Of a stretch of 32,166 nt of DNA, positions 1 to 32,166 are shown in pieces (position 1 is the stretch's first letter; the number at the start of each line of letters is the position of its first letter). This DNA comes from a virus. The position numbers and the translations under genes were made by a program. Where the stretch lies: positions 1-32,166 of IMG/VR virus record IMGVR_UViG_3300049914_000197; one strand, written 5' to 3'. Below the pieces are notes generated by a model that saw only the letters and a program-made list of their open reading frames with translations, had not been told where the DNA came from and ran no database searches.

Positions 1-16
1 CAATAATGAAACTGAT

Positions 17-31
17 CGCGATAAATGCAAA
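17..31 (+). repeat. Outer left transposase-binding site (L1)
   Basis: CGCGATAAATGCAAA, differing in one base from the other three terminal copies. It starts 10 bp inside the proposed TG terminus at position 7, the same spacing as the outermost right site. Likely an end-type binding site for the transposase at 2461-4380. Confidence 0.8.
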
Positions 32-71
32 TGACACTGACGCAAAATAAAGACTTACAGCCGCGCGTTTA

Positions 72-86
72 CGCGATAATTGCAAA
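72..86 (+). repeat. Inner left transposase-binding site (L2)
   Basis: CGCGATAATTGCAAA, identical to both right-end copies but in inverted orientation relative to them. The 55-bp offset from L1 differs from the 23-bp offset of the right pair, so the two ends are asymmetric as in Mu. Confidence 0.8.
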
Positions 87-104
87 GGGCTTTTTACTAA
101 TTAC

Positions 105-125
105 TGATTTTGACTTGATTTTGAC
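105..125 (+). repeat. Short tandem repeat TGATTTTGAC x2 in the left end
   Basis: TGATTTTGAC occurs at 105-114 and 116-125, an 11-bp period (one helical turn). A further TTTGAC follows at about 130 and TTTTTGAC near 268. The spacing suggests protein-binding sites in the left end. The regulator is unknown. Confidence 0.35.
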
Positions 126-189
126 AATGACCGTTTGACTGGTGTAAAAAATACCTCAAATATAGTTTGTTTTCGATAGCACGCGCACG

Positions 190-210
190 ATGCGCGCGCG
201 ACACGCGCAT
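190..210. other. GC-rich hairpin downstream of the leftward lysogeny operon
   Basis: ATGCGCG and CGCGCAT form a perfect 7-bp inverted repeat with a 7-nt loop, within a CpG-rich stretch. A TCCGCGGA palindrome follows at about 244-251. It lies beyond the stop of the leftward membrane gene, so it may end that transcript, although there is no clear T-tract. The rest of 87-278 shows no gene I can support. Confidence 0.35.
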
Positions 211-278
211 AATAAGCGGCGAATATAGTCTATTTTTAATACCTCCGCGGATATAAAATTTTCTGACTTTTTGACAAT

Positions 279-725
279 TTAACGTTTTGTGTTTTGCCTG
301 ATCGAACTCAAATCCTCTGCAATAGATGCGACGACAAGAAGGAAAACACAAACGATAACACCTTGCAAAAAGAAGGCGATAATTGTAACCAAAAATATCG
401 GATTAGTCTTTATTTGTGGCTCGAACAGTCTAATAATAAATAGAACCGCCAGTGTACTGATAATAAAATCTGACCAAGCAAAGAATTTTAGAAAGAATAC
501 AGCTGTTGATGCGGGTAGTGCTGCAGGTTGAGTCTTCTTAATTATAGAAGGCTCTATACGAGTTGATTTAACTTTATCGAAGCCGCCGCGCTTGTCAATT
601 TCTGCATTGGCTGCAGCTAACGCCTCTGCAGTGTAATCCTTAGAGGCTACTCCAACTATTTCGAGGAGCTTATCGTTAGACAAAGAAGACATTCGATTTT
701 TAAGTTCATTGAGTGTGTCTGTCAT
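279..725 (-). CDS. Two-TM membrane protein in the lysogeny operon
   Basis: 148 aa. Residues 10-47 are a charged helical segment of the type LSNDKLLEIV...DYTAEALAAANAEIDKRGG, a pattern seen at the start of many small bacterial membrane proteins. Two hydrophobic helices follow at about 80-100 and 110-134, with a short basic tail. A good ribosome-binding site, AAAGGA, lies 7 nt before the ATG. It sits 46 bp downstream of the repressor on the same strand and so is probably expressed in the lysogen. From that position I infer a lysogenic-conversion role, such as superinfection exclusion or another change to the host envelope. No specific family function is recognised. Confidence 0.8.
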   Translation of the reverse strand: MTDTLNELKNRMSSLSNDKLLEIVGVASKDYTAEALAAANAEIDKRGGFDKVKSTRIEPSIIKKTQPAALPASTAVFFLKFFAWSDFIISTLAVLFIIRLFEPQIKTNPIFLVTIIAFFLQGVIVCVFLLVVASIAEDLSSIRQNTKR

Positions 726-771
726 TGAGGATTCCTTTCATTTATAAAATGATTTTTTGGGAGGTATTATG

Positions 772-1158
772 TCACTTCTTCGTTTTTTTGCGCTCTTTGA
801 GCTCTTTCGATTTCTTATTGTATTCCTCAATCGTCTCGGACACCTTACCTATAAACTGATCGGTGAGGTTCTTCATTCCAAGTAACGATGGATATTGTTC
901 TATAATTTCCTTTTTAAGTGGTTCTTTATTATAGACAGGCCCATCACCTGTAATAAACCAGTTTAAGTTGACGTTTTTCGCCGCTAACGAACGAAGAAAT
1001 TCAATTTTTGGTCTGCTTGATCCTGTAAAATAACCATTTACAGTTGTAGGCGATTCTTCGAGCCATTCAGCAAATTCTTTTTGACTTCTATTACCTCGAA
1101 GAAGTTCAAGTCGTTCTATCAAAGAATTATCCGATATATCGTATTTTGTACTTGACAA
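772..1158 (-). CDS. CI-like phage repressor
   Basis: 128 aa. Residues about 24-50 form a helix-turn-helix (QKEFAEWLEESPTTVNGYFTGSSRP), followed by NWFITGDGP at 66-74, a typical segment after the HTH in short CI-like repressors. The rest is a charged helical tail suitable for oligomerisation. There is no S24/LexA peptidase domain, so induction would not be by self-cleavage. The frame opens with a TTG at 1158 and has no ATG near the N-terminus, so the start is uncertain. It is divergent from the Ner-like gene at 1227 with only 68 bp between, the Mu c/ner arrangement. Likely the lysogeny repressor of the early promoter. Confidence 0.85.
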   Translation of the reverse strand: MSSTKYDISDNSLIERLELLRGNRSQKEFAEWLEESPTTVNGYFTGSSRPKIEFLRSLAAKNVNLNWFITGDGPVYNKEPLKKEIIEQYPSLLGMKNLTDQFIGKVSETIEEYNKKSKELKERKKTKK

Positions 1159-1226
1159 ATCCGAGTTCTCGTATTATATTAAACCACGTTAAAACTTTAT
1201 TACTCAAACTATAAAGGCTCTCTTCG
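1152..1226 (+). promoter_or_regulatory. Divergent repressor/early control region
   Basis: On the + strand TTGACA (1152-1157), a 16-nt spacer and TTATAT (1174-1179) make a good sigma-70-type early promoter, overlapping the repressor start. On the - strand a TATAAT overlaps the same bases (1173-1178) but lacks a clear -35, suggesting a weak, mutually exclusive repressor promoter. AT-rich half-repeats such as GTTAAAAC (1188-1195) are possible operators. I cannot define an operator consensus. Confidence 0.5.
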
Positions 1227-1508
1227 ATGGACATCAAACTCTTTAACAATTCTGAAATCGCCCGACGTATCGGCGTGACGCCAGTGTACGTATTTTTCCT
1301 CATGACCGGAGTTCGTTCCAGCGAAAAGCGTTTACAGCAGGTTGCTGATGTGTTGGAGATGAGCGTTACAGACCTGAAGCATCAGATCCGAAAGAAAAAT
1401 AATAATGGGCATGCGGATAAACATGCACTGGCTCATTCCCAAACGCACAGCAGCCGCACAACCGGCCGCAATCCGCGTGCCCGTAATTTAAAACGAATTG
1501 CAGCTTAA
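1227..1508 (+). CDS. Ner/Cro-like DNA-binding regulator
   Basis: 93 aa. The N-terminal half (about 7-52) reads as a lambda-type HTH (NSEIARRIGVTPVYVFFLMTG...RLQQVADVLEMSVTDL). The C-terminal third is basic and His/Asn-rich, possibly disordered. It is the first rightward gene, divergent from the repressor, the position of ner in Mu, where the protein damps early and repressor transcription. An AAAGG lies about 9 nt before the ATG. HTH assignment is firm; the Ner role is inferred from position. Confidence 0.8.
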   Translation: MDIKLFNNSEIARRIGVTPVYVFFLMTGVRSSEKRLQQVADVLEMSVTDLKHQIRKKNNNGHADKHALAHSQTHSSRTTGRNPRARNLKRIAA

Positions 1509-1537
1509 AGCAATGAGAATTTTGGAGGGATATTATA

Positions 1538-1999
1538 ATGCCTGCTGAACACTCTCTTAAAACACTTCTCTACAAAACGATCCATCGCAACGCTAAAAGC
1601 GCCGACCAGCTTGCCGATGAGATTGGCATCAGTTATTCGTATTTGTGCCGCGCCGGTTTGCCGCTGGATGAAAGTGGCGTCAAGTTTCCTCTTGAAAATA
1701 TCATACCCCTCATGAAAGCCGCGGGCGATTATTCAGTGCTTAAGCACATCAATCAGCTCTGCGGATTTCTTATGGTGCGCGCACCACGCGGATTCCGCAG
1801 CAAGATAGATGAAGTATTAGCGGTAAATGAATACAACGCTCTTTGTTCGGCTGCGAGTAAACTCCTGATGGAATTTTTTCATGAACCATCACCAGCAAAA
1901 TTAGAAGACACAAACGCCGCGCTGCAAGCGGTGATGGAATGCAGTGCTTCCCTTCAGAAACGAATCAAAGATTTCAATCAAATGGAGATGGAATTATGA
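1538..1999 (+). CDS. CII-like phage regulatory protein (CP76 family-like)
   Basis: 153 aa. The opening (LKTLLYKTIH...SADQLADEIGISYSYLCRAGLP) and the following GVKFPLENIIPLMKAAGDYSVLKHINQLCGF resemble the CP76/CII regulatory family of Mu-like and P2-like phages. The HTH lies at about 19-42, with a helical C-terminal region. The ribosome-binding site TTGGAGGG is strong. It follows the Ner-like gene by 29 bp and overlaps the next ORF by ATGA. Probably an early transcription regulator; the target promoter is not evident. Confidence 0.75.
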   Translation: MPAEHSLKTLLYKTIHRNAKSADQLADEIGISYSYLCRAGLPLDESGVKFPLENIIPLMKAAGDYSVLKHINQLCGFLMVRAPRGFRSKIDEVLAVNEYNALCSAASKLLMEFFHEPSPAKLEDTNAALQAVMECSASLQKRIKDFNQMEMEL

Positions 2000-2283
2000 A
2001 TTCAATAAATGCCTTCGCCATGATATTGGGAACTTTGATATCCATCGTTCTTCTGTGGAGTCTTGCAGCCGCGATTGCCTATCTCAATATTATACACATT
2101 CGTCAAATTCACTCCCAGTTGAGATCCCATTTTCTTTCAGAAAGTCATCAAAGTTGGTCGGCAATGTTTTATTATCCAAAGCATGAGAAACCGTCTTACA
2201 TTCTTGGCTCCATACCTTATTATAACACTCTCTTGCGGCGGAGATATTCTTTATTACACCAGATTTATGAAAAAGAGATATGA
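1996..2283 (+). CDS. Small single-TM protein, overlapping an antisense gene
   Basis: 95 aa. The ATG overlaps the stop of the CII-like gene (ATGA) and is preceded by GGAG at 8 nt, so coupled translation is likely. Residues about 7-30 are a hydrophobic helix. The remaining aromatic, basic part is antisense to the leftward ORF at 2090-2374. Because both strands have plausible starts, only one of the two proteins may be maintained by selection over the shared segment. No family recognised. Confidence 0.45.
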   Translation: MNSINAFAMILGTLISIVLLWSLAAAIAYLNIIHIRQIHSQLRSHFLSESHQSWSAMFYYPKHEKPSYILGSIPYYNTLLRRRYSLLHQIYEKEI

Positions 2284-2374
2284 GCATGCCTGTTAAAGCC
2301 ATCAAACGCGCTTCAGTGGATAGTGATAAGGTAGATATCTCTATCATTAATTTAAGATCAGCATCGGTATACAT
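2090..2374 (-). CDS. Antisense small helical protein upstream of the transposase
   Basis: 94 aa from an ATG preceded by GAAAGGA at a good distance. The sequence looks like a genuine globular helical protein (DADLKLMIEISTLSLSTEAR, later NFDDFLKENGI), not like a shadow frame. It runs leftward, against the early operon, and overlaps about two thirds of the small TM gene at 1996-2283. Transcription would start next to the inverted repeat at 2394-2422. Either a leftward lysogeny-phase gene or an antisense regulator; function unknown. Confidence 0.5.
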   Translation of the reverse strand: MYTDADLKLMIEISTLSLSTEARLMALTGMLISLFHKSGVIKNISAARECYNKVWSQECKTVSHALDNKTLPTNFDDFLKENGISTGSEFDECV

Positions 2375-2393
2375 AAAAAATCCTTTCGGTTGG

Positions 2394-2426
2394 TTTGTGA
2401 AATGTTTACTTGCGTTCACAAAGTAA
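2394..2426. promoter_or_regulatory. Overlapping inverted repeats before the transposase (candidate operator)
   Basis: TTTGTGAA (2394-2401) and TTCACAAA (2415-2422) are a perfect 8-bp inverted repeat with centres 21 bp apart, two helical turns. A second inverted repeat, TTACTT (2406-2411)/AAGTAA (2421-2426), overlaps it. The site is between the leftward small gene and the transposase. It fits a dimeric repressor or activator site; no paired sigma-70 boxes are convincing here. Confidence 0.55.
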
Positions 2427-2460
2427 CAAATCAACCGGATGGATTCAACAGAGAGAAACT

Positions 2461-4380
2461 ATGATCTCATTCGAACAATTCGCCCGACAAAAAAAACTAT
2501 CACTACAACACGTTCGACGTATCGGCTTAGAAAACAATTACCGCTACATCGAGCACGCCGGTACACGATACGAGCTAACGCAAGAAGGCACTCATGCCAA
2601 TGGCACACCGCGCTATTTTATCATCGTGCAAGATGACGCTCGGAAGAAAAAGCATCTCAGCGATGAGCAACGTGAGATAGTGCTTAACGATCTGAACGCG
2701 ATGAATGCAAAGAATGAATCGGATGCAATTGCGAAGGTTGCCAAAAAGCATGGCGTGAGCTATTGGAGCGTGTATCGTTTGTGGAAAAATCCTGAACGTG
2801 TGCAGCGCAAGGCCCGCACTGATCGCGGCTCAACGAAGAAAATCGTTCCGACTGAATCGCTTGAAATCTTCCAGAGTATTTATTTACAAAATGCTCAGGG
2901 TCCGAATGCACGGCTCGCTTACAATCTTATGCGGCGTCAATTCGACGGCTGGGATCTGCCATTCCGGTATTTTAAACAACGCGGAAAAGAAATCGAACCT
3001 CTTAGATTACGGTATCATCAGGAAAGTAAGTTTGAACAAAAATACACGCCTCGCATGCGCCGCGATTTGTGGAGTGAGTTTGAATTTTTAGAACAAGTCT
3101 CTCTCGATGGCTGGACGGTCCCTGATCGTGTTTTGAAAAGCTGGGGATTCGATGATCTGACGAAAAAGAAATTCAAGTTCAACGGCAAAGATGTTTCGAT
3201 GGTCTGCGTGTTTGCATTCGATTCGAAAACCCGCTACCCGCTGGCATGGAGAGCATTTGAAAAATCAGTATCGCAGGATGACGTACTCGCGGTGCTGTTA
3301 GATGTGGTTTACCGTTGGGGCAGGCCGTCAACCTGGCTGTTGGACAACGGTACAGAATTCACAAATGACGCGGTTCAGAGATTTCTACGTGGGCTATATA
3401 CCACAGCCGATAACGAAGCAAAGAACCGCATCATTTTTTCAGAACCATATCAACCATACGGCAAGGGAGCGCACGAACGCCAGCATAGAATATTTAAAGA
3501 CGAATTCTGCGCGTTCTCTCGATCCTACTCACCAAGTCAATCGGAAAGCAGAAAGCCAACTCTGCAACTGAGCGCAGTAAAACCAACACACACGTTAGCG
3601 CAATGGGTAGAATCATTCGAAGTGTATTTGAATGGTTATTATAGAGAAGCGCAGCGCATCAGCTGGATGAATCCTGATTACAAACCACAGCATGAAGAAA
3701 ATGCAAACCGACCTCGCACACTCAATGAAGCACTCGACCGCGCTTATAAATCTTTCACTCCTGTAAAAATCGATCCGATGAAGCTGGCGTTCCTCTATGC
3801 CAAAAAATTCAAAACGAAAATCAAGCAAGGATCGTTCTCGACGCCAGCCGCGATAAGTGCAAAGAAAATTGTCTATCTGCCCGAAGGCGAAGGCATCTCA
3901 TGCGAGCGATATTCTGAAACATTTGAGGTGGTTGTGAATCCCGCCAATATGTGGCAGGCGTGGATATGCGATCTGAATAATAATCTTATCTGCGAAGCAT
4001 GGGACCCGCGCGGAAAGAATCGTGTCGATGCACCGACCCGCGAAAATGCCTCTGCGTACAAAAAGACACGCAACCTGCAAAAGAAACGCGCGAAGGAAGC
4101 TGCAGTGCTGAGCCTTGAGTTGGTAAAAATGGAAGATATGTATAAACGGAAATCAGCAGCAACGCGTGAACAGATTGCGGTGAACAACATCGAGAAATCA
4201 ATCTTTGCAGAACTGCCAGTGCAAAACGATCATTACGGTGCATCGATGGATGATGAAGACTTTATGAAGTCGGTGGATAATATTTACGACGAAATTTTCA
4301 ATCCAAAACAAACAACAGACGAGGAGAGCAACCATGAATCATGGCTTAGTGAAGACATCAACACAAAAAGAAACCCGTGA
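2461..4380 (+). CDS. DDE transposase (MuA-like)
   Basis: 639 aa from ATG 2461; a longer in-frame opening from TTG 2410 runs through the inverted repeat and is less likely. The N-terminal region (about 1-150) is basic with HTH-like segments, suited to end binding. The integrase-like catalytic core shows D216 (SLDGW), D295 (LLDNGTEFTN) and E339 (GKGAHERQ), the DDE triad with a glutamate in the usual position before an Arg/Gln. The C-terminal part (about 400-560) matches the beta-rich region after the core in Mu transposases, then a charged helical tail. It should join the inverted end motifs to target DNA for integration and replicative transposition. No MuB-like ATPase follows. Confidence 0.95.
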   Translation: MISFEQFARQKKLSLQHVRRIGLENNYRYIEHAGTRYELTQEGTHANGTPRYFIIVQDDARKKKHLSDEQREIVLNDLNAMNAKNESDAIAKVAKKHGVSYWSVYRLWKNPERVQRKARTDRGSTKKIVPTESLEIFQSIYLQNAQGPNARLAYNLMRRQFDGWDLPFRYFKQRGKEIEPLRLRYHQESKFEQKYTPRMRRDLWSEFEFLEQVSLDGWTVPDRVLKSWGFDDLTKKKFKFNGKDVSMVCVFAFDSKTRYPLAWRAFEKSVSQDDVLAVLLDVVYRWGRPSTWLLDNGTEFTNDAVQRFLRGLYTTADNEAKNRIIFSEPYQPYGKGAHERQHRIFKDEFCAFSRSYSPSQSESRKPTLQLSAVKPTHTLAQWVESFEVYLNGYYREAQRISWMNPDYKPQHEENANRPRTLNEALDRAYKSFTPVKIDPMKLAFLYAKKFKTKIKQGSFSTPAAISAKKIVYLPEGEGISCERYSETFEVVVNPANMWQAWICDLNNNLICEAWDPRGKNRVDAPTRENASAYKKTRNLQKKRAKEAAVLSLELVKMEDMYKRKSAATREQIAVNNIEKSIFAELPVQNDHYGASMDDEDFMKSVDNIYDEIFNPKQTTDEESNHESWLSEDINTKRNP

Positions 4381-4669
4381 TCAACTGCTTCAGGTGGACA
4401 AGTCAATGGCTGATACGATCACACGCATATTGGACATCGATGACCGGAATAAAGAGATCATGGCAAACTGGCGTGCAACGAAGGAATACAAAGAGCTGAA
4501 GGCGATGGCAAAAGAAAAGCGTGAATTGATCGTTGTTCAGCACGAAAAAAACGGCGCACGAAAGTTGCTCTTCGCTATGTTCAAAAAGTTCGGAATTCAG
4601 ACTCCCGAAACATCGCTGACAAAGCTTGCCAAGAAAAACGAAGATGCCCGTGCACTGATACCGGCATGA
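4334..4669 (+). CDS. Small charged helical early protein
   Basis: 111 aa, starting 47 bp inside the end of the transposase gene, with GAGGAG 8 nt before the ATG. The protein is almost wholly alpha-helical and Lys/Glu rich. It occupies the position where Mu carries the B target-capture ATPase, but it has no Walker motif and is far too small. Function unknown; a transposition accessory role is only positional inference. Confidence 0.7.
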   Translation: MNHGLVKTSTQKETRDQLLQVDKSMADTITRILDIDDRNKEIMANWRATKEYKELKAMAKEKRELIVVQHEKNGARKLLFAMFKKFGIQTPETSLTKLAKKNEDARALIPA

Positions 4670-4676
4670 GGATGAC

Positions 4677-4859
4677 ATGGGAACGAAAATAACATTTGAA
4701 GATTGGAAGAAACAAGCGATCGAGTATTTGCATCAGAAATTTGGACATAACAAATATGATTGGATTCTCGGAGACGACGAAGATATGATGCGAGACGGCT
4801 ACAATGAAGATGAAGCTCCAGAAGTTTATGCGGACTATCAAATTGAATGCGCTCAATAA
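4677..4859 (+). CDS. Small acidic protein
   Basis: 60 aa, acidic (EDDEDMMRDGYNEDEAPEVYAD), with a GAGG ribosome-binding site just upstream and 7 bp from the previous stop. The next gene begins 2 bp after its stop. No known domain. Acidic small early phage proteins often contact host enzymes, but nothing here identifies a target. Confidence 0.65.
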   Translation: MGTKITFEDWKKQAIEYLHQKFGHNKYDWILGDDEDMMRDGYNEDEAPEVYADYQIECAQ

Positions 4860-4861
4860 CC

Positions 4862-5398
4862 ATGAACGTCTCTATTGAACATACTGCCACAGGTGAACGA
4901 CAGTTCGTGTATACGTCCCGCTCCGGTCGGCGGTATGTCGGAGCCACGCCGGAAGAAACGGAACGCAAGCTGCTCATCGCATCGCTTCATGCTGGAGAGC
5001 GCGAACTCGGGATGGTGCACGAGATCTGTGCGCAGCGGTTTTTAGGAATCGCATCGTTTGCGGATCTCACTCTTCAGCAGCTCCGCGAGCTGAACAAAGT
5101 TATTTCAGATGCACGCCGATTCGGGTCCGCCGTCGCGAACGAAAATAATTCACTCGAACCGAAAGCGACATCCGCACAGATAAAACGCCTCGTGAAACTC
5201 GGACGCTATTCCGTCATCACGGAAAAGTACGGCAAGGAATATTTTTGGAAAAAATGTCTCGAATGGGTTGTGAGATTCAAAGATGCAAAGCGCGTCAAAC
5301 TTGATGAGTTCACAAACTATGAAGCATGGTATCTCATACGACGGCTGGAAAAAGTTGAGAAGCGTTTGCAAGCCGGGCAGATCGGTGAAGAGGAATAA
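4862..5398 (+). CDS. Early phage protein, possibly GemA/gp16-like
   Basis: 178 aa from ATG 4862 (an earlier in-frame start at 4847 would overlap the previous gene). The second half (about 102-170) reads SAQIKRLVKLGRY...YGKEYFWKKCLEW...KLDEFTNYEAWYLIRRLEKVEKRL. This resembles the general plan of the GemA/DUF1018 family of Mu-like phages: an initial AQIKR helix and a terminal helix that packs with it. The central part is divergent, so this is tentative. The first half has an STAS-free, mixed helical content with no motif I recognise. Confidence 0.6.
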   Translation: MNVSIEHTATGERQFVYTSRSGRRYVGATPEETERKLLIASLHAGERELGMVHEICAQRFLGIASFADLTLQQLRELNKVISDARRFGSAVANENNSLEPKATSAQIKRLVKLGRYSVITEKYGKEYFWKKCLEWVVRFKDAKRVKLDEFTNYEAWYLIRRLEKVEKRLQAGQIGEEE

Positions 5399-5399
5399 C

Positions 5400-5915
5400 A
5401 TGGCAAACGGTAGACGGAAAACGGTAGAGGAAAAGATTATTTGGCAATCGAAAGTATTTCCCGAGTTGTTGATGACGCAGAAGATGTTATACCTGCTGCA
5501 CTATCGGTACTCCTACGTAAAAAATTGGCAGAGTTTGATGCTGGAGCTCGAAACGTATCTCGTCCGTAAGCCGGATAAGACACCGAAGGATTTTAAGAAG
5601 TTCGTTTTGAATTGTGCGAAACGCCGCGCCGATGACGTGCTCAAAGGCACACGCTTTCCTGACGGCACAATCAATCTGAAAAAATTTCAAGGACCGGAAG
5701 TGACGGTGCATCGTGATGAGAGTCTCAGCAGGCAATCGAACGCGACAGATATCCGGTCACTGCGCATCAGGCTGCAGCAATTGGAACGCGGCACTCCGGA
5801 ATACAATGAGGTGCTCGCTCAACTAGAACACAATAAAGAAAGTAAATCACAACCGCTGTCACTCGGCGATGTTTTCAACAAGCTCAACACAATGACGGAA
5901 GGAAGTAAATCATGA
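5400..5915 (+). CDS. Hypothetical early protein
   Basis: 171 aa from ATG 5400, with GAGG upstream and a start that follows the previous stop by 1 bp. The N-terminus is basic and helical (RRKTVEEKIIWQSKVFPELL), with a Tyr-rich segment at about 30-50 and a C-terminal coiled-coil-prone stretch (LRIRLQQLERGTPEYNEVLAQL). It ends in an ATGA overlap with the next gene. No family recognised. Confidence 0.7.
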   Translation: MANGRRKTVEEKIIWQSKVFPELLMTQKMLYLLHYRYSYVKNWQSLMLELETYLVRKPDKTPKDFKKFVLNCAKRRADDVLKGTRFPDGTINLKKFQGPEVTVHRDESLSRQSNATDIRSLRIRLQQLERGTPEYNEVLAQLEHNKESKSQPLSLGDVFNKLNTMTEGSKS

Positions 5916-6127
5916 AGGCGTGCATCGATACAAGTCTCTCTCACGGAGACGTTGCGAAGGAGGCGCAGTTGCGCTATCCTTTGACCCCAAAGCGTGATGC
6001 TCTTTATCTGCTCTGGATGTTTTACGGCGAGATTGCCAGCAAAAAAAATCAGACCGAAGCATACGCAGCGCATTTGCGGTTCAAACTTTTGTGCCTGTTC
6101 ATTCTTGCACCAGAACGAAATAACTAA
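5912..6127 (+). CDS. Small hypothetical early protein
   Basis: 71 aa, translationally coupled to the preceding gene by an ATGA overlap, with GGAAG just upstream. The middle (ALYLLWMFYGEIA) and C-terminus are hydrophobic but too short or interrupted for a clear TM helix. Unknown function. Confidence 0.6.
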   Translation: MKACIDTSLSHGDVAKEAQLRYPLTPKRDALYLLWMFYGEIASKKNQTEAYAAHLRFKLLCLFILAPERNN

Positions 6128-6142
6128 TTCACAGGAGGCTCT

Positions 6143-6460
6143 ATGTTCGACGCAATGGTAATCATAGTTATTATCTGCGTTGTCGCGGTCGCGGTTTATG
6201 CGCTTCTCAATTCCGGGCAGAAAGAAGATTCTGAGAAACGCCGCGCGTATTTAATTTACAGAGCACAGTCAGCCTGGCCGCAGCTCGATCTCTGTGCAGC
6301 TCTGGATTGCCTCTATGCGCTCACGCTGCGGGAAATAAAATCCGAATACGCAGCCGGTAACAACACCGATGATCTGCAGGAAGACCTTATCATTATTCAA
6401 AATATACGTAATCAACTCCTCCTCGAAGAGGATGTTGATATGGTAATCATAATAAAATAA
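6143..6460 (+). CDS. Small N-terminally anchored membrane protein
   Basis: 105 aa with an N-terminal hydrophobic helix at about 5-24 (VIIVIICVVAVAVYALL), followed by a helical soluble domain of about 75 residues. A strong ribosome-binding site (AGGAGG) precedes the ATG. The lack of residues before the helix suggests N-out/C-in or a signal anchor. Unknown function in the early operon. Confidence 0.65.
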   Translation: MFDAMVIIVIICVVAVAVYALLNSGQKEDSEKRRAYLIYRAQSAWPQLDLCAALDCLYALTLREIKSEYAAGNNTDDLQEDLIIIQNIRNQLLLEEDVDMVIIIK

Positions 6461-6477
6461 CAAACAAGGAGACGGCA

Positions 6478-6771
6478 ATGGAGGACGGAATAGAATTAAA
6501 TCTGGAGGTGCTTGGCTCTCGACTGGAAAAGCACTTCGAAGAAATAAAAACGTTGGAGGCAGCGATACATAAATACGATCTCGAGGCGGCCGCACTTAGA
6601 GCTGGAGTTGTGCGGTACAATGAAATTCTCCGGGACCGAAAAGAGCTGCGGAGAGAGTTGGCGGGCAAACATAAGCAGCTCAAAGCTATATCAGAATTTT
6701 TACAGGGAACGACGCTCTTCGATGCGCGCTTCCCGCTTTTTAATCAACCACAACAAACAGAGAAGGTGTAA
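6478..6771 (+). CDS. Coiled-coil early protein
   Basis: 97 aa, heptad-rich almost throughout (LEVLGSRLEKHFEEIKTLEAAIHKY...RDRKELRRELAGKHKQLKAI). The ribosome-binding site AAGGAG is strong. It sits immediately before the DUF3164 gene. Likely an oligomeric accessory protein; no family assigned. Confidence 0.7.
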   Translation: MEDGIELNLEVLGSRLEKHFEEIKTLEAAIHKYDLEAAALRAGVVRYNEILRDRKELRRELAGKHKQLKAISEFLQGTTLFDARFPLFNQPQQTEKV

Positions 6772-6772
6772 C

Positions 6773-7375
6773 ATGGAAAAAAAAGAAATGATGAAGGATG
6801 GCAAAGGCCGTCTCGTTCCAATAGCGCTCGTGAAGCCGATAGATCGGCAGCGCGATATGCTTGTGAAGCTCATTGTCGAGGGAGCGCAGAAACAATCGGC
6901 GAGCCTTGCAGTATTTAAAAAAGAAGCGATGGAAGCTATCGATGCATTTGTCGAAAAATCCGCAGCACAGCATGGCGTTCACCTCGGCGGCAAGAGGGGC
7001 AACGTATCGCTGCTCTCTTTTGATGGTGAGTATAAGGTTCAGCTGTCTATTGCGGATCGGGTCACTTTCGACGAGAAATTGCTTGTTGCGAAGAAGCTCA
7101 TCGACCAGTGCATACACTCATGGTCAAAGGGAAGCAAACCAGAGTTGGAAGTGCTTATCAATCACGCATTCGAAGTCGACAAGGCCGGTAAGGTCAACAC
7201 TGACCGGATACTCGGACTTCGCCGCTTGAATATTAAAGATGAGCGTTGGAAGAAAGCGATGGATGTTATTGGTGAGAGTGTGCAGATCACGGAATCGAAA
7301 GAATACATCCGGATCTACAAGCGATCCGGCAAAGATTCTTATTCACAGGTCAATCTTGATGTTGCATCACTCTAA
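6773..7375 (+). CDS. DUF3164-family Mu-like phage protein
   Basis: 200 aa from ATG 6773, one base after the previous stop, with AAGGTG upstream. The protein carries the recognisable course of DUF3164: KDGKGRLVPIALVKPIDRQRD near the start, then AFVEKSAAQHGVHLGGKRGN, SFDGEYKVQLSIADRVTFDE, and the C-terminal ILGLRRLNIKDERWKKAM ending in YIRIYKR. This family is a hallmark of the early region of Mu-type phages and is thought to serve DNA transactions, though its biochemical role is not established. Length is typical. Confidence 0.9.
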   Translation: MEKKEMMKDGKGRLVPIALVKPIDRQRDMLVKLIVEGAQKQSASLAVFKKEAMEAIDAFVEKSAAQHGVHLGGKRGNVSLLSFDGEYKVQLSIADRVTFDEKLLVAKKLIDQCIHSWSKGSKPELEVLINHAFEVDKAGKVNTDRILGLRRLNIKDERWKKAMDVIGESVQITESKEYIRIYKRSGKDSYSQVNLDVASL

Positions 7376-7405
7376 ATAACGATCACTAACCAAAGGAGAC
7401 TTAAC

Positions 7406-7918
7406 ATGAAAAACATCTTCAAAAAAGACAACGCAGAATCATCCACCGATCCAATGCAGATCGCCTACGATGAGCTGCCGGATGAAAAAAAGTTAGAATT
7501 GCAGGTCGCACAGCGCGCAGAATACGGCAGGGTGCTGAATGAAGCGCTGCTGGATGAAAAAACACAGGAAGAGGCTGAGAACCTTGCGAAAGCGGCTGTT
7601 GAATCGCTCTCGGCGCGTCTTATTGAGGAATATAAAAATGCGTCAGCAGCAGCACCCGCACCGCCAACAGGAAAAGATAACACGCTTCCTCCTCTGCCTC
7701 CAGCGCAGCCGGAAGCGAAGAAAAAATATACATTCGAATTCGAGATCTACGAAGGCGGTGCGCTCAAGCGCACGACTGAAGTAAGCACGCTTGAGATCAA
7801 CAGAGCCGCTGCAATGGAAGTAGCTACTGCAGCTCTCAAGGCTGAGCTTGAAGGAAAGGAAACATATCGCTATACCGGCATATATAAAAAACAAGCGGTT
7901 ACGGTAGAAGACGTATGA
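7406..7918 (+). CDS. Hypothetical protein with Pro/Ala linker
   Basis: 170 aa with AAAGGAGAC upstream. An N-terminal acidic helical part (about 1-80) is joined by a Pro/Ala-rich linker (about 80-105) to a C-terminal small beta/alpha domain (KKYTFEFEIYEGGALKRTTE...YRYTGIYKKQAV). The two-domain plan is clear but no family is recognised. It is followed by a palindromic repeat. Confidence 0.7.
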   Translation: MKNIFKKDNAESSTDPMQIAYDELPDEKKLELQVAQRAEYGRVLNEALLDEKTQEEAENLAKAAVESLSARLIEEYKNASAAAPAPPTGKDNTLPPLPPAQPEAKKKYTFEFEIYEGGALKRTTEVSTLEINRAAAMEVATAALKAELEGKETYRYTGIYKKQAVTVEDV

Positions 7919-7924
7919 GTTATA

Positions 7925-7972
7925 AACCCTTCTCGTTCTCCCCTTTTTTAAAGGGGAGATGAAAGAGGGGTT
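7925..7972. repeat. Palindromic intergenic repeat, copy 1
   Basis: The fullest copy: core TCTCCCCTTTTTTAAAGGGGAGA with outer arms AACCCTTCTC and GAAAGAGGGGTT, making a two-tier imperfect palindrome. It lies just after the stop at 7918. Four related copies occur at 13123, 14383, 20412 and 23307. Confidence 0.8.
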
Positions 7973-7999
7973 GGACTCTCTTGATAAAGGAGCAGGCAG

Positions 8000-8245
8000 A
8001 TGGTGACAGAATTAGAAGAGAAAAAATATTGGCTGCGCAAAGCGCAGCAATACGATGTAAGATTCGACGGTATCCAGCATTTCAAAAATGCTAAACCGCT
8101 GCCGATGTTCACGCATCGGCTGTATGGCACATTTGTAGTGTCGAGTTACGAAACACTTCCAGCAGCTATTCTGCGGAAGAAAAAACAATTCACGCCCGCC
8201 GAGGCGGACAAGCCCAAAATGGGCGAGGAGGAAGCATGCGTCTGA
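8000..8245 (+). CDS. Small hypothetical protein
   Basis: 81 aa with AAAGGAG upstream. Mixed helical/beta, basic, ending in an acidic tail that encodes the ribosome-binding site of the next gene (the two overlap by 10 bp). No family recognised. Confidence 0.6.
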   Translation: MVTELEEKKYWLRKAQQYDVRFDGIQHFKNAKPLPMFTHRLYGTFVVSSYETLPAAILRKKKQFTPAEADKPKMGEEEACV

Positions 8246-8700
8246 ATATCTTTGCCCGCCAGAACGGCTTTGTCGGGCTGGCAATTATCGCGGTAATGAC
8301 TGCCGCATTGTTATCCGGCTGCGGAACAACTGCAGTCACAAGGTCGACGGTCACTGAGCGTCCGGATTCGATTGTCATCAAACACGACACGGTATGGATT
8401 CATGCAGCACACAGCGATTCATCCGTCGTGCTGCACTCATCCAAAGATATAACTGCTGCACTTTCCATTCGCGCGAAGCTCGATACAACGACGGCAAGCG
8501 GTGTTTCTCTTAGTGCAGAATATCTTTGGCCGGAAGACGAATGGAATGTGAACATCAAAGAGCCGGATATAAAAGTGAAATGGATGGTGCGTGATTCTTT
8601 GATCGAGAAACCGTATCCGGTCGAGAAAGTTCCGCTCTGGGTCTATCTCGCACTTGGCGGCATGCTCATAGCGCTTGTCGCAGTCATCATCAAGAAATAG
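8236..8700 (+). CDS. Lipoprotein with C-terminal TM, candidate unimolecular spanin
   Basis: 154 aa with GAGGAGG upstream. The N-terminus is a lipoprotein signal: hydrophobic helix at 12-26 and lipobox L26-S-G-C29. A central periplasmic, Ser/Thr- and beta-prone region (about 35-130) follows, then a C-terminal TM helix at about 133-152 (VPLWVYLALGGMLIAL) ending in KK. A lipid anchor for the outer membrane at one end and an inner-membrane helix at the other is the defining topology of unimolecular spanins such as T1 gp11, which fuse the two membranes at lysis. Length is within the usual range. It lies far from the endolysin/holin genes at 21-22 kb, so the role is inferred from topology alone. 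Confidence 0.7.
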   Translation: MRLNIFARQNGFVGLAIIAVMTAALLSGCGTTAVTRSTVTERPDSIVIKHDTVWIHAAHSDSSVVLHSSKDITAALSIRAKLDTTTASGVSLSAEYLWPEDEWNVNIKEPDIKVKWMVRDSLIEKPYPVEKVPLWVYLALGGMLIALVAVIIKK

Positions 8701-8708
8701 GAGCGCTC

Positions 8709-8921
8709 ATGCAAACCCAAGCAGAAAAAATACTTGAACATTTACAATCCGGCCAGACTATCACGCCGTTGGAAGCTCTCCGGAAATATGGCTGCCTGCG
8801 CCTGGGTGCGCGCGTGTGGGATTTAAAACGAAAAGGTGCGGCTATCGATACGCGAATAATTAAAACTGAAACCGGCGCACACGTTGCCGAATATTCTTTG
8901 CAGCAGCAACAAGGCGCCTGA
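8709..8921 (+). CDS. Small helix-turn-helix protein
   Basis: 70 aa. The sequence AEKILEHLQSGQTITPLEAL, then KYGCLRLGARVWDLKRKGAAIDTR, matches the short winged-helix family common in phages (Helix-turn-helix domain, HTH_39-like). GGAG precedes the ATG. A probable DNA-binding regulator. Confidence 0.8.
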   Translation: MQTQAEKILEHLQSGQTITPLEALRKYGCLRLGARVWDLKRKGAAIDTRIIKTETGAHVAEYSLQQQQGA

Positions 8922-8923
8922 TC

Positions 8924-9121
8924 ATGAGCGCGATGGAATGTCCGCATTGCGGAAACTATGATAATAAGATCATCAAGAGCATATTGCGTATCAATACCAA
9001 TACGCGTATCCGAATAGGCCTCTGCCTGCATTGCGGCGCGCGGGTGCCAACAAACGAACGCATCGATCTTTCTCTCTTTAGAAAATTAAATCCAACACGA
9101 AAAGTGCAGGAAGAAGCATGA
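8924..9121 (+). CDS. Zinc-ribbon protein
   Basis: 65 aa. Two CxxC knuckles (ECPHCG at 5-9; CLHCG at about 34-38) frame a short basic beta-prone stretch, an NrdR-like single zinc ribbon. Ends with an ATGA overlap into the next gene. DNA or protein contact; no defined role. Confidence 0.75.
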   Translation: MSAMECPHCGNYDNKIIKSILRINTNTRIRIGLCLHCGARVPTNERIDLSLFRKLNPTRKVQEEA

Positions 9122-9780
9122 CTCGCTACGAGCTGATACAGCAGCAACTGGAATCTTCCGTCGATGCGCTTATGCGCGCTGCACTCAAACAAATAGATCG
9201 TATGATGCGCAAAGGTGCGACACTCGAAGATATTCTTGAAGTGCTGCGCACTTTCCGACTTTCGCCAGGCGAAGCCCTCAAGCTGAAGGATGCACTCAAC
9301 ACTGCGATGGATGACATCACGGATATCCGCGGCAGTGTTGTCAAGCAACTCAGCAGTGCGGATATCCTGACGGTGAAAGCAGCTGCGAATCTTTCCTTCC
9401 CGAAACTTCAATCAGCTGTGCAGAAAACATTGATACCCGCCGTGCAAAAAGCAATTGCAGCAAAGAGCGGTCCCACTGTGTTGATGCATCAATTGAAAAA
9501 AAACGGATTCGATAGACCGAAGACGCTCGCACTCACTTCGCTTTCACAGTTCAATAACGAGCTGACGTTCACCACTGCGGAAACAACCGGCACGAAGAAG
9601 TTCCTTTATTCCGGTCCCGTTGTCTCTGCGACGCGTCCCTTCTGTCGCGAGCATGCCGGAAAAATATACACGCTTGTTGAAATTGAAAAGATGGATAACG
9701 GTCAGGGCATCTCGGTGCGCAGCTCATGCGGCGGATATCGATGCAGGCATCACTGGTTGGCGGCGCCTGACGGAAAATAA
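9118..9780 (+). CDS. Minor head (MuF/SPP1 gp7)-type protein, C-terminal domain
   Basis: 220 aa. The N-terminal 150 residues are helical. The C-terminus reads YSGPVVSATRPFCREHAGKI, continues YTLVEIEKMDNGQG and ends CGGYRCRHHW. This is the conserved closing segment of phage minor head/head-morphogenesis proteins, with a probable metal cluster from C176, H179, C204, C209 and H211/H212. It starts by ATGA overlap with the zinc-ribbon gene. Full MuF proteins exceed 300 residues, so this is a short form. It is placed among accessory genes on the + strand, while portal and terminase are in the leftward block. Confidence 0.7.
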   Translation: MTRYELIQQQLESSVDALMRAALKQIDRMMRKGATLEDILEVLRTFRLSPGEALKLKDALNTAMDDITDIRGSVVKQLSSADILTVKAAANLSFPKLQSAVQKTLIPAVQKAIAAKSGPTVLMHQLKKNGFDRPKTLALTSLSQFNNELTFTTAETTGTKKFLYSGPVVSATRPFCREHAGKIYTLVEIEKMDNGQGISVRSSCGGYRCRHHWLAAPDGK

Positions 9781-9802
9781 AATGAAAGAGGGAGAAGAAG
9801 AA

Positions 9803-10012
9803 ATGAAACAAGAAACGATTGCGATGAGAACAGTATCTATCGGACTACGCAGTGTGGGTGTAGGATTCAACAGTGCCGAAGAGTTGGTCTGCAACTTTGT
9901 GAAGAACGAAGGAACGGCAATCATCAGCACGCAGATAAAAATGTCGCAAGAGATTGCAGAACAACTTGCGAGACTGATAAAAATGGCAATAAGTGAAAAA
10001 GAGTTCGGGTAA
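9803..10012 (+). CDS. Small hypothetical protein
   Basis: 69 aa from ATG 9803, chosen because GGGAG lies 9 nt upstream; an in-frame ATG at 9782 is possible. Compact alpha/beta content (TVSIGLRSVGVGFNSAEELV...AIISTQIKMSQEIAEQLARLI). No family recognised. Confidence 0.6.
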   Translation: MKQETIAMRTVSIGLRSVGVGFNSAEELVCNFVKNEGTAIISTQIKMSQEIAEQLARLIKMAISEKEFG

Positions 10013-10310
10013 ATCGAAAAGAAAATGGCGGAACGCGAAGAAAGTGCACCTGACGAAAATTAATATGATCGCCGGATTCAAACATACATGCGTCGACTGC
10101 GGTGCACCGTGCAAAATAAAGAGATGTCGAAAACATTCTGATGAGCAGCGCGCGAAAGATACGGCGAGATTTAATGGAACGATGAATCAAAAGCATGAAA
10201 GGCATGAGAAGTCGTGGATTACCATGGCGCGTATGATCGGCAGATCACAATTTATGGCGTCGGATCGACCTGTTCCCGGTGAATCAACAAGGTATAAAAT
10301 AACAAGATAA
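9993..10310 (+). CDS. Cys-rich basic protein, probable zinc-binding
   Basis: 105 aa from GTG 9993, overlapping the previous gene; an ATG at 10065 is an alternative (81 aa) and neither has a clear ribosome-binding site. CVDCGAPCKIKRCRKH is a compact zinc-finger-like cluster of four Cys and a His. The remainder is strongly basic. Probably nucleic-acid binding; the start is uncertain. Confidence 0.5.
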   Translation: MKKSSGKSKRKWRNAKKVHLTKINMIAGFKHTCVDCGAPCKIKRCRKHSDEQRAKDTARFNGTMNQKHERHEKSWITMARMIGRSQFMASDRPVPGESTRYKITR

Positions 10311-10329
10311 AATTCAGGAGACGGTGGCA

Positions 10330-10632
10330 ATGGCGATCTGCAAAAGACAAACGAAGTGCGGCGAATGCGGCGGATATATTTTCAAAGGCGATACGTTCTG
10401 TCATACCTGTCAGAATGCGTATGTTCCAAATAAAAACAAAATCGTAAAGCCAGAACAAAGCACGCAGCCTCCGAAAGGTTTCCGACTTCTACGCATTGGT
10501 GAACTCGTAAAGAAGGCTGATCTCTACTACATCGGTGATAAAAGGTGGATACCAATCAACAGCGCTTGGATCGGAATGAAAGTCACAACGAAGTGCAGAC
10601 CAGGTGCACGAAAGCAGCGGAGTAAACAATGA
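10330..10632 (+). CDS. Zinc-ribbon protein
   Basis: 100 aa from ATG 10330, 9 nt after AGGAG; GTG 10324 is too close to it. CGECGG and CHTCQN form a zinc ribbon near residues 9-28, followed by a beta-rich domain (LRIGELVKKADLYYIGDKRWIPINSAWIG) that looks like a small phage fold. It overlaps the next start by ATGA. Confidence 0.7.
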   Translation: MAICKRQTKCGECGGYIFKGDTFCHTCQNAYVPNKNKIVKPEQSTQPPKGFRLLRIGELVKKADLYYIGDKRWIPINSAWIGMKVTTKCRPGARKQRSKQ

Positions 10633-10994
10633 AAATTATTTCCTTCGCATGGACAACGCCCGCGTTGCTTGCCGGTGCAAAGACCTGCACGCGTCGTGAT
10701 TGGAAAATGGAATATGCGTTTCGTTTTAAAAAAGGCGATCTCTGTCTTGCGTACGATAAGCAGCCGCGCTTCGGCGGAAAGCCTGTCGCTATAATACGTC
10801 TCACAGCAACGCCAATTTTTGAAAGCACAAAGCGCGCTCCTTTATCGGACTATGCAGCAGAAGGATTTTCTTGGTTGAAAGCGCATGGAATCATGGTGAT
10901 CGGTAAATATGATGTCGACATGCTCTGGAAAGTATGGCGCATGGAAGGTTTTGATAAATGGGTTGTAAGATTTGAGTTAGTGGAAATATTGTGA
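10629..10994 (+). CDS. ASCH/PUA-like domain protein
   Basis: 121 aa. Opening ISFAWTTPALLAGAKTCTRRDW and later KKGDLCLAYDKQPRFGGKPVAIIRLT are characteristic of small phage proteins of the ASCH/PUA-like group, which bind RNA or modified nucleic acids. GGAG precedes the ATG, which overlaps the previous stop. Family confidence is moderate; the ligand is unknown. Confidence 0.7.
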   Translation: MKIISFAWTTPALLAGAKTCTRRDWKMEYAFRFKKGDLCLAYDKQPRFGGKPVAIIRLTATPIFESTKRAPLSDYAAEGFSWLKAHGIMVIGKYDVDMLWKVWRMEGFDKWVVRFELVEIL

Positions 10995-11182
10995 AAGAGA
11001 AAATTAAAATCATTGCCTGCAGCCAAGAGACATTTTGGTACTCCGACAAAATCGGTCAGACCTATTTCATCGTCAAGCGTGTTGGTTCTGACTATCTTGT
11101 TAGCGTTGGCGGTTCTTCGGGCTGTGCATTCTTCGTGCGCGGCTGCGATGCGGAGATACTAAAGGTTGTCACGCCTGCCTAA
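10991..11182 (+). CDS. Small hypothetical protein
   Basis: 63 aa from GTG 10991, overlapping the previous stop by GTGA. Beta-rich (YFIVKRVGSDYLVSVGGSSG) with four cysteines. Last gene before the structured gap at 11.2-11.65 kb. No family recognised. Confidence 0.55.
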   Translation: MKEKIKIIACSQETFWYSDKIGQTYFIVKRVGSDYLVSVGGSSGCAFFVRGCDAEILKVVTPA

Positions 11183-11197
11183 CGTGGAATTAAACTG

Positions 11198-11257
11198 CTG
11201 GCGTGAGATGCCAGAGTAAAACATAAATGATTATTCCAGTCACGTTTGAATGACTGG
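11198..11257. other. Two successive hairpins
   Basis: CTGGC (11198-11202)/GCCAG (11210-11214), then CCAGTCA (11236-11242)/TGACTGG (11251-11257). The second is followed by TTATATTTT and could act as a terminator of the preceding operon segment, though the T-tract is interrupted. Confidence 0.4.
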
Positions 11258-11278
11258 TTATATTTTGCGGAGCCATGA

Positions 11279-11452
11279 ATAAAAGAATTAAGGCGTATAG
11301 AAAAAGACCTTGATAAAACATTGAACGACTTACATAGTATAAAATTAAAAGATGGCACATTCGGAATGATAATTGACTGGGAAGTGCGGATAGCGATTAC
11401 TACTTCCCACGAAGGGAAAGTATTCTCAACAAAATATAACAGCCTGCGCTAA
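11279..11452 (+). pseudogene. Open frame without a standard start (remnant or non-canonical start)
   Basis: 57 codons open from an ATA at 11279, directly after TGA, to TAA at 11450-11452. The translation looks protein-like (ELRRIEKDLDKTLNDL near the start, later DGTFGMIIDWEVRIAITTSH). An ATG at 11275 is out of frame. Either a decayed gene whose start was lost to a frameshift, or a rare ATA start with GGAG about 6 nt upstream. Its stop lies inside the first arm of the nested inverted repeats that follow. Confidence 0.35.
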
Positions 11453-11571
11453 GATTCAGCGGGAGATGACAGATTTATTTTCTATCTCCGTCTGAATCTT
11501 AGCGCGAGTTATCTGGCGCGAGTGAAACGAAGCGACAGAGATTTAACGAAGCGCCGAGCGCAGGCTGTTAT
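11436..11571. repeat. Nested inverted repeats (cassette-boundary-like structure)
   Basis: Outer arms ATAACAGCCTGCGCT (11436-11450) and its exact reverse complement (11557-11571). Inner arms GCTAAGATTCAG (11448-11459)/CTGAATCTTAGC (11492-11503), continued by GGAGAT/ATCTCC, with a further ATAAC/GTTAT match (11436-11440/11508-11512). GTTATCTGG occurs twice (11508, 11568), each followed by a CGAGTGA-containing tail. The arrangement recalls integron attC or other folded recombination sites, but the core boxes fit only partly and no integrase is present. Confidence 0.55.
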
Positions 11572-11620
11572 CTGGTCGCTTACGAGTGACAACGAGTTTT
11601 GAACGCGTTATTAATTTGTT

Positions 11621-11885
11621 GTGCGGGCGCTTTAAAAAAGGAAAGAGAGGTTTGTATGGTTAGAGCAAAATTTGTATGTAACGAAGTGACACAAACGGTA
11701 GATGGTGGTAAGGTAAAACTGATACCAGTTACCGGAACAAGCGAAGAAAATAAAACTTTCTTCAAGTATACACCTTATGGACAAATAGAGATGGGGACGA
11801 TTAATCTCGAAGCCCTCGCTCAATTTGTTCCGGGTAAACAATTCTACGTAGATTTCACGGAAGCGAATTAACAATGCGCCCGCAC
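11621..11885. repeat. 10-bp inverted repeats flanking the 11656 gene
   Basis: GTGCGGGCGC (11621-11630) before and GCGCCCGCAC (11876-11885) after the gene at 11656-11871 are exact reverse complements. The right copy is preceded by TTAACAAT and followed by TTCAAG, similar to the beginning of many attC sites. They suggest the gene was inserted as a unit. Confidence 0.45.
11656..11871 (+). CDS. Small phage protein, cassette-borne
   Basis: 71 aa from ATG 11656, preceded by AAAGAGAGG; the upstream in-frame ATG at 11599 lies in the repeat region and lacks support. Compact beta-rich sequence (VRAKFVCNEVTQTVDGGKVK, later FFKYTPYGQIEMG and FVPGKQFYVDF) of a type I recall as a small hypothetical in phage and metagenome sets, without assigned function. 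Flanked by 10-bp inverted repeats. Confidence 0.75.
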   Translation: MVRAKFVCNEVTQTVDGGKVKLIPVTGTSEENKTFFKYTPYGQIEMGTINLEALAQFVPGKQFYVDFTEAN

Positions 11886-11900
11886 TTCAAGTTTTTACAA

Positions 11901-11912
11901 TGCAATATTGCA
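11901..11912. promoter_or_regulatory. Short palindrome before the HTH gene
   Basis: TGCAATATTGCA is a perfect 12-bp palindrome about 40 bp upstream of the HTH gene at 11954. It could be an autoregulatory operator; only the symmetry supports this. Confidence 0.3.
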
Positions 11913-11953
11913 ATGAGAAAAAGCGACTATTATAAAAATAAACAGAGGCAAAA

Positions 11954-12268
11954 ATGACACACAAACAACTTCGCACACACGCGCGAAAATATTTTTCAAT
12001 CGATGTCAAAGCGCATTCGACCAGAGAGGTAGCACGTCGCACCGGAATATCGAATAGTGCACTGCAAAGATTCATGGGCGGCAAAGAAATCAAGATCACA
12101 GCAGAGCAGGAAAGAAAATTTATTCTCATCGTCGCGCGGTGGGAGCTTGACCCGATCTGTATCGCTGGCCGGGCTCGTGAGAGGATGCTGCGACAATATT
12201 TATCACAAGACGAAATCGCTGAATTCGGGCAATTAGTAGGTGGGACGCCTCATTCATTGGCTTCTTGA
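11954..12268 (+). CDS. HTH transcription regulator at the end of the early operon
   Basis: 104 aa with an HTH at about 24-50 (STREVARRTGISNSALQRFMGGKEIKITAEQERKF), similar to short phage Cro/CI-like folds. A GAGG lies upstream. It is the last regulator before the late genes, the position held by middle/late activators (Mor or C) in Mu, but it does not show the Mor-family sequence. It is the best candidate in the element for a protein acting at the 18.7 kb palindrome; that is inference. Confidence 0.7.
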   Translation: MTHKQLRTHARKYFSIDVKAHSTREVARRTGISNSALQRFMGGKEIKITAEQERKFILIVARWELDPICIAGRARERMLRQYLSQDEIAEFGQLVGGTPHSLAS

Positions 12269-12270
12269 AG

Positions 12271-12289
12271 TGGGTCAAACTGGGTCAAA
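12271..12289 (+). repeat. Tandem TGGGTCAAA x2
   Basis: TGGGTCAAA at 12271-12279 and 12281-12289, a 10-bp period immediately after the stop of the HTH gene. One helical turn between copies suggests a protein-binding site. Confidence 0.4.
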
Positions 12290-12335
12290 GACAAACGCAA
12301 TAGAATTGATCGTGAACGGTATATTTTGGAAACGC

Positions 12336-12358
12336 AACCCCTCAAAAGAGGGGTTTTT
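12336..12358 (+). terminator. Rho-independent terminator of the early operon
   Basis: CCCCTC (12338-12343), loop AAAA, GAGGGG (12348-12353) then five T. A further A-A flank pairs with the first T residues. Strong terminator at the end of the rightward early operon. Confidence 0.85.
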
Positions 12359-12398
12359 ATAAGTTGGAAATAGTATATTAAAACGACTGGAGAATACG

Positions 12399-12548
12399 AT
12401 GTTGACATGTGACAAATGCAAAAAACCTACTTGTGAAACTGTCGACGGAAAATGCTGGGATTGCAGAAACGAAGTCATGCCTTTTGAAATTAGGATCGCA
12501 TTCCTTGTGTTGGTGCTAATTCTATTATTAGCCATTCTTCGTGGGTAG
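12399..12548 (+). CDS. 49-aa zinc-knuckle plus TM protein
   Basis: A short gene with GGAG 6 nt before its ATG. It begins LTCDKCKKPTCETVDGKCWDC, with CxxC and a second CxxC-like pair forming a zinc knuckle, followed by a hydrophobic helix (about residues 31-46, IAFLVLVLILLLAIL) ending RG. It lies just after the early terminator and overlaps the 3' end of the leftward gene at 12528 by 21 bp. Similar tiny zinc/TM proteins occur in phages; role unknown. Confidence 0.6.
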   Translation: MLTCDKCKKPTCETVDGKCWDCRNEVMPFEIRIAFLVLVLILLLAILRG

Positions 12549-13121
12549 AACAAACTGAATTTTCTTTGCAATTTCCTCACCAAGCCAGCGTTCGAGCGGT
12601 GCTTGTTCCTTCGCCGTCAGTCCCATGAATATCCGCTTGATTTTATTCCTGCCAGCACCGCGATGATGGAAGCCCGCAATCTTTTCCGCTTCTTTGTTTG
12701 TAAAATAAATTTTCAAACTCGGTTCCGCTGCATTCACCTGCATGGCGAGTGCGCTCATCATCTGTCCGGTCCAATTAAGCGTTACGCGATCCGTTTCACG
12801 TTCTGCTAATTCGCGCATCCTTTTGTATCCGCCGTGAAGAGTGATCCACATCTTGCCGCTCTTGCTATTTCGATAAACCTTGTCAACAGTTCCGTCTTTG
12901 ATGGACTTCAGAAGTGATGCAGCTTTTCCATTTCCGATGCGTTCTTGCAATGCACCGTACGGCATGCCTGCCGCTTTCGTGCTGTATCCTTTTGATGTTG
13001 AGCCCGGGAGAAATTCTCCGCGAAGAGTACGTGCTTGAATGATGGCGAGAACTTTCTCACCGAGCTGCAGCAGCACTGCCTCGCCGAGTATGAGAGAGAG
13101 AATATTTTTATTGTCCGGCAT
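12528..13121 (-). CDS. Virion morphogenesis / tail-completion-like protein
   Basis: 197 aa. The C-terminal part (FHHRGAGRNKIKRIF, then MGLTAKEQAPLERWLGEE) resembles the end of the phage virion morphogenesis family to which Mu gpG belongs. The N-terminus has a helical LGEKVLAIIQARTL segment and STSKGYSTKAAG. It is the last gene of the leftward late block. Its ribosome-binding site, AGAGGGG, is supplied by palindromic repeat copy 2. Probably a neck or tail-joining protein. Confidence 0.6.
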   Translation of the reverse strand: MPDNKNILSLILGEAVLLQLGEKVLAIIQARTLRGEFLPGSTSKGYSTKAAGMPYGALQERIGNGKAASLLKSIKDGTVDKVYRNSKSGKMWITLHGGYKRMRELAERETDRVTLNWTGQMMSALAMQVNAAEPSLKIYFTNKEAEKIAGFHHRGAGRNKIKRIFMGLTAKEQAPLERWLGEEIAKKIQFVLPTKNG

Positions 13122-13122
13122 G

Positions 13123-13157
13123 AACCCCTCTTGCTCTCCCCTTTATAAAAGGGGAGA
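13123..13157. repeat. Palindromic intergenic repeat, copy 2
   Basis: AACCCCTCTT followed by CTCTCCCCTTTATAAAAGGGGAGA. Reading leftward, it encodes the last residues and stop codon of the portal gene and carries the ribosome-binding site of the 12528 gene. Confidence 0.8.
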
Positions 13158-14357
13158 AGTTGTTTCCGTAGTTTTTGCGCTCGTGACTTTGAAGCCGGTT
13201 TTTTCGGAAACCTCATCGTCATTCAAAGTATAACCTGCGGCTTTCAGGTCCGTAACAATGCGCGCGTTGGCTTCGCGGTCTTCTGATTCATCGGTGAGAA
13301 ATTTAAAACGCGGACGCAGCGTGAGATCGGTTTCGCTTTCGTTCAATTTATAGTCGACTGCGATGTGTTGCTCGTTTATGATTTCCTCAACGCGCTTCAA
13401 GCGCCACCACATTCTATCATCGGTAATAAGTTTCATCACCTGCAATGCAGCGCGGCTGCCGCCCTGTGTCGGGAGCTGCGTCGTGTTGGCTTCGCCGTTG
13501 ATCAGAATATCCAGCTCAGCATCGATTGCCTTTTGCAAATTCTCATACGCTGTAACATTTCCGCTGCGCGCGGCTTCCTGCAACTGAAATTTTATGTCTT
13601 CCGAAACAAGCGCCCATGCGTTCTTGCCGAAATCTTCTAGCGCTTCTTTTGCAACCGCCTTGTCTTCATTCGATGTGCCGGTTTTATATTCCGCTGTTCG
13701 AAATGGCTGGCCGAAGATCTCTACGAACTGCGACCAGTCCTGCCAGGAAAAATTCTTAATGATCGTAAGTGGAATAGCCGAGCGGAGAATGCCGCCGATG
13801 AATCCGGGCCGCGTGGACTTGAAGGGATTGAATTCTGAAATAATATATTGAACGCGCTCTGCAGGCGGTATCGGTATTGTCTTGAATGTCGTGTCGTTAT
13901 TCTCGATAAGCACAACTTCATATTTTCCGCTGTCATTTTTCTTGCGGAATAAATCCGTAGAAGGAACGACATCAAGATCTGTTTGCATTTTGCCGTTGAT
14001 GTTATTCCAGATTTGCCGCAGCGCGGTGATGCCGTAAAACTCTCCGTCCATGATCACATCGAAATTGTGATGCACACCGGAATTGATGAACCGTTCTTTT
14101 GTGGCTTCTGCGACTGCAACGGCGGATTTATTTTCGGGATCGCTCGGCACGATGTCCCAGGGAAAGCCGGTCACTGCATCATGCGCAGATCTCACAAGTC
14201 CGCCGACGCGGCTATTTGCTTCCATGAAGCGTGCCATAATTGCAAGCATCGGCCGCGGATCTGACTGATCAATCAGCTCGATCAATCTGAATGCTTTGTT
14301 ATATTCCTTAATAGTGACAAAAAGTTTTCGAGAAAGCGGTGCATATTGATAATTCAT
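13143..14357 (-). CDS. Portal protein, DUF935 (Mu gp29-like)
   Basis: 404 aa. The DUF935 core is recognisable: SDPRPMLAIMARFMEANSRV near the start, the GFPWDIVPSD segment at about 64-73, and IKNFSWQDWSQFVEIFGQPF followed by RTAEY at about 200-224. Later GKNAWALVSEDIKFQLQEAA and LITDDRMWWRLKRVEEIINEQ follow. Portal rings sit at the head vertex and pass DNA during packaging and injection. Shorter than Mu gp29 (about 510 aa). AGAAAGGTC precedes the ATG. The last four codons and stop fall in palindromic repeat copy 2. It follows the large terminase. Confidence 0.9.
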   Translation of the reverse strand: MNYQYAPLSRKLFVTIKEYNKAFRLIELIDQSDPRPMLAIMARFMEANSRVGGLVRSAHDAVTGFPWDIVPSDPENKSAVAVAEATKERFINSGVHHNFDVIMDGEFYGITALRQIWNNINGKMQTDLDVVPSTDLFRKKNDSGKYEVVLIENNDTTFKTIPIPPAERVQYIISEFNPFKSTRPGFIGGILRSAIPLTIIKNFSWQDWSQFVEIFGQPFRTAEYKTGTSNEDKAVAKEALEDFGKNAWALVSEDIKFQLQEAARSGNVTAYENLQKAIDAELDILINGEANTTQLPTQGGSRAALQVMKLITDDRMWWRLKRVEEIINEQHIAVDYKLNESETDLTLRPRFKFLTDESEDREANARIVTDLKAAGYTLNDDEVSEKTGFKVTSAKTTETTSPLL

Positions 14358-14382
14358 AAAAAAGACCTTTCTAAAAAATCAT

Positions 14383-14417
14383 AACCCCCTCTTAATCTCC
14401 CCCTTACCAAGGGGGAG
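14383..14417. repeat. Palindromic intergenic repeat, copy 3
   Basis: AACCCCCTCTTAA then TCTCCCCCTTACCAAGGGGGAGA, between terminase and portal genes. The core stem has five G:C pairs per arm, one more than the other copies, with compensating changes on both arms. Confidence 0.8.
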
Positions 14418-14438
14418 AAAGTTGTTGACAGTGGAAAA

Positions 14439-16013
14439 TTAATATAGATCGGATGAATGTCGACGGCCGCCGGTCTCAATTTCCTTGCCGCTAGATCCGC
14501 CGCGCATGGCTATCGGCCAGACTTGTTTGTATGCAGATGCGAGCGCGTCCGGAAAATCGACACGGTGTTGTGCGGTTTTTTTACCAATATAACCGATGAG
14601 CTGCGACTGCGCTTCGATACCGTCGCGCGTCTGCAAAAATGTTTCTATAAATAAAATATTGCCAAGCGAGTATGGCGTCTCAAGCTGCTCAATGCGAAAA
14701 TATTTATCGCCTTCAACGGCAATGTGCCGGATCGGAAGTTCCGGTTTGTTGCGTGTGGAAATATATATCTTCCTGAATTCCAGATACTGCGCCTGTGCGA
14801 AGTTGCTCTCCCATCCGATATACAACAAATGCGAACGGAAAAGATTGTAGGTGTCATACATTGCCAGAAAATATTCCTCCCATCCGCAGCGGCGAACGAA
14901 CGCAGCGGGAACGATAAACTTTTTCATCGTTGGAGAATAGAGCAGCACGACAAGCGTTTTAAAATCCGATGTCTCGCCGAATGCCGGATCGCAAAAGATA
15001 ATACCGATAGCATCTTTCGGGACCATTTTGAATGTTACCCAATGCTTCAATAAAAATCGCGCTCCCTCCGGAGGCGATGGCTTCTGCCGGTATTCCGCAT
15101 TCCACACGCTCATCGATAATTGCAAAGCGAGACGCATCTCATCTTCCGTTTTATACGCATAGCGCTGATACCACAGCGCGCGTGAATTCTTTTCATCCCA
15201 CGCATCGAAAATGGAAACGATAAAGGCGGGATGCTGCGCAGTGCGATCCGCGTGCGACATTTCCTCCAGGATGTTTATCAGGCACGTTGTGCGTGCATTA
15301 TTACCGAGATACACAGCGCAGCCCGATTCGGTGAGAGCCGGAAGATAATCACGCTCGATGACATCTAATTTCGCTTTACTTATTTCAGAATTGATGCTTG
15401 TGCTGAAATCTTCGTAGTCATCGAACTCTTCGAAATCCACACGCGTCTCGCCAAGCTCACCGCGCGGTGTTACCGTGTAGCTGTGCGCGATAAATGTCGT
15501 GCCTTCCGGATTATATTTATGAGGGACGATCCGGAACGAGTGCAGTGTGTCCCAGTTCTCATCAATGATTTTTCCGAAATCGGAAACGATCTTCGGATTG
15601 TATTTGATAATATCTCGCACGTAGCGAAAATCTTTTTCAACGAGATCCAGCGTGTCGCTGGCTTTGGAGTAATGATGTTTGATGCCGAAACAAGCGCACC
15701 ACACTTTGAACACGCGAAAGAACCGCGTTTTTCCGATACCGCGTTCGGCAGCGATGATATGTATTTTCCGGTTGTTGCTTAGCGCAGCGGCCAGCATCTT
15801 TATATGCACGATACAAAATGCAAACGTAAACCATTGCGGAAAATATTCCAAGCAAAAATAAAAGAAGCTCTTGCCGGCTTTCCTGATTCGCTTCTCGCGG
15901 TTCCGGTCCCAGTCGACAGGCAGCGACTTCATTCCTTTGCCGAATGCCGCTTCCTGGATAAGCTTGCGTTCCTGCTCGGCGAACTGCTGTTCTAAAATTG
16001 TAAACTCGTTCAT
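14439..16013 (-). CDS. Terminase large subunit (Mu gp28-like)
   Basis: 524 aa. ATPase domain: variant Walker A AAERGIGKT (88-96) and Walker B-like RVDFEEFDD (191-199). Nuclease domain: first Asp D342 in IIFCDPAFGE and a closing acidic pair D486/D489 in RVDFPDA, the RNase H-type metal site. It pumps DNA into the prohead and cuts it, which in Mu is headful packaging across the phage-host junction. The start overlaps the small-subunit gene by 4 bp (ATGA). A terminase-typical length. Confidence 0.92.
   Translation of the reverse strand: MNEFTILEQQFAEQERKLIQEAAFGKGMKSLPVDWDRNREKRIRKAGKSFFYFCLEYFPQWFTFAFCIVHIKMLAAALSNNRKIHIIAAERGIGKTRFFRVFKVWCACFGIKHHYSKASDTLDLVEKDFRYVRDIIKYNPKIVSDFGKIIDENWDTLHSFRIVPHKYNPEGTTFIAHSYTVTPRGELGETRVDFEEFDDYEDFSTSINSEISKAKLDVIERDYLPALTESGCAVYLGNNARTTCLINILEEMSHADRTAQHPAFIVSIFDAWDEKNSRALWYQRYAYKTEDEMRLALQLSMSVWNAEYRQKPSPPEGARFLLKHWVTFKMVPKDAIGIIFCDPAFGETSDFKTLVVLLYSPTMKKFIVPAAFVRRCGWEEYFLAMYDTYNLFRSHLLYIGWESNFAQAQYLEFRKIYISTRNKPELPIRHIAVEGDKYFRIEQLETPYSLGNILFIETFLQTRDGIEAQSQLIGYIGKKTAQHRVDFPDALASAYKQVWPIAMRGGSSGKEIETGGRRHSSDLY
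15112..15126 (+). repeat. Internal near-match to the transposase end motif
   Basis: ATCGATAATTGCAAA matches the terminal CGCGATAATTGCAAA at 13 contiguous positions, and the next G also matches L2. It lies inside the terminase gene, about 1 kb from the midpoint of the element (16.07 kb). Confidence 0.4.
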
Positions 16014-16534
16014 GAATTTTTATCTGCTTTGACTTCTGCTGCAACTTCTTTAAATACCTCGATGATGCGCAGTGCGCCTGCATCCGGTTCGTAACGCCGG
16101 ATAAGCCGCTCGACTATTTTCACATCAAGATTTTTTGCCATCTGTCCGAATTGCACCGAACGTAATTTTCTTAAAGAACCGGTAAGCTGATTTGTGTAGA
16201 GTAATAATTGCCCGACAGTAAGTCTTTTCTTTTGAGAGATTGCGCGTATGGATTCCTGGATCATCATTCCAAGCTGCGTCTCGGGTGATTCGCCTTCGAG
16301 TGCGAGTCTATCAAAATCTACATCAATGATCGGTGTTTTTTTAGTCGTGCCTTTATCGGAGCGTTCTTTCTTATCCGGGTCGCCTTTTCTCAGCACGCGA
16401 TAAACAGTGTACTCGGGATAGCCAAAATCATCTGCAATAGATTTGACAGATGCTTTCGTATCGCCGTAATATAAGTCGAGCCACTTCTTCTTTGTTTTTA
16501 TAGAGGGCTGCTTTTTATATTTTATGTCACTCAT
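16010..16534 (-). CDS. Terminase small subunit-like (gp27-like)
   Basis: 174 aa. N-terminal HTH (KWLDLYYGDTKASVKSIADD and then YPEYTVYRVLRKG), followed by a helical body that ends in a repeated leucine pattern (ALRIIEVFKEVAAEVKA). Small, HTH-bearing and directly upstream of the large subunit, overlapping it by ATGA: the usual placement. It would bind the packaging start near the left end of the element. Sequence family not confirmed beyond this. Confidence 0.75.
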   Translation of the reverse strand: MSDIKYKKQPSIKTKKKWLDLYYGDTKASVKSIADDFGYPEYTVYRVLRKGDPDKKERSDKGTTKKTPIIDVDFDRLALEGESPETQLGMMIQESIRAISQKKRLTVGQLLLYTNQLTGSLRKLRSVQFGQMAKNLDVKIVERLIRRYEPDAGALRIIEVFKEVAAEVKADKNS

Positions 16535-16989
16535 AATGTGACCTCTGCTTTTAATTGCACACCGACAACGGCGCCGGTGCTGGAACGTTCTACGATTTCG
16601 AGAGGCGGTTCGTTATCCGGTTGTGTGATGACCGTGCCTTCAATTTCTGCGTTGGTGAGATGCGCTAAAACTTTAGCACCGATAACGAGAGCTGCATCCA
16701 CAGCCTCCGCCTCTGTTCCGGTTGGCGCTGCGATGCAATAAATAAAAACATCGAGCGGGATGCGCACGTTGCCCTTTTGTGAAACCAGTGTTGGCGTTCC
16801 CGGCACAAGCCACACGGCAGCCGATGGCGGCATGAGTGTCGTTACCTTGCCGGTGAAAGCGCGCTCGGCTCCGGGCACTCCCTCATCTTCCGGATCGTCT
16901 TCTGCTCCGGGTGTACCGATGCCGAGATCATCTTTGTTGTCGTTGAGATCGTCAACGATTCCTTGCCACAATGTTGATATGCCATTCAT
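16531..16989 (-). CDS. gp37-like (DUF1834-type) neck/tail-terminator protein
   Basis: 152 aa. Acidic loop (DDPEDEGVPGAE) followed by a beta-rich domain (VWLVPGTPTLVSQKGNVRIPLD... VDAALVIGAKVLAHL) and a C-terminal strand VVGVQLKAEVTL, consistent with tail terminator or gp37-like folds. It follows the gp36-like gene with overlapping TAATG. Assigned by size, fold pattern and order; not certain. Confidence 0.55.
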   Translation of the reverse strand: MNGISTLWQGIVDDLNDNKDDLGIGTPGAEDDPEDEGVPGAERAFTGKVTTLMPPSAAVWLVPGTPTLVSQKGNVRIPLDVFIYCIAAPTGTEAEAVDAALVIGAKVLAHLTNAEIEGTVITQPDNEPPLEIVERSSTGAVVGVQLKAEVTL

Positions 16990-17600
16990 TACCAGTTCTC
17001 CGTTCTGCGACAGTCGGCATCGAATTCCGATCCGGTTGCTTCTTCCGTGCTCGGCTCAAGATCAATGTCACCGTTAGCGATTGCATCCAATTCTATCAGC
17101 GCATCCTTGTATAATTTTTCACGCCGGTCGAGCTCCGGTTTGTTGGTATCGTTCCACTGCTGCTGACCGCTCAGGTTCCAAATAATAATACGACCTGCGA
17201 TGCTCTCAAGTATCTCGTAGTTATCACCGTCTTCTGCTGGCTCTTCACTGATGCTGGAAGTGATCTTGGAATCCGCATACGCAAACGGCGTATCCTGTTC
17301 TTCAGCTGGAATTTTAGAAAAGAGTGCCGTGACCTGATCGGCGTTGAGAAATGCTTTTAACTTTTCTTTGGAAGTAAAGTGCGCTACGATTTCTTCAAGA
17401 GATATTTCATCTACAGTACCATCTGTGGATGGAAGCGATGCGGATGCGGCAAGCACAATGCTTGTTGCAGCTATCGATTCGATCACTCCGATATATTGTG
17501 CGGCGCCGACAGTAAAAGAAATAGCATTACCGATATCGGAGGTTTGAATTTGCCCGGCTGTTAAACCGCTGATCGTTCTTGTTAGATAAGTGTAAGTCAA
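16989..17600 (-). CDS. gp36-like (DUF1320-type) head-tail connector protein
   Basis: 203 aa from a TTG start with AAGGAG 7-8 nt upstream. The C-terminal half (TPFAYADSKITSSISE; YEILESIAGRIIIWNLSG; ELDRREKLYKDALIELDAIA) fits the head-tail connector DUF1320 pattern of Mu gp36: a helical bundle with a repeated EKLY-D-LxxI helix. The N-terminal half is beta-rich and unusual for the family, suggesting a fused domain. Located before gp37-like and terminase genes. Confidence 0.65.
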   Translation of the reverse strand: MTYTYLTRTISGLTAGQIQTSDIGNAISFTVGAAQYIGVIESIAATSIVLAASASLPSTDGTVDEISLEEIVAHFTSKEKLKAFLNADQVTALFSKIPAEEQDTPFAYADSKITSSISEEPAEDGDNYEILESIAGRIIIWNLSGQQQWNDTNKPELDRREKLYKDALIELDAIANGDIDLEPSTEEATGSEFDADCRRTENW

Positions 17601-17645
17601 TTTTAATCTCCTTTTAATCCGCCTATAAAATACTACGGATTGGCA

Positions 17646-18617
17646 TTATCCTATTGGACTTCCGTCTACCCAAATTGTTGTTTCGGCATCCCAATTCCCA
17701 ATACCTACCAAGGCTTTGAACTCTGATTTTGTGTCTGCGTTGGTTGGCATAACCGCATTGGTAAGGTCGGCACCTGCGAAATTACAATTTCGTATAGCCG
17801 CGCCGGTAAATATGACCTCCTCAAGTGTCGCGCCCATAAAGGAGGTAACTCCGCCATTCGCGAAAACAGCATTAGTAAAATCAGCCCCGGACATATTCGC
17901 ATTTGTAAAAATGATAGCGTCCAAAAAAGCACCAACGAATAAAGAACCTTGAAGCCGGCAACCAATAAAAAGATTGTCTTGAATTGTTGAACCCGAAAAA
18001 TCAGCGGCAAGCAAACTGGTATCAGTAAAATCTATTACGGTAAGCGTGCTATTATCAAATTTGATGTTGTCAAGAAATAAATTGGATAAATCAACGCGAT
18101 TATAGACGCCAGAATTATTTGTCCCTTGAATAATAGCGCCAGACAATACAATAGGAGTGGTAAGGTGATGTAAGAGATTGATTATAAATTTAATATCCGT
18201 AAAACTCTTCCATGCAAGACCATCATTCATGGTGTTTTTTGTTAGAGCTTGAAATTCTAATCCACCAGGCGGAAGAGCGGTTAAAGTGCCCAATTTTATT
18301 TCCAATGCGTCTGTGAAATCATTTGTCGAAAGTTCCTTGCCGGTAATCTTATCAACTTTGAGATCGAGAGAGGTTTGTGTATTGCTGGGACAGTTGTCTA
18401 CTTTTCCCTTTGCAGTTGTATCAAAATCGTTTGCGGAGAGTCCCTTGCCCGTTTCCTTATCAACTTTGAGATCGAGAGAATCCTTTACTAATTTTTCCGA
18501 TCCGAAGTGCGAATTGTCCGGCGTAGTCTGCCATGTAGAGATTTTATTTGCGCTCACCTCGGCTGCACGCGCAATCGCAGCTACTAAAGTTTGTAAAGTT
18601 GTTTTTATGATAGACAT
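17646..18617 (-). CDS. Pentapeptide-repeat fibre-like protein
   Basis: 323 aa, AAAGGA ribosome-binding site. The N-terminal part contains two copies of a tail-fibre-type segment, LDLKVDK.TGK.LS.NDF (about 47-66 and 83-102), which share a 20+ bp DNA identity. From about 172 to 300 it is a pentapeptide-repeat stretch (VDLSNLFLDNIKFDN; MSGADFTNAVFANGG; NCNFAGADLTNAV), which folds into a right-handed quadrilateral beta-helix. It ends with WDAETTIWVDG. First gene of the leftward late block. It may be a virion fibre, or the pentapeptide part may mimic DNA; the former is better supported by the N-terminal repeats. Confidence 0.75.
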   Translation of the reverse strand: MSIIKTTLQTLVAAIARAAEVSANKISTWQTTPDNSHFGSEKLVKDSLDLKVDKETGKGLSANDFDTTAKGKVDNCPSNTQTSLDLKVDKITGKELSTNDFTDALEIKLGTLTALPPGGLEFQALTKNTMNDGLAWKSFTDIKFIINLLHHLTTPIVLSGAIIQGTNNSGVYNRVDLSNLFLDNIKFDNSTLTVIDFTDTSLLAADFSGSTIQDNLFIGCRLQGSLFVGAFLDAIIFTNANMSGADFTNAVFANGGVTSFMGATLEEVIFTGAAIRNCNFAGADLTNAVMPTNADTKSEFKALVGIGNWDAETTIWVDGSPIG

Positions 18618-18644
18618 ATCAAGTATCCTTTTATAAGTAATTGT

Positions 18645-18661
18645 ATTGCGCTTCGCGCAAT
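18645..18661. other. Hairpin in the late intergenic region
   Basis: ATTGCGC/GCGCAAT with a 3-nt TTC loop (18645-18661), followed by AACAG...CTGTT (18662-18685). It lies in the presumed 5' leader of the leftward block. Confidence 0.4.
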
Positions 18662-18717
18662 AACAGTCTCAGGCCTCCGGCTGTTCGATTCCAATATGGA
18701 AAAATATTTTTTTCTGA

Positions 18718-18743
18718 GATGGCTACAGGTACCTGTAGCCATC
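18718..18743. promoter_or_regulatory. 26-bp perfect palindrome between divergent late operons
   Basis: The arm GATGGCTACAGGT is followed directly by its exact reverse complement. It lies midway between the leftward fibre/packaging block (starts 18617) and the rightward scaffold/capsid block (starts 18803). A candidate promoter on the + strand, TTGGGA (18751-18756) and TAGAAT (18774-18779) with 17 nt spacing, would put the palindrome centre near -55, a usual place for an activator. Confidence 0.65.
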
Positions 18744-18802
18744 ACGGGTTTTGGGAAGAATTTATATTGCATATAGAATTTAGAACGGGAAGCGGAAAAA
18801 AG

Positions 18803-19396
18803 ATGAAAGAAAAAATTTTAAAGCTAAAACTTTTGATCGCGAAACTCCAGAACGACGCTCCTATGAAAGCGGAGCTCGAAGCTGAGATCGCAGAACTTGA
18901 AGCTGCAACGGCAGCGAATATTGTGCCAACTCCAACAACTAAAGATTCCGTCCAATTAGCACCGCAGCATCAGCCGTTAGTATTGCCGGCTGAAGTGACC
19001 GCAGCTCTCGGCGAAATGAAAACGCTCAAAGAGATGTTGTTGAAACAAGAAGAGCGTGCGACTGCTGCCGAGACGGCGATGGCGGAACGTATGAAATCGG
19101 AGAAGGCGCAAAAGAAAGTCGACTATCTCAAGAAGGTAACTGAAACAGAAAAGAAGGTAACGCCTGCGGAATGGAAAGAAAAGTATGAAGCTCTGTATGA
19201 TGCAGTTCCTGAAGCGGCCATGAAAGTGATCGATGCTCTACAAGTGCATCCGGCGTCTAGACAGACAAAAACGATAGATGGAAAGACGGAAGATGGTAGA
19301 GGAGAGAAAACCACTTCGCTCAAAAATTATGTCGATCACAAGGAAAGTTTTGACGCTCAAGCGATTGCTGCGTTTACAGCACCGAGCAATAATTGA
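18803..19396 (+). CDS. Capsid scaffold-like protein
   Basis: 197 aa from ATG 18803; the longer open frame from 18641 runs through the palindrome and hairpins and lacks a good start. Strongly helical and charged: KEKILKLKLLIAKLQNDAPM, coiled-coil ELEAEIAELEAA, a Pro-rich break at about 50-70, then a second coiled coil (MKTLKEMLLKQEERATAAET) and TPAEWKEKYEALYDAVPEA. It immediately precedes the major capsid gene, as scaffold or protease-scaffold genes do. No S49 or HK97 protease domain is visible, so it is the scaffold part only. Confidence 0.7.
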   Translation: MKEKILKLKLLIAKLQNDAPMKAELEAEIAELEAATAANIVPTPTTKDSVQLAPQHQPLVLPAEVTAALGEMKTLKEMLLKQEERATAAETAMAERMKSEKAQKKVDYLKKVTETEKKVTPAEWKEKYEALYDAVPEAAMKVIDALQVHPASRQTKTIDGKTEDGRGEKTTSLKNYVDHKESFDAQAIAAFTAPSNN

Positions 19397-19436
19397 TTCA
19401 TAAAAACATTTTATAAAACCAATTTGGAGAAAAGGT

Positions 19437-20402
19437 ATGAAATTATTCGAATTTAGCGGCGCAGACGGACAGCAAGGCAACAATTCAGATCCGGCATTAC
19501 GCGCAATTGTAGCGAACGAGATGCGGCTTGAAACGCCGATCTTCGAGTTTGCGGAGTTTTACCAAATGGGCGGCTCTGCCGATACGCCGCTCAAAGCATC
19601 GACGCAGACAGGCGGCAACGAACGAGCTATTAACTCTGACTTCGGCGGAAATGCAACGGCGCCTTCTCTCGATGCCATCGCGCTGAAAATTATCGGCGAT
19701 AAGATCATGACCGATAAAGCGTACGAGCGCCGGTTCGGTCCCAATGGCGCCGGGATTGAAAGCGAACGCCTGCGTCAGTTGAAAGCGTTCTCTCGATCTT
19801 TCGCCCGGCATTTTGTAAACTTGTTGATCAACGGCGCCATCAGTGCGACGCAGTTCAACGGTCTGAAAGCGTTGTGCACCAGTACAAAATTGGTGAGCAT
19901 CCAAGATGGTGCGGACGGCGATGTCGTTGTGTTAGGTAACAGCGACAATGCAAAGCGCTCGCAACAAAAGTTTTTAAAAGCGCTCGATCTGTTAATCGAC
20001 ACCGTGAATCCATCCTGCCTGTTGATGAATTCCGACGCGAAAAGTTACATCGAAGCAATCGCGAGAGACTTCGTATCGCTCACGACCATCGATAACGTTA
20101 CATCGCTTGTACTGACGCGTTACAAAGGCGTGCCGGTTATCAATGCGCGGCGCGCAAAGGATAACGCGACGCAGGTCATCACCAGCGCCGAGACCAAGGG
20201 CGAATCCGATGACTGCACATCGATCTACGCTGTGAAGTTTGGCGAGAAGATCGATACCACGCTGGCGACGAACGTCGGCTTAGCCGTCGACAATTATGGC
20301 CTCGTCGGATCACAATATGTGACCAACGTCGAGATGGATATCGACATGGCGATCTTGAGCGCCTATGCAGCTCAACGAATGGAAGGTATCCGGCTGCTCT
20401 AA
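19437..20402 (+). CDS. Major capsid protein (HK97-type fold)
   Basis: 321 aa with GGAG/AAGG before the ATG. The course is that of HK97-fold capsids of the Mu-like/encapsulin-related type: an N-terminal arm, helix AIVANEMRLETPIFEFAEF, the spine-helix region QLKAFSRSFARHFVNLLING, and a C-terminal VGLAVDNYGLVGSQYV, then VEMDIDMAILSAYAAQRMEG. High charge balance and no TM segments. Follows the scaffold by 40 bp. Forms the shell of the head. Confidence 0.85.
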   Translation: MKLFEFSGADGQQGNNSDPALRAIVANEMRLETPIFEFAEFYQMGGSADTPLKASTQTGGNERAINSDFGGNATAPSLDAIALKIIGDKIMTDKAYERRFGPNGAGIESERLRQLKAFSRSFARHFVNLLINGAISATQFNGLKALCTSTKLVSIQDGADGDVVVLGNSDNAKRSQQKFLKALDLLIDTVNPSCLLMNSDAKSYIEAIARDFVSLTTIDNVTSLVLTRYKGVPVINARRAKDNATQVITSAETKGESDDCTSIYAVKFGEKIDTTLATNVGLAVDNYGLVGSQYVTNVEMDIDMAILSAYAAQRMEGIRLL

Positions 20403-20411
20403 ACCTGAAAT

Positions 20412-20449
20412 AACCCCTCTTTATCTCCCCTCCGAAAATGAAGGGGAGA
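20412..20449. repeat. Palindromic intergenic repeat, copy 4
   Basis: AACCCCTCTTTA then TCTCCCC TCCGAAAATGAA GGGGAGA, between capsid and secreted-protein genes. The core loop is longer and unmatched compared with the other copies. Confidence 0.75.
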
Positions 20450-20474
20450 GAACATTTAAAATGGAGTTGAGATT

Positions 20475-20912
20475 ATGAAAAAAGTTTTGATGTTGACGAC
20501 CTTGTTTACGATGATCGCATTGTTTGCAGTTACAAGTTTTGGACAGACGGGCACCGCTCCGTCGATTGACGAACTGAGTCAGTGGAATGTTTTTAGCGTC
20601 GTGCCTGCGAAAGCTATTACGGTGACAGATACAGTTGTCTCCGGGTATTTTATTCCTACGGACGTTTCGCGCGTCATTTTTTGGCTGGAAGCCGATACGA
20701 TCAGCACATCGGATACACTCATTACAATCGTGCAAGGATCTCCGGATTTAGTCGTATGGAAAACACTCGCAACTTTTGCGACAATGACTGCAGTGGGAAG
20801 TGACAGGCAGACGAGCACTCTCACCGACAGATATTTGCGTGTGATCGATACGATCACCGGAACTACGATCCGTCATTATCGTAAAGTAAAAGCAATTCCG
20901 AAATTATATTAG
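20475..20912 (+). CDS. Secreted protein in the virion operon
   Basis: 145 aa with GGAG upstream. An N-terminal Sec signal peptide: KK, hydrophobic helix at about 5-21, and a cleavage site after SFG23 with Q24 next, a pattern frequent in FCB-group bacteria. The mature part is beta-rich and Thr/Ser rich (TVTDTVVSGYFIPTDVSRVI ... RYLRVIDTITGTTIRHY), like a small surface or decoration domain. It lies between the capsid and lysis genes. A phage structural gene with a signal peptide is unexpected, as virions assemble in the cytoplasm. No family assigned. Confidence 0.7.
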   Translation: MKKVLMLTTLFTMIALFAVTSFGQTGTAPSIDELSQWNVFSVVPAKAITVTDTVVSGYFIPTDVSRVIFWLEADTISTSDTLITIVQGSPDLVVWKTLATFATMTAVGSDRQTSTLTDRYLRVIDTITGTTIRHYRKVKAIPKLY

Positions 20913-20923
20913 TTCCACCGCCT

Positions 20924-20976
20924 GCACCATCTGGTGCCTCCGTCCGTCCCGCCGTTTGCAGCAATGCAGCGGCGGG
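20924..20976 (+). terminator. Pair of hairpins, possible attenuator/terminator
   Basis: GCACCA (20924-20929)/TGGTGC (20932-20937), then CCCGCCG (20948-20954)/CGGCGGG (20970-20976) with an inner TGCA pair. Only a weak T-run follows, so partial termination or RNA stabilisation is more likely than a full stop. Confidence 0.5.
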
Positions 20977-21015
20977 ATGTTTAAAACAGAAAAAAAAGGA
21001 CTCGAAAGACATAGA

Positions 21016-21240
21016 ATGGAATTGACCACGATTGTAATAAGCATCTCAGCAGCTGCAAGTATAGTTGCAATAGTAGTTGGCGGAATTAAGGTAATGCAAT
21101 TTGTTTCTGAACGTCCGAAGCGGGACGAAGTAAATGAGATAATTGATCGCGCTGTAGAATCGCTCAAAAACGATGTCAGATATATTCGAGATCGCATCGA
21201 TGCGGTGACGGAAAAGGTGACAGAAAAGAAAAGGAAGTAA
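21016..21240 (+). CDS. Single-TM lysis-type protein (holin/i-spanin-like)
   Basis: 74 aa from ATG 21016 (an upstream ATG in frame overlaps the hairpin). One TM helix at about 5-30 and a charged C-terminal helix (RDEVNEIIDRAVESLKNDVR, ending KKRK). The size and single helix next to the endolysin fit a small holin or antiholin or an i-spanin-like protein. The topology cannot be fixed from sequence. Confidence 0.6.
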   Translation: MELTTIVISISAAASIVAIVVGGIKVMQFVSERPKRDEVNEIIDRAVESLKNDVRYIRDRIDAVTEKVTEKKRK

Positions 21241-21244
21241 GCTC

Positions 21245-21823
21245 GTGGCAAACCGTAAACCGGCACTCATAAAAATTCTAAAGCACGAAGGCGTGCAGTT
21301 CGACGCGCATGACCAGCCTGTGCCAGGGGGAAGTGGATGGGTGAATAATCCGGATGATCCGGGCAAAGAAACAATTTGGGGTATTACCACTGCCACGGCA
21401 CGCGAGTATGGTTACACCGGCGGCATGAAAGATATGCCGTATGAAGTAGCGTGCGACATTTACAATAAAAAATATCTGGACAAAATTTGCTTTGACAGTA
21501 TTCCGGATCAAGAAATTGCTGAAGAGATACTCGATACGGCAGTTAATTGCGGCGTGGAGGTTGTTGTCTCATTCCTGCAGCGCACTTTAAATGTGTTGAA
21601 CAAAAAAGCAACGCTCTATCCAGATCTGGTTGTCGATGGAGATTGCGGTCCCGTGACAATAAAAACATTGCAGAAAGCATTAACCGTTGCATACTGGTAC
21701 CGTCTTTGTATTCTCCGAGTATTGGATTCGATGCAGTGTGTTCGATATGTCAATCTTGCCGAGCGTGATTCTAAGTTTGAAACATTTATGCCTGGCTGGC
21801 TGCGCAATAGAGTAGGAGTATAA
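21245..21823 (+). CDS. Endolysin: GH108 N-acetylmuramidase with PG-binding-3 domain
   Basis: 192 aa from GTG 21245 with AAGGAAG upstream. The N-terminal catalytic domain has KHEG (E15, the likely catalytic acid) and the NNPDDPGKETIWGIT segment (34-48), diagnostic of the GH108 ZliS-type lysozymes. The C-terminal half (about 110-190) with PDLVVDGDCGPVTIKTLQKA matches the predicted peptidoglycan-binding domain. No signal peptide or signal anchor, so a holin is needed. Digests the murein at lysis. Flanked by the two membrane genes. Confidence 0.92.
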   Translation: MANRKPALIKILKHEGVQFDAHDQPVPGGSGWVNNPDDPGKETIWGITTATAREYGYTGGMKDMPYEVACDIYNKKYLDKICFDSIPDQEIAEEILDTAVNCGVEVVVSFLQRTLNVLNKKATLYPDLVVDGDCGPVTIKTLQKALTVAYWYRLCILRVLDSMQCVRYVNLAERDSKFETFMPGWLRNRVGV

Positions 21824-21826
21824 AGT

Positions 21827-22243
21827 ATGAACGTATTCGGAGTTTCTATAGATGCTCTTTACCTGCTGATTGCATTGTTTGCAATTATCGCGATCACAGT
21901 AGTTGTTACGCTGCTCATTGCAAAAAAAATAACCGTCGCATTCTCTGTCGATCTGAAAGCGTTCTGGTCGTTCATGAAAGAGGGCCTGAGTGAAGACAAT
22001 GGACATGCAAGCTCCACGCGCATCAATCAACTATTTGCGAACATTTTATTCAGTCCGACTATTGCGTATGGATTTCTGTATGTGCTCTGGAATCACACAG
22101 AACTCGTACTTATCTATCTTGCATCGATGCTGGCCGCTATGGGCTTGACGCAGGGATTGAAAGTCTGGCAGAAGAAGAATGAACAGCCTATCGATGCACC
22201 GTTTTCGGAAACATCGACATCGACTGAAGAAGTCAAACGATAA
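21827..22243 (+). CDS. Holin-like three-TM protein
   Basis: 138 aa with TAGGAG before the ATG. Hydrophobic helices at about 10-32, 73-88 and 92-111, with a polar C-terminal tail. Small, poly-TM and directly after the endolysin, the pattern of class I holins. The family is not recognised, so holin is a contextual call. Confidence 0.65.
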   Translation: MNVFGVSIDALYLLIALFAIIAITVVVTLLIAKKITVAFSVDLKAFWSFMKEGLSEDNGHASSTRINQLFANILFSPTIAYGFLYVLWNHTELVLIYLASMLAAMGLTQGLKVWQKKNEQPIDAPFSETSTSTEEVKR

Positions 22244-22260
22244 TTTAGAAGGGAATTCTC

Positions 22261-22719
22261 ATGGGTGCTTTTAAATCGATATTAGGTTCTGTAAAAATAG
22301 TACAGAATGTTATCTCGGCAAACCTGACGCTTGCCGCAACATGGGCTGCAGCGACAGACCTCGGTGATCTGAAAGGCAAACCGTATGTGAAGGTGACGTG
22401 GGATCAACAGAATGTGCCGTCTCAAGGCGGGCCGATAGCGCTTGAACTCGCGGCAAAATTTGAAACGTCGACACTGGATATCACCACACCAGCAACGCTG
22501 ACGGCTCTGAAAGGCATGCGCGGCAAAAATGTTTCTCTTCTTTGCATGCCGGTCGGAACACTGAGCGCAGATAATCCGATTGTGATCGTGAAGAACTTCC
22601 CGCTCCTCCTGAGCGGTGAACTCAACATCGGCGATATTTCGTCGATAAAAATGGCTGGTGAAAAACCGGCATACGATGAGTCAGATATTTACTTATTGCG
22701 TGCGACTGCGTTGACATAG
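22261..22719 (+). CDS. Tail tube-like protein, paralogue 1
   Basis: 152 aa with AAGGGA upstream. Beta-rich, with GDLKGKPYVKVTWDQ, IALELAAKFETSTLDITT and GELNIGDISSIKMAGEKPAYD. By eye about 60 percent identical to the next gene. Its place between lysis and tail-chaperone/tape-measure genes, its size and fold pattern fit a major tail (tube) subunit. No sheath gene precedes it, so a flexible non-contractile tail is expected. Confidence 0.65.
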   Translation: MGAFKSILGSVKIVQNVISANLTLAATWAAATDLGDLKGKPYVKVTWDQQNVPSQGGPIALELAAKFETSTLDITTPATLTALKGMRGKNVSLLCMPVGTLSADNPIVIVKNFPLLLSGELNIGDISSIKMAGEKPAYDESDIYLLRATALT

Positions 22720-22766
22720 AAATAAAGGTAGATGGTAAAAGGTAAACGGTAAAAGGAGAAAATATT

Positions 22767-23240
22767 ATGGGTGTCTTAAAATCAATATTGGGTTCCGTAA
22801 AAGTTTTGCAGCACGATGTCATCGATGCAGTCGACCTGACGCTCCTTGCATCTTGGGCTGACGCAACAGATCTCGGCGACTTGAAAGGCAAACCGTTTGT
22901 GAAAGTTACGTGGGATCAAAACAGCGTCGATACACAACGCGGTAAAATAGCGCTTGAAATCACTGCGAAGTTCGAAACATCGACGCTGGATGTAACTACA
23001 GCAGGCACTCTTACGGACCTGCAAGCAATGCGCGGATTGAACGTCTCGCTCCTGTGCACGCCGGTCGGAACGGTCGGCGCTGAAAATCCGATTATCATCC
23101 TGCCGAATTACAAGCTGCAGATGAGCGGTGAAATAAACGTCGGTGATATCTCATCGATCAAATTGCACAGCGAGAAACCTGCGTATGATGAGGCCGAGGT
23201 GTACACACTGCTCGACGAAGATCTTGACCCGGGCACCTGA
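22767..23240 (+). CDS. Tail tube-like protein, paralogue 2
   Basis: 157 aa, a tandem copy of the preceding gene; shared blocks include KSILGSVK, DLGDLKGKP, VKVTWDQ, KFETSTLD, VSLLC.PVGT and GDISSIK..EKPAYDE. An AAAGGAG precedes the ATG, in a stretch of short GGTAAAmotif repeats. The 2 proteins may form a mixed tube, or one may be the tube and the other a tip or terminator form. The duplication is clear; the division of roles is unknown. Confidence 0.65.
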   Translation: MGVLKSILGSVKVLQHDVIDAVDLTLLASWADATDLGDLKGKPFVKVTWDQNSVDTQRGKIALEITAKFETSTLDVTTAGTLTDLQAMRGLNVSLLCTPVGTVGAENPIIILPNYKLQMSGEINVGDISSIKLHSEKPAYDEAEVYTLLDEDLDPGT

Positions 23241-23270
23241 TAGCATTTACATAAGAAAGTAACTCACATG

Positions 23271-23303
23271 AGCCGAAGAGCTAACTGCTCATCGGCTTTT
23301 TTA
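23271..23303 (+). terminator. Rho-independent terminator
   Basis: AGCCGA (23271-23276)/TCGGCT (23292-23297) with inner GAGC/GCTC and one A-A mismatch, then six T. A strong terminator that separates tail-tube from chaperone/tape-measure transcription, suggesting high separate expression of the tube. Confidence 0.85.
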
Positions 23304-23306
23304 TAA

Positions 23307-23341
23307 AACCCCTCTCATTCTCCCCTTTAAAAAAGGGGAGA
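23307..23341. repeat. Palindromic intergenic repeat, copy 5
   Basis: AACCCCTCTCATT followed by CTCCCCTTTAAAAAAGGGGAG, overlapping the end of the terminator region and just before the tail chaperone gene. Confidence 0.8.
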
Positions 23342-23364
23342 TGAAAAGCGAAAGGAATGACGGT

Positions 23365-23832
23365 ATGAAAAAGTATTCGATAGGCGGAAAAGAATTTGAG
23401 ATGCAGCCGCTGTCCTGGCGGCAAAGACAATTAGCAGCACCGATACAAAAGAAACTCAAGGAATCGATGCACGCAACTCTATCCGGTGGGTTATCCAAAA
23501 TTAAAAAGCTGCAAACGCTTTTAGCTTCCACGGAAAGTGATGCAGGACGCATACAAGAAGTTCTATCCGATATCGATGTGAATGAGATCGACCGGCTGTT
23601 GGAAGTCAGTATCAATATCGACGATATCATTCTCGCCGAGGACCGCACCTTCTTAAAATTCCTTGCAACGATACTCACGCCCGCGGGAAGTAAATGGACA
23701 CCGCAGTGTATCGAGGGAAACATTGAAATTATGGCGGAGATAGATGACGTAACGCAGGCTGAGGTGCTGCAAAGTTTTTTATCGAGGCAGAACGGATTGA
23801 CACAAGGTTCACAGAACTTTACGAACTTTTAG
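23365..23832 (+). CDS. Tail assembly chaperone, short form
   Basis: 155 aa from ATG 23365, which has AAAGGA upstream; an in-frame ATG at 23341 lies in the repeat and is less likely. Helical, with KKYSIGGKEFEMQPLSWRQR at the start and a Leu-rich middle. Short products of this type precede the tape measure in long-tailed phages and coat it during tail assembly. It carries a slippery site near its end (23775-23781) that extends it into the next frame. Confidence 0.8.
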   Translation: MKKYSIGGKEFEMQPLSWRQRQLAAPIQKKLKESMHATLSGGLSKIKKLQTLLASTESDAGRIQEVLSDIDVNEIDRLLEVSINIDDIILAEDRTFLKFLATILTPAGSKWTPQCIEGNIEIMAEIDDVTQAEVLQSFLSRQNGLTQGSQNFTNF

Positions 23833-24059
23833 CCGAGCGGGAAGAGGCAATCCGATATGAACAAAAAAAACGAAAATTAATTTTTGAGGATCTGCTCACA
23901 GCGGAATGCGATGACCATGCAGCTATTGCATATCGATTGAGCAATAAGGATGTAGTGGCAGAGCAGCATATCTGGATGATGAAAGAGGAAGAGGTTCGAA
24001 TGGCGATGTATTTACGATACGTGGATTATTTAAATAAAGAGTGGTCAGAGTTAGGGTAA
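23365..24059 (+). CDS. Tail assembly chaperone, -1 frameshift fusion (G/GT-like)
   Basis: At 23775-23781 the sequence T TTT TTA, aligned so that TTT and TTA are zero-frame codons, is a canonical X XXY YYZ slippery heptamer. A -1 slip leads to ATC GAG GCA GAA and continues open for 92 codons to TAA at 24057-24059, giving a product of about 231 aa. The extension (begins IEAERIDTRFTELY, ends YLNKEWSELG) is Glu/Lys/Arg-rich and has no good start codon or ribosome-binding site of its own. It ends 3 bp before the tape measure. This is the classic lambda G/GT arrangement. Confidence 0.85.
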
Positions 24060-24062
24060 CCT

Positions 24063-26711
24063 ATGCCAACGTTTACTATAAAATTTAATATCGATCCGCC
24101 CAATGTGCAGCAAGCGATGGACGCGATAAATGCAAGCCTGAAGAACGTCGGTGTGTCCGTTGAGAAAATTGGCAGCAGCAAAGGCACAAGCACGCTGGAT
24201 GACGGCTTCGTCAAGCTCGGACTCCGCCTCCAGGGTGTGACGCAGATGTTCAATGTTGCGAAATCCACGTTCGGCAGCTTCATCGATGAAAGTAATGCGG
24301 GCGAGAAAGCAACTGCGAAGCTGACTCAGGCTTTGCAAAATCAAGGGGTATATACTCCGAAGCTCGTCAGCGATCTGCAGCAATTTGCCGCTGCGCGTCA
24401 GCAGATGACAGGCATCGATGACGATGCGACGGTCAGTATTATGGGCATGCTCACGGCAATGGGTTTACAAGGGCAAGCGTTGAAAGACGCAACTGTCGCG
24501 ACACAAGATCTCTCATCGCTGATGGACGGCGATATGCAGGGCGCTGTGAAAGTAATTGCTTCCGCGTTTGACGGCGATGCTGGGATGTTAAAGAAGTATA
24601 TCAAAGGTCTCGATGAGGCTGATATAAAACAACGCGGAATGATTTCGATTATTGAGCAAATGACAAAATCTTTCGGCGGGCAGGCAGAAGCGATGGGCAA
24701 TACCGGCGCCGGTGCAATTGCAAAGTTCGATGCAAACTGGAATGACCTCAAACAATCGATGGGCGATATTCTTAAATCCGCACTCGTGCCTGTCGCGAAC
24801 CTTCTCTCTGTGATTTTAAAAAGCGTTATCGACGGCGGGCCGGTGATGCATACATTCGCGCTCGGTGTTGTTGCACTCGCAACCGCGTTCACAGTTCTCG
24901 GCACATCGATGGGCGGGCTGCCTTTTATTATCGGCGGGATTGTCACAGGCGCTGTCATGCTCATTCAGTGGCTCAAGGGAGCGCAGGAAGAAACACAACG
25001 GCTGGCTCAGGCAGATGTTTTAGCAGCGCAGGAAATGGACGCGCTCACGACATCGATTGCAAAATTGAAAGCTGAAGCCGGAAAGAGTTCGGAAATTGAC
25101 GAGTTGCAAAAGAAGATCGACAAACTCCGTAATCCGGACAACCAGGATTCATTAGCGGCTGCATTCGATGCCGCGAAAACAAAAGCCGAAGCATACAAAG
25201 CTATGCTTAATGAGGCGGAGCCTGTGCTGCAGAAAGTTCTCGCGTACGAAAAACAGGGCAAGGATGCCCGCGAGGTTGACAAAGATTTAGCAGAGAAGTA
25301 TTTCAAAATCTTTTCTGATGGCAGCAAGACTGCGCAACAGCAGATAAAAGAACTCGCCGATAAAACGACGCAGGCAACGAAGGATATGAAGGCTGCCGAG
25401 CTTGCGCTTGAGACCTATCGTAAAAGTAAATCGGAAGACCAGAAGAAAGCAAGTGTTGAGCTGAATCAGACGTTGAGCGAAGGCAATCAGAAAACAATCG
25501 AGCGGTCGAAAACAACTCAGGAACTTGTGCTCGACAATGAAGAGAAAGCGCTCAAACTCAAAACAACATCCGAGGAAGAGAAGGACCGTATCGCTGCACA
25601 GTACGCTGTCAAGCGCATTGAGCTGGAACGCGATACCGCCATTCAGATAGCTAAAATAGAAATACAGTTGCTCAAGACTCAGCAAGGCGTGTATGCTAAC
25701 GATCCGTTGAAAGTGAAGGACTTGCAATCGCGCATCAACCAGATCAACAAAGACATTGCAACGGCACGCGCGAACGCATCAAAAAAGATCGAAGGTGTTG
25801 GACTCGATACCAGCGGGAAAGATGCCGAACGGAAAAAGGAAGATGATGAAAAGAAAACAGAGCAGCAAAAAGAATTAGCTGCGGATAATGCGCAGTATCT
25901 TGCACAGAAAAAGCTCGATGACAAACGACGCGAGCTGCAGGAACAATCGAACGATAGCTATCTTTCGGGTATTAAAAAGCTGGATGCTGCGAAAAAGAAA
26001 CTCGCAGCCGATGAAAAGAAATACCTCGCAGAAACAGATAAAGTTAGTCGTGCATCGTTGAAGTCTCAACTCGATCTCGATAAAGAAGAAGTTGATTCTC
26101 TCGAAGCAGGGTCTGCAGCGAAGCTGGCAGCGACGGAACAGGATATAGCAGCCGGTCTGCAGCAGTTTGATGCAAACAAGAACCTCGGCGATCAGATGAA
26201 GGATCTGACGCGCAATACCATCAAGCGTTTAATATCCGAAGCGGTTATCACACAGATTGCAAAAGTTATTACCACACTTCCATTCCCGATCAATGTTATA
26301 CTCGCACCGATAGCCGGTCTCGCCCTCTCTGCACTGATGGAAGCAGCGATTCCGAAATTTGGTGGTGGCGGTTCTGTGGAGGGTCCGGACGGAATCGATA
26401 ATGTCCCTGCGATGCTGACAAGAAAAGAATTTGTTATGCGGCGTGAGATCGCAGAACCGAACCGTCGTTTCCTCGAAGCGATGAATGCCGGTCAGGTGAC
26501 AGTTGCACGTCACGCACAAGGCGGATCTGTCGGGACCGTATCTGCATTTGGCATCGGCAGTACGGCAGATCTCAAAAAGGAATTTGCCTTGCTGCGCAAA
26601 CAAATGAAGAAGTTTGTGCCGCAGGTGAATATCTTCGCCTCGACGGATATGAGCAAATATGACAAGACCGAGAAAAGACTGCAGCGCACTCGTGCTGCAT
26701 TTGCGTTATGA
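24063..26711 (+). CDS. Tail tape measure protein
   Basis: 882 aa, ATG 4 nt after the chaperone extension. Long helical, Lys/Glu/Ala/Gln-rich protein with a coiled-coil middle (about 300-720). Hydrophobic segments lie at about 240-304 (SVILKSVIDGG...HTFALGVVALATAFTVLG) and 725-764. Near the C-terminus, GGGGSVEGPDGIDNVPAMLT followed by RKEFVMRREI is typical for tape measure proteins. At about 0.15 nm per residue, it would set a tail of roughly 130 nm (estimate). Placement after the frameshifting chaperone strongly supports it. Confidence 0.93.
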   Translation: MPTFTIKFNIDPPNVQQAMDAINASLKNVGVSVEKIGSSKGTSTLDDGFVKLGLRLQGVTQMFNVAKSTFGSFIDESNAGEKATAKLTQALQNQGVYTPKLVSDLQQFAAARQQMTGIDDDATVSIMGMLTAMGLQGQALKDATVATQDLSSLMDGDMQGAVKVIASAFDGDAGMLKKYIKGLDEADIKQRGMISIIEQMTKSFGGQAEAMGNTGAGAIAKFDANWNDLKQSMGDILKSALVPVANLLSVILKSVIDGGPVMHTFALGVVALATAFTVLGTSMGGLPFIIGGIVTGAVMLIQWLKGAQEETQRLAQADVLAAQEMDALTTSIAKLKAEAGKSSEIDELQKKIDKLRNPDNQDSLAAAFDAAKTKAEAYKAMLNEAEPVLQKVLAYEKQGKDAREVDKDLAEKYFKIFSDGSKTAQQQIKELADKTTQATKDMKAAELALETYRKSKSEDQKKASVELNQTLSEGNQKTIERSKTTQELVLDNEEKALKLKTTSEEEKDRIAAQYAVKRIELERDTAIQIAKIEIQLLKTQQGVYANDPLKVKDLQSRINQINKDIATARANASKKIEGVGLDTSGKDAERKKEDDEKKTEQQKELAADNAQYLAQKKLDDKRRELQEQSNDSYLSGIKKLDAAKKKLAADEKKYLAETDKVSRASLKSQLDLDKEEVDSLEAGSAAKLAATEQDIAAGLQQFDANKNLGDQMKDLTRNTIKRLISEAVITQIAKVITTLPFPINVILAPIAGLALSALMEAAIPKFGGGGSVEGPDGIDNVPAMLTRKEFVMRREIAEPNRRFLEAMNAGQVTVARHAQGGSVGTVSAFGIGSTADLKKEFALLRKQMKKFVPQVNIFASTDMSKYDKTEKRLQRTRAAFAL

Positions 26712-28144
26712 TACAACTGTCAACATATTCCAAAACATGCACATTCGCACTGCAGCCGAAAGCCCTGACTCTTACTCGTAGGTATGAAGAAGATCAATAT
26801 GCATTCGTAGCCGGTGATGTAAAGATCGATGCAATGGACGCGGAAGAACTCTATCAGGCAATCAAAGATGGCGATGAGGTATCTCTTATTATTAAGGACA
26901 CACCTTCCGTTGGCGATCCTATTTGCAAATTTCGCGGCACGTTCCAGAGCGACGGGTCCGGCTACGATCCGGAGACGGAGCAATACACTTTCACCGTTCT
27001 GCATCATTCTAAAAAAATATTCGAGAAGGCAAAAGACATACTAGAGACAACACCTAACGGTATTACATATTATTCCAAAGGCGTGAATGTCTGCACTCTT
27101 GTGCTCGGTAATTTCCTCGGCACCATATCATCGCAAGAGAGGATGCGGGCACTGACAGGTTCAAAAAACGATTGGTGCATCCGCAGCGATCAACCGGCAA
27201 ATCCAATATGGTTTATAACCGGCGACGATCCGAAACTCGATGCAAACTGGACTCCAATTCCATCAGCGGCAATTCCTCAGTTTGATCTGGTCGTGAATAA
27301 TTCACTGCATACCGATATGAGCTCTTCTTGGTTCCCATGTAAAGTTCTACTCGATAAAACGCAAATTGAATTCGCAAATACAAAAGCGATTGTCGATAGC
27401 GCTTATTTCGAGTTCATCCATAAAAATCAAGATTACTCGCTGCGCGATTACTGGCTCGACTTTTCCAAACATTACCGTCTGGTGCTTTTTATCCCGGAAG
27501 AACTCGATGCAGTTACCGGATTGCCGATTCTCAATGTCGTTTCGCGCGCGGTATTAGCAAAGACAGTCCATACCGGTTATGATGATTTAATAGCGAGTTA
27601 CAGCGAAGAGGTCAAGAGCCCGCAATATAATGCCGTTATTTTCCCTTTTAAAGTTATGCAAGGAAGTTTTGTGAATTATAATTACGGAGAGTTTCGCGAC
27701 GGCGTTTTATTCTCTTATCCATTTCCGGGGTTTGCATCTCAAGTGAACACCGAGAACGCGCTCGATCTGCGTGTTCCGGCGGGGATGTATAAAACATCTA
27801 AATCCGATATTGAAAAGGTTGTGGTCGACATCATATCCCATGACCCGAATTATTTCCCGCTCAAATCGATTCCGACATTTAAAATGGTGACCGACCAGAA
27901 TGGTGTATCGTCTATCCCTGACCTTGACGAATATCTCCAACGGGTCATTGCTCCCCTCGCATCGCCATACACTGAAGCGACGATACTTTATTCGCAGCGG
28001 CTTCCGGTGAATCCGTGTGAAACAATTGTGGTGCGTGGTGTAAATATTCCTATTGCGGAAATTGAAGACGACCTAGTGAATGAAACGACAAAGATTATTG
28101 GAAGAATATTCGCGAAAGATTATCCGGAGAGTCAACCCGTATGA
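26708..28144 (+). CDS. Distal tail / tail-tip protein
   Basis: 478 aa, overlapping the tape measure by ATGA. A beta-rich N-terminal domain (STYSKTCTFALQPKALTLT; later KDGDEVSLIIKDTPSVGDPI and CKFRGTFQSDG) is followed by mixed alpha/beta parts. The first gene after the tape measure in siphophages usually encodes the distal tail or hub protein, and the beta-sandwich-like start fits. No specific family assigned. Confidence 0.65.
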   Translation: MIQLSTYSKTCTFALQPKALTLTRRYEEDQYAFVAGDVKIDAMDAEELYQAIKDGDEVSLIIKDTPSVGDPICKFRGTFQSDGSGYDPETEQYTFTVLHHSKKIFEKAKDILETTPNGITYYSKGVNVCTLVLGNFLGTISSQERMRALTGSKNDWCIRSDQPANPIWFITGDDPKLDANWTPIPSAAIPQFDLVVNNSLHTDMSSSWFPCKVLLDKTQIEFANTKAIVDSAYFEFIHKNQDYSLRDYWLDFSKHYRLVLFIPEELDAVTGLPILNVVSRAVLAKTVHTGYDDLIASYSEEVKSPQYNAVIFPFKVMQGSFVNYNYGEFRDGVLFSYPFPGFASQVNTENALDLRVPAGMYKTSKSDIEKVVVDIISHDPNYFPLKSIPTFKMVTDQNGVSSIPDLDEYLQRVIAPLASPYTEATILYSQRLPVNPCETIVVRGVNIPIAEIEDDLVNETTKIIGRIFAKDYPESQPV

Positions 28145-28614
28145 CGCCCGAATTAAAATATACGCTCAACGGGACCGCCAAAACCTTTACCTTTTCACCG
28201 GGAGATTTTTCCTTGTTCACACAGGATTGGGAAGAGGACGAAATTGAATTTAAAAACCCATTCACCGGCAGAAAAACACGTAAACGCCGCGGCTATTATT
28301 ACAAAGCTACCATCACATACGACGCTGCAGATTATGCTTTAATGAATGACTTGAAAGATCTCTTTGATGTTGCAATCACAGATCGAAAATTTTATCCGAA
28401 TACCGACAATGAAAAAGAATGTTTTGACGTCGATGTGAACGAGACGATCTCGACGGAAGATAGCGATGTTGCCTTAGCGGTGAAAAATCTTGAAATAACG
28501 TTCCGCTCGAAAGATCGGTATGACTCACCGCTCAATCAGCCGGTTGGTTATTGGGGTGATAGGCGCCAGACGTTCGACGATTATGGAGACGATCTTTTTT
28601 CTGATTTCAGTTAA
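28141..28614 (+). CDS. Tail-tip protein
   Basis: 157 aa, ATGA-coupled to the preceding gene. Acidic, with aromatic-rich strands (TFTFSPGDFSLFTQDWEEDE; GYYYKATITYDAADYALMND) and a Tyr/Asp-rich end. Located in the tail-tip set between hub and fibre. Unknown family. Confidence 0.6.
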   Translation: MTPELKYTLNGTAKTFTFSPGDFSLFTQDWEEDEIEFKNPFTGRKTRKRRGYYYKATITYDAADYALMNDLKDLFDVAITDRKFYPNTDNEKECFDVDVNETISTEDSDVALAVKNLEITFRSKDRYDSPLNQPVGYWGDRRQTFDDYGDDLFSDFS

Positions 28615-28632
28615 CAATTAGGAGATATCCTT

Positions 28633-29358
28633 ATGCCGATTACAGTAGATACAGTTAATTCCTCTGATACCCTCAACCAGGGACGAATCAAATGGAACGC
28701 GAACGATGAAGCGTTGAAAGACCAGGGCAACGCGCTCGAAGAGCAGCAGGCGGATCATGTAATCGAAGGGCATCCGACGCTCAACTACACCAAAGCGGAG
28801 ATCGATGCACTGGATGCGATACAGGATGCAGCACTTGCCGAGCACACAGCCGGAACTGAAACAATAATAGCTGGAATGATCCGCGGCAGCGGGGAAGGCA
28901 AAGCTCTTGACGGCGTGACTATCGGGTTGAATGCGAACAACGAGTTGGAAGTGATAATTGCAGGTGTGAATGTGCTTACAAAGAAAAAGATATTTTTACA
29001 ATTCGCCTATACATTATCAGGTAGCACTTATACGGTTAAATTTGCCGGTGTGGATGGATCGATTTCTGGACATTGCGAAGTAGGGACGCCTCGGGCTGGT
29101 GCAGTCACAGGTATAAGTATAATTAGCGATACAGGGGCGAGTAATTCAGATGTAGTTGATTATGCAAGTTCCGGTTCTACTCATTTCGCTGCGCTTCAAC
29201 AAGTTGGTGTTTATCTTTATCTCTCCGGATCAGATCCATTTTATTACACGACAATTTATGCAACGGTGGGTGGGGTCAATGTTAGTTCCATGCACACAAG
29301 TATATTGACAGGCGCAGCCACTAAGGGTTGGATTATTTTAGAAATACAGCTTGATTAA
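28633..29358 (+). CDS. Tail fibre-like protein
   Basis: 241 aa with AGGAG upstream. Helical N-terminal stem (NDEALKDQGNALEEQQADHV, DAIQDAALAEH) and a Ser/Thr/Gly-rich beta C-terminal domain (LSGSTYTVKFAGVDGSISGH ... GVYLYLSGSDPFYY), the general plan of short fibres or fibre-attached domains. Function inferred from composition and position. Confidence 0.6.
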   Translation: MPITVDTVNSSDTLNQGRIKWNANDEALKDQGNALEEQQADHVIEGHPTLNYTKAEIDALDAIQDAALAEHTAGTETIIAGMIRGSGEGKALDGVTIGLNANNELEVIIAGVNVLTKKKIFLQFAYTLSGSTYTVKFAGVDGSISGHCEVGTPRAGAVTGISIISDTGASNSDVVDYASSGSTHFAALQQVGVYLYLSGSDPFYYTTIYATVGGVNVSSMHTSILTGAATKGWIILEIQLD

Positions 29359-29360
29359 AA

Positions 29361-31532
29361 ATGAGTCTGATAGTTCAATATGACATCCCGCATGGGATAG
29401 TGCAGCGTATTCCGGACCCTGCGGATACCGGCACTCAGCTTATTGTTTTGTTCGACAATAACATCAAACTGCCATCGACGCCGTTCGGTATTGCGGTCTA
29501 TCCATCCGCCGTTATTCCTCTTGCCGTGAGTGCAGAGATCTCCCGCGTTATACTTGTGCAAGATACTGGTGTCGGAACACATATCCTGACAATCCAAAGG
29601 AAATCGGAAGGCGATGTTCGCAGAAGTATTAAAACGGGAGATCAAGTATTGTGTGGTGTCTCTTATGCAGATTTGCTTGCCGCTGAAGGATTTTCAATAC
29701 CAAATTCAAACGGATATTTGCACAATAACGGCGAAGGCAAGCTCACGTGGGAACTTGCCTTCGGTGAGATTTTTGGTGAAATCCGATCAGCAAATTATGT
29801 TTATCATACCACCGGATACAGAATGTCGCCGGAGGGAGCTTTAGATTGTCGATCCATCTATGCAGATCAAATGACCGTAAAAGTTTTTGTTGCGGATTTG
29901 GAAAGAGCGGTGAATGGTTCGGAAATTATAACGCCTTCTCGAAGTCCCTTGGCTGCTCCTTTTACAATCCCGGAACCTGGAGCGACATCCACGTTGGTGG
30001 TGGAAGAGTTTCCTGGATTTACAGGCAGTGTATTTGTCAGTGGGCATGTGATTCGAGTGCGACAATTCTCTCGGTCTGAAAATACTACGCTCAATGTTTC
30101 AGATACCTGGGGGACCGTCGGGAATGCAACTCGTATTCCAACATCTAAACCGCCCAGTCAGTCTTATACATTTACGCGTTCCTCTTATCCCAATGCCGGG
30201 GCAGGAGTTGCTGGACAAATTATACCGGTGGGAACACTCGCACTCGATTATGGCGTGAGTGGAAACGGATATTATGAAGTGACTACCGTGGACGGAGTGA
30301 ATGGAGTGTATAGTCCGTACTCACAGACGGTACAATGGACAACACATCCTGCAACGGGTTGTGTCGTTAAAACTCGCGATGGAAATCTTACTGGAATTTA
30401 TGATACTGATTTTGGCGGTGCATTGACAGGTTGGGGTTTTTACGGAAACAATGTATACGTAAAAGGCAAAATTGTGATGACAAATCAGAGTTCAATTGCA
30501 ATCTCTGGTTTTAATAATGACGCAGAATTCTTGAATGCCGCTAATTCTTTCGCAAATTTTTATACTGCCACTGCACCCACCGTAATTGATGACGGTTTAA
30601 AAGTAGGTGACCTTTGGTATGACACAAATATTTATAGAATGAAAAGATGTGCAACTATTTCGCCGACCGTGACATGGGATATTGTCGGCGGTGTGGTTCA
30701 GACCTTTTCTGCGGACACAGAACCATCCGGCGCGGTATCAGGTGATTTTTGGTTTGATACACATATCAAGACTCCGACGGTAAAGTATATAATGCGGAGG
30801 CGCAATGCTACGACAGGTGGAACGGAGGCAACGCGATGGGATGTTTATTCCGTTTATATGGACGGTGCTGGAATCTATGCCGGAGAGATCACAGCAGGAC
30901 AGGTGACGGCGGGAATGTTTATAGGTTTGACATTTCAGACAGCGGCAAGTGGAAAAAGAGTAGTAATATCAAGTTCGACTAATGATTTGAAAATTTATGA
31001 TGCTGACGGTGTTTTGTGTGGAGGAATTTGGGGCGTTGATGGTAAGATCGGCATTACAGGCGGTGATCTTTTTCAAACAAGCAAATACATTACTGGTACG
31101 ACATTTACCTACCAGATACTTGGGAACAACTATATTGAGAACCTCTTGCGGACAATATCCCCAAGTAACTATCATCGAGGTATAAGAATCGGAAACCAAT
31201 ATTTAGAATTCGGCGAAGGTAATTATGGTATAGATTATGATGTCAATCTCTACCGTTCTGGTGCAAATATTCTAAAGACCGATGATACATTTGATGCTGC
31301 CGCATATCTTGTTGGTGGTTCAGCCCTTTCCTACGGCGATGTAGGAGCTGCCGCTGCTGACCATAATCACAGTGGAGTCTACGCACCTGCTAATCAAGGA
31401 GGTGTATGGGGTAGTCCAGGTGTTTCAGATGCGTGGGTTGCGGCTTCTTCGGGCGGAGCAGTAACAACACGATTGAGTACAATAACTCTAATAATTGGTG
31501 AAGATCAATATGATCTTTTAATAGCACCATAA
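29361..31532 (+). CDS. Large tail fibre / receptor-binding protein
   Basis: 723 aa, Gly/Ser/Thr/Asn-rich and beta-prone throughout. An N-terminal domain (about 1-150) is followed by repeated short motifs with GDLWYDT (about 413-422) and GDFWFDT (about 455-460), a frequent fibre spacer. Near the C-terminus, GDVGAAAADHNHSGVY is the collagen-fibre/His-knot-like motif common in tail fibres and chaperone-dependent tips. It is the longest gene after the tape measure and probably binds the host surface. The receptor is unknown. Confidence 0.75.
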   Translation: MSLIVQYDIPHGIVQRIPDPADTGTQLIVLFDNNIKLPSTPFGIAVYPSAVIPLAVSAEISRVILVQDTGVGTHILTIQRKSEGDVRRSIKTGDQVLCGVSYADLLAAEGFSIPNSNGYLHNNGEGKLTWELAFGEIFGEIRSANYVYHTTGYRMSPEGALDCRSIYADQMTVKVFVADLERAVNGSEIITPSRSPLAAPFTIPEPGATSTLVVEEFPGFTGSVFVSGHVIRVRQFSRSENTTLNVSDTWGTVGNATRIPTSKPPSQSYTFTRSSYPNAGAGVAGQIIPVGTLALDYGVSGNGYYEVTTVDGVNGVYSPYSQTVQWTTHPATGCVVKTRDGNLTGIYDTDFGGALTGWGFYGNNVYVKGKIVMTNQSSIAISGFNNDAEFLNAANSFANFYTATAPTVIDDGLKVGDLWYDTNIYRMKRCATISPTVTWDIVGGVVQTFSADTEPSGAVSGDFWFDTHIKTPTVKYIMRRRNATTGGTEATRWDVYSVYMDGAGIYAGEITAGQVTAGMFIGLTFQTAASGKRVVISSSTNDLKIYDADGVLCGGIWGVDGKIGITGGDLFQTSKYITGTTFTYQILGNNYIENLLRTISPSNYHRGIRIGNQYLEFGEGNYGIDYDVNLYRSGANILKTDDTFDAAAYLVGGSALSYGDVGAAAADHNHSGVYAPANQGGVWGSPGVSDAWVAASSGGAVTTRLSTITLIIGEDQYDLLIAP

Positions 31533-31566
31533 GGAGAATGAAACCTATTTAAAAGGAGGATTTACC

Positions 31567-32046
31567 GTGGCAAATATAAAAGTTGTATACACAGAACTAG
31601 TGCGAATGCGTGAAGCATTGCGGCAACTTGGCAATCTTGATTTACCCATACCCTACGAGATCGCTAAAAATCTGCGGCGTATCAACGCGGCGCTAAAAGA
31701 ACCGGAAGAGTTGATGACAACGACGCGGGAGAAATATATTGATAAGGACGCGGACGGGAAAATCATACAATATGCTCTCAACAAATCAGGTGAAATTGTA
31801 CCATTCAATGTGGACAATAGAAAAGATTTTGAACCCGATACACGCCTTCTGACGAAAATCACAGACAAAACGAAGCTGAAGGAATTTGAGGAACAAATGA
31901 AGGCGATAGAGAAGGATGAGTTTGAGGTTGATTTTCACGAAGTGAAGATGTCGAAACTCGCGGCATATCTGGAGAAGCAGGGCGGGAAGGGTAATCTGTT
32001 TGAGCCGTTGATAGAACGAATCTTTGTTGAGGACAACATCAAATAG
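31567..32046 (+). CDS. Small helical protein at the right end
   Basis: 159 aa from GTG 31567 with a very strong AAAGGAGG. Helical N-terminus (ELVRMREALRQLGNL; IPYEIAKNLRRINAALKE), then a central beta-like segment (DADGKIIQYALNKSGEIVPF) and acidic helices. The plan is similar to the DUF1617 phage family but I cannot confirm it. Last gene before the right transposase sites. Confidence 0.65.
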   Translation: MANIKVVYTELVRMREALRQLGNLDLPIPYEIAKNLRRINAALKEPEELMTTTREKYIDKDADGKIIQYALNKSGEIVPFNVDNRKDFEPDTRLLTKITDKTKLKEFEEQMKAIEKDEFEVDFHEVKMSKLAAYLEKQGGKGNLFEPLIERIFVEDNIK

Positions 32047-32090
32047 AGGGCAAGTTCTTGCCTCTTTGGAGTCTGACAGAGTGTCAAAAA
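32045..32090 (+). terminator. Right-end terminator-like hairpins
   Basis: AGAGGGCAAG/CTTGCCTCT (one G bulged; 32045-32064) followed by TTT, and then TGACA/TGTCA (32074-32086). They stop rightward late transcription near the end of the element. Confidence 0.6.
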
Positions 32091-32096
32091 TGCCCG

Positions 32097-32111
32097 TTTG
32101 CAATTATCGCG
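32097..32111 (-). repeat. Inner right transposase-binding site (R2)
   Basis: On the - strand CGCGATAATTGCAAA, identical to L2, 23 bp inside R1. Confidence 0.8.
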
Positions 32112-32119
32112 TACCCTCG

Positions 32120-32134
32120 TTTGCAATTATCGCG
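32120..32134 (-). repeat. Outer right transposase-binding site (R1)
   Basis: On the - strand CGCGATAATTGCAAA; 10 bp (TATCTATACA on the + strand) separate it from the CA terminus at 32143-32144, the same spacing as on the left. Confidence 0.8.
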
Positions 32135-32166
32135 TATCTATACAATACCCTTGCGCGATTGTGCTA

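What the first reader, a model, noticed from the sequence alone, without database searches (positions are those of the whole stretch)
18618..18802. 26-bp perfect palindrome controlling divergent late operons
A perfect palindrome (arm GATGGCTACAGGT) lies between the leftward packaging/fibre block and the rightward capsid/tail block, near -55 of a plausible rightward promoter. Perfect 26-bp symmetry is improbable by chance. One late activator could turn on both operons from one site, unlike the several separate C-dependent promoters in Mu.
Basis: partly seen in the sequence, partly recalled or inferred. Interest (0 to 1): 0.65.

Follow-up and report, generated by a model that had tools for sequence, protein, structure and literature searches.

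The report
Shared palindrome between divergent phage promoters
Between the DNA-packaging genes and the capsid/tail genes of this Mu-like phage lies a perfect 26-bp palindrome with a promoter-like box at exactly the same distance on each side, so one bound regulator probably switches on both sets of virion genes; this is a new variant of a known kind of phage late-gene switch.

Summary
The perfect palindrome GATGGCTACAGGT|ACCTGTAGCCATC is real (18718-18743); about 0.0005 such sites are expected in the window by chance. It is the only copy and lies between divergent genes: fibre, terminase, portal leftward; scaffold-like gene and capsid rightward.

The only relative found, a 34-kb IMG/VR contig, keeps both boxes at that spacing (TATATT, TATGTT). 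Its palindrome has decayed to 9 of 13 pairs, but all four half-sites keep CATC(A/T)C(A/G)G.

Best explanation: one regulator dimer, probably a late activator, binds a dyad centred near -44.5 of both late promoters and replaces both -35 elements, as Mu Mor does at -43.5 (PMC4390567). No Mor or Ogr homologue was found. One shared site for divergent packaging and capsid operons was already proposed for P2-like phage Smp131 (PMC3931495). The regulator is unidentified, conservation rests on one relative, and nothing has been tested experimentally.

The parts
18718..18743 (.). Perfect 26-bp palindrome, core of the proposed shared operator
   Evidence: equivalent imperfect dyad (9 of 13 pairs) in the relative
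18714..18747 (.). Extended dyad (34 bp); half-site AC(C/T)(T/A)(G/A)T(A/G)G(C/A)CATC(A/T)C(A/G)G, shared by all four half-sites of the two phages
18763..18768 (+). Predicted rightward -10 box TATATT, start expected near 18775
   Evidence: Same offset (33 nt from the centre) as the leftward box; identical in the relative. Use as a promoter is inferred
18693..18698 (-). Predicted leftward -10 box CATATT, start expected near 18686
   Evidence: TATGTT at the same offset in the relative. Use as a promoter is inferred
17646..18617 (-). First leftward gene: pentapeptide-repeat, fibre-like protein; absent from the relative
12528..17600 (-). Leftward packaging block: Gp36-like, small-terminase-like, terminase large subunit, Mu-type portal and neighbours
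18803..19396 (+). First rightward gene, unnamed, scaffold-like by position
   Evidence: no family match
19437..20402 (+). Major capsid protein, start of the rightward virion block
   Evidence: phrog_212; 93% identical in the relative
11954..12268 (+). HTH protein, one candidate for the regulator
   Evidence: Weak HTH_31 match; homologue at the same place in the relative, 30-33% identity; not shown to bind

Best explanation
18690-18775 is a symmetric, back-to-back pair of late promoters sharing one operator. A symmetric DNA-binding protein, most likely a phage-encoded late or middle activator made from the early region, binds the dyad at 18714-18747. The dyad centre lies about 44.5 bp upstream of both predicted starts and covers the place where each -35 element would be. 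From there the protein recruits RNA polymerase to TATATT (rightward: scaffold-like gene, capsid, tail) and CATATT (leftward: fibre, terminase, portal), so packaging and virion genes switch on together. Shown: the palindrome, -10-like boxes at equal distance, conservation of both in one relative, uniqueness of the site in this record. Inferred: that the boxes are used, that the protein activates, that both whole blocks depend on it. Unknown: which protein.
For: Palindrome far beyond chance. Six-base run ATATTG at the same offset on both sides, P about 0.01. The relative keeps -10-like boxes on both sides at the same offset, and all four half-sites share CATC(A/T)C(A/G)G. Left arm, both 4-bp flanks and the right TATATTG are 12/13, 4/4, 4/4 and 7/7 identical against 61% at four-fold sites of the capsid gene. 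The strict half-site plus -10 motif occurs only at this site in the window. No -35-like hexamer at the expected place: CATCAC and CATCTC. Mu Mor binds a dyad centred at -43.5 in a promoter that lacks a -35 element (PMC4390567). The next best dyad scores in both phages are far lower, so the binder seems dedicated to this site.
Against: The right arm is only 8 of 13 identical in the relative, and its dyad alone is not beyond shuffles of its own gap (P 0.375). Only one relative is known. No known activator family (Mor, Ogr/Delta) is present. The best positional candidate, the 11954 HTH, is only 30-33% identical between phages whose site is partly kept. The same kind of phages in Porphyromonas and Elizabethkingia show no significant dyad in the equivalent gap. 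The promoter consensus of the unknown host is not known, so the -10 assignment is provisional.
Confidence: 0.58

Rival explanations
1. Same bidirectional promoter pair and operator, but the bound dimer is a repressor: it covers both -35 regions and keeps the late genes off in the lysogen or early phase, and late expression follows its removal.
For: A long perfect dyad overlapping both promoters is as good a repressor site as an activator site; the phage has a CI-like repressor and a small HTH protein.
Against: Neither side has a -35-like hexamer at the expected place, so the promoters look dependent on help. No similar dyad or half-site lies near the repressor gene (772-1158) or elsewhere in the window beyond chance.
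Confidence: 0.17
2. Two back-to-back promoters read by a special sigma factor or a modified polymerase; CATC(A/T)C(A/G)G is its upstream element and the palindrome arises because the two elements abut head to head.
For: The half-site plus -10 motif behaves like a complete promoter on each side, with 15-nt spacing.
Against: The symmetry runs through to the centre (13 of 13 pairs here), further than two -35 elements need. No sigma-like family among the 30 ORFs scanned with Pfam; rightward genes beyond 20402 were not scanned with Pfam.
Confidence: 0.09
3. RNA-level element: the palindrome acts as a hairpin (terminator, attenuator or stabiliser) in a transcript crossing the gap.
For: As RNA it folds into an 11-bp stem, -18 kcal/mol.
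Against: The hairpin falls to -4.3 kcal/mol in the relative; no T-run terminator; no Rfam match. If the predicted starts are right, neither main transcript contains it.
Confidence: 0.05
4. A DNA-transaction site near the middle of the genome, such as the strong gyrase site of Mu (from memory: central in Mu), rather than a transcription operator.
For: The site lies at 58% of this contig and 47% of the relative's.
Against: It does not explain -10-like boxes at equal distance on both sides; gyrase sites are not defined by palindromes (general knowledge).
Confidence: 0.04
5. The conserved stretch is the start of a small reading frame (ATG 18719), not an operator.
For: The frame is open from 18719 into the 18803 gene (MATGTCSHHG...), and the relative starts MAIGTNGHHG.
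Against: No third-position bias: 3, 3, 4 changes by codon position against 25, 9, 109 in the capsid gene. The relative's frame meets a stop before its gene (sequence). No well-placed ribosome-binding site.
Confidence: 0.03

Closest known systems
P2-like phage Smp131 promoters PP'/PO' (Ogr-type late activation; PMC3931495)
   Same: One site, nt 4381-4398, read in both directions, proposed for divergent packaging (PQ) and capsid (ONMLKRS) operons.
   Different: Site is TGT-N12-ACA with an Ogr-like protein; here the sequence is unrelated and no Ogr/Delta is found. Smp131 has further late promoters; here no second site of this kind was found in the window.
Phage Mu middle promoter Pm with Mor (PMC4390567)
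   Same: Dyad centred at -43.5, replacing a missing -35 element.
   Different: One-sided promoter with 5-bp repeats in a 16-bp element; here a 26-34-bp dyad with a -10-like box on both sides. No Mor-family protein.
Phage Mu late promoters Plys, PI, PP, Pmom with C (PMC4461284)
   Same: Late genes with non-consensus -35 regions, activator site upstream of or overlapping -35.
   Different: Four separate promoters; C belongs to the Mor family (from memory), which is not found here.
Transposable phages of Porphyromonas and Elizabethkingia (L125, L127, L129)
   Same: Same divergent layout: terminase and portal one way, protease, capsid and tail the other, with a gap of 95-97 bp in two of them.
   Different: No significant dyad in their gap; terminase only 24% identical. 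Late promoters not described in the two papers read.

Membership tests
Mor/C-activated Mu promoter | Dyad site centred near -43.5 and no -35 hexamer | tested here: inconclusive
   Centre at about -44.5 from both predicted starts, -35 positions read CATCAC/CATCTC, but starts are predicted, not mapped
Mor/C-activated Mu promoter | A Mor-family (PF08765) activator encoded by the phage | tested here: not met
   No match in this record or the relative; both contigs may be incomplete
Mor/C-activated Mu promoter | Transcription depends on the bound activator | not testable with these tools
   Needs RNA start mapping, footprinting and reporter tests
P2 Ogr/Delta late promoter | TGT-N12-ACA activator site | tested here: not met
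   The dyad reads GATGGCTACAGGTACCTGTAGCCATC, with no TGT-N12-ACA in it (direct reading)
P2 Ogr/Delta late promoter | Ogr/Delta zinc-finger protein (PF04606) | tested here: not met
   No match in this record or the relative
Shared bidirectional late promoter (as proposed for Smp131) | One symmetric site between divergent packaging and capsid operons | tested here: met
Shared bidirectional late promoter (as proposed for Smp131) | Both operons transcribed from it and dependent on the same protein | not testable with these tools
   No expression data for this phage

The most novel reading that the evidence does not exclude
A new, non-Mor, non-Ogr late activator family in a little-known lineage of transposable phages drives all packaging and virion genes from a single symmetric operator placed at -44.5 of two mirror-image promoters, so that one binding event decides between both directions.
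Probability: 0.3. Interest if true: 0.6.

Novelty: new variant of a known kind. Interest (0 to 1): 0.42.

Why it matters
It would show a transposable phage controlling its packaging and virion genes from one symmetric site instead of the several C-dependent promoters of Mu, with nearly the geometry of Mor at Pm (dyad near -44, no -35) but without a recognisable Mor or Ogr. Because the site is one short fragment with a predicted start on each side, it can be tested in a simple two-reporter construct and used as bait to find the regulator.

Tried and rejected
Exact 20-bp core: 0 in genome contigs, 2 unrelated GC-rich contigs in viral contigs. The relaxed dyad pattern gave one more contig, inside a coding region with no related proteins, so chance. 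The half-site plus -10 pattern found only the known relative. Capsid and terminase profile scans found no second relative, and the capsid scan of cellular genomes none, so the host is unknown. Transposase and the 11954 protein have no match in annotated phages. Terminator, RNA hairpin and coding explanations were tested and set aside. Porphyromonas and Elizabethkingia gaps show no dyad above shuffles. The model of the 11954 protein is too poor (pLDDT 55) for a fold search. Hankyphage and Porphyromonas phage papers say nothing on late promoters in the passages found.

Full report
OBSERVATION. The palindrome GATGGCTACAGGT|ACCTGTAGCCATC is at 18718-18743, inside the 185-bp gap between the leftward gene 17646-18617 and the rightward ATG at 18803. 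A gapless perfect arm of 13 is expected 0.0005 times in a window of this size and composition, and no other gapless perfect arm reaches 9. It is unique in the 32166-bp record, which is a virus contig.

SETTING. Leftward: a pentapeptide-repeat fibre-like protein, a Gp36-like protein, a small-terminase-like HTH protein, terminase large subunit (phrog_38) and a Mu-type portal (Portal_Mu, 1.1e-54). Rightward: a gene in the scaffold position without a family match, the major capsid protein (phrog_212) and, by reading, an endolysin-like gene (21245) and tail genes. Early genes include a CI-like repressor, a small HTH protein, a CII-like protein, a transposase and DUF3164. The divergent packaging/capsid layout also occurs in transposable phages of Porphyromonas and Elizabethkingia, so the layout itself is not new.

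RELATIVE. Only one relative was found: IMGVR_UViG_3300046505_000145, handle G001, with capsid 93% and terminase 89% amino-acid identity and a largely collinear gene order. Its gap carries GATGGCTATAGGT|ACTAATGGACATC at the same place. Dyad symmetry there is 9 of 13 pairs, so perfect symmetry is not kept. The left arm (12/13), the flanks CTGA and ACGG (4/4 each) and the right TATATTG (7/7) are kept, the right arm less so (8/13), against 61% identity at four-fold sites of the capsid gene. The relative's dyad alone would not stand out from shuffles of its own gap.

MIRROR-IMAGE PROMOTERS. When the two sides are read outward from the centre, both have ATATTG at exactly the same offset: TATATT at 18763-18768 (+) and CATATT at 18693-18698 (-), each starting 33 nt from the centre. 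A matched run of 6 or more at equal offset has P about 0.01 with shuffled or random flanks. This offset was noticed by eye before it was tested, so the figure is a guide. The relative has TATATT (right) and TATGTT (left) at the same offset. The four half-sites share AC(C/T)(T/A)(G/A)T(A/G)G(C/A)CATC(A/T)C(A/G)G.

UNIQUENESS AND ITS LIMITS. The strict half-site plus -10 motif, CATCWCRG-N14-17-YATRTT, occurs at both halves of this site and nowhere else in the window (2 matches, 0.02 expected in shuffles). In G001 a looser form, CATCNCNG-N16-ATNTT, was searched. It matched both halves of the equivalent site and one further place, 2569-2597 (-), CATCTCGGCATACCCGGGGAGTATATTTT. That extra match does not fit the strict form (its last six bases would read TATTTT), and its neighbourhood was not examined. 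The motif was built from the sites it is tested on, so these counts speak to uniqueness and spacing, not to the existence of the motif. A dyad matrix has the same circularity; it gives 45.9 here against 8.3 for the next place in the window, and 41.0 against 10.6 in G001.

GEOMETRY. If the boxes are -10 elements, the dyad centre is near -44.5 for both promoters and the dyad covers both -35 positions, which read CATCAC and CATCTC. In Mu Pm a Mor dimer binds a 16-bp dyad centred at -43.5, replacing the -35 element (PMC4390567). That is the closest mechanism. Neither Mor nor Ogr/Delta is found in either phage, so this may work like those systems without being a member.

ALTERNATIVES TESTED. RNA hairpin: stable here (-18 kcal/mol) but -4.3 in the relative; no terminator-like tail; no Rfam match. 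Coding leader from ATG 18719: changes fall 3, 3, 4 on codon positions against 25, 9, 109 in the capsid gene. A repressor bound at the same dyad, and a sigma-specific back-to-back promoter, are not excluded. No sigma-like family was seen among the 30 ORFs scanned with Pfam, but rightward genes beyond 20402 were not scanned with Pfam.

CANDIDATE REGULATORS. The HTH at 11954-12268 has a homologue at the same genome position in the relative (30-33% identity) and sits at the end of the early region, roughly where Mu keeps mor and C. Its model is poor (pLDDT 55). Others: HTH_39 protein 8709-8921 (82% identity), CII-like 1538-1999 (81%), HTH 1227-1508 (67%). None can be chosen from sequence.

PRECEDENT AND NOVELTY. 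For P2-like phage Smp131 a single TGT-N12-ACA site read in both directions (nt 4381-4398) was proposed for the divergent packaging and capsid operons (PMC3931495). The idea of one shared late site is therefore not new. New here are the sequence, the -44.5 geometry on both sides, its occurrence in a phage with a Mu-type portal and a transposase, and the lack of a known activator. Nothing was tested at the bench, and conservation rests on a single relative.

Noticed in passing
17646-18690: The fibre-like pentapeptide gene and its leader are absent from the relative, where the Gp36-like gene follows the promoter directly; a fibre cassette seems to have been inserted or lost right behind the leftward promoter.
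   Followed up: partly
18646-18662: Small hairpin ATTGCGC-TTC-GCGCAAT in the leader of the leftward gene, not present in the relative.
   Followed up: no
11446-11505: Imperfect inverted repeat, 22-nt arms 91% complementary, 16 nt apart, in a poorly coding stretch before the 11954 HTH gene; the longest in the window.
   Followed up: no
G001:C1:2569-2597 (-), locus L132: A third, looser half-site plus -10 match in the relative, away from the dyad; it does not fit the strict motif and is probably chance.
   Followed up: no
L002 5062-5081 and L003 1363-1382: The same 20-bp core palindrome GGCTACAGGTACCTGTAGCC lies in two GC-rich, mutually related contigs next to further GGCTACAGGTG-type repeats, apparently by coincidence.
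   Followed up: partly
22261-22719 and 22767-23240: Two adjacent paralogous genes in the tail region, also paired in the relative (63-68% identity across the pair, 88-89% to the counterpart).
   Followed up: no
G001 reverse strand, about 10330-10580: Long run of GGCTCCGGCTACGGCGAC-type repeats (Gly-Ser-Gly-Tyr-like) just before the relative's HTH homologue.
   Followed up: no
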